This document shows, piece by piece, positions 1-32,299 of a DNA stretch of 32,299 nt. A program made the translations under genes and the position numbers. The notes beneath the pieces are model-generated. The model was not told the origin of the DNA. It did no database searches and worked only from the letters and a program-made list of their open reading frames with translations. The stretch spans positions 1 to 32,299 of the forward strand of contig WOYY01000049.1 in NCBI GenBank assembly GCA_011620555.1. The letters run 5' to 3'. The first letter of the stretch is position 1, and each line of letters begins with the position of its first letter. Origin of the DNA: Anaerolineaceae bacterium. GTDB lineage: Bacteria > Chloroflexota > Anaerolineae > Anaerolineales > Anaerolineaceae.

Positions 1-4
1 AACC

Positions 5-50
5 TGACAATTTTATTCGCGAATTAATCATGACATTTTTATTCGCGAAC
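5..50. repeat. Two near-identical direct repeats (26-bp period)
   Basis: Two copies of about 19 bp, TGACAATTTTATTCGCGAA at 5-23 and TGACATTTTTATTCGCGAA at 31-49, differ at one base. Each contains the palindrome TTCGCGAA. They lie upstream of the L25 promoter at the window edge, so they could be operator sites, or the end of a repeat array or mobile element that begins outside the window. Confidence 0.7.
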
Positions 51-70
51 AACACTCAGACTGATCCGCC

Positions 71-99
71 TTGACCTTTCCCCCAACCTCGGATAGAAT
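71..99 (+). promoter_or_regulatory. Sigma-70-type promoter for L25
   Basis: A -35 box TTGACC (71-76) and a -10 box TAGAAT (94-99) are separated by exactly 17 bp. Transcription would start near 106, giving a leader of about 90 nt before the L25 start codon at 195. Confidence 0.65.
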
Positions 100-108
100 C
101 CTAGGTCG

Positions 109-160
109 CCGGGTTTATCCGGCATTCACCCCTATACTCTATAGAGCGAAGGTAACCCGG
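109..160 (+). other. Possible structured 5' leader of the L25 mRNA
   Basis: CCGGGTT (109-115) is complementary to AACCCGG (154-160) and encloses a loop that holds the small palindrome CTCTATAGAG (137-146). The structure lies entirely within the predicted leader. A role in ribosomal protein autoregulation is only a guess. Confidence 0.3.
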
Positions 161-194
161 AATCTTGGGTGAGAGGCGCTCGAAGGATGGAAAA

Positions 195-881
195 ATGACT
201 GATCAAATCGTTATCCAGGCAGAAAAGCGTACGGTCAAAGGCAAAAAGGTCGGCGCTCTGCGGCGGGAAGGCATCCTTCCCGGCGTTATTTATGGCAAGA
301 TCGGCAAAAAGACCATGGAGCCGATCATGGTCCAGATGAACTTGCATGAAGCCTCCCTTATCATCAGGACCCTCACAGGCTCCAGCCTGGTGCGAATCGA
401 AGTTGAAGGCGAGCAATATCCTGTCGTTCTGCGTGAAGTCCAAAGGGATATCATCTACGGCACCCTCCGCCATGTGGATTTCATGGCCCTCGACCTCACC
501 CAGAAACTCCAGACCGCCGTTCCGATCGAACTGGTCGGTGTGGCTCCCGCCTCTTTCAATCTGGCTGCCGTTGTGGTGACCGGCATTTCCGAACTGGAAA
601 TCGAATGCCTCCCGCAGGACATGCCCGAACGGATCGAAGTGGATGCCTCTGTCCTGGTGGACATGGACAGCGTGATCCTGGTCAAAGACCTGAACCTGCC
701 CGATAATATTGACGTTCTCACTCCGGAAGACGAAATGATCGCCGGCGTGACCTACGTTGTGATCGAGGAAGAACCGGAAGAGGAAGAGGAAAGCGAATTG
801 GCTGACCTCCTCGAAGAAGGTGCTGAACCTGAAGTGATCGAAAAAGGTAAGCAAGGCGAAGAGGAAGAGGAAGAAGAGTAG
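195..881 (+). CDS. rplY: 50S ribosomal protein L25 / general stress protein Ctc
   Basis: This is a 228-residue member of the long (CTC) form of bL25, which binds 5S rRNA in the large subunit. The N-terminal half has the usual L25 beta-barrel pattern (start near 'RTVKGKKVGALRREG', then 'LPGVIYGK'). The C-terminal domain 'AAVVVTGISELEIECLP' followed by 'PERIEVDAS' is the TL5/CTC domain. The tail from about residue 190 is almost all Glu, as in many CTC proteins. I chose ATG 195 because a GGATGG-type ribosome site lies just upstream; an in-frame TTG at 165 would lengthen it by 10 residues. It has its own promoter (71-99) and ends at a terminator (910-943). Confidence 0.95.
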   Translation: MTDQIVIQAEKRTVKGKKVGALRREGILPGVIYGKIGKKTMEPIMVQMNLHEASLIIRTLTGSSLVRIEVEGEQYPVVLREVQRDIIYGTLRHVDFMALDLTQKLQTAVPIELVGVAPASFNLAAVVVTGISELEIECLPQDMPERIEVDASVLVDMDSVILVKDLNLPDNIDVLTPEDEMIAGVTYVVIEEEPEEEEESELADLLEEGAEPEVIEKGKQGEEEEEEE

Positions 882-900
882 ACCTTTTCTTATCCAAATT

Positions 901-945
901 AAAAACGAACCCCCGATGAGAATTGACCACATCGGGGGCTTTTAT
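901..945. terminator. Bidirectional intrinsic terminator
   Basis: CCCCCGAT (910-917) pairs perfectly with ATCGGGGG (931-938). On the plus strand it is followed by CTTTTAT, and on the minus strand by a T-rich stretch from the A-run at 899-905. It sits between convergent L25 and the NUDIX gene and can serve both. Confidence 0.85.
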
Positions 946-966
946 ATCACTTAATAAAAATAATCG

Positions 967-1569
967 CTAAACCAATTTTAAAGCTTCCAATAAGTTGATC
1001 GTCATCTGCGCGGTTGCCCCCCACAAAGTGTATCCCTCAAACTGGTCAAAGTAAATGATCGGGAATTCCCTTCCAGCGAAACTGCGATAGCGGATCGTCC
1101 GGTGATCCGGGTCCGCCAGCCAAAGAAGCGGACAGATAAAAACGCTCTCCACCTCAGCCGGATTGAGCGTGAGGGGATAGGGCCAGGGGATCTGTCCCAC
1201 AACCAGCGTGACCAGGTAGCCCGTGACGATCGGCATCACGCCCAGATCGCCATAGATTTCCACATTCCTGGGGGAGACCCCAATTTCTTCCTGGGTCTCC
1301 CGCAGGGCGGCGAACACCATATCCGGGTCGTCCTTCTCCCGAGCACCCCCCGGAAAGGATATCTGCCCCTTGTGCTCCATTAATTGTTCCGACCGAAGCG
1401 TAAACAGGAGATGCCAGCGGCCTTCAAAGACCAGCAAGGGCATCAGGATGGCAGCCGGTTTCAAGCGCTGCTCGCCATCCCCAGCAAAAATATGATAATT
1501 TCTTTCGTCCTGTGTTTTTCGGTAGCCCGCAATCGCCCGTTTGATTCCATCACCACTAAAATTCAACAT
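967..1569 (-). CDS. NUDIX hydrolase, CoA pyrophosphatase type
   Basis: The 200-residue product has the arrangement of the CoA pyrophosphatase (NudL/YeaB-like) NUDIX family: a 'LLFTLRSEQLMEHKGQISFPGG' region that matches the family signature upstream of the NUDIX box, then 'ALRETQEEIGV', the catalytic metal-binding NUDIX helix. These enzymes cleave CoA to 3',5'-ADP and phosphopantetheine. ATG 1569 is preferred: the same frame stays open to 1746, but that would overlap the upstream gene and the extra residues look like no family member. The gene begins 16 bp after the Zn-ribbon gene ends, so it is probably the last gene of a trmI operon. The substrate is inferred from family signature only. Confidence 0.85.
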   Translation of the reverse strand: MLNFSGDGIKRAIAGYRKTQDERNYHIFAGDGEQRLKPAAILMPLLVFEGRWHLLFTLRSEQLMEHKGQISFPGGAREKDDPDMVFAALRETQEEIGVSPRNVEIYGDLGVMPIVTGYLVTLVVGQIPWPYPLTLNPAEVESVFICPLLWLADPDHRTIRYRSFAGREFPIIYFDQFEGYTLWGATAQMTINLLEALKLV

Positions 1570-1585
1570 AGGCCAAATTATAATC

Positions 1586-2131
1586 TCAATTTTCGGCTCT
1601 GATCGCGCTCCCACAATAAAGGCATTCCGCGGTGACCTCATCCAGCCAGGCCACAGCCTGCGGGTCAACGCTCCCGCCACAGGAAGGGCACTTGGTCGGC
1701 AGGGAAGCTTTCCCCGCGGCGCCCTGCCTCGGTCTCGGCGTTTCAATCCCGCTCAGGGTTTCATCCAGCCAGGCGGTGATCTGTTCACTGGGCCCGGTGA
1801 AACCCTGCTCCGCCAATTCAGCCACCATCCGGCGACCGACCCGTTCCAATTCGGGCCAGCGTTTTTCCACCGCCAAAGCCTTCAGCCCGGCCTGGATCAA
1901 GGCCATCCCCTGATCCTGCTGGCCGCCAAAAAGGTAAGCTTTCCCAGCTTGCAGGGAGAGGAAGGGCGCTCTGGGCAGCTGGCGTCTTGATGCGCCCTGG
2001 GCGAGCTGCTCGAACAAACGGGCAGCTTGCAAATATTGTCCTCCATCAAATAATCGGTTAGCGTGGTTGAGCAGCAGCCGAGCACGGTCAACCGGTGCCC
2101 GTCGCGGCCTCAAAGGACGTCTACGAAACAT
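1586..2131 (-). CDS. Helical (TPR-like) protein with C-terminal zinc ribbon, function unknown
   Basis: This 181-residue protein is not one I recognise. Residues about 10-110 are helical and TPR-like ('LLLNHANRLFDGGQYLQAARLFEQLA', shown in the shape of A/L-rich repeats). The C-terminus has two CxxC pairs (C148/C151 and C170/C173, 'CPSCG' and 'CLYCG') spaced as in a zinc ribbon. ATG 2131 is preceded at five bases by a perfect GGAGG, so the longer in-frame start at 2164 is unlikely. The start overlaps the end of trmI by 11 bp, indicating translational coupling. The context gives no specific function beyond co-expression with a tRNA methyltransferase and a NUDIX hydrolase. Confidence 0.8.
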   Translation of the reverse strand: MFRRRPLRPRRAPVDRARLLLNHANRLFDGGQYLQAARLFEQLAQGASRRQLPRAPFLSLQAGKAYLFGGQQDQGMALIQAGLKALAVEKRWPELERVGRRMVAELAEQGFTGPSEQITAWLDETLSGIETPRPRQGAAGKASLPTKCPSCGGSVDPQAVAWLDEVTAECLYCGSAIRAEN

Positions 2132-2960
2132 TGTTTTCCTCCATCGTGTTATCAGATAGGTCATCCACCGGCCGTTCCATCACAGACCGGGCAAACACCA
2201 GGTAGCCGGTGTGGGCCACCATCCGGTCGGTCGGCCGCAGCCGCTCGTAATCCGGTTTATAAAAGCGCAGCATGATCTCACAAACTTCAATGAAAGCGAA
2301 ATCATCGGCATAGAGGGCGGCCAGCATCCGACTCACCTGATTCGTCGTCGGAAGGATCGTACCCAAAAATCCGCCGAGTTTCAAGGAGGCCTTCACCTGA
2401 GGAATGTAATCATAAGGATTGGGGATATCCAGAAAAATAGCGTCCATATCCCGCTCATCAAAGCCATCCAAAATATCCCCGGATTTCAGCTCCACTCTGT
2501 CCAGCAGGTCCAGATTGCGGAGGTTATTGCGCGCCAGGTTTTGCATCTGTTCCCGCCGCTCGTAGGAGATCACCTTGCCGCTGTCGCCCACCAGATAAGC
2601 AAAGGCTGTGGTCAGCGCGCCGGAACCGGTCCCTGCCTCCAGCACCCGGACGCCCGGCCCAATCCCCATGATCATCACGATATAGCCGATATCCTTGGGG
2701 TACATGATCTGGGTGTTGCGCTTGATTTGGGTGATCAGGTCCGAAAGACCGGGCCGCATCAAAAAAAACGGGCTGCCGGTATGGCTGACCAACCGGGTTC
2801 CCCAGGGCTTGCCGATAATGTCATCATGCCGCAGCTCGCCCCGGTGGGTCTGAAAGACCGCACCGGCTCGCAAGCGGATAATATGGCTCTTATGCCGTTT
2901 GCCGAGAAGTTGGACCAGGTCCCCATCCCGCGCAACGGCCTCATATTGTGTCCAGGCCAA
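2121..2960 (-). CDS. trmI: tRNA (adenine-58-N1)-methyltransferase TrmI
   Basis: The 279-residue protein matches the bacterial/archaeal TrmI family, which makes m1A58 in the T-loop of tRNAs using SAM. The small N-terminal beta domain (to about residue 75) is followed by a Rossmann methyltransferase with motif I 'EAGTGSGALT' (about residues 108-117) and the 'DAIFLDIPNPYDYI' segment near the active site. The start is most likely the TTG at 2960, because AAGGAG lies seven bases upstream. A GTG at 3014 is in frame but would place the start inside the upstream terminator. It heads a three-gene minus-strand unit with the Zn-ribbon and NUDIX genes. Confidence 0.9.
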   Translation of the reverse strand: MAWTQYEAVARDGDLVQLLGKRHKSHIIRLRAGAVFQTHRGELRHDDIIGKPWGTRLVSHTGSPFFLMRPGLSDLITQIKRNTQIMYPKDIGYIVMIMGIGPGVRVLEAGTGSGALTTAFAYLVGDSGKVISYERREQMQNLARNNLRNLDLLDRVELKSGDILDGFDERDMDAIFLDIPNPYDYIPQVKASLKLGGFLGTILPTTNQVSRMLAALYADDFAFIEVCEIMLRFYKPDYERLRPTDRMVAHTGYLVFARSVMERPVDDLSDNTMEENNVS

Positions 2961-2990
2961 TAAAATGCTCCTTTTGATTCCAATTCTAAT

Positions 2991-3020
2991 AAAGAAAGGG
3001 CAGTTTGTCAGCACTGCCCT
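2991..3020 (-). terminator. Intrinsic terminator after the S9 peptidase gene
   Basis: AGGGCAGT (2997-3004) pairs with ACTGCCCT (3013-3020) around an 8-nt loop. Read on the minus strand it is followed by TTCTTT. It separates the S9 peptidase gene from trmI. Confidence 0.75.
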
Positions 3021-3054
3021 TGGTCTCTGAGCAATTCTTTACGGCGAATTTACA

Positions 3055-4965
3055 TCAGGGCTTCAAAGTCTTCTTGAAGAAATCCGTGATGCTATTGTAG
3101 CAGATCACTTTGTTCTCATACTTCTCCACGCCGTGCCCCTCGTTTTCAAAGAGGAGCAGTTCCACATCCTTGCCGATCTCCCGCAGATGATGGACGAGGT
3201 CTTCAGATTCAGCGGCCACCACCCGGGGGTCATTGCGCCCCTGAATGACCAGCATGGGGAAGCGGATGTTGTCAATATAGGTCCGGGGGGAGCGTTCCTG
3301 CAGGAAAGCCCGGTCTTCCGGCACGTCAGGGTTACCCAACGCCACGTCAAAATAGGGCCGCCAGGTCGGGGGAATCCGTTCGCAGAAGGTCACCAGGTCA
3401 TAAGGGCCGAACATGTCCACCGCCGCGGACCAAAGCTCTGGGTGGCGCCCAGCCAGAGTCAGGGTCATGTAACCGCCGTAGGAGCGGCCTACCACGCCCG
3501 CCCGGGAGATATCCACCCGGTCATCCTTAGCCAATACTTCCCGCATCGCATGGACGTGATCGAGCCGGTCCTGTCCGCCCCAATCGCGATCCACGTGCTT
3601 GGTATAGCTCAGGCCATAGCCCGTGCTGCCGCGCACGTTCGGGACAAAGACGGCGAAGCCCTGCAGCGTGAGGAACTCGATCAGCGGCGTGGAGAACCAG
3701 GAGAAATCCGGGCGCTCCTGCCCCTGGGGGCCGCCATGCAGGTAGTAGATCAGCGGCCGCTTCCCTTTGAAACCCAATTCCGCCGAGGGCAGGTATAAGC
3801 GGGCTGAGACCCGCAAGCCATCAAAGGAAGTGAAAGAGAGGTCCTCCCCCGCGGAGAGCAGATCCCGGGGAATGCCTAAGATGCGTTCATTCGTATGCTG
3901 CAACAGGCGGTCCCGATCCTCACCTTCAATGGTATAGATCTGGGTTGGCGAGGTTGCGGTGGAGAAAACCATCGCAAAGGAATCGGTCTCATCGTCATAC
4001 GTCACGGCTTCCAATACGCCGTCCGCCAGGATGCCCTGCCCCACCAGGACATACATCGCCCGCATCACTTTCGCCTCAGGGTCATATTCCGCTTCGTAAA
4101 GCCAGCTTGCCCCATCAATGTTGAATTGGAGCAGGAAACGGCCGTTATTCAGCGGCATCAGGCCTTCAAATTCACCCGCGCCGGTGTGCATCAGCCCCTC
4201 AAAGGGAACTTCGTGGACCTCGTCGGGATGGTCCAGTTCCAAATAGCCCAGGCCGTAGGTATCCTTGGATAGGGCATTATTGAAGACCAGGCCTTTGCCG
4301 CCAGCGGTGAAGAAACCGCCGCCAAAGGCCGACAGGGGAACTTCCTCGCCCGGCTCGCGGTCGGCCAATGGTTTGCCATAGAGCAACCGAATGCCCCTGC
4401 CTTCTTCCCAAATATAGGCGACATTATCCCCCACCATATATCCTTCCACCAGGACCAGGCGGGAGAAATCCTCATTGTGGGCGGTCGGATAGCCGCCATA
4501 GGTGCTCGCATAGATCTCCTCCACTTCGCCGGTATCCAGATGGCAGAGGTAGGTCCGAATCGTCCCTTCTTCCCGGGATTCGGCCGCGATGATGCAGATA
4601 TTCCGCTCTTCATCAGCCATACCCAGGTGGCAGCGGGTATTCTCGAAGAAATTGTTGAAGGCCGGCTCGGGAAAGCCGCCTGCCACCGGGATCAGCATCG
4701 GCAGGTAATTCTCGTCCCCGTCCCGGTCGATCATCACCAGGATCTGATCCAGGTTCTTGAAGACCACAAAAGAATCCCCGCCAATCAGGTGCGGGTTCTG
4801 CAAGACGATGTTCGGCGGTAAGAGCGGTTCCGGCACACTGCCGCCATAGTTCATGGCATACAGGCTGTTGTGCCCGCTCATATTGGATAAAAAGAAAATC
4901 CTGCCACCCACTCTTTGCGGGCGCAGGAACATTCTCGCCGATAATAAGGCTTCAATTCGATGCAT
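3055..4965 (-). CDS. S9 family (prolyl oligopeptidase-type) serine peptidase
   Basis: The 636-residue protein has an N-terminal beta-propeller-like region (about 1-370, repeated beta strands) and a C-terminal alpha/beta-hydrolase domain. The catalytic triad is visible: Ser495 in 'GRSYGGY', Asp579 in 'GRNDPRV' and His611 in 'NEGHG'. 'YLHGGPQGQ' marks the oxyanion region. The family includes acylaminoacyl peptidases and dipeptidyl peptidases; which one this is cannot be decided from sequence alone. No signal peptide is seen, so it is probably cytoplasmic. ATG 4965 has AGGAG upstream. It follows the small membrane protein gene by 15 bp and ends at the terminator 2991-3020. Confidence 0.93.
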   Translation of the reverse strand: MHRIEALLSARMFLRPQRVGGRIFFLSNMSGHNSLYAMNYGGSVPEPLLPPNIVLQNPHLIGGDSFVVFKNLDQILVMIDRDGDENYLPMLIPVAGGFPEPAFNNFFENTRCHLGMADEERNICIIAAESREEGTIRTYLCHLDTGEVEEIYASTYGGYPTAHNEDFSRLVLVEGYMVGDNVAYIWEEGRGIRLLYGKPLADREPGEEVPLSAFGGGFFTAGGKGLVFNNALSKDTYGLGYLELDHPDEVHEVPFEGLMHTGAGEFEGLMPLNNGRFLLQFNIDGASWLYEAEYDPEAKVMRAMYVLVGQGILADGVLEAVTYDDETDSFAMVFSTATSPTQIYTIEGEDRDRLLQHTNERILGIPRDLLSAGEDLSFTSFDGLRVSARLYLPSAELGFKGKRPLIYYLHGGPQGQERPDFSWFSTPLIEFLTLQGFAVFVPNVRGSTGYGLSYTKHVDRDWGGQDRLDHVHAMREVLAKDDRVDISRAGVVGRSYGGYMTLTLAGRHPELWSAAVDMFGPYDLVTFCERIPPTWRPYFDVALGNPDVPEDRAFLQERSPRTYIDNIRFPMLVIQGRNDPRVVAAESEDLVHHLREIGKDVELLLFENEGHGVEKYENKVICYNSITDFFKKTLKP

Positions 4966-4980
4966 TTGAAGGGCTCCTAT

Positions 4981-5250
4981 CTACATTTGTTGAGGATCAA
5001 TCAGGCTCAGCCAATAGCCAAGCCCCAATAAGGCCAACGATCCCAAAATCCCCGTCCCCAGATGGATTGTGCCAAGATTCAAAAAATTGATGGACAGGAC
5101 CTGCCCAAGGATATGCCCGGCAAAGAACCCGATCCAACTCAACACGAGATACAACACCAGTCGAAACAATCCCCCATTGCGCCAGATATGCATCAGACTG
5201 CCGAATATGCTGGCAACAAAGAACGAAAACACAATGGTCGGAAATGTCAT
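4981..5250 (-). CDS. Small hydrophobic membrane protein, function unknown
   Basis: This 89-residue protein is nearly all membrane: three hydrophobic segments, roughly residues 3-20, 28-52 and 63-82, the last with a Gly/Leu-rich 'GTGILGSLALLGLGYWL'. It has no recognised family in my knowledge. GAGGAG lies ten bases before ATG 5250; a TTG two codons upstream is an alternative. It lies between mnmA (32 bp gap of 37 bases upstream end) and the S9 peptidase on the same strand, so co-transcription is likely, but no function follows from that. Confidence 0.7.
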   Translation of the reverse strand: MTFPTIVFSFFVASIFGSLMHIWRNGGLFRLVLYLVLSWIGFFAGHILGQVLSINFLNLGTIHLGTGILGSLALLGLGYWLSLIDPQQM

Positions 5251-5287
5251 CTTCAATAAACTCCTCTAATCACGCTTTGCGCCGCTC

Positions 5288-6370
5288 TCAAACAGCGCTT
5301 TGGATCACACCGCCGCCCAGGCATTCCGCACCTCTATAAAGAACTGCCACCTGGCCGGGGGAAACCCCGCGGATTTCATCCATAAATTCTAACTTAATTT
5401 TGCCTTTTTCTGCAAAAATTAATCGCGCCGCCGCCGGCTTTGCCCGGTAACGGATCATCACCTGATAGGTCTCATCCAGGCTGGGGGCTGCCCCAGCGAT
5501 CCAATTGACCCGCTCAGCCGTGAGCTGCCTCACGCCGGTTTGGTCCGCAAACCCAACCACCAGCTCATTCCTCTCAACGTCTTTCCGGATCACGTAATAA
5601 GGCTCGGGGGCCGCAATCCGGATACCTTTGCGCTGGCCGATCGTGTAGAAGGCCAGCCCCTCATGCTGCCCCAACACCTTGCCCTGCAGATCCACAATCT
5701 CGCCGGGGTTCTTGGCCTCAGGCGCATAGCGGTCCAGGAAATCCCGATAAGGCACCGTCCCCAGGAAACAGAGGTCCTGGCTGTCCTGCTGATGGGCCAC
5801 CTGCAAACCCATCTGAGCGGCCTGTTCCCGCACCTGGGCTTTGGTCCATTCGCCCAGGGGCAAAAGGGTCGTCTGAAGCTGCTCCTGCGAGAGCAGGGAC
5901 AGGACATAGGATTGGTCCTTGGCCGGGTCCACCCCTTTCAAAAGGTGGACTTCTCCATCCTCTGACCGCTCTATCCGGGCATAATGGCCGGTGGCAAAGT
6001 AGTCACCGCCATGCGTCAGGGCATAGGTCTGCAGAAGGCCCCATTTTACCTCAGGATTGCAAAACATACAGGGGTTGGGCGTGAACCCGCTGAGATATTG
6101 CCGGATGAAACCCTGGACGACCTTCTGATAGAAAGGATCTCGGACGTCCAAATTGATGAAGGGAATATTCAAAGACTCCGCCGTGGCCTGCGCCAGCGAG
6201 ACCGCGGAAGGCGATCCCTGCGTTTCGGCCAGCCATTTGGGGTCTTTCCAGGTGCTCATGTGGATGCCGGTCACCTGGTAACCGGCTTCAAGAAGCCTTG
6301 CCGCGCTGAAGGCAGAATCAACCCCGCCGCTCATCGCCACATAGACAAGTTTACGAGTCGTCATGCCCAT
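5288..6370 (-). CDS. mnmA: tRNA-specific 2-thiouridylase MnmA
   Basis: The 360-residue enzyme catalyses ATP- and sulfur-dependent thiolation of U34 in tRNA-Lys, -Glu and -Gln. It has the PP-loop 'SGGVDSA' (about 14-20), the catalytic cysteine pair C101 (in 'NPCMFCN') and C201 (in 'DLCFLG'), and the C-terminal beta-barrel ending in the family's 'SPGQVAVLY'. Length is normal for the family. ATG 6370 is preceded by AAGGT; an in-frame ATG two codons later is an alternative. It is divergent from tatD with overlapping candidate promoters in the 75-bp gap. Confidence 0.96.
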   Translation of the reverse strand: MGMTTRKLVYVAMSGGVDSAFSAARLLEAGYQVTGIHMSTWKDPKWLAETQGSPSAVSLAQATAESLNIPFINLDVRDPFYQKVVQGFIRQYLSGFTPNPCMFCNPEVKWGLLQTYALTHGGDYFATGHYARIERSEDGEVHLLKGVDPAKDQSYVLSLLSQEQLQTTLLPLGEWTKAQVREQAAQMGLQVAHQQDSQDLCFLGTVPYRDFLDRYAPEAKNPGEIVDLQGKVLGQHEGLAFYTIGQRKGIRIAAPEPYYVIRKDVERNELVVGFADQTGVRQLTAERVNWIAGAAPSLDETYQVMIRYRAKPAAARLIFAEKGKIKLEFMDEIRGVSPGQVAVLYRGAECLGGGVIQSAV

Positions 6371-6379
6371 TATTTTACC

Positions 6380-6428
6380 TTAACCCACCTTGCTTGGCCT
6401 GCTATAATTAAACGAACAAGCTGGACAA
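6380..6428. promoter_or_regulatory. Overlapping divergent promoters, mnmA and tatD
   Basis: Plus strand: TATAAT at 6403-6408 with a weak -35 TTAACC at 6380-6385 (17-bp spacer). Minus strand: -35 TTGTCC at 6423-6428 and -10 TATAGC at 6401-6406 (16-bp spacer). The two -10 boxes share four bases, so the promoters would compete for polymerase. Confidence 0.45.
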
Positions 6429-6445
6429 ATGAAAGCAGAAAATGG

Positions 6446-7249
6446 ATGATTCCCTATACCGATACCCACTGTCACATTGATTTCGACCGGTTCGATGACG
6501 ACCGGGAACAAACCCTCAGGCGCGCCTGGAAAGCTGGCCTGGTCTGGATTCTCAACCCGGCGGTTGACCTTTCCACCGGGCAGGCGGCCATCGACCTGGC
6601 CAAACAATATCCCGACAAGATCAGCCCTGCCATTGGCATCCACCCCAATTTTGGCGAACCCTGGACGGCCGAGATCCTCCCCGCCCTGCGCTCCCAAGCG
6701 GCCCAGCCCGGTGTGGTCGCGGTCGGCGAGATCGGGCTGGACTATTATCGCCAGCATACGCCCTTCGATCAGCAGCGGATGATGTTCCGCGAGCAGCTCA
6801 AACTGGCCGAAGAATTCAACCTGCCCGTTATCATCCACAACCGCGACGCCAGCAACGATCTGATGGCCATCCTGACGGAATGGCATGCCGGGCTGGCCCG
6901 CGCCGGGCACCCCCTCAAGGACCGGCCGGGTGTGCTGCATAGCTTCAGCGCCGACCTGGAGACCGGTCTGGCAGCGATTGCCATGCACTTCTGCCTGGGG
7001 ATCACTGGGCCGGTCACCTTCTCGAACGCGCCGGACCGCAAGGCCATCGTCCGCAACCTGCCCCTGGACCACCTCCTGCTGGAGACCGATTCCCCCTTCC
7101 TCACCCCCCATCCGCACCGCGGCAAGCGGAACGAGCCGGCCTATATCCCCCTGATCGCCGAGGAGATCGCCCGGCTGCACAACACCAGCCCCAAAGAAGT
7201 CGCCGAGATCACCTATGCGAACGCCAGGCGCTTATTTAAATTCGATTGA
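6446..7249 (+). CDS. TatD family metal-dependent hydrolase (DNase)
   Basis: The 267-residue TIM-barrel protein has the metal ligands of the TatD family in order: 'DTHCH' (H8, H10), Glu in 'GEIGLDYY', His in 'VIIHNRD', His in 'VLHSFSA' and Asp in 'LLETDSPFL'. Family members are 3'-5' exonucleases or DNA/RNA repair and turnover nucleases. The frame is open far upstream, but only the ATG at 6446 immediately precedes the conserved 'YTDTHCH' start; a second ATG at 6442 is out of frame. It is divergent from mnmA and ends just before a strong bidirectional terminator. Confidence 0.95.
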   Translation: MIPYTDTHCHIDFDRFDDDREQTLRRAWKAGLVWILNPAVDLSTGQAAIDLAKQYPDKISPAIGIHPNFGEPWTAEILPALRSQAAQPGVVAVGEIGLDYYRQHTPFDQQRMMFREQLKLAEEFNLPVIIHNRDASNDLMAILTEWHAGLARAGHPLKDRPGVLHSFSADLETGLAAIAMHFCLGITGPVTFSNAPDRKAIVRNLPLDHLLLETDSPFLTPHPHRGKRNEPAYIPLIAEEIARLHNTSPKEVAEITYANARRLFKFD

Positions 7250-7264
7250 TTGCCCGAAAACAGA

Positions 7265-7295
7265 AAAACGGACTGTGCGATTCACAGTCCGTTTT
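7265..7295. terminator. Bidirectional intrinsic terminator, 13-bp perfect stem
   Basis: AAAACGGACTGTG (7265-7277) and CACAGTCCGTTTT (7283-7295) form a perfect stem with loop CGATT. T or A runs lie on both sides, so it can end both tatD and the convergent response regulator transcript. Confidence 0.9.
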
Positions 7296-7322
7296 GATTC
7301 CTGACGGAAATGATCCAACCCG

Positions 7323-7982
7323 TTACCGGTCGATATATTCCTTCAGGTTATGTTCCACCGCGTAGGCCGCGGCTTCAGCACGGTTGCTCACCTCGAGCTT
7401 GCTCAGGATGCTGCTGACGTAATTCCGCACGGTCCCCTCACCGAGGTAGAGGGCCGCCGCGATCTCACGGTTAGTCTTGCCTTCCGAGACCAGCGCCAAA
7501 ACGTGTTTCTCCTGCTGGCTGAGGTTGGCAAAGGCCGCCGCTTCTTCCTCTTTGACCGCCCGGCGCACTTCCTGGAAAACGCGCTGGGTCACCGCGGGGT
7601 CCAGCATGGCCTCGCCCCGGCAGGCGGCTTCAATCGCCGTGATCAATCCCTCGGCGCCGATCTGTTTCAGGACATACCCACTGGCGCCCGCCCGGATTGC
7701 GGAGAACAGCATTTCATCCTCGGCATAGGAGGTCAGGATCACCACGCGGACGTCCGGCCAGCGCGTCGTGATCTCCTCACAGGCTTCAATTCCGGAAGCC
7801 CCCGGCAGCCGGATATCCATCAGAACCACATCGGGGTGGTATTTTTCCACCTGGGCCACAGCTTCTTTGGCCGTGCCGGCTTCCGCCACCACCTCAAATT
7901 GATCATTGTGTTCCAAAAGAGATTTCAATCCCAGCCGGACCACTTCATGGTCATCCACCAGTAAGATATCTTTCTTTTCCAT
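7323..7982 (-). CDS. NarL/LuxR-family response regulator
   Basis: The 219-residue protein has a receiver domain with the acidic pair at D10/D11, phosphoacceptor Asp56 ('VVLMDIRLP'), 'LTSYA' and Lys in 'GYVLKQ'. A LuxR-type HTH follows: 'LSQQEKHVLALVSEGKTNREIA' and 'GTVRNYVSSILSKL'. The layout resembles DevR/DosR and LiaR-like regulators. ATG 7982 has AAGGA at seven bases; a GTG at 7997 directly after the upstream stop would add five residues. It is the last gene of a PP2C-response regulator-response regulator unit. No histidine kinase gene is in the window, so its partner is unknown. Confidence 0.9.
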   Translation of the reverse strand: MEKKDILLVDDHEVVRLGLKSLLEHNDQFEVVAEAGTAKEAVAQVEKYHPDVVLMDIRLPGASGIEACEEITTRWPDVRVVILTSYAEDEMLFSAIRAGASGYVLKQIGAEGLITAIEAACRGEAMLDPAVTQRVFQEVRRAVKEEEAAAFANLSQQEKHVLALVSEGKTNREIAAALYLGEGTVRNYVSSILSKLEVSNRAEAAAYAVEHNLKEYIDR

Positions 7983-7997
7983 TAAAAAATCCTTCAC

Positions 7998-8723
7998 TCA
8001 GGGTTTTTCATCCCGTTTATAGTCCACAAATCGGTACCCCACGCCTCGTTCCGTCAAGATATATTTCGGGTTCGAAGGGTCCTCTTCGATCTTTTTCCGC
8101 AGGTAATTGATATACAAGCGGACATAATGCGGTTCGTCGCGATATTCGTAGCCCCAGACCTTGGTCAGGATCTGGTCGTGGGTCAGCACCCAGCCGGCAT
8201 TCCGCACCAGGTGATAAAGTAACCGGTATTCCGTTGGCCGCAGCTTGACCAATTCGCCTTCCACCCAGACCTCGCGCCGGCCGAAATCAATCTTCAGCCG
8301 GTCATCGATTTCGATCACGCCTTCGTCGTCCTCATCAGTGGGCGCGCCCCGCCGCAGCACGGCTTTTACCCGGCTGACGAGTTCCCGAGGGCTGAAGGGC
8401 TTGGTGATGTAATCATCCGCGCCCAGCTCCAAACCTTTGACCTTGTCGTCTTCCTCGCCCTTGGCAGTCAGCATAATGATCGGCACCTGGCTAATCTCGC
8501 GGATCATCCGCAGGACCTCGAAGCCGTCAATATCCGGCATCATCACATCCAGCAGGATCAGGTCGGGGAGCGAATCCCGCAAACGGTCCATCGCCTCAGT
8601 GCCATTAAAAGCTTCAATCACTTCAAAGCCATCCTGTTCCAGGTTCAAACGGATGAAGCCCACCATCCGGCGTTCATCATCCACAACCAGGACCCGATAT
8701 TTCCTTGAAAGTGGTTCCAGCAT
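7998..8723 (-). CDS. OmpR/PhoB-family response regulator
   Basis: The 241-residue protein joins a receiver domain (acidic residues D15/D16, phosphoacceptor Asp59 in 'LILLDVMMPDIDGFE', 'MLTAKGEEDD', 'DDYITKPFSPRELV') to a winged-helix DNA-binding domain ('LRPTEYRLLYHLVRNAGWVLT' and 'VRLYINYLRKKIE'). The start ATG 8723 has AGGAGG upstream; the frame is open further, but that part overlaps the PP2C gene. It follows that gene by 19 bp and precedes the NarL regulator by 15 bp. Two response regulators of different families in one transcript without a kinase is unusual. Confidence 0.92.
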   Translation of the reverse strand: MLEPLSRKYRVLVVDDERRMVGFIRLNLEQDGFEVIEAFNGTEAMDRLRDSLPDLILLDVMMPDIDGFEVLRMIREISQVPIIMLTAKGEEDDKVKGLELGADDYITKPFSPRELVSRVKAVLRRGAPTDEDDEGVIEIDDRLKIDFGRREVWVEGELVKLRPTEYRLLYHLVRNAGWVLTHDQILTKVWGYEYRDEPHYVRLYINYLRKKIEEDPSNPKYILTERGVGYRFVDYKRDEKP

Positions 8724-8742
8724 ACTTCCTCCTGTTTTGTTG

Positions 8743-9636
8743 CTAAGCGATCCGTTTGACAAGCACAACGGAAATATTGTCTGGTCCACCCGCCTCATTG
8801 GCGGCGTCCACCAAAGCACAGGCTTTGCGGTCCAGGTTCAGGTTCTCATCCGCCAGGATGGATTTCAGGGCAGCCTTATCCACCACGCCCCAAAGACCAT
8901 CCGAACAAATCAGAAGCTGGTCGCCCATTTCCAGTTGAAATTGGTCCAAATCCGGCTCGAGGGCATCGGACTGCCCCAACGCGCGGTAAAGCACATTGCG
9001 CTGGGGATGCTCCGCGGCGTCCGCTTCCGTGATTTCGCCCAGGTCCACCAGCCGTTTGACCAAGGAGTGGTCTTTCGTGAAAACCCGCAGGGCATTGTCC
9101 CCGCCAAGGATGTAAAGCCGGCTGTCGCCGATATGGGCCGTGAAGACCCGCTCGCCCAGCACCAGCGCCAAAGTCAGCGTCGTGCCGCCTCCGGGCACCC
9201 GCTGGCGGATCATCGCCTGGGCCTGCGCCACAGCTTCGGTCAACAGCGCCGTCACTTCCTGCTCGGTGAACCCCTTACGCTCAAAGATCTGGCTCTGCAC
9301 CAACTGGTCCAGCAGGTAAAAACCGGCTCCTTGCACGGCCAAATGGCTGGCGACCTCACCGCTCTGGTGTCCGCCCATGCCATCCGCCACAATATACAGC
9401 CCCAGGGCCAGGCCCGGGTCAATCCCATCCAGATAGGAGTTCATGACGAACAAAGTATCTTCATTGTGAGACCGTTCCTTGCCTGTTGATTGGCAGGTCG
9501 CCACCTGATAAGGCAGGCCAGATCGGTCCGGCGTGATCGCCATATGACCGCTATGTCCGCCTTGGAGGGTGGGAGAATCTACATTCCAGCTCCCCTCAGA
9601 CTTTTCATGGAAAAACTTCTTAAAATAGTCGAACAA
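8743..9636 (-). CDS. PP2C-family Ser/Thr protein phosphatase
   Basis: The 297-residue protein carries the PP2C (Stp/PrpC) metal-binding motifs in order: 'ERSHNED' (H57 to D60), 'VADGMGGHQSGE' (D85, G86), 'GGGTTL', 'HIGDSRLY', 'TKDHS', 'LICSDGLW' and 'GGPDNIS'. It should reverse phosphorylation by the Ser/Thr kinase at 10398. An N-terminal segment of about 35 residues precedes the catalytic domain. TTG 9636 is preferred because GGAG lies six bases upstream; another TTG lies at 9648 and an ATG at 9543. It heads the unit that continues into two response regulators. Confidence 0.93.
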   Translation of the reverse strand: MFDYFKKFFHEKSEGSWNVDSPTLQGGHSGHMAITPDRSGLPYQVATCQSTGKERSHNEDTLFVMNSYLDGIDPGLALGLYIVADGMGGHQSGEVASHLAVQGAGFYLLDQLVQSQIFERKGFTEQEVTALLTEAVAQAQAMIRQRVPGGGTTLTLALVLGERVFTAHIGDSRLYILGGDNALRVFTKDHSLVKRLVDLGEITEADAAEHPQRNVLYRALGQSDALEPDLDQFQLEMGDQLLICSDGLWGVVDKAALKSILADENLNLDRKACALVDAANEAGGPDNISVVLVKRIA

Positions 9637-9717
9637 CGGAATCTCCAACTGCTAATTGAGCCTGACCATCATCATTTTACTGGAAACCCTCTCCAAAAAT
9701 CAAAGCTTCCTCAGGGG

Positions 9718-10212
9718 TTACTGATCCTCTCCTTCGAGGGGCGTCAGAAAATCCCCGGCGGACCAGCCATTGCGCGTCTGGTCGTAAGGCGCTTCGAGGC
9801 GCCACCAGGTGTACCCATCCGCTTCCACCGGCCCGTCAATCACGAGGAAGACCTCAGCATCCAAAGCGGTGAAATTAACCGTACCGCTCAGGCCCGGCTC
9901 GGCCCGCATTCGCAGCCCGGCGCCAGCCGTGCCGGTGACCTTAACATACGCGCCGATCCCAATCACGCCATCCGGCAGGAAGAACAAGCTGGTGGGGGTC
10001 GGTGAGGGCCGACTGGTGGGAAGCGGTTCCGGGGTCTGGGTGGGCGCAGCGACTTTGGTCACCAGCGGCGCGGCGCCTTCGGCGGGCGCGTCATTGCGTC
10101 CCAAGGTCAGCGCTGCGACCGCGGCCAGGATCAGCCCCACCAGCAGGATCAGAGTGGTCAAAAGCGTTACAGGGTTCAGAAAGGATTTGAAGGTGATCTT
10201 ATTAGAATTCAT
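9718..10212 (-). CDS. Single-pass membrane protein with extracellular SH3-like domain
   Basis: The 164-residue protein has a short cytoplasmic N-terminus, one TM helix (about 15-37, 'LLTTLILLVGLILAAVAALT') and a Pro/Thr/Ser-rich spacer, followed by an SH3b-type domain (about 85-160: 'VKVTGTAGAGLRMRAEPGL', 'WWRLEAPY', 'GWSAGDFL'). Such domains usually sit outside the cell and often bind the wall or peptides. It lies between the PP2C gene (82 bp away) and the divergent kinase, so it may be a sensor or wall-binding partner of that signalling block. Ribosome site is weak. Confidence 0.8.
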   Translation of the reverse strand: MNSNKITFKSFLNPVTLLTTLILLVGLILAAVAALTLGRNDAPAEGAAPLVTKVAAPTQTPEPLPTSRPSPTPTSLFFLPDGVIGIGAYVKVTGTAGAGLRMRAEPGLSGTVNFTALDAEVFLVIDGPVEADGYTWWRLEAPYDQTRNGWSAGDFLTPLEGEDQ

Positions 10213-10258
10213 CGAATAACTTTAGATTTTTCTCGTCGTGGAGCACGAATTTCATTTA

Positions 10259-10264
10259 ATTATA
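10259..10264 (-). promoter_or_regulatory. Possible -10 box for the SH3-domain gene
   Basis: A perfect TATAAT on the minus strand (ATTATA on plus) lies about 47 bases upstream of the start at 10212. I see no good -35 box at the usual distance. Confidence 0.35.
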
Positions 10265-10397
10265 GCCCAAACCAGTCCGATTTGTGCTTTTGTCCTGACT
10301 TGAAGCTAAAAAGCCGCAAAGGGGACGCATTCCCCGTTAAGGGGGGTAAAATAATGTAAAATTGGCTTAATCGCATTGTTGAGGAATTTCTATCTCG

Positions 10398-11489
10398 ATG
10401 GAACAACCGACCCTTCTAAATAACCGCTACCGCCTGCTTGAACCGCTGGGTTCGGGCGGGATGGCTGTGGTCTATAAAGCCATGGATACCATGCTGGAAC
10501 GGGTCGTTTCCGTGAAGATCCTCAAAGAGGACTATGCCAAAGACGAGGACTTCCGTGAACGCTTCAAGCGGGAAGCCAAGGCGGCGGCCAACCTTTCCCA
10601 TCCCAACATCGTGACTGTCTACGACTTCGGTCTGGATGAAGACCAGGTGTTCATCGTGATGGAATACATTGATGGGACTGACCTAAAAACGCTGATCCGC
10701 CAAAAAGGCCATTTCAGCGTGGAAGACACGGTCGGCCTGATGGCCCAGGCCTGCGCCGGCGTGGGTTATGCCCACCGGGCCGGGCTGGTCCATTGCGACA
10801 TCAAGCCGCATAACATGCTGGTCTCCAAGGACTACCGGCTCAAAGTGACCGATTTTGGCATCGCCCGCGCCCTCGCCACCATCCACCCGGAAGAGCGCAG
10901 CGAAGTGGTTTGGGGATCACCCCACTACTTCTCCCCGGAGCAGGCCGCCGGCGGTGCGCCCTCGCCCGCCTCCGATGTTTACTCCCTGGGCATCATCCTC
11001 TATGAGATGCTCACCGGCCAGCTGCCTTTCGAGGCCAGCGAATCAACCGAGCTGGCCCGGATGCACCGGGAAGAACCGCCCCTGCCGCCGCGCCGGATCA
11101 ACCCGGCCATCCCGGAAGCTCTGGAAGAGATCACACTCAAAGTTCTCTCCAAGGAACCCTCCTCCCGTTACCGGACAGCCGATCAATTGGGGCGGGTGCT
11201 GCTCTCCTTTGGTGGACACATCACCGATAAGACCGGCCCGGTGGTGCTGCCCCAGGCCAGGAACGATAAATCCCCTTCCCTCGAACGCCCGGTTTACCCT
11301 CAGGAGGTTCAGGCCGAACCTGTGAACGCGCCTTTCCCCGTTGACTTTGGGGACGAGGAACCGGCCTTTGAAGAGGAAAACGCCTCCGGCATTGATTGGG
11401 TCACCTGGGGCCTCGGCCTGCTGGCTTTCACCGCGGTGCTGGGTCTGGTCCCCTTCTGGTTATATATTTATTTTTCAATTCGTCCTTAG
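10398..11489 (+). CDS. Membrane-anchored Ser/Thr protein kinase (Hanks type)
   Basis: The 363-residue protein has a eukaryotic-like kinase domain (about 10-275): glycine loop 'GSGGMAVVY' (18-26), ATP Lys40, Glu59, catalytic loop 'HCDIKPHN' (132-139), 'DFG' (152-154) and 'WGSPHYFSPEQ'. The usual HRD arginine is Cys133, so this is a non-RD kinase. A linker of about 60 residues leads to one C-terminal TM helix (about 336-358), and only about five residues follow, so there is no PASTA or other external sensor. It is divergent from the SH3, PP2C and response regulator genes, which suggests a joint signalling module. rpe follows by 24 bp. Confidence 0.94.
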   Translation: MEQPTLLNNRYRLLEPLGSGGMAVVYKAMDTMLERVVSVKILKEDYAKDEDFRERFKREAKAAANLSHPNIVTVYDFGLDEDQVFIVMEYIDGTDLKTLIRQKGHFSVEDTVGLMAQACAGVGYAHRAGLVHCDIKPHNMLVSKDYRLKVTDFGIARALATIHPEERSEVVWGSPHYFSPEQAAGGAPSPASDVYSLGIILYEMLTGQLPFEASESTELARMHREEPPLPPRRINPAIPEALEEITLKVLSKEPSSRYRTADQLGRVLLSFGGHITDKTGPVVLPQARNDKSPSLERPVYPQEVQAEPVNAPFPVDFGDEEPAFEEENASGIDWVTWGLGLLAFTAVLGLVPFWLYIYFSIRP

Positions 11490-11513
11490 TGAGTGGAATG
11501 TAGACCGAAAGAA

Positions 11514-12179
11514 ATGATCCCCTATATGATTGCCCCATCCATCCTGGCCGCAGATTTCAGCCAACTGGGGGACCAGGTCCGCCAGGCCGTTGAAGGCGGC
11601 GCGGATTGGATCCACATTGATGTCATGGATGGCCGTTTCGTCCCCAATATCTCGTTTGGACCCCAGGTCGTCAAGACAGTCCGCAGCCTCACCGATCTCC
11701 CCCTGGATGTGCATCTGATGATCGTCGAACCTGAACGCCATCTAAAAGCCTTCGCCGATGCCGGGGCGGATCACCTGACCGTTCATTACGAAACCTGCCC
11801 CCACATCCATCGGACCCTGCAGACCATCCGGGATCTGGGCGTTTCCCCCGGGATCACGCTCAACCCCGGCACTCCGGTCACGGACCTGCGGGAATTGACC
11901 CACGATTTCGACCATGTCCTGATCATGTCGGTCAACCCTGGGTTTGGCGGCCAGTCCTTCATCCCGACCACATTGGATAAGCTCCGCCGGACCAAGGCCC
12001 TGCTGGAAGCCACCGGGTCCGAGGCCATGATCCAGGTTGATGGCGGGATAGACCCCAGCAATATCCGCGAATGCTACGAAGCCGGGGCAACAAACTTCGT
12101 GGCAGGCTCATCGATCTTCAAACATGCCAATGGGATCACGGCCGGGATCGACGCCCTGAGGCAAGCGCTGGCGGCTTAG
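11514..12179 (+). CDS. rpe: Ribulose-phosphate 3-epimerase
   Basis: This 221-residue TIM-barrel enzyme interconverts ribulose 5-phosphate and xylulose 5-phosphate in the pentose phosphate pathway. Family hallmarks are 'IAPSILAADFSQL', 'HIDVMDGRFVPN' (metal-binding His/Asp), 'LDVHLMI', 'VNPGFGGQ' and 'IQVDGGI'. ATG 11514 precedes the conserved core; ATG 11526 is an alternative and a GTG at 11493 would add seven residues. Only 24 bp separate it from the kinase gene, so they may be co-transcribed. It converges on rpmB. Confidence 0.96.
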   Translation: MIPYMIAPSILAADFSQLGDQVRQAVEGGADWIHIDVMDGRFVPNISFGPQVVKTVRSLTDLPLDVHLMIVEPERHLKAFADAGADHLTVHYETCPHIHRTLQTIRDLGVSPGITLNPGTPVTDLRELTHDFDHVLIMSVNPGFGGQSFIPTTLDKLRRTKALLEATGSEAMIQVDGGIDPSNIRECYEAGATNFVAGSSIFKHANGITAGIDALRQALAA

Positions 12180-12190
12180 GCCTTTAATGC

Positions 12191-12213
12191 AAAAATCGCG
12201 GCGAGCGCCGCGA
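12191..12213 (-). terminator. Intrinsic terminator for rpmB
   Basis: TCGCGGC (12196-12202) pairs with GCCGCGA (12207-12213), loop GAGC. On the minus strand the stem is followed by TTTTT (12195-12191). The plus side has no T-run, so it mainly serves rpmB. Confidence 0.85.
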
Positions 12214-12238
12214 CTATTGCAAACAAATTGGGTTAACC

Positions 12239-12424
12239 CTACTTAGAGGATTTGACCAGCGTCCGGATGCAGCGAGTGCACAAAGTCTTACGAACTGTCC
12301 GGCCGTTCTCATAGACGGAAACAGTTTGAAGATTTGGTTTGAATTTCCGGTTGGTTGCCCGCATTGAGTGGCTGCGGTTATGACCGAAGGTGGTCTTTTT
12401 TCCACAAATCTCGCAGACTGCCAT
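12239..12424 (-). CDS. rpmB: 50S ribosomal protein L28
   Basis: The 61-residue protein begins 'MAVCEICGKKT' and has 'GHNRSHSMRATNRKFKPNLQ', the typical L28 core. It carries CxxC near both ends ('CEIC' and 'CTRC'), so it is the zinc-binding (C+) form. AAAGGA lies upstream of ATG 12424. It has a strong own promoter (12498-12526) and a terminator (12191-12213), and is divergent from the Gls24 gene. Confidence 0.96.
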   Translation of the reverse strand: MAVCEICGKKTTFGHNRSHSMRATNRKFKPNLQTVSVYENGRTVRKTLCTRCIRTLVKSSK

Positions 12425-12497
12425 GATTTCGTCCTTTCACATCTTTAAGTTATAATGACTGACTGGGTTGGGTTCTTGATTACCCAAACAGCGAATT

Positions 12498-12526
12498 ATT
12501 TTACCATAATCTTACACGAGTGACAA
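12498..12526 (-). promoter_or_regulatory. Sigma-70-type promoter for rpmB
   Basis: Minus strand -35 TTGTCA (12526-12521) and -10 TAAAAT (12503-12498) have an exact 17-bp spacer, each with five of six consensus bases. The leader to the L28 start would be about 65 nt. Confidence 0.7.
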
Positions 12527-12547
12527 GCAAATCAAGGTGATAGAAAT

Positions 12548-12913
12548 ATGTCCGAAAACGAAACAAAACACAATGAACTGGGCAGCATCCTGATCCAAAA
12601 GGAAGCTATAGCTTCCATTGCCAGGCAATCCACCCTCACTTCGTACGGGGTCGTCGGCCTGGCGCCCAAAGACCTGATCGAAAACATCCGCCAGGTTTTG
12701 AAACGCGATTCCAAATATGGGATCGACGTGAACTTCGACCACGACGGATTGGTCATTGATCTGTACATCGTGGTGGAATATGGCACCCGGATCAAATCCA
12801 TTACCAACAGCATTGTAAATAGTGTAAAATACAACGTCGAAAAAACGGTCGGGGTCCCAGTGCGCCGGATCAATGTCCATGTGCGCGGCCTGCGGATCAG
12901 TAATATGGACTGA
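12548..12913 (+). CDS. Asp23/Gls24 family envelope stress protein
   Basis: The 121-residue protein matches the Asp23/Gls24 (YloU-like) family: 'GSILIQKEAIASIARQS', 'SYGVVGLA' and the end 'VGVPVRRINVHVRGLRI'. Members are small cytoplasmic or membrane-associated proteins linked to envelope stress and, in many genomes, placed next to a DAK2-domain fatty acid kinase. That is the case here: the FakA-like gene follows by 55 bp. AAGGTG lies before ATG 12548. Confidence 0.93.
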   Translation: MSENETKHNELGSILIQKEAIASIARQSTLTSYGVVGLAPKDLIENIRQVLKRDSKYGIDVNFDHDGLVIDLYIVVEYGTRIKSITNSIVNSVKYNVEKTVGVPVRRINVHVRGLRISNMD

Positions 12914-12968
12914 CGGGCTTTATTGACGAGAAGTCAGTTTTTATCGCGTTAATTATCTTTGGAGCATT

Positions 12969-14654
12969 ATGAGTACTGCCGAATTTACAAAATTGAGTGC
13001 TGCTGACCGCCATAAACTGGTATCAGTGCCAATCGATGGACAGGGATTGAAAACCTTGCTGGAAGCGGGCATGATCTGGCTGAGGACCAATCAGCAGAAC
13101 GTGAACAGTCTGAACGTTTTTCCGGTCCCCGATGGCGATACGGGAACCAATATGGTGCTGACCATGCAGGCAGCATTCGACGAAGTAGCCAACGCCGGCA
13201 CCGGTAACGCCGGTGAGTTGGCCCACTCCATTGCCAGGGGTGCCCTGATGGGCGCCCGGGGCAATTCCGGCGTGATCCTCTCACAGATCTGGCGCGGCTT
13301 TGCCCGGGCGCTGGATAGTGAAGAGACCATGACCGTGGCGCTGCTGGCCGAGGCCCTGAATGAGGCCAAGGAGACCGCCTACAAAGGGGTTGTCCGCCCT
13401 GTGGAAGGCACGATCCTGACGGTGATCAAGGATATCGCCGCCCAGGCAGAAGTTTCCGTCCAGCGCACGGACTCCTTCACTGAGGTCCTGGCGGACATCG
13501 TTGAAGCCGCAGACGCTTCTGTGGCGCGCACGCCCGAACTGCTGCCCATCCTAAAGCAGGCCGGTGTGGTCGATTCGGGCGGCAAAGGCCTTTTCTACAT
13601 TTTCGAGGGCATGTGGCGCTTCGTCAATGGCGACGCTTTGGATAAACCCCTCACGGAAGTTTTGCCGCTCTCAGAAATGAATTTGGATGATGCCATGGAA
13701 ACAATTGAACCCGGCCAGGATTACGAAGTGGTGATTGACTTCACGCCGAACGATGGCTTTAACCTCGCAAAATATTACGAATCCCTCGAAGAAATCGGCA
13801 CCTCGATCCAGGTGGGCGAAGGCGACGGCATGTACCGCATGCACATCCACGTCCCCACGGACAGCCGTTACTCCCCCATTGACCACACCATGGAACTCGG
13901 CACGATCCAGAAGGTGATGATCGAAAACCTGCTGGCCCAGATGGACGAGAAAAAGAAAAACAAAAATCCCAAGATCAAACTGGCCCAGGTCCAGCCTGGA
14001 GAGATCGCTGTCGTAACGGTTTCCCCCGGCCCAGGGCTGACCCGGATCTTTGCCAGCCTGGGCGTGGCCGCAATCATTTCCGGCGGCCAGTCGATGAACC
14101 CCTCCATCAAGGAGATCCTGGCTTCCTTTGAGGACCTCCCCACAGACAAGGTCATCATCCTGCCCAACAACAAGAACATCATCCTGGCTGCCAATGAGGC
14201 TGCTTCGATGACGGTCAAACAGGTGGCCGTGATCCCCACCATCAGCATTCCCCAGGGCCTTTCAGCCATGTTCCGGCTGATTCCCGATGGCGATTTTGAT
14301 GAGATCGTCGCGGAAATGAAAGGAGCAATGGCCGAAGTGGAAACCGGCGAAATCACGACAGCCGTCCGAACGGTCGAGATCGACGGAGTCCAGGTCGAAA
14401 AAGGCGAGGTGATCGCCCTGCACAATGGCAAACTGGTCACGTCCACCCGGACCCTTGACGAAGCCTGTGAGAAGCTGCTCGTTGCGGCAGACGCCGAGGA
14501 TTTTGAGAGGATCACCCTTTTCTACGGCGAAAACATGAAGCCCGCCCAGGTGAACCAATTGGCGGACAAAATCCGGTCCATTTACCCCGACCACGAGATT
14601 GAAGTCCATGAAGGCGGCCAACCCCATTATCAACTCATCATCGCAATTGAATAA
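12969..14654 (+). CDS. DAK2-domain protein, FakA/YloV-like fatty acid kinase catalytic subunit
   Basis: The 561-residue protein has an N-terminal DhaL/DAK2 nucleotide-binding domain (about 25-225) with 'NVFPVPDGDTGTNM' (metal-ATP site, D55/D57) and 'GARGNSGVILSQ', then the FakA middle and C-terminal domains ('ADSGGKGL'-type 'VVDSGGKGLFYIFEG', 'HIHVPTD', 'VVTVSPGPGL', 'ILPNNKNII'). FakA phosphorylates fatty acids bound to a FakB partner so that they enter phospholipid synthesis. No FakB (DegV) gene is in this window. GGAG lies just before the ATG. It sits in the Gls24-FakA-RecG order also known from Firmicutes. Confidence 0.92.
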   Translation: MSTAEFTKLSAADRHKLVSVPIDGQGLKTLLEAGMIWLRTNQQNVNSLNVFPVPDGDTGTNMVLTMQAAFDEVANAGTGNAGELAHSIARGALMGARGNSGVILSQIWRGFARALDSEETMTVALLAEALNEAKETAYKGVVRPVEGTILTVIKDIAAQAEVSVQRTDSFTEVLADIVEAADASVARTPELLPILKQAGVVDSGGKGLFYIFEGMWRFVNGDALDKPLTEVLPLSEMNLDDAMETIEPGQDYEVVIDFTPNDGFNLAKYYESLEEIGTSIQVGEGDGMYRMHIHVPTDSRYSPIDHTMELGTIQKVMIENLLAQMDEKKKNKNPKIKLAQVQPGEIAVVTVSPGPGLTRIFASLGVAAIISGGQSMNPSIKEILASFEDLPTDKVIILPNNKNIILAANEAASMTVKQVAVIPTISIPQGLSAMFRLIPDGDFDEIVAEMKGAMAEVETGEITTAVRTVEIDGVQVEKGEVIALHNGKLVTSTRTLDEACEKLLVAADAEDFERITLFYGENMKPAQVNQLADKIRSIYPDHEIEVHEGGQPHYQLIIAIE

Positions 14655-14680
14655 GCACATTTCATGAATTATGGACCATT

Positions 14681-14709
14681 GCAAGCCCCGTTTAACGCGG
14701 GGTTCTTGC
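14681..14709 (+). other. Hairpin downstream of the FakA-like gene
   Basis: CCCCG (14686-14690) pairs with CGGGG (14698-14702), and GCAAG (14681-14685) with CTTGC (14705-14709) around a small bulge. The T-run that should follow is weak, so it may be a weak terminator or an mRNA-processing structure. The rest of the 181-bp gap before recG has no other clear signal beyond a TAAAAT at 14793-14798. Confidence 0.45.
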
Positions 14710-14835
14710 GTTAAAGCCGGAGAAGCCCATCACGGCTCAGGACCTGGCAAGCCACCGCCAGGAATAGGTTATGATTATGGGAGGAATTGCGTTAAAATGA
14801 ATGAACCACTGAACTGACAAGGTATCATTAATCCT

Positions 14836-17322
14836 ATGTATCAATCGACTGAAAAGCTCTATAAGATCTTCAAACTGGAAGCCGAATTCAATTACCAGAA
14901 CAAAGCCGTCGTGGGCGGCCTTGAAAAATACACCGAATCCTGGGTGGGTGAAGCCCGGGCAGAGGGCATGGACGAAGCGCTGATCCAGCGGGTGAGCAGG
15001 ATCCTCAAAACTTACAACGCCCTGCCCGTTGAACAGCGGGCCGGCAGCCTCAAAGAAATCGGCCAAATCCTTGATGTGGCCGGGATCAAACACCTGCCGG
15101 ATTCGCCCGCTGAAACACCTCAACCCGAGCCGTCCCGCCAAGCCCCCGCGAAAAAACCGGCCCCAAAGCAGCCTGCGGAACGCAAACCGCGCGGTTCGAG
15201 CACTAAGCGGCAAAGCGGCTCGGCGCCCCTACCGGTCTCAGATGCCTTGCAGGGCCTGAAAGCGCCCACAACCATCATCCGCGGGATCGGGGATAAGCAG
15301 GCGGAGCTGCTGGCCAAACTGGGCCTGAACACCGTGGAGGACATGCTCTACAATTTCCCCCACCGATATGACGATTACTCCCAGATGAAGTTGATCCAGG
15401 ACATTAAATACGGTGAGGAAGTCACCATCCTGGCTTATGTCAAATCCGTCAAGACCTTCAAGACGCCCAACAGCCAGCGCAAGATCACCCAGGCTCTCGT
15501 TTCGGACGACACCGGGGCAATCCAGCTGATGTGGTTCAACCAGGAATACCAGATGCGCTACCTGCGCAAGGATATGTTCCTTTCAATCTCCGGCAAGGTC
15601 GAGCAGTATATGGGCCGGCTGGTGATGTACCATCCCGAATATGAACAGGTGGACCAGCAGCAGCTCAACACCAACCGGATCGTGCCGGTCTATAGGCTGA
15701 CGGCCAAGCTGAGCCAGCGCTGGCTGCGTCGAACGATGCACAATGTGATGAGCTATTGGGCGCCCAAGATCCCGGATTTCATCACCGAATACATCCTAGC
15801 CGATGCCGACCTGATGGACCTCTCCACCGCGCTGATGCAGATCCATTTCCCGGATGACAAATCCAGCCTCGGCAAGGCGCGCTACCGGATCGCCTTTGAT
15901 GAGATCTTCCTGCTGCAACTGGGTGTGATGCGTCAGCGGCAGGACTGGGTGAGCCTGGAAAGCCGGAGTTACGAAGTGTCCGATGACTGGCTGGCTAAGC
16001 GATATGCGTCCCTGCCCTTCGAACTCACCGGCGCGCAGCAAAAAGTCCTGGCGGATATCCGGCAGGACCTGATCTCCGGGCACCCGATGAACCGCCTGCT
16101 GCAGGGCGATGTTGGCTCCGGCAAGACGATTGTCGCCGCCCTCGGGATGGGCATCGTGGTCCAGAACGGCGCCCAGGCCGCCTTCATGGCGCCCACCGGC
16201 ATCCTCGCTGAACAGCATTACGCCAGCCTGAAACGCCTGCTGGCCTCCGATGATGAAGATTCCTTCCTCCATGAGAACGAGATTCGCCTGCTGGTCGGTG
16301 ACACACCTGCCAGCGAGCGGGAAGAGATCCTCGCCGGTTTGGCGGATGGGTCGGTCAAGATCCTCGTCGGCACCCACGCTTTGATTGAAAGCCCGGTGAA
16401 CTTCAAAGACCTGCAGATGGTCGTTGTGGATGAGCAGCACCGATTCGGCGTCGCCCAAAGGGCCGCCCTGCGGGAAAAAGGCGAGAACCCCCATCTGCTG
16501 GTGATGACCGCCACCCCCATCCCCCGCTCCCTGGCGCTGACAATTTACGGCGACCTCGACCTCAGCGTGATGGATGAGATGCCCGCCGGCCGCCAACCCG
16601 TGAGCACCCACATTCTCTACCCCACCGAACGGGAACGGGTCTATACACTGATCAAATCCCAGGCTGCGGAAGGGCATCAGGCCTTCATCATCTATCCCCT
16701 GGTTGAACAAGGTGAGAACGAAGACCGGATGGCCGCGGTGGAAGAGCAGGAACGCCTCCAAAAGGAAGTGTTCCCCCACCTGCGGGTCGGACTGCTGCAT
16801 GGCCGGCTCCGCCCGGACGAAAAAGAAACTGTGATGAAGCAGTTCCGCGATAAGGAACTGGATGTGCTGGTCTCGACTTCCGTGGTCGAGGTCGGCGTGG
16901 ATATCCCCAATGCCACCGTGATGCTGATCGAAGGCGCCAACCGTTTCGGCCTGGCCCAACTGCATCAGTTCCGCGGCCGGGTTGGCCGGGGAGGCGATAA
17001 ATCCTACTGCATCCTGATCCCGGAGACGAAAGATGCGGCGGAAAATGAACGCCTGCTGGCCATGGAAAGCACCAATGACGGTTTCGTCCTGGCCGAGCAC
17101 GACCTCAACCAGCGCGGCCCCGGCGAATTCCTCGGCACGCGCCAATCCGGTTATACCAACCTGCGCCTGGCCAACCTGACCGATATCCACCTGATCGAAA
17201 AAGCGGCGCAGTATGCCAAGAAGGTGTTTGAAAACGATCCAGACCTGAAAGCACCAGAACATCAACTGATGCTCAATGCCCTCAACCAGTTCTGGCCTGG
17301 GGGCGAAGGAGACTTAAGCTGA
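14836..17322 (+). CDS. recG: ATP-dependent DNA helicase RecG
   Basis: The 828-residue branch-migration helicase rescues stalled forks and processes recombination intermediates. After an N-terminal extension of about 145 residues (helical part, then an Ala/Pro/Lys-rich linker) come the wedge/OB domain ('IRGIGDKQAELLAKLGL', 'NFPHRYDDYS'), helicase core with Walker A 'GDVGSGKT' (about 424-431), 'DEQH' (about 531-534), 'MTATPIPRSL', 'STSVVEVGVDIPNAT' and 'QFRGRVGRG', and the RecG C-terminal 'RGPGEFLGTRQSG'. The extension makes it longer than E. coli RecG. The stop is one base before the coaD start, so the two are coupled. Confidence 0.97.
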   Translation: MYQSTEKLYKIFKLEAEFNYQNKAVVGGLEKYTESWVGEARAEGMDEALIQRVSRILKTYNALPVEQRAGSLKEIGQILDVAGIKHLPDSPAETPQPEPSRQAPAKKPAPKQPAERKPRGSSTKRQSGSAPLPVSDALQGLKAPTTIIRGIGDKQAELLAKLGLNTVEDMLYNFPHRYDDYSQMKLIQDIKYGEEVTILAYVKSVKTFKTPNSQRKITQALVSDDTGAIQLMWFNQEYQMRYLRKDMFLSISGKVEQYMGRLVMYHPEYEQVDQQQLNTNRIVPVYRLTAKLSQRWLRRTMHNVMSYWAPKIPDFITEYILADADLMDLSTALMQIHFPDDKSSLGKARYRIAFDEIFLLQLGVMRQRQDWVSLESRSYEVSDDWLAKRYASLPFELTGAQQKVLADIRQDLISGHPMNRLLQGDVGSGKTIVAALGMGIVVQNGAQAAFMAPTGILAEQHYASLKRLLASDDEDSFLHENEIRLLVGDTPASEREEILAGLADGSVKILVGTHALIESPVNFKDLQMVVVDEQHRFGVAQRAALREKGENPHLLVMTATPIPRSLALTIYGDLDLSVMDEMPAGRQPVSTHILYPTERERVYTLIKSQAAEGHQAFIIYPLVEQGENEDRMAAVEEQERLQKEVFPHLRVGLLHGRLRPDEKETVMKQFRDKELDVLVSTSVVEVGVDIPNATVMLIEGANRFGLAQLHQFRGRVGRGGDKSYCILIPETKDAAENERLLAMESTNDGFVLAEHDLNQRGPGEFLGTRQSGYTNLRLANLTDIHLIEKAAQYAKKVFENDPDLKAPEHQLMLNALNQFWPGGEGDLS

Positions 17323-17323
17323 A

Positions 17324-17848
17324 ATGACTGTTGTCGTCTTTCCCGGAACATTCGACCCGATCCACTATGGCCATATCAATATCGCCAAACGGGCAGCTGA
17401 TCTTTTTGATGAGGTGATTGTGGCGGTCTACGCCCGGGATCAATCCAATATCCTTTTTTCCCCCGAAGAGCGCCTGGCCCTGGTGGAAGAATCCTTCAAG
17501 AACATTGGCAATATCAGCGTGACGGCCTACACGGGCCTGACTGTGAAATTTGTCAAGGATATCGGCGCGCGGGCGATGATCCGGGGGCTGCGGGTCTTCT
17601 CGGATTTTGAATATGAATTCCGGATGGCCCTGGCCAATAATCGCCTGGCGCCGGAGATTGACGTGATCGCCCTGATCACAACCGAGGAGCACACCTTCCT
17701 ATCCTCCACAACGGTGCGGGAAATCGCCGCACTCGATGGCGATGTCTCCAGCATGGTACCGCCCCACGTTGAAAAAGCCTTAAGAGAGCGCTTCAACACC
17801 CTGGGAAAGGATCAGGACATCGTCCCCCTGACCTCACTGCGGGACTGA
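17324..17848 (+). CDS. coaD: Phosphopantetheine adenylyltransferase
   Basis: The 174-residue enzyme makes dephospho-CoA from ATP and 4'-phosphopantetheine. It has the nucleotidyltransferase motif 'GTFDPIHYGHINIA' (about 8-21), 'IRGLRVFSDFEYEF', and 'FLSSTTVRE' (the ISSTxxR equivalent). Length is close to the usual 160. It starts one base after the recG stop; the AGGAG for it lies in the end of recG. Confidence 0.97.
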   Translation: MTVVVFPGTFDPIHYGHINIAKRAADLFDEVIVAVYARDQSNILFSPEERLALVEESFKNIGNISVTAYTGLTVKFVKDIGARAMIRGLRVFSDFEYEFRMALANNRLAPEIDVIALITTEEHTFLSSTTVREIAALDGDVSSMVPPHVEKALRERFNTLGKDQDIVPLTSLRD

Positions 17849-17877
17849 TTCACAAACTGGATAGAATATGTTAAGAT
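17849..17877 (+). promoter_or_regulatory. Candidate promoter for the coiled-coil gene
   Basis: TTCACA (17849-17854) and TAAGAT (17872-17877) are separated by 17 bp in the 79-bp gap after coaD. The -10 box matches only four of six bases, so read-through from recG-coaD remains possible. Confidence 0.4.
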
Positions 17878-17927
17878 TGGTATGAGGCTTGCAACCCTAA
17901 CGATGACTATCAAAAGTGGAGGATGTC

Positions 17928-18428
17928 ATGGATATACTACATCTAGTTGATCGGTTGGAAGAGCTCTTCAATGAGAGCCGCCCCATCTGGTTGACCCATA
18001 GCGTCATCGTGGATGAGGACCGGATGCTTGATCTGATTGACCAGATGCGGGTTGCCATCCCGGAAGAGATCAAAAAGGCGCAGCAGATCATCGCCCAGCG
18101 GGACCGCATTCTGGCGCAGGCCAAGGAAGAAGCGAATCGGACGCTCGCCCTGGCGCGGGATAAAGCGGATAAGAGCCTGGAAGATAACGAACTGATCATG
18201 GCAGCCAACAGCCAGGCAAACCAGATCGTGGAACGCGCCCACCAGGAAGCCGCCATCACCCAGCATGAGGCGGACCAATACATCCTCGATTCCCTCGGCA
18301 AGTTGGAAATGGAACTCGACCAGCTCCTCTCGCAGGTCCGCAACGGGATCACCGCCCTCAAGGTGGACGCTTATGCCCAGGAACCGCAGGAAAGCCGCCC
18401 CTCTCCGCTGGAGAACGACCTGCTCTGA
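17928..18428 (+). CDS. Coiled-coil protein, DivIVA-like or ATPase-annotated family, function unknown
   Basis: The 166-residue protein begins 'MDILHLVDRLEELFNESRPIW' after a perfect GGAGG. Most of it (about 30-145) is charged heptad-like coiled coil rich in Ala, Glu, Gln and Lys ('AQAKEEANRTLALARDKADK', 'ANQIVERAHQEAAITQHEAD'). No enzyme motif is seen. It resembles short coiled-coil proteins found next to coaD in other bacteria, sometimes loosely labelled as ATPase subunits; I do not assign a function. The transcript ends at the terminator 18458-18491, which lies inside the convergent lon gene. Confidence 0.85.
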   Translation: MDILHLVDRLEELFNESRPIWLTHSVIVDEDRMLDLIDQMRVAIPEEIKKAQQIIAQRDRILAQAKEEANRTLALARDKADKSLEDNELIMAANSQANQIVERAHQEAAITQHEADQYILDSLGKLEMELDQLLSQVRNGITALKVDAYAQEPQESRPSPLENDLL

Positions 18429-18452
18429 TCTTTTAATTAAGCCAAACAAGTC

Positions 18453-20945
18453 CTAGGCAGCATCTGAGTCATCAGATGCTGTTTTCTTTTTGGGCTTCCG
18501 TTTGGCCGGCTTGGTTTCGGGCAGCGCATCATGCAAGGCGACCGGCAGGACCTGGTCCATGTGGTTGACGAAGACCAATTCCAACTCTTTCAGCACGCTC
18601 CTGGGGATATCCTCAATGTCCTTTTCATTCCGGACGGGCAGGATCACCTTCTGCAGGCCAGCCCGATGGGCCGCCAGCACCTTCTCCTTCACCCCGCCAA
18701 TCGGCAGCACCCGGCCGCGCAGCGTGATCTCGCCCGTCATGGCAACGTTGTGATAGCTGGCCCGGTCCGTGAACGCGGAGATCATCGCGGTCGCGATCGT
18801 AATCCCTGCGCTGGGGCCGTCCTTCGGGATGGCGCCTTCGGGCACATGGAGGTGCACGTCAATATTCTCAAAGCTTTCTGGGTCAATCTCCAGCACCTCT
18901 GCCCGGGATTTGATGTACGACAAGGCCGCCTGGGCGGATTCCTGCATCACATCGCCGATTTGGCCCGTGATCTGCAGGTTGCCTTTGCCCTCCAGGATCA
19001 ACACTTCCACCGGCATGATCTCGCCCCCATTTTCCGTCCATGCCAGGGCCGTCGCCACGCCCACCTCGTCATCACCCTCCGCCTGGGTCTCAAAGAACTG
19101 CGGCGGCCCCAGGAATTTCGCGATGGCCGCGGGGGTGATGCGTTTGGGGAAATCCTTTTTCTCAGTCTTCAAACGGGCGGTCTTCCGCAGAACCCGACCG
19201 ATTTCCCTTTCAAAATTGCGGACGCCGGCCTCAAAAGTGTATTCCCGGATGATCTTGGTCAGCGCGGGGGTCTGGAAAACGATGCCCTCGTTTTCAAGCC
19301 CCGCCTCTTCCAGTTGCCGCGGGATCAGAAATCGCCTGGCAATTTCCAGTTTTTCTTCCAGGATATACCCCGAAAACTCGATCACCTCCAGGCGGTCCAG
19401 CAAGGCCGGCGGGATCGTGCTCAGGCTGTTGGCGGTTGTGATAAAGATCACCTTGGAGAGATCATAATCCACCTCCAGATAGTGATCCGAAAAAGCGCAG
19501 TTCTGTTCCGGGTCCAGCACCTCCAGCAGCGCCGAAGAGGGGTCGCCGCGGAAGTCAACGCCCAGCTTGTCAATCTCATCCAACATAAAGAGCGGGTTAT
19601 TGGTCTGCGCTTTGCGCATGGTCTGGATGATCCGGCCTGGCAGCGCACCGATATAAGTCCGGCGATGGCCGCGGATCTCCGCCTCGTCCCGCACCCCGCC
19701 CAGCGACAGACGGACAAACTTGCGGCCCAGCGCATTGGCAATCGACTTGCCCAGCGAGGTCTTCCCCGTACCGGGCGGCCCCACGAAACACAGGATCGGC
19801 TGACGCAGCCGGGTTGGGTTCAGGCTGCGGATCGCAATGTATTCAATGATCCGGTCCTTGGGTTTTTTCAAGCCGTAATGGTCATTTTCCAGCACTTCCA
19901 TCGCGTGGACCACATCGAGGTTATCCTCGCTCGACTCATGCCAGGGCAGTTCCAGCAGCCAATCCAGATAGGTGCGGATGATGCCCACTTCGGGCGCCAT
20001 CGGCGGCATCTGCTGCAGGCGCTGCAGTTCCCGTCCCGCCTGCAAGCGGACCTCATCGGGCAGACCCTTTTCTTTGATCAGCTTCCGCAGCTCAATGATT
20101 TCCTCGGTCCAGATATCCCCTTCCCCCAGCTCGGTCTGGATTGCCTTCATCTGCTCCCGCAGGTAAAACTCCCGGTGCGAGCGGTTCACTTCCGTCTGCA
20201 CCTGGGTCTGGATCTCGTCCTCCAGTTCGAGGACGTCTAATTCTTCCGCCAGGATCTGGTTGACCCGTTTGAGCCGGTCGGCGGGATGCGTCAGGATCAT
20301 CAGGTCCTTGCGGAGGTCATTTTCCAGCGAAAGTGAGGTAATGATCATATCCGCCAGCCAGGAGGGGTCATTGATATTCATTGAAAAGAGCTGCGCTTCA
20401 TCCGGGATGGATTCATTTAATTCCACGCAGCGCTCGAACAAACTCCGAGTGGTCCGCATCAGGGCGTTCATCTGGCGCGTCATCCGGTATTCATCCGGGA
20501 TCGGCCGGGCCTCCACGATGAAGTAAGGCTCGGTCTGCAGAATATTGACGATTTCCACCCGGCGGCGGCCCTGGACGAGGGCGGAATGGTTGCTGCCCTG
20601 CATGTTCAGCAGCCGCCCCACCGCCAGTTCCATGCCCACGGGCAGGTAGTGGCTCAGCAGGTCCCCTTCCGCTCCTTCATCCGAGAGGAACAGCGCAATC
20701 GCGGTCTTATTCTGGCCTTGGGCGGCTTCAATCGCCTTGGGGCTGATCTCATTGCTCACGAAGATCGGGGAGATCATCCGCGGAAAAACCACCACGTCCT
20801 TCAGGACGAAAGCCGGACTGATGAACACACCCTCTTCATTCACTTCCCGGTCCACGATCCGGTAAAGCTCTTCCGTCCGCTGATGGATGTTTCCCATCAG
20901 GTCATTATCGTCGTCTGATGGTGGGAACCATTGTTCGTCATTCAT
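18453..20945 (-). CDS. lon: ATP-dependent protease Lon
   Basis: The 830-residue protease has the LonA plan: N-terminal substrate-binding domain (about 40-240, 'FVLKDVVVFPRM'), AAA+ module with Walker A 'GPPGTGKT' (about 388-395) and 'LDEIDKLG', and a C-terminal serine-lysine protease domain with Ser712 ('KDGPSAGI') and Lys755 ('GGVKEKVL'). Family function is degradation of misfolded and regulatory proteins. A basic then acidic tail ('KRKPKKKTASDDSDAA') closes the protein and is encoded by the opposite-strand terminator. ATG 20945 has GGAGA upstream. folC lies 54 bp upstream on the same strand, so they may form an operon. Confidence 0.97.
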   Translation of the reverse strand: MNDEQWFPPSDDDNDLMGNIHQRTEELYRIVDREVNEEGVFISPAFVLKDVVVFPRMISPIFVSNEISPKAIEAAQGQNKTAIALFLSDEGAEGDLLSHYLPVGMELAVGRLLNMQGSNHSALVQGRRRVEIVNILQTEPYFIVEARPIPDEYRMTRQMNALMRTTRSLFERCVELNESIPDEAQLFSMNINDPSWLADMIITSLSLENDLRKDLMILTHPADRLKRVNQILAEELDVLELEDEIQTQVQTEVNRSHREFYLREQMKAIQTELGEGDIWTEEIIELRKLIKEKGLPDEVRLQAGRELQRLQQMPPMAPEVGIIRTYLDWLLELPWHESSEDNLDVVHAMEVLENDHYGLKKPKDRIIEYIAIRSLNPTRLRQPILCFVGPPGTGKTSLGKSIANALGRKFVRLSLGGVRDEAEIRGHRRTYIGALPGRIIQTMRKAQTNNPLFMLDEIDKLGVDFRGDPSSALLEVLDPEQNCAFSDHYLEVDYDLSKVIFITTANSLSTIPPALLDRLEVIEFSGYILEEKLEIARRFLIPRQLEEAGLENEGIVFQTPALTKIIREYTFEAGVRNFEREIGRVLRKTARLKTEKKDFPKRITPAAIAKFLGPPQFFETQAEGDDEVGVATALAWTENGGEIMPVEVLILEGKGNLQITGQIGDVMQESAQAALSYIKSRAEVLEIDPESFENIDVHLHVPEGAIPKDGPSAGITIATAMISAFTDRASYHNVAMTGEITLRGRVLPIGGVKEKVLAAHRAGLQKVILPVRNEKDIEDIPRSVLKELELVFVNHMDQVLPVALHDALPETKPAKRKPKKKTASDDSDAA
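18458..18491 (+). terminator. Intrinsic terminator inside the 3' end of lon
   Basis: CAGCATCTGA (18458-18467) and TCAGATGCTG (18472-18481) form a perfect 10-bp stem with loop GTCA, followed by TTTTCTTTTT (18482-18491). Plus-strand orientation serves the coiled-coil gene. The bases also encode the last codons of lon (lysine run and acidic tail). Confidence 0.92.
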
Positions 20946-20999
20946 GATCTCTCCAATAATCCAATAAGTTAACTTAAGTTCAGGATAGGAATAATTCTA

Positions 21000-22385
21000 T
21001 CATCCCGCTGCTGCTTTTTCCCGGCCTGCAAGCAGCTCCCGGGCCGCCGCGGCGATGAAAACGCTCCCTGCAATCAGGACCACGGCCTCATCCCCTGCCT
21101 CCCGGAGCGCTTCCGCCAGAGCAGCTTCAACGGGCACGATCGCCTTGGCTGCCCGCCCTGAGCGGTGGACCATGTCCACCAATTTCCCCGCGTCAAAAGC
21201 CCGGGGGTGGACAGACTGGGTCGTGATCACCTGGCGGACCCGCGGCAGCAGTTCCTGAAACATCCCGCTGACGTCCTTATCCTCAGATGCGCCAAAGACC
21301 AGAACGATGGGCAAGCCCGGAAAATAATCATCCATGGCCTGCCGCAGGCGCAGCGCGGAATAGCGGTTATGCGCCGAATCCACCACGACCGGCGGATTGC
21401 GCCGCAAAACCTCCAACCGGCCGGGCCAGGCCACCCGGGCGAAGCCCTCCTGGTAAGCGCGCTGACTCAGGGTCACGCCAAATTTCTCCGCAGTCTTCAG
21501 GGCGGCAAAAGCTGTGGCCGCATTTTCGACCTGGTGGTATCCAAGCAGTGGAAGGTGAAAGCGCAGCGGACTCCAGATATGCCGTCCGCCGCTCTCGATG
21601 AATTCATCCACCATCGTCTGTTCGTCCGGAGTCCACACCAAAAAGGTCTGCCCGCTCAGGCTGTGGCTGTCCGCCGCAAAGAGATAATCCCGCCCCACCT
21701 GGATCAGCGGCGCGTTGTGCTCCGCGGCGATCTGTTCCAGCTTCAGGCGGGCCTCTTCTTTTTGCGGCGCAACCACCACCGGCCGGCCGGGTTTGATGAT
21801 CCCGCCCTTTTCGCCGGCAATTTCGCTCAGCGTATCGCCGAGGATCTTGGTATGGTCGTAGGAAATCGAGGTGATCACCCCGACAATGGGGTCTACGATA
21901 TTGGTGGCATCCAGCCGCCCGCCCAGGCCGACTTCAAAAACAGCATAGTCCACCTGCCGGCGGGAAAAATAGAGGAAGGCCAAAGCCGTCGTCAATTCAA
22001 AGGTTGTGATCTCGGGGACAGCCTCGGTCACCGAGCGCAGGTCATCCACCAGCGCAACCAGGTCCGCATGGCTGATCTCTTCTCCATTGACCCGGATCCG
22101 CTCCGTGAAATCGATCATGTGGGGCGAGGTGTATAACCCGGTGTGGTAGCCCTGCGCTTTGAGCACGCTGGCGCACATCGAGGAGACCGACCCCTTGCCC
22201 TTGGTCCCGGCGACATGGATGACGCCGTAATCCTTTTGCGGATCGCCCAAAAGGGACATGAAATGCCGCATGCGCTCTAAATTAAACTTTTCCGCCGCGT
22301 TCCTAAAGTTGCGCTTCAGGCTGTAATCAATAAAGCTGTAAAGAAAATCCAATGATTCCTGGTAGCGAGTTTCAATATCCTGCAT
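21000..22385 (-). CDS. folC: Folylpolyglutamate synthase / dihydrofolate synthase
   Basis: The 461-residue Mur-ligase-like enzyme adds glutamates to folates (and may make dihydrofolate). It has the family P-loop 'HVAGTKGKGSVSSM', 'TSPHMIDFTERIRVNG', 'FEVGLGGRLDATN', 'SYDHTKILGDTLSEIAGEK' and, in the C-terminal domain, 'WPGRLEVL' and 'DSAHNRYSALRL'. ATG 22385 is preferred over the open frame to 22481, because a perfect -10 box lies at 22425-22430, inside the longer version, and the longer N-terminus looks non-homologous. The ribosome site is a weak AGAAAG. Confidence 0.95.
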   Translation of the reverse strand: MQDIETRYQESLDFLYSFIDYSLKRNFRNAAEKFNLERMRHFMSLLGDPQKDYGVIHVAGTKGKGSVSSMCASVLKAQGYHTGLYTSPHMIDFTERIRVNGEEISHADLVALVDDLRSVTEAVPEITTFELTTALAFLYFSRRQVDYAVFEVGLGGRLDATNIVDPIVGVITSISYDHTKILGDTLSEIAGEKGGIIKPGRPVVVAPQKEEARLKLEQIAAEHNAPLIQVGRDYLFAADSHSLSGQTFLVWTPDEQTMVDEFIESGGRHIWSPLRFHLPLLGYHQVENAATAFAALKTAEKFGVTLSQRAYQEGFARVAWPGRLEVLRRNPPVVVDSAHNRYSALRLRQAMDDYFPGLPIVLVFGASEDKDVSGMFQELLPRVRQVITTQSVHPRAFDAGKLVDMVHRSGRAAKAIVPVEAALAEALREAGDEAVVLIAGSVFIAAAARELLAGREKAAAG

Positions 22386-22424
22386 ACTTTTCTTTCTGAG
22401 ACGAGCCAATAGAATGTGGCCTTT

Positions 22425-22430
22425 ATTATA
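22425..22430 (-). promoter_or_regulatory. -10 box for folC
   Basis: A perfect TATAAT on the minus strand (ATTATA on plus) gives a start site near 22418 and a leader of about 33 nt to ATG 22385. The -35 match is poor. Confidence 0.5.
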
Positions 22431-22653
22431 TCCTCTGCCGTCAGACAACCAAAGACCTCCCTTCACAGACATCCGCTTCACCTCAGCGCCGGATAAGGGA
22501 CAGAAAACATTAAACGGCGGCCGAACGACAAGAATCGCCCCCCTATTTCAAAAATGATAGAATATCGGTATAAATAACGGGTCATTGGATCCATCCGGCT
22601 CTCATCCGGTCGGCCATCAGCCGGACAGCCGCGAGACGACAAAGCCGTGTTTA

Positions 22654-22681
22654 TTCAAACCGGCGCATCTGCGGTTACAAT
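22654..22681 (+). promoter_or_regulatory. Candidate promoter for the mreB-like gene
   Basis: TTCAAA (22654-22659) and TACAAT (22676-22681) have a 16-bp spacer and lie about 46 bases before ATG 22728. Moderate match only. Confidence 0.4.
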
Positions 22682-22727
22682 AAACCCTAACGGTTGATCT
22701 TAACCACCCGGCAGCAAGGAAGGTTTT

Positions 22728-23738
22728 ATGGCAGGACTCTCACACGAACTCGGTATTGACCTGGGAACCCTCAACACCAGGATTGCGGAAGGTAAAGACA
22801 TCTTAATTCAGGAACCCACCGTAGTCGCCATCCTTTTGGAAGAGCTGAAACTGGTGGAAATCGGCAAGTCCGCGCTGGATATGCTTGGCAGGGTGCCCGA
22901 AAGCATCGAGGTTAACCGGCCGATGCGCTATGGCGTGATCGCCGAGTTTGAGATCACCGAAAACCTGCTGCGGGAGCTGGTCCGGCGGGTGACCGGACGG
23001 CTGCTGCTCTTCCGTCCAAACCTGATGATCACCATTCCCTATGGGATCACCAGCGTTGAACGCCGCGCCGTCTACGAAGCCGGTCTGGGCGCTGGCAGCC
23101 GGGATGTCACCCTGATCCAGCAGCCGCTCGCGGCGGCCATCGGCGTGGACCTGCCCATCAGCACCCCCACCGGCAATATGATCGTCTCCCTCGGGGGCGG
23201 CACTTCGCAGGCCGCGGTGCTGGCGATGAACGGGATCGTCTCCGCGGAGACCACCCAGGTGGCCGGCCTGAAGATGGACGACGCCATCGTCGACTACATC
23301 CGCCATAAATACGGCCTGATCATCGGCCAGCCCACGGCCGAACAGTTAAAGATCAAAATCGGCGCGGCGATTCCCCAGGACGAGCAAAGTTCCATGGAGA
23401 TTCAGGGCCAGGACCAGGTCAGCGGCCTCCCCAAGCCCGTGATCCTGACAACGGATGAGGTTGTGGAAGCTTTGCAGAATCCGCTGGAAGAAATTGTCAC
23501 CATGATCCGCCACGTGCTGGAAAAGACCCCTCCGGAGCTGATCTCCGACATCATCGACCGAGGCGTCGCCCTCTGCGGCGGGACCGCCCTGATGCGCGGA
23601 ATTGACAAGTATCTGACCAAGTCCCTCGGCATCCCCGCTTATCTGGTAGATAACCCCACCACCTGCGTGGTGGAAGGGGCTGCCAGGGCCTTTACGATGA
23701 TGGACGAATTGAGCCGAAACCTGCCGCCGAAATTCTAA
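22728..23738 (+). CDS. MreB-like actin-family protein with altered ATPase residues
   Basis: The 336-residue protein is an MreB/Mbl-family actin homologue of normal length: phosphate-1 loop 'GIDLGTLNT' (D11), 'NRPMRYGVIAEFEITENLL', 'IPYGITSVERRAVYEA', phosphate-2 loop and the adenosine motif 'GVALCGGTALMRGID'. Compared from memory with E. coli MreB, several nucleotide-site residues differ. The Glu of 'EEPMAAAIG' is Gln132 ('QQPLAAAIG'), the Asp of 'VDIGGGTTE' is Ser154 ('VSLGGGTSQ'), and the Glu after it is Gln161. It may bind but not normally hydrolyse ATP. No mreC, mreD or rodA is nearby; a membrane protein gene follows by 8 bp. AAGGAAGG precedes the ATG. Confidence 0.88.
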   Translation: MAGLSHELGIDLGTLNTRIAEGKDILIQEPTVVAILLEELKLVEIGKSALDMLGRVPESIEVNRPMRYGVIAEFEITENLLRELVRRVTGRLLLFRPNLMITIPYGITSVERRAVYEAGLGAGSRDVTLIQQPLAAAIGVDLPISTPTGNMIVSLGGGTSQAAVLAMNGIVSAETTQVAGLKMDDAIVDYIRHKYGLIIGQPTAEQLKIKIGAAIPQDEQSSMEIQGQDQVSGLPKPVILTTDEVVEALQNPLEEIVTMIRHVLEKTPPELISDIIDRGVALCGGTALMRGIDKYLTKSLGIPAYLVDNPTTCVVEGAARAFTMMDELSRNLPPKF

Positions 23739-23746
23739 AGGAAGCA

Positions 23747-24562
23747 ATGATGGTGGAACCTGCATCAAGCCCAGCCGAATTTTCTGCCAGACCGGCCCGC
23801 GAAGCCGCGGATCAGGATGGGCTGAGCCGGTTCTACCCGCCCCGCCGCCAACAACTCAACCATTGGATCGGGGTTCCCGCCGGTATCCTGCTGATCCTCC
23901 TGGCCGCCGCCGCGTTTTTATTTGGTTTCTTCACGACCTGGACGGCCATCGAGCGGCATGGCCGAGCGGTGGTCCTCAAAACCCTGCCCCTCCCCCTGCT
24001 CATCGCCGTCCTCTGCGCTGTGATTGGTCTGACCCTCCTCGTCAGCGCCGCCCGCCATTGGCGGGACGGGATCACGCTCCTGCCAACCGGGCTTGAAATT
24101 CAGGAGGGCAGAAAGACCCATTCTGTGCCTTTTGAGTCCATCACCCGCCTGGATTCCCTGGTCAACGTGGTCAAGTTCGCCACCAGCGTTGTGGACGTGC
24201 GCACCCGGGCCGTCATCGAGGATGACCAGGGGCAGAAGTATGTGATCACCGACCTGACCGCAAACGCTCAGGACCTGGTGAAGCGCTGCCGGGCGGAAGT
24301 GCTCCCCAGGCTGTTCCGAGAAGCTCAAAAAGCGCTCCAGCAAGGCCAAAAAATCGAGTTTCACCCTGACCTGGCAGCCACCCGCCAAGCCGTTCTGATC
24401 CGAAATGTGCCTTATGACTGGCGGGATTTAACCGTCGCCCTCAAAAAACGACGGATCGCCCTGCTGGATAAAACCACCCGGCGCGATCTGATCAACTTTC
24501 CTGTGCGAAAATTGAAAAACACCGATATTTTGCTGGCTTTACTGGAAAATCCCCCGCGATAA
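23747..24562 (+). CDS. Two-TM membrane protein with PH-like cytoplasmic domain, function unknown
   Basis: The 271-residue protein has two TM helices (about 40-66 'GVPAGILLILLAAAAFLFGFF' region and 78-102) and then a beta-rich domain (about 108-200, 'GITLLPTGLEIQEG', 'VPFESITRLDSL', 'TRAVIEDDQGQKYVITDL') like bacterial PH domains in DUF6585-type proteins. A second basic segment ends the chain. It follows the mreB-like gene by 8 bp with AAGGAAGC before the ATG, so it is probably its membrane partner. The family link is from memory and not verified. Confidence 0.75.
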   Translation: MMVEPASSPAEFSARPAREAADQDGLSRFYPPRRQQLNHWIGVPAGILLILLAAAAFLFGFFTTWTAIERHGRAVVLKTLPLPLLIAVLCAVIGLTLLVSAARHWRDGITLLPTGLEIQEGRKTHSVPFESITRLDSLVNVVKFATSVVDVRTRAVIEDDQGQKYVITDLTANAQDLVKRCRAEVLPRLFREAQKALQQGQKIEFHPDLAATRQAVLIRNVPYDWRDLTVALKKRRIALLDKTTRRDLINFPVRKLKNTDILLALLENPPR

Positions 24563-24639
24563 CACCCTTGATTTGAGTTTTGGATCGGAAATAAAGGCCA
24601 TAATGGTTAGGAGGGTTTACACAATGACTGCTGATGGCC

Positions 24640-24718
24640 CTCATCCAACCCTCGGCGCCACCTCAAGGAACGTAGTGACGAAGCCCCCAAAACATTGTGA
24701 GGGGGTGGGGGGAAGGCT
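24640..24718. repeat. Possible REP-like dispersed repeat remnant
   Basis: The gap 24563-24755 has no credible gene. It contains AAGGAACGTAGTGACGAAGC (24665-24684), then ACATTGTGAGGGGG. This recalls the widespread bacterial palindromic repeat whose core reads GAGGAACG-AGTGACGAAGC near CATTGCGAGG. CCCCC (24684-24688) can pair with GGGGG (24701-24705). The identification is from memory. Confidence 0.4.
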
Positions 24719-24755
24719 TAACCTGTCTTCTTACCTTAAACACAGCCGAGGTAAA

Positions 24756-25385
24756 TTACTTTTTATCCCCAAGGTAATACATCATCCGCTGCAAATGCAG
24801 GACGGGGTCAATGTGCTGCACGTGGACGTTCTCCGGCGTGATCAGGGTGATCGGCGCATAGTTCAAGATCGATTCGATTCCCGCCGCCACCAGCTGATCG
24901 GCCATCTCTTGGGCGGCCTGGGCGGGAACGGTCAGGATGGCGATCTTAATCCCCTTTTCCCGGATCTTCTCCTCCATAACCGCCACATCCTCCACGATCA
25001 CCGGGCCGACCGGCGTCCCAATCACTTTGGGATCTACGTCAAACAGCAGGCCAATCTCGATCCCGCGACTGGCAAAGCCCTGATAGCGGGTGAGCGCCCG
25101 GCCGAGGTCGCCGGCGCCGACCACCACCACCTGCCAAACCCGGTCCAGGTTGAGGATCCGCTGCAGTTGTTCAATCAAATAATAAATCGAATAGCCTGTC
25201 CCCTGTTTGCCAAATCCCCCGAAATAAGAGAGGTCCTTGCGGATCTGGGCGGCAGTGGACCCCAGACGTTCCGCCAGCATTTGTGAGGAGACGGTGTGCA
25301 TCCCCTGCCTGGCCAATTGATTCAGCGTTTGCAAATACCAGGGTAACCGGCTGATTACAACGTCTGGGACAACTTCTTCTGCCAT
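24756..25385 (-). CDS. rex: Redox-sensing transcriptional repressor Rex
   Basis: The 209-residue repressor senses NADH/NAD+ and controls fermentation and respiration genes. It has an N-terminal winged helix ('ISRLPWYLQTLNQL', 'VSSQMLAERLGSTAAQIRKDLSYFGGFG') and a Rossmann domain with 'VVVGAGDLGRAL' (G90, G92, G95), 'GLLFDVDP' and 'AILTVPAQAAQEMADQLV'. A C-terminal helix that normally swaps between subunits is present. AGGAT lies upstream of ATG 25385. It stands alone between the mreB-like operon and the Cys-Ala system; I see no co-transcribed gene. Confidence 0.97.
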   Translation of the reverse strand: MAEEVVPDVVISRLPWYLQTLNQLARQGMHTVSSQMLAERLGSTAAQIRKDLSYFGGFGKQGTGYSIYYLIEQLQRILNLDRVWQVVVVGAGDLGRALTRYQGFASRGIEIGLLFDVDPKVIGTPVGPVIVEDVAVMEEKIREKGIKIAILTVPAQAAQEMADQLVAAGIESILNYAPITLITPENVHVQHIDPVLHLQRMMYYLGDKK

Positions 25386-25407
25386 GGGTCAGTATCCTGT
25401 ATAATAA

Positions 25408-25447
25408 AAGTTGGTCAATTAAACTTGTCTGCAACAGCTTTATTATA
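25408..25447 (-). promoter_or_regulatory. Candidate rex promoter -10 and operator-like inverted repeat
   Basis: A minus-strand TATAAT (25447-25442) would start transcription near 25435. Just downstream lies an imperfect operator, AAGTT (25408-25412) and AACTT (25422-25426) with a 9-bp spacer. Rex often autoregulates, but these half-sites differ from the TTGTGA-type sites I know, so the link is weak. Confidence 0.3.
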
Positions 25448-25572
25448 CGCTATAACCCGATCGCAGCCTTTTTATTGGTTGGGTCAAAGCCTGTGATTTT
25501 CTCAGGTCCCGGGAAAAATTTTCGATTACAATAACCCTTGTAAAGAAGAGAAAAACTATTATTGGAGGTCCT

Positions 25573-25941
25573 ATGCGTGCAGGAAGAATCATTGCTTTCA
25601 TAACGGCTGCCGTCTTCATCATCTTCGGATTCTTGTTCATTCTGGGCGCTTTCAGTCCGGAAGGCTCTCCGAGCTGGATCTTTGTCGGCATCGTCGGCAT
25701 GGTGATCGGCTTCGTGCTGATCTTTGTCGGCACCAAGCTTTCCCCGCCCCAAAAGGCCGGCGACCAGGTCGTCAACCTGCAGGTTGACCTGCCCAGCGAC
25801 GTGAGCATGGATACGATCAAATGCAAGTCCTGCGGCGCGCCTTTGAAGGCCGAGGACATCAAAATGGTCGCTGGCGCACCGGTGGTTGAATGCCCGAACT
25901 GCGGCACGACCTACCAGCTGACAGAAGAACCAAAGTGGTGA
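25573..25941 (+). CDS. Two-TM membrane protein with C-terminal zinc ribbon
   Basis: The 122-residue protein has two TM helices (about 5-27 and 35-56) and a cytoplasmic zinc ribbon with C84/C87 ('CKSCG') and C107/C110 ('CPNCG'). GGAGG precedes ATG 25573 by four bases. Its stop lies four bases before the Cys-Ala-tail gene, so it opens the operon that leads to the radical SAM genes. The function is unknown. A metal or partner-binding role at the membrane is a guess. Confidence 0.85.
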   Translation: MRAGRIIAFITAAVFIIFGFLFILGAFSPEGSPSWIFVGIVGMVIGFVLIFVGTKLSPPQKAGDQVVNLQVDLPSDVSMDTIKCKSCGAPLKAEDIKMVAGAPVVECPNCGTTYQLTEEPKW

Positions 25942-25945
25942 AATA

Positions 25946-27700
25946 ATGAAGAAACTTAAGATCATCCTTCTCATCATCGTTCTGTTGGGGGTGTTCGCCC
26001 TGCCAGCCACGTCGGTTTCGGCGCAGGACTATGCCTTCACCCTCACCTCAATGGAAGTTGAAGCTTACATTGAAGAGGATGGTACGCTTTCCCTCTGGTA
26101 TCTGTTGGAGTTCCAGAACCTGCCTTCGGGCGCTCCGATCGAATTTGTGGATATCGGGATGCCCTCCTCTTCCTACAGCCGCAGCGCCGTCCAGGCAGAG
26201 GTTGACGGCGTCGCAATCGAAAAGGTGGAAAGTTCCCCCTATGTGCCGAATGGCTTTGCCCTGAACCTGGAAGACAATGCCATCCAACCGGGCCAATCCG
26301 GCACGGTCACGGCCTGGATCACGGGCGTGGAAGATGTGGTGACTCCCTATGACAACGGCGACCGGGAAAACTATGCCAATTTCCAGTTCAGCCCGAACTG
26401 GTTCGATTCGCAATATGATAAGAGCAGCAACACCGCCTACCGGGTGACCATCATCCTCCCGCCAGGCGTTGGCAGCGAGGAAGGGGTTTATTATTACCCC
26501 TCCAACTGGCCGGGGGATGACACGCCTGACGACATCGGCCGGACCGCCGCTGAAGACCGGGTCTACTATTCCTGGTATGCCGCAAACGCCGATGCGCACA
26601 CCCAATACACCTTCGGCGTCGCTTTCCCGAATCAATATATCCCGGAACAGTCAGTGGTCCAGACCATTCCCATGAACGACACGCCCTCCTCATCCGGCGG
26701 ATCGAACGGGATTCTCACCGCCCTGAGTGGGAATGTCTGCTGCTTTGGTTTCGGCCTGTTCTTTGTGGCGATATTCGGCTGGAGCATCTACCAGGGCACC
26801 GTCGGCGCCAAGAAACGCAAGATGAAATATCTGCCGCCCAAGATGAAGATTGAGGGCCACGGCATTAAGCGCGGGCTGACGGCGGTTGAGGCCGCCATTC
26901 TGATGGAGCAGCCGATGGATAAGGTCATGACCATGATCCTCTTCGGTGCGCTCAAAAAAGAAGCGGCAATCGTGGAGCAGTCCGACCCGCTGAAACTGAC
27001 CGTCACCGACCCCCTGCCCGAAGGCTTGCAACAATATGAAATCGACTTCCTGAACGCCTTCAAAGAATCAGATGCCAAGCGCCGGACCGCCCTGCAAAAG
27101 ATGATGGTGGATCTGGTGAACAGCGTCTCCCAAAAGATGAAAGGCTTCAGCCGCAAAGAAACCATCGCCTATTACGAGGACATCATGCGCCGGGCCTGGA
27201 AGATGGTTGAAGAATCCCAGACTCCCGAGGTCAAGAGCGAAAACTACGACCAGACCCTCGAATGGACGATGCTGGATGACGACTACGCCGAGCGCACCCG
27301 CCAAACCTTCTCGGGCGGCCCGGTCTTCGTGCCGATGTGGTGGCCGCGTTATTCCCCCACCTACCGTCGCAATATCGGCCGGATGAGTCCTGCCACGCCC
27401 TCCATCGGGGGCAATGTTTCAACCGGCGGCCGGTCGAGCAGCAGCGGTTCTCCTTCGCTGCCGCATATCCCCGGCTCTGATTTTGCTGCCGGCGTCGTCA
27501 ACGGCGTCACAGGGATGTCTGCCGGCGTGGTCGGCAACCTGACCTCCTTTACCAATGGCATCACCACCCGCACCAACCCGATCCCCGTTTCCAGCAAGTC
27601 CGGCAGCGGCGGCTTCCGGGGCGGCGGCAGCAGCGGCGGATGCGCCTGCGCCTGTGCTTGCGCCGGTTGCGCCTGCGCCTGTGCCGGTGGCGGCCGCTGA
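25946..27700 (+). CDS. Secreted/anchored membrane protein with Cys-Ala-repeat C-terminal tail (DUF2207-like)
   Basis: The 584-residue protein has a signal peptide (1-26, cut site after 'VSA'), an extracytoplasmic beta-rich domain (about 28-250) and one TM helix (about 262-284, preceded by C265/C266). The basic 'KKRKMK' at 289-294 puts the C-terminus inside. The cytoplasmic part (about 295-450) is helical. Then comes a Gly/Ser-rich stretch ('GGFRGGGSSGG', 555-565) and the tail CACACACAGCACACAGGGR (566-584) with seven Cys. Architecture resembles DUF2207-type membrane proteins, which also end in Gly-rich tails. Cys and Ala codons mix TGC/TGT and GCC/GCT, so the tail is not a simple DNA repeat. 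The next genes encode radical SAM proteins, which suggests the tail is modified. Confidence 0.85.
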   Translation: MKKLKIILLIIVLLGVFALPATSVSAQDYAFTLTSMEVEAYIEEDGTLSLWYLLEFQNLPSGAPIEFVDIGMPSSSYSRSAVQAEVDGVAIEKVESSPYVPNGFALNLEDNAIQPGQSGTVTAWITGVEDVVTPYDNGDRENYANFQFSPNWFDSQYDKSSNTAYRVTIILPPGVGSEEGVYYYPSNWPGDDTPDDIGRTAAEDRVYYSWYAANADAHTQYTFGVAFPNQYIPEQSVVQTIPMNDTPSSSGGSNGILTALSGNVCCFGFGLFFVAIFGWSIYQGTVGAKKRKMKYLPPKMKIEGHGIKRGLTAVEAAILMEQPMDKVMTMILFGALKKEAAIVEQSDPLKLTVTDPLPEGLQQYEIDFLNAFKESDAKRRTALQKMMVDLVNSVSQKMKGFSRKETIAYYEDIMRRAWKMVEESQTPEVKSENYDQTLEWTMLDDDYAERTRQTFSGGPVFVPMWWPRYSPTYRRNIGRMSPATPSIGGNVSTGGRSSSSGSPSLPHIPGSDFAAGVVNGVTGMSAGVVGNLTSFTNGITTRTNPIPVSSKSGSGGFRGGGSSGGCACACACAGCACACAGGGR

Positions 27701-27718
27701 ACCTGATCCCAACCTATC

Positions 27719-27745
27719 GCTCCTGGCGTCAATTGCGCCAGGAGC
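27719..27745 (+). promoter_or_regulatory. Perfect hairpin between tail gene and radical SAM gene, covering the ribosome site
   Basis: GCTCCTGGCG (27719-27728) and CGCCAGGAGC (27736-27745) form a 10-bp perfect stem with a 7-nt loop. The only AGGAG before ATG 27758 (27740-27744) lies in the 3' arm. No T-run follows, so it is a poor terminator. It could lower translation or set transcript ends between the putative substrate gene and its maturase. Confidence 0.7.
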
Positions 27746-27757
27746 CTCTCAATCCTT

Positions 27758-29134
27758 ATGAAACCTTCAAACACGCTTACCGGTAAACTGACCAAGATTT
27801 TCCAACGTCCCCCTTCGCCCAAGACCGGGCTGTATCATTACCGGCGGGAAAGCAAAGCTGAAAAGACGCGCATCCACCTCCGGATCGACCCGGACGGGCG
27901 CGGTCTGCTGATCGTCAACGCCAACCGGGTGGTGCACCTCAACCCCTCAGCGGCAGCGATGGCTTTCTATCATCTGGAAGGCCTCACGCCGGAATCTGCA
28001 TCCCGAGCCTTGCAGCGGGAATACAGCGTCTCTTCCAAAGATGCCCAGAACGACTTCCTGGACTTCATCAACCAACTGGAGGATCTGCTGCGGCCGGATG
28101 GCGCCTGCCCGGTCTGTGAGCTGGACCTGGAAACCACGGCGCCTTTCAGCGCCAAGCCCAGCGCCCCCTACCGAATGGACCTGGCGATCACCTACCGCTG
28201 CAACAATAATTGCAGCCATTGTTACAACGCCCGCTCCCGCCATTACCCTGAGTTGAGCCTGGAGGAATGGAAGCGGGTCATCGACCGAGTTTGGGACCAG
28301 CGCATTCCCCACATCGTCTTCACCGGCGGGGAGCCCACGCTCTACCCCCACCTGCCGGAACTGGTGGCCTATGCCGAACAGCAGGGCGTCATCACCGGGC
28401 TGAACACCAACGGCCGCAAATTGGCAGACCCGGCTTTCGTCCAGGCGCTGGTGGATGCCGGTTTGGATCATGTCCAGATCACGCTCGAATCGCACGACCC
28501 GACTATCCATGACAAAATGGTAGCCGCCAAAGGTGCCTGGGCAGAGACGGTCGCCGGCGTGCGCAATGTGGTGGCTTCGCCGCTCTACGTGATGACCAAT
28601 ACCACCCTGCTCACCCACAACAGCCCCACCGTCAAAGAAACCCTCCATTTCCTCGGCGAACTGGGCGTCCCCACAGTCGGCCTGAACGCCCTGATCTATT
28701 CGGGCAAGGGCGAAGAGGTTGAGACCGGCCTGCCGGAAGAGGACCTGCCCCCTCTGCTGGAAACCGCCCGCGAGATCACGCAGGCCCAGGGGCAGCGCCT
28801 GATCTGGTACACCCCCACCCAATATTGCCACTTCAACCCCCTGCAGCTGGACCTGGGCGTCAAAGGCTGCACGGCGGCGCTCTATAATATGTGCATCGAG
28901 CCCAATGGCGACGTGATCCCCTGCCAATCCTATTACCAGTCTCTGGGCAATATGCTGCAGGACCCCTGGCAAGCCATCTGGGAAAATCCCCTGGCGCTCT
29001 CGCTCCGCAACCGGAGCGTCGTGCCCGAAGGCTGCCTCACCTGCGAGTTCCTCCCGGAATGTGGCGGCGGATGTCCCCTGGCAAGAAAACACCAAACGAT
29101 CCATCCCATCCAGAATCCCATTTTTTCCAATTGA
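27758..29134 (+). CDS. Radical SAM/SPASM protein with N-terminal PqqD-like (RRE) domain
   Basis: The 458-residue protein joins three parts. Residues about 38-112 look like a PqqD-type RiPP recognition element ('RIDPDGRGLLIVNANRVVHLN', 'AAAMAFYHLEGLTPES'). A CPVC pair follows at 117-120. The radical SAM core has the cluster motif C148xxxC152xxC155 ('YRCNNNCSHCYN') and 'FTGGEPTLYP' (190-193 GGEP). A SPASM domain has C371-X12-G384-X4-C389, then C426-X2-C429-X5-C435-X3-C439, the canonical spacing. The final single SPASM Cys is not seen. Enzymes of this plan form thioether or other links in RiPP precursors. The adjacent Cys-Ala tail is the obvious candidate substrate. Confidence 0.92.
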   Translation: MKPSNTLTGKLTKIFQRPPSPKTGLYHYRRESKAEKTRIHLRIDPDGRGLLIVNANRVVHLNPSAAAMAFYHLEGLTPESASRALQREYSVSSKDAQNDFLDFINQLEDLLRPDGACPVCELDLETTAPFSAKPSAPYRMDLAITYRCNNNCSHCYNARSRHYPELSLEEWKRVIDRVWDQRIPHIVFTGGEPTLYPHLPELVAYAEQQGVITGLNTNGRKLADPAFVQALVDAGLDHVQITLESHDPTIHDKMVAAKGAWAETVAGVRNVVASPLYVMTNTTLLTHNSPTVKETLHFLGELGVPTVGLNALIYSGKGEEVETGLPEEDLPPLLETAREITQAQGQRLIWYTPTQYCHFNPLQLDLGVKGCTAALYNMCIEPNGDVIPCQSYYQSLGNMLQDPWQAIWENPLALSLRNRSVVPEGCLTCEFLPECGGGCPLARKHQTIHPIQNPIFSN

Positions 29135-29144
29135 ACGGAGCGAT

Positions 29145-30299
29145 ATGGCCAATCTCTTTCAATCTGTCAAGCAACTTTTCTCTGATAAGAAACCCCTCCC
29201 GGCCGGCATGTACAGCTACCAGGCGCCAGCCAGTGAGGAAGCCCCCTACCGGCTGCACCTCCGGATTGAAGCGGACGGCAGCGGAATTCTGGTGATCAAC
29301 GCCTCCACCATCCTGCACCTCAACCAGACGGCGGTCGAGTATGCCTACCACATCATCAAAGGCACGCCCCTGGCGGAAGTGGCCGCGGAGGTCGCCAAGC
29401 GCTATCAGGTGGACCCCGAGCAGGCCCGGCAGGATTTTGAAGCCCTCCAGGAGCAGATCGAAACCCTGATCCATACGCCGGACCTCGACCCCGTCATGTA
29501 CCTCGGCCTGGAACGCATTGACCCCTATCAGACCGAAATCTCCGCCCCCTACCGGCTGGATTGCGCCCTGACCTACCGGGTGGACGGCGACAGCCTGCAA
29601 AGCGCCGCGCCGCAGGAGCGGGTAGCGCGGGAACTGAGCACTGAAGAATGGAAAACCATCCTCCACAAGGCCTTTAAAGCCGGCATTCCCCACCTGCTCT
29701 TCACCGGCGGCGAGCCGACTCTGCGGGAAGACCTGGCGGAGATCCTCCAGGAAGCGGAAGACCTGGGTCTGGTCACCGGCCTGCTCTCGGCCGGCCTCAA
29801 ACTCGGGAATCAGGCTTATCTGGAAAGCCTCCTCGCGAGCGGTCTGGACCATTTCATGATGGTCTTTGACCCGGAGGACGAGCGGGACTGGCAGGTGCTG
29901 GAAACCGTCCTGCCCGAGGACCTCTTCACCACCGTCCACCTGACCCTCAGGAATGGGGACGACCTCCAGCCGGTGATCCGCCGGCTGGCCGAAGTGGGCG
30001 CCAACGCCATCTCCTTGAGCGCCGTGGACCCCGCCCTGGCGGATAAACTGCAAGCGCTGCGGGATTACGCGGCCGTGCAGCAGCTTGAACTGGTTTGGGA
30101 CCTGCCGGTGCCCTATTCCAGCAATAACCCGGTCTCTCTGGAACTGGAACAGAGCAGCGAAGGCGCAGCCAGTGCGGGAGCGGGCAAAGCCTGGCTCTAC
30201 GTGGAACCGGATGGCGATGTGCTCCCCGCCCAAGGGCTTTCCGACCAGGTCCTCGGTAACCTGCTGACCGATGAATGGGAGCAGATCTGGTCCAAATGA
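29145..30299 (+). CDS. Degenerate radical SAM paralogue (pseudo-enzyme) with PqqD-like domain
   Basis: The 384-residue protein aligns along its length with the preceding protein: PqqD-like part ('RIEADGSGILVINASTILHLN', about 40-110), 'FTGGEPTL' (187-194) and 'VEPDGDVLP' near the end. The cluster cysteines are replaced without gaps by V146, S150 and S153 ('TYRVDGDSLQS' in place of 'TYRCNNNCSHC'). The matching SPASM residues are also lost, and the chain stops at 'EQIWSK', where the paralogue continues into its SPASM CxxC. Only one Cys (C140) remains. The frame is intact, so it is a maintained pseudo-enzyme, not an obvious pseudogene. ATG 29145 has CGGAG upstream, 10 bases after the previous stop. 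An adaptor role is inferred. Confidence 0.85.
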   Translation: MANLFQSVKQLFSDKKPLPAGMYSYQAPASEEAPYRLHLRIEADGSGILVINASTILHLNQTAVEYAYHIIKGTPLAEVAAEVAKRYQVDPEQARQDFEALQEQIETLIHTPDLDPVMYLGLERIDPYQTEISAPYRLDCALTYRVDGDSLQSAAPQERVARELSTEEWKTILHKAFKAGIPHLLFTGGEPTLREDLAEILQEAEDLGLVTGLLSAGLKLGNQAYLESLLASGLDHFMMVFDPEDERDWQVLETVLPEDLFTTVHLTLRNGDDLQPVIRRLAEVGANAISLSAVDPALADKLQALRDYAAVQQLELVWDLPVPYSSNNPVSLELEQSSEGAASAGAGKAWLYVEPDGDVLPAQGLSDQVLGNLLTDEWEQIWSK

Positions 30300-31063
30300 A
30301 ATCGGGCCAAGGACAGCTGACCCTCACCGAATGGCACGCGCGCTTCACCCAGCAGGCCGGCTGGACCGCTGAGATCCGCCGGCACCTCTTTGACCAGGCC
30401 GGGCTGAAGCCAGGCAGCCAAGTGTTGGAAGTGGGCTGCGGAACCGGCGCCGTGCTAAACGCCATTGCTGAAGAGACTGACTATCACCTGACTGGGGTGG
30501 ACATTGACCGCCCCAGTTTGCAATTTAATCACACTCAACTCCCCCCTTTCCCGTTAACCCAGGCGGACGGTCACAGCCTCCCTTTTGCCGATAAGGCCTT
30601 TGACGCGGTCTACTGCCACTACCTGCTGCTCTGGGTCGCGGACCCCGCCCGGGTGCTGGCCGAGATGCGCCGTGTGACCCGCCCCGGTGGGGTGGTGATC
30701 GCCCTGGCCGAGCCGGACTACGCTGGCAGAATTGATTCTCCGCCCCCTCTGGATGAGCTGGGCCGGCTGCAGACCAAGGCCCTGGCGCGGCAGGGTGCGG
30801 ACGTTGAAATCGGCCGCAAATTGGAGCAGCTGTTCATAAGCGCAGGGCTGGTCAATATCTTTTGCGGGCAGCTCACCGCGCGGGCTGACCAACCGGAAAC
30901 TATGGACCCCCTAGAAAAAGCCGTGCTGAAATCCGATCTAGCGGGTGGTCTCACCGCCGCGGAAGTGGACCACTATCTCAAAATCGACGAAACAGCCCGC
31001 TCCCAAAACCGGCGGAAAATGTCCATCCCGACCTTCCATGCCATCGCCTGGGTAAGCCCCTAG
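30296..31063 (+). CDS. Class I SAM-dependent methyltransferase
   Basis: The 255-residue protein has the Rossmann methyltransferase signature 'VLEVGCGTGAVL' (about 46-57), acidic 'GVDID', 'FDAVYCHYLLLWVADPARVLAEM' and 'TRPGGVVIALAEP'. It starts in the overlap ATGA (30296-30299) with the pseudo-radical SAM gene, so the two are translationally coupled. A longer in-frame start at 30275 is less likely. The substrate is unknown; the coupling suggests a role in the same modification system, but it could be an unrelated enzyme riding in the operon. Confidence 0.85.
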   Translation: MKSGQGQLTLTEWHARFTQQAGWTAEIRRHLFDQAGLKPGSQVLEVGCGTGAVLNAIAEETDYHLTGVDIDRPSLQFNHTQLPPFPLTQADGHSLPFADKAFDAVYCHYLLLWVADPARVLAEMRRVTRPGGVVIALAEPDYAGRIDSPPPLDELGRLQTKALARQGADVEIGRKLEQLFISAGLVNIFCGQLTARADQPETMDPLEKAVLKSDLAGGLTAAEVDHYLKIDETARSQNRRKMSIPTFHAIAWVSP

Positions 31064-31082
31064 CACCAATTTGGTCATTTGC

Positions 31083-31111
31083 TTGCCAAATCAATTAAAG
31101 GCGGCTATAAT
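31083..31111 (+). promoter_or_regulatory. Strong sigma-70-type promoter for tRNA-Pro
   Basis: -35 TTGCCA (31083-31088) and perfect -10 TATAAT (31106-31111) with a 17-bp spacer; transcription would start near 31118, just before the tRNA. Confidence 0.85.
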
Positions 31112-31124
31112 ATCACTCTGAAAT

Positions 31125-31199
31125 CGGGGCGTGGCGCAGTCCGGCTAGCGCGCTTGCATGGGGTGTAAGAGGCCCTGGGTTCAAATCCCAGCGCCCCGA
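31125..31199 (+). tRNA. tRNA-Pro(GGG)
   Basis: The 75-nt cloverleaf has acceptor CGGGGCG / CGCCCCG with discriminator A, D stem GCGC/GCGC, and anticodon stem CTTGC/GTAAG with loop ATGGGGT. The anticodon is GGG (reads CCC/CCU). T arm is CTGGG-TTCAAAT-CCCAG. CCA is not encoded. C1-G72 and A73 fit bacterial tRNA-Pro. Confidence 0.95.
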
Positions 31200-31205
31200 C
31201 TTTAG

Positions 31206-31234
31206 AAAAACCGCCCAAGGTTGGGCGGTTTTTT
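31206..31234 (+). terminator. Intrinsic terminator of the tRNA gene
   Basis: AACCGCCCAA (31209-31218) and TTGGGCGGTT (31221-31230) form the stem, followed by a T-run to 31234. Confidence 0.92.
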
Positions 31235-31261
31235 CATAAGGTTAGACCTGGAGGTGACAGA

Positions 31262-32299
31262 ATGGCTCAGCATTTCCGTATCGCATTCCTTGGCTCAGGC
31301 GGGATCGCCCGGGCGCACGCCTATGCCCTTGACGCGCTGAAATACTATTATGACGACGCCCCCGAGGTCGAGCGCGTGGTGGTCGCCTCGCCCACCGCAG
31401 CTCACCGGGAAGCCTTCGCCAGCCGCTACGGCTTCCGGGAAACCTGCGCGCCCGACGACGTCTGGGCGCGGGATGATCTGGATGCGGTTTACCTCCTCGG
31501 CGCCAATCTCACCCATACGCCGCAGTTCCTCAAGGCCGTCGAGCATCCCACAATCCGGCGGATGTACATCGAAAAACCCATCGCCGCGTCAAAAGAACAA
31601 TTAGCGGATTTGGAAGCATTCGCATCTAAAGACCACATCAGGTTCGTCATGATGGGGTTCCAATTCCTGCAGAAATCCCCCATCCGCAAAGCGCTGGCGC
31701 ACTGGCAGTCCGGCGACTTTGGCACACCGGTCCATTTCCGCGCCGAATACCTGCACAGCAGCTACCTCAACCCGGATTACCGCCAGAAGCACACCAACCG
31801 CATGGCCGCCCTCCCGCTCGACGGCGCGGCCGTAGACCTCGGCTCACACGCCCTGAGCCTGCTGACGGCCTTCCTCGGCGACGGCTTGAGCGTGCGGCAG
31901 GCCACCGCCACCAACGGCCAAATCGCCGGCGTCCCTGCTGAGACGGACCTCTGCACGATCGCGCTGATGGAAGAAACAGGGTCGGGCGCGGTCGGTACGA
32001 TGACGGCCAGCCGCATCACGGCAGGGGCGGGCGACCAGCTTAAGCTGGAACTGCACGGCACCCTGGGCTCCATCCTGTTCGACACCGCCCAGCCGGACTG
32101 CTATCACAGCTTCCAGGCCGGCGGGAGCTGGCGCCGTCACGACGTTTATAGTGATTACCTGCCTGCCTCAAAATTCACCTCTGACTATGTCCCCTCCGGC
32201 TGGCTGCGCGCCCTGGTGCACAACCATTACCTCTTCCTGGGCGGCAACCCCGAAGGAAGTTTCATTCCCGGTCTGGCGCATGGCATCCAGGTCCAGCGC
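31262..32299 (+). CDS. Gfo/Idh/MocA family oxidoreductase, 3' end outside window
   Basis: The visible 346 codons have no stop before the window edge, so the gene is partial. The N-terminal Rossmann fold has 'FLGSGGIARAHA' (NAD(P)-binding), then 'IEKPIAAS' (the EKP motif) and the C-terminal domain motif 'DGAAVDLGSHALSLL'. Such enzymes oxidise or reduce sugars and inositols; the substrate cannot be told. GGAGGTGA before ATG 31262 is a strong ribosome site. It follows the tRNA terminator, and any promoter would be in the 27 bp between or read-through. Confidence 0.9.
   Translation, partial: MAQHFRIAFLGSGGIARAHAYALDALKYYYDDAPEVERVVVASPTAAHREAFASRYGFRETCAPDDVWARDDLDAVYLLGANLTHTPQFLKAVEHPTIRRMYIEKPIAASKEQLADLEAFASKDHIRFVMMGFQFLQKSPIRKALAHWQSGDFGTPVHFRAEYLHSSYLNPDYRQKHTNRMAALPLDGAAVDLGSHALSLLTAFLGDGLSVRQATATNGQIAGVPAETDLCTIALMEETGSGAVGTMTASRITAGAGDQLKLELHGTLGSILFDTAQPDCYHSFQAGGSWRRHDVYSDYLPASKFTSDYVPSGWLRALVHNHYLFLGGNPEGSFIPGLAHGIQVQR

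Follow-up and report, generated by a model that had tools for sequence, protein, structure and literature searches.

A Cys-Ala tail on a membrane protein of bacteria and Asgard archaea as the probable substrate of a radical SAM enzyme

Is the Cys-Ala tail of a full-size membrane protein the substrate of the radical SAM enzyme encoded next to it? RiPP discovery usually seeks short precursor peptides, and a coded tail on a full-size membrane protein is therefore easily missed. The question is raised by a five-gene operon in the window, i.e. the whole 32,299-nucleotide stretch of contig WOYY01000049.1 (Anaerolineaceae bacterium, assembly GCA_011620555.1) analysed here.

All five genes lie on the forward strand, separated by gaps of 4, 57 and 10 bp and, finally, an ATGA overlap at 30296-30299; this order, spacing and overlap, described in the first-pass annotation, were recovered on re-reading of the window. 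The first gene (ZNR, 25573..25941), a frequent neighbour at tail loci, codes for a protein of 122 amino acids with two transmembrane helices (by eye) and a C-terminal zinc ribbon, the zinc-ribbon matches all falling below the Pfam cut-off. A ZNR-like gene also adjoins a tailless paralogue of the second gene product (locus L150). This second product is a 584-amino acid membrane protein (MEM, 25946..27700), whose proposed substrate segment, GG-(CA)4-G-(CA)3-GGGR, is encoded together with the stop codon at 27635..27700. The third gene (rSAM-A, 27758..29134) codes for an enzyme with a PqqD-like RRE, a radical SAM domain and a SPASM domain, the fourth (pseudo-rSAM, 29145..30299) for its paralogue, which keeps the RRE and is devoid of cluster cysteines, and the fifth (MT, 30296..31063) for a SAM-dependent methyltransferase (Methyltransf_11). 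Pfam bore out the earlier naming of these last three proteins as RRE-radical SAM-SPASM enzyme, degenerate paralogue lacking CxxxCxxC, and methyltransferase. Given the small gaps and the overlap, there is no room for a separate short precursor gene between the five; neither a protease nor an exporter gene was found among them by Pfam.

In rSAM-A, the Radical_SAM (PF04055, 99.6 bits), SPASM (PF13186, 33.6 bits against a cut-off of 21.5) and PqqD-like (PF05402, residues 52-109, 27.5 bits against 23.4) domains all score above the Pfam cut-offs. The CxxxCxxC motif (C148, C152, C155) is invariant in 29/29 members, an additional cysteine, C357, is also invariant, and the cysteines arranged as C371-x12-G-x4-C389 and C426-x2-C429-x5-C435-x3-C439 make up the SPASM motif; the window enzyme is devoid of the last Cys found in many non-Chloroflexota members. 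Among its best 25 matches, no NCBIfam radical SAM cut-off was reached (the top one, TIGR04055, giving 132.8 of 500 bits), and its nearest solved relatives are PqqE (6c8v, 1e-16), SkfB (6efn, 1.3e-15) and 5v1q (3e-11), a radical SAM protein, presumably CteB. The pseudo-rSAM, 31% identical to rSAM-A over 409 columns, shows PqqD and Radical_SAM matches above the Pfam cut-off, no CxxxCxxC and a single Cys (140). Among the 80 loci listed, many of them cut, homologues of pseudo-rSAM occur in 42/59 Chloroflexota and 0/21 other loci, and homologues of MT in 25/59 and 11/21, respectively.

MEM comprises a signal peptide, an ectodomain (28-230), one transmembrane helix, a predicted cytosolic domain (about 301-478) and a Gly/Ser linker; its AlphaFold model displays one long transmembrane helix (254-294) after the signal peptide and an unstructured tail. 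The window protein (P0001) had no Pfam or NCBIfam match at E<=0.01, and MEM profiles compared with PDB sequences gave best E values of 0.075 and 0.025, both to unrelated proteins. At the structural level, the ectodomain may have an OST1/ribophorin I-like fold (6ezn_A, Z 16.1, rmsd 2.9, 185 aligned; no sequence match), M1 aminopeptidase domains giving Z of about 12. For the cytosolic domain, the structural matches are weak and GOLPH3/Vps74-like (3kn1, Z 7.7, rmsd 4.2, 152 aligned; 4tu3_A, Z 6.9), and Foldseek returned nothing for it at E<=0.001. Averaged over the columns of full-length MEM, identity among 40 diverse members is 37%, and few columns outside the tail are invariant.

The window MEM ends in GGCACACACAGCACACAGGGR. 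The seven terminal Cys reported earlier were located at positions 566-579, and the only other Cys of the protein are 265 and 266. A DNA pattern for Cys-Ala-Cys-Ala-Cys-(Ala) matches three times in the window, always within the MEM tail, against none in each of 100 shuffles, and no further match exists elsewhere in the assembly. In a sample of 301 Chloroflexota genomes not selected by motif, the last 17 residues are identical in 20/20 MEM-encoding genomes, Ala, Gly and the terminal Arg of the tail being as invariant as Cys. Since these 17 residues are written by 20 distinct DNA sequences, a DNA repeat artefact was ruled out. A motif scan, which by design fixes 11 tail residues, yielded at least 117 tail loci and extended the range of carriers to several other phyla of bacteria and to Asgard archaea, the general form being (CA)3-5-G-(CA)3-GGGR-COOH; this CACA tail is common to bacteria and Asgard archaea nearly letter for letter. 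Cultured Anaerolineae carriers include Ornatilinea apprima, Bellilinea caldifistulae, Levilinea saccharolytica, Leptolinea sp. HRD-7 and Leptolinea tardivitalis. Related tails may also occur in clostridial proteins, on which no argument here relies. An extra tail match in one genome (G173) was rejected, as it lies within an unlikely frame and not at its end. A viral origin was also discarded: the pattern CACACAGGG matches four viral contigs, three of them in spurious-looking frames (by eye); in the fourth (L148), a frame truncated at the edge of the contig has GGGCACACAGGGR as its end, and the frames of the 6 kb examined include no radical enzyme (by eye).

The co-occurrence of tail and enzyme was assessed by a test set beforehand in the Chloroflexota sample and in 129 Asgard-phylum genomes. 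In Chloroflexota, rSAM-A is encoded in 20/20 genomes with MEM and in 0/281 without it (Fisher 1.2e-31, ignoring shared ancestry), and six genomes from the carriers' two families lack both. In the Asgard sample, CACA-class MEM was detected in 25 genomes and rSAM-A in 28, with both in 24; the four genomes with rSAM-A and no detected MEM (G345, G352, G364, G370) are also devoid of the tail pattern. At 96 of the 117 tail loci listed, an intact enzyme gene in the same orientation lies no more than 1 kb away. Eleven of the other 21 loci were followed into their whole genomes, and the enzyme was encoded in 11/11, on another contig in eight and, in the remaining three, at most about 3 kb away on the tail contig itself; in one of these (L096) it directly adjoins the tail gene beyond the locus edge. 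An enzyme that appeared broken by stops (G255) proved intact, the stops lying beyond its C-terminus. The pattern that would speak against the proposal, a majority of tail genomes lacking the radical enzyme, was not seen. Distances between MEM bodies and between rSAM enzymes are, in addition, correlated (r 0.90 over 57 loci; 0/2000 permutations as high).

A second tail code, consisting of CHSAC repeats, is carried by a homologous MEM body (hhalign 99.9%, E 1e-32) and ends in GG[FY]R in Asgard members. It is paired with rSAM-B, a different enzyme clade, in 17/18 genomes of the Asgard sample and in both Chloroflexota cases found. One genome per tail type is without its enzyme (G329, G404), and rSAM-B stands without an intact MEM-B in two genomes, with a contig end in G383 and a truncated frame in G422. 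The tailless paralogue at L150, a single locus, combines a MEM-like cytosolic domain with a zinc-ribbon neighbour, and no radical enzyme was found in the 13 kb read.

The conserved sequence of the tail, its co-occurrence and linkage with the enzyme and the parallel divergence of MEM body and rSAM together argue for the tail as the substrate of the rSAM enzyme, a reading to which we assign a probability of about 0.82 on these comparative grounds. The first-pass annotation had proposed the same substrate, and the co-occurrence supports it; that the tail is modified, and by which chemistry, we infer. Because nearly every sampled tail genome also has the enzyme, the tail is probably modified in place. 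The MEM tail, predicted to be cytosolic, would be acted on by rSAM-A like a RiPP core peptide: rSAM-A would recognise MEM through its PqqD-like domain, perhaps helped in many Chloroflexota by the pseudo-rSAM, which keeps this domain, and would work through the Cys-Ala units in succession. MT may add methyl groups to the tail or to its C-terminal end. The favoured chemistry, a tentative choice slightly short of even odds, would be thioether formation, in which Cys sulfur is joined to a carbon of nearby residues; other Cys chemistry on the tail is unlikely.

Within the same substrate model, the enzyme might instead be a peptide epimerase turning every second residue into its D form, which would yield a D,L-alternating chain without crosslinks. 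Known radical SAM epimerases yield such alternating sequences, the tail alternates strictly by two residues, and a D-threonine aldolase/D-serine dehydratase-like gene (named by eye) lies near rSAM-B in the four Asgard loci read (L273-L276). CHSAC tails, however, do not alternate, and the Chloroflexota loci read gave no sign of a gene of this kind, so that epimerisation is unlikely.

Alternatively, the tail could remain unmodified and bind a metal or cluster in the manner of CXC metallothioneins, with the radical enzyme acting elsewhere in the pathway. Overlapping CXC motifs in metallothioneins bind soft metals, and the partner ZNR resembles zinc ribbons, below cut-off. This explanation appears improbable, as a metal does not need invariant Ala, Gly and terminal Arg, the two tail codes are matched by separate enzyme clades, and the enzyme is absent near the tailless paralogue. 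Linkage and co-divergence of MEM body and rSAM would also be expected with a target elsewhere in MEM (e.g. the cytosolic domain), and ZNR, as a frequent neighbour, might itself be modified; but few columns outside the tail are invariant, enzyme clade follows tail type, and at L150 a zinc-ribbon gene and a tailless MEM-like domain stand without a radical enzyme in 13 kb, making a target outside the tail highly improbable. Mere association, in which an enzyme with an unrelated substrate is kept in one horizontally moved operon, could produce co-occurrence through joint transfer of usually adjacent genes, but can scarcely be credited given that tail type predicts enzyme clade and that, in bacteria and archaea, the genome encodes the enzyme even where it sits on a different contig (as in eight of the 11 exceptions followed).

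Returning to the tail as substrate, its product is probably retained on the protein and acts there, like a protein-bound cofactor or a structural knot and not as a released antibiotic, because neither a protease nor an exporter is encoded in the five-gene operon and the tail shows little diversification. More broadly, and with somewhat less than even confidence, we propose a widespread undescribed type of built-in modified-peptide cofactor, in which the tails of one superfamily would be converted in place into a fixed chemical structure by the matching radical enzyme, in at least two pairs of code and clade. If true, this would add protein-bound radical SAM products kept across the divide between bacteria and archaea, would mean that Asgard archaea possess a conserved system of peptide modification, and would provide, in two tails and two enzyme clades, an enzyme-code pair for working out specificity; direct testing is possible because cultured Anaerolineae carry the system. 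The window MEM stands outside Pfam and NCBIfam models and the enzyme outside named NCBIfam families. In the open-licence literature of PubMed Central, we found no description of the tail or operon, in line with the earlier remark that the arrangement was not known as a described system; the tail letters had no match in these papers, and the CHSAC matches listed were unrelated by title.

Among known systems, rSAM-A has its radical SAM/SPASM core in common with sactisynthase/ranthipeptide-type maturases and PqqE, but it falls far below the NCBIfam cut-offs, and the known substrates, such as those of SkfB, 5v1q and PqqE, are short peptides. A Gly-rich C-terminal tail is also a feature of DUF2207 proteins, and weak DUF2207_C (PF20990) matches were obtained for 1/40 whole MEM proteins and 2/40 cytosolic domains, with none for P0001. 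According to PMC7876137, the radical SAM enzyme QhpD makes three Cys thioethers in QhpC, a subunit of quinohemoprotein amine dehydrogenase whose gene belongs to the same operon and which remains a component of the dehydrogenase. As described there, QhpC is small, is exported and has a 28-residue leader that is cleaved off, with a protease dedicated to it, whereas MEM is a membrane protein, its tail is C-terminal, and none of the five genes encodes a protease.

The nearest printed idea, in PMC12452194, is that Cys-tailed TIGR04222 (near_uncomplex) membrane proteins are MNIO substrates; these too are full-size membrane proteins with a Gly/Ser-rich, Cys-bearing C-terminal segment thought to be modified whole. 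A weak relationship links the cytosolic domain of MEM to the TIGR04222 model (7/40 members at E<=1, best 4.5e-5; one member scoring 17.9 bits against a cut-off of 43 bits), the window MEM having no match at E<=0.01. Profile comparison of the domain with 16 Chloroflexota TIGR04222 hits, most of them weak and probably DUF2207-like, gives 77% (E 2e-5), and with the sole strong member (L294) alone it gives only 3.9%. In 15 of these 16 frames the tail is Gly/Ser-rich and the final 60 residues contain no Cys; the tail of L294 is of Gly-Cys type, and none has the Cys-Ala code. The enzyme of the TIGR04222 proposal is an MNIO, a family absent by Pfam from the five operon proteins, and its tail is predicted to be periplasmic, whereas in MEM an RRE-radical SAM-SPASM enzyme would act on a tail predicted to be cytosolic. 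While, according to the same paper, a third of TIGR04222 genomes are without MNIO, the MEM tail is distinguished by a fixed code and near-complete co-occurrence with its enzyme.

The arrangement described in the first-pass annotation, five genes in one direction with gaps of 4, 57 and 10 bp and an ATGA overlap, was confirmed at positions 25573-31063 of the window. They encode a small protein with a zinc ribbon and, judged by eye, two transmembrane (TM) helices (ZNR); a 584-aa membrane protein (MEM), in which a signal peptide, an ectodomain, one TM helix, KKRK, a folded domain and a Gly/Ser linker precede the tail CACACACAGCACACAGGGR; a radical SAM enzyme (rSAM-A) with PqqD-like (RRE), radical SAM and SPASM domains, all above Pfam cut-offs; a paralogue of the latter, 31% identical and without the cluster cysteines (the pseudo-enzyme); and a methyltransferase. 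Because KKRK follows the TM helix, the rest of MEM should be cytosolic. MEM had no match at E 0.01 or better in Pfam and NCBIfam, and rSAM-A reached the cut-off of no NCBIfam family among the matches listed. C357 of the enzyme (window 28826-28828, TPTQYC), invariant in 29/29 aligned enzymes, lies outside the radical SAM and SPASM motifs and may serve as an additional ligand to a cluster or as a donor of H atoms. A tRNA-Pro (GGG) lies directly downstream of the operon (31125-31200).

Searches with MEM as the query, the tail not being a condition, identified the protein in 20 of the 301 Chloroflexota genomes, among them the genome of the window itself; in G232 the gene is split in two. The last 17 residues, CACACAGCACACAGGGR, were identical in 20/20 and coded by 20 different nucleotide sequences; the tail is a genuine feature, conserved as protein sequence. 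Its DNA pattern occurred in the same 20 genomes and at one place in G173, a match rejected as spurious. One genome per species was also scanned with a tail motif, in which eleven residues are fixed and the preceding Cys-Ala (CA) units and the last Gly and Arg are free; this gave at least 118 stretches, at least six of them in genomes shared with the 20 (L063, L064, L071, L090, L110, L128). Among the 118 listed, 117 had a reading frame with the motif, the exception (L093) being a match at a contig end, and the motif closed all 117 frames, with GGGR in 116 and GGGGGR in one; three, four or five CA units preceded the G in 19, 79 and 19 frames, respectively, and three always followed it. The bacterial carriers among the matches listed were Anaerolineae, a Herpetosiphon MAG, Aminicenantes, an acidobacteriote, Zixibacteria, Coatesbacteria, Sabulitectum/Fermentibacteraceae, Edwardsbacteria and a Cloacimonadota MAG, and the archaeal ones Hodarch-, Heimdall-, Loki- and Sigynarchaeota. 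Across 40 diverse MEM the 17 tail residues were invariant, whereas mean column identity was 37%; tail variants in Asgard members include CACACACACAGGGR and CACACACVSCACACAGGGR. One Chloroflexia MAG (Zod_Metabat.323) carried the tailed protein on two contigs (L056, L079). On a viral contig (L148:5859-6152), a frame whose start is cut by the contig edge terminates in GGGGGGGGCACACAGGGR, with no radical enzyme seen in the 6 kb of this locus.

The tail had been proposed as the substrate of the radical enzyme, with co-occurrence of the two as the check, and this co-occurrence was borne out. rSAM-A (E below 1e-190) was found in exactly the 20 MEM genomes of the 301 Chloroflexota (20/20). Six genomes from the two families to which these belong (G176, G046, G055, G080, G096, G120) lacked both, G096 retaining the pseudo-enzyme only; even inside genera g6, g8 and g9, therefore, the two are missing together. 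In the Asgard sample (129 genomes, the phylum of G301, the Sigynarchaeota genome of locus L046; kingdom Promethearchaeati), MEM of the CA-tailed class occurred in 25, rSAM-A in 28 and both in 24, classes being assigned by us from E-values and tails. Among these 25 MEM, the tail was read in 20, and G329 and G358 matched the tail pattern; for G330 there is a profile match that extends to the tail end, and G320 and G417 show only the N-terminal part, without the tail pattern. The G320 enzyme, a fragment, was placed in clade A by us. With shared ancestry ignored, Fisher's test for MEM and rSAM-A gave 1.2e-31 in Chloroflexota and 6.7e-21 in Asgard.

At 96 of the 117 tail loci listed, a CxxxCxxC homologue lay within 1 kb on the same strand. 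The remaining 21 include loci whose sequence stops or is masked within the enzyme or ahead of it (e.g. L049, L050, L077, L083, L088, L132, L136) and others where the pseudo-enzyme alone adjoins the tail gene. Whole-genome searches for 11 of these 21 recovered an orthologue in 11/11 (E 4.5e-162 to 2.7e-218), on a different contig from the tail in eight (L045, L046, L061, L062, L079, L085, L100, L130) and on the same contig in three (L096, directly adjacent beyond the locus edge; L143, ~2.5 kb downstream; L094, ~3 kb away on the opposite strand). The MEM body and the enzyme co-diverged, with r 0.90 over 57 loci.

A homologous membrane protein (MEM-B) with a CHSAC-type repeat tail was present in 18/129 genomes of the Asgard sample, all 18 tails being read, and a clade B enzyme in 19/129 (E 2.8e-87 to 3.2e-113); the two occurred together in 17 (Fisher 4.3e-18, shared ancestry ignored). 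Two genomes had the clade B enzyme only; the contig of one breaks off close to it, and the other shows MEM-B as a short frame. The bodies of the two membrane-protein types are homologous (hhalign 99.9%, E 1e-32), and both types were never found together in one genome of the 129. At least two Chloroflexota genomes (G011, G136) have differently ended CHSAC tails directly adjoining the second kind of enzyme, and G011 carries the CA-tailed system besides. The CHSAC tail is a putative second code with its own enzyme clade. All that is seen of the CHSAC-type protein in G422 (L274:2984-3271) is a 96-aa frame beside a recombinase-like frame (by eye). In the Asgard CHSAC-type loci L273-L276, the surroundings of the radical enzyme include a small conserved protein, a membrane protein with a zinc ribbon and a gene that by eye resembles D-threonine aldolase/D-serine dehydratase.

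Partners were counted over 80 listed loci (59 Chloroflexota, 21 others, grouped by us according to title), the counts being lower bounds because many loci are cut. An intact radical enzyme was present in at least 51/59 Chloroflexota and 15/21 other loci, the methyltransferase in at least 25/59 and 11/21, ZNR in at least 44/59 and 11/21, and the pseudo-enzyme in at least 42/59, with none seen in the 21 others. From these counts, MEM, radical enzyme and methyltransferase seem to form the core, usually with ZNR, and the pseudo-enzyme seems to have been added in Chloroflexota. G255 encodes a tailless 238-aa MEM paralogue (L150) with TM and cytosolic domain, adjoining its own zinc-ribbon gene, ~22 kb from the tailed system on the same contig; among frames of at least 100 aa in the 13 kb of L150, no radical enzyme or methyltransferase of the operon's kind was seen. 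This one locus suggests that ZNR and the MEM body form one unit, and the tail and radical enzyme another. In some Chloroflexota (L041, L048, L122, L189, L191) the radical enzyme has its own C-terminal extension, GGGCSGCSGSCGTGG, with a tailless 300-340 aa protein resembling the MEM cytosolic domain nearby, and the tailed MEM and pseudo-enzyme near or on another contig. The MEM ectodomain is reused without the tail in L024 (G200:C13:301751-305395), a 900-aa frame whose ectodomain is 50% identical to MEM residues 27-244; its other parts are, by eye, Ser/Thr kinase-like, a TM helix and a formylglycine-generating-enzyme-like domain.

In the AlphaFold model of MEM (pLDDT 83), the tail is disordered and the ectodomain is rich in beta structure, with matches to Ost1/ribophorin I (Z 16) and to domains of M1 aminopeptidases (Z 12). 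Modelled alone (pLDDT 89), the cytosolic domain gave weak matches to GOLPH3 (Z 7.7) and Vps74 (Z 6.9); with weak scores, it seems distantly related to TIGR04222/DUF2207_C domains. These resemblances do not establish a function.

On the basis of the families involved, binding of MEM would fall to the RRE and action on the tail to the radical SAM and auxiliary clusters; thioethers may be formed there. Thioethers are a common outcome when radical SAM enzymes of this type meet Cys-rich substrates; epimerisation of the tail instead is a live alternative. Two features favour a structure that is kept and stays bound to the protein: none of the five operon genes encodes a protease or exporter, and the tail is nearly invariant.

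Searches of the open-licence part of PubMed Central found no description of this Cys-Ala tail. A radical SAM mining study describes Asp-Cys repeat peptides, its abstract and section 4 making no mention of this tail (PMC9062424). QhpD/QhpC is a case of a radical SAM enzyme making thioethers in a protein subunit that is retained (PMC7876137). In the portions of the literature covered, what comes closest is a published suggestion that MNIO enzymes act on TIGR04222 membrane proteins with Cys tails (PMC12452194).
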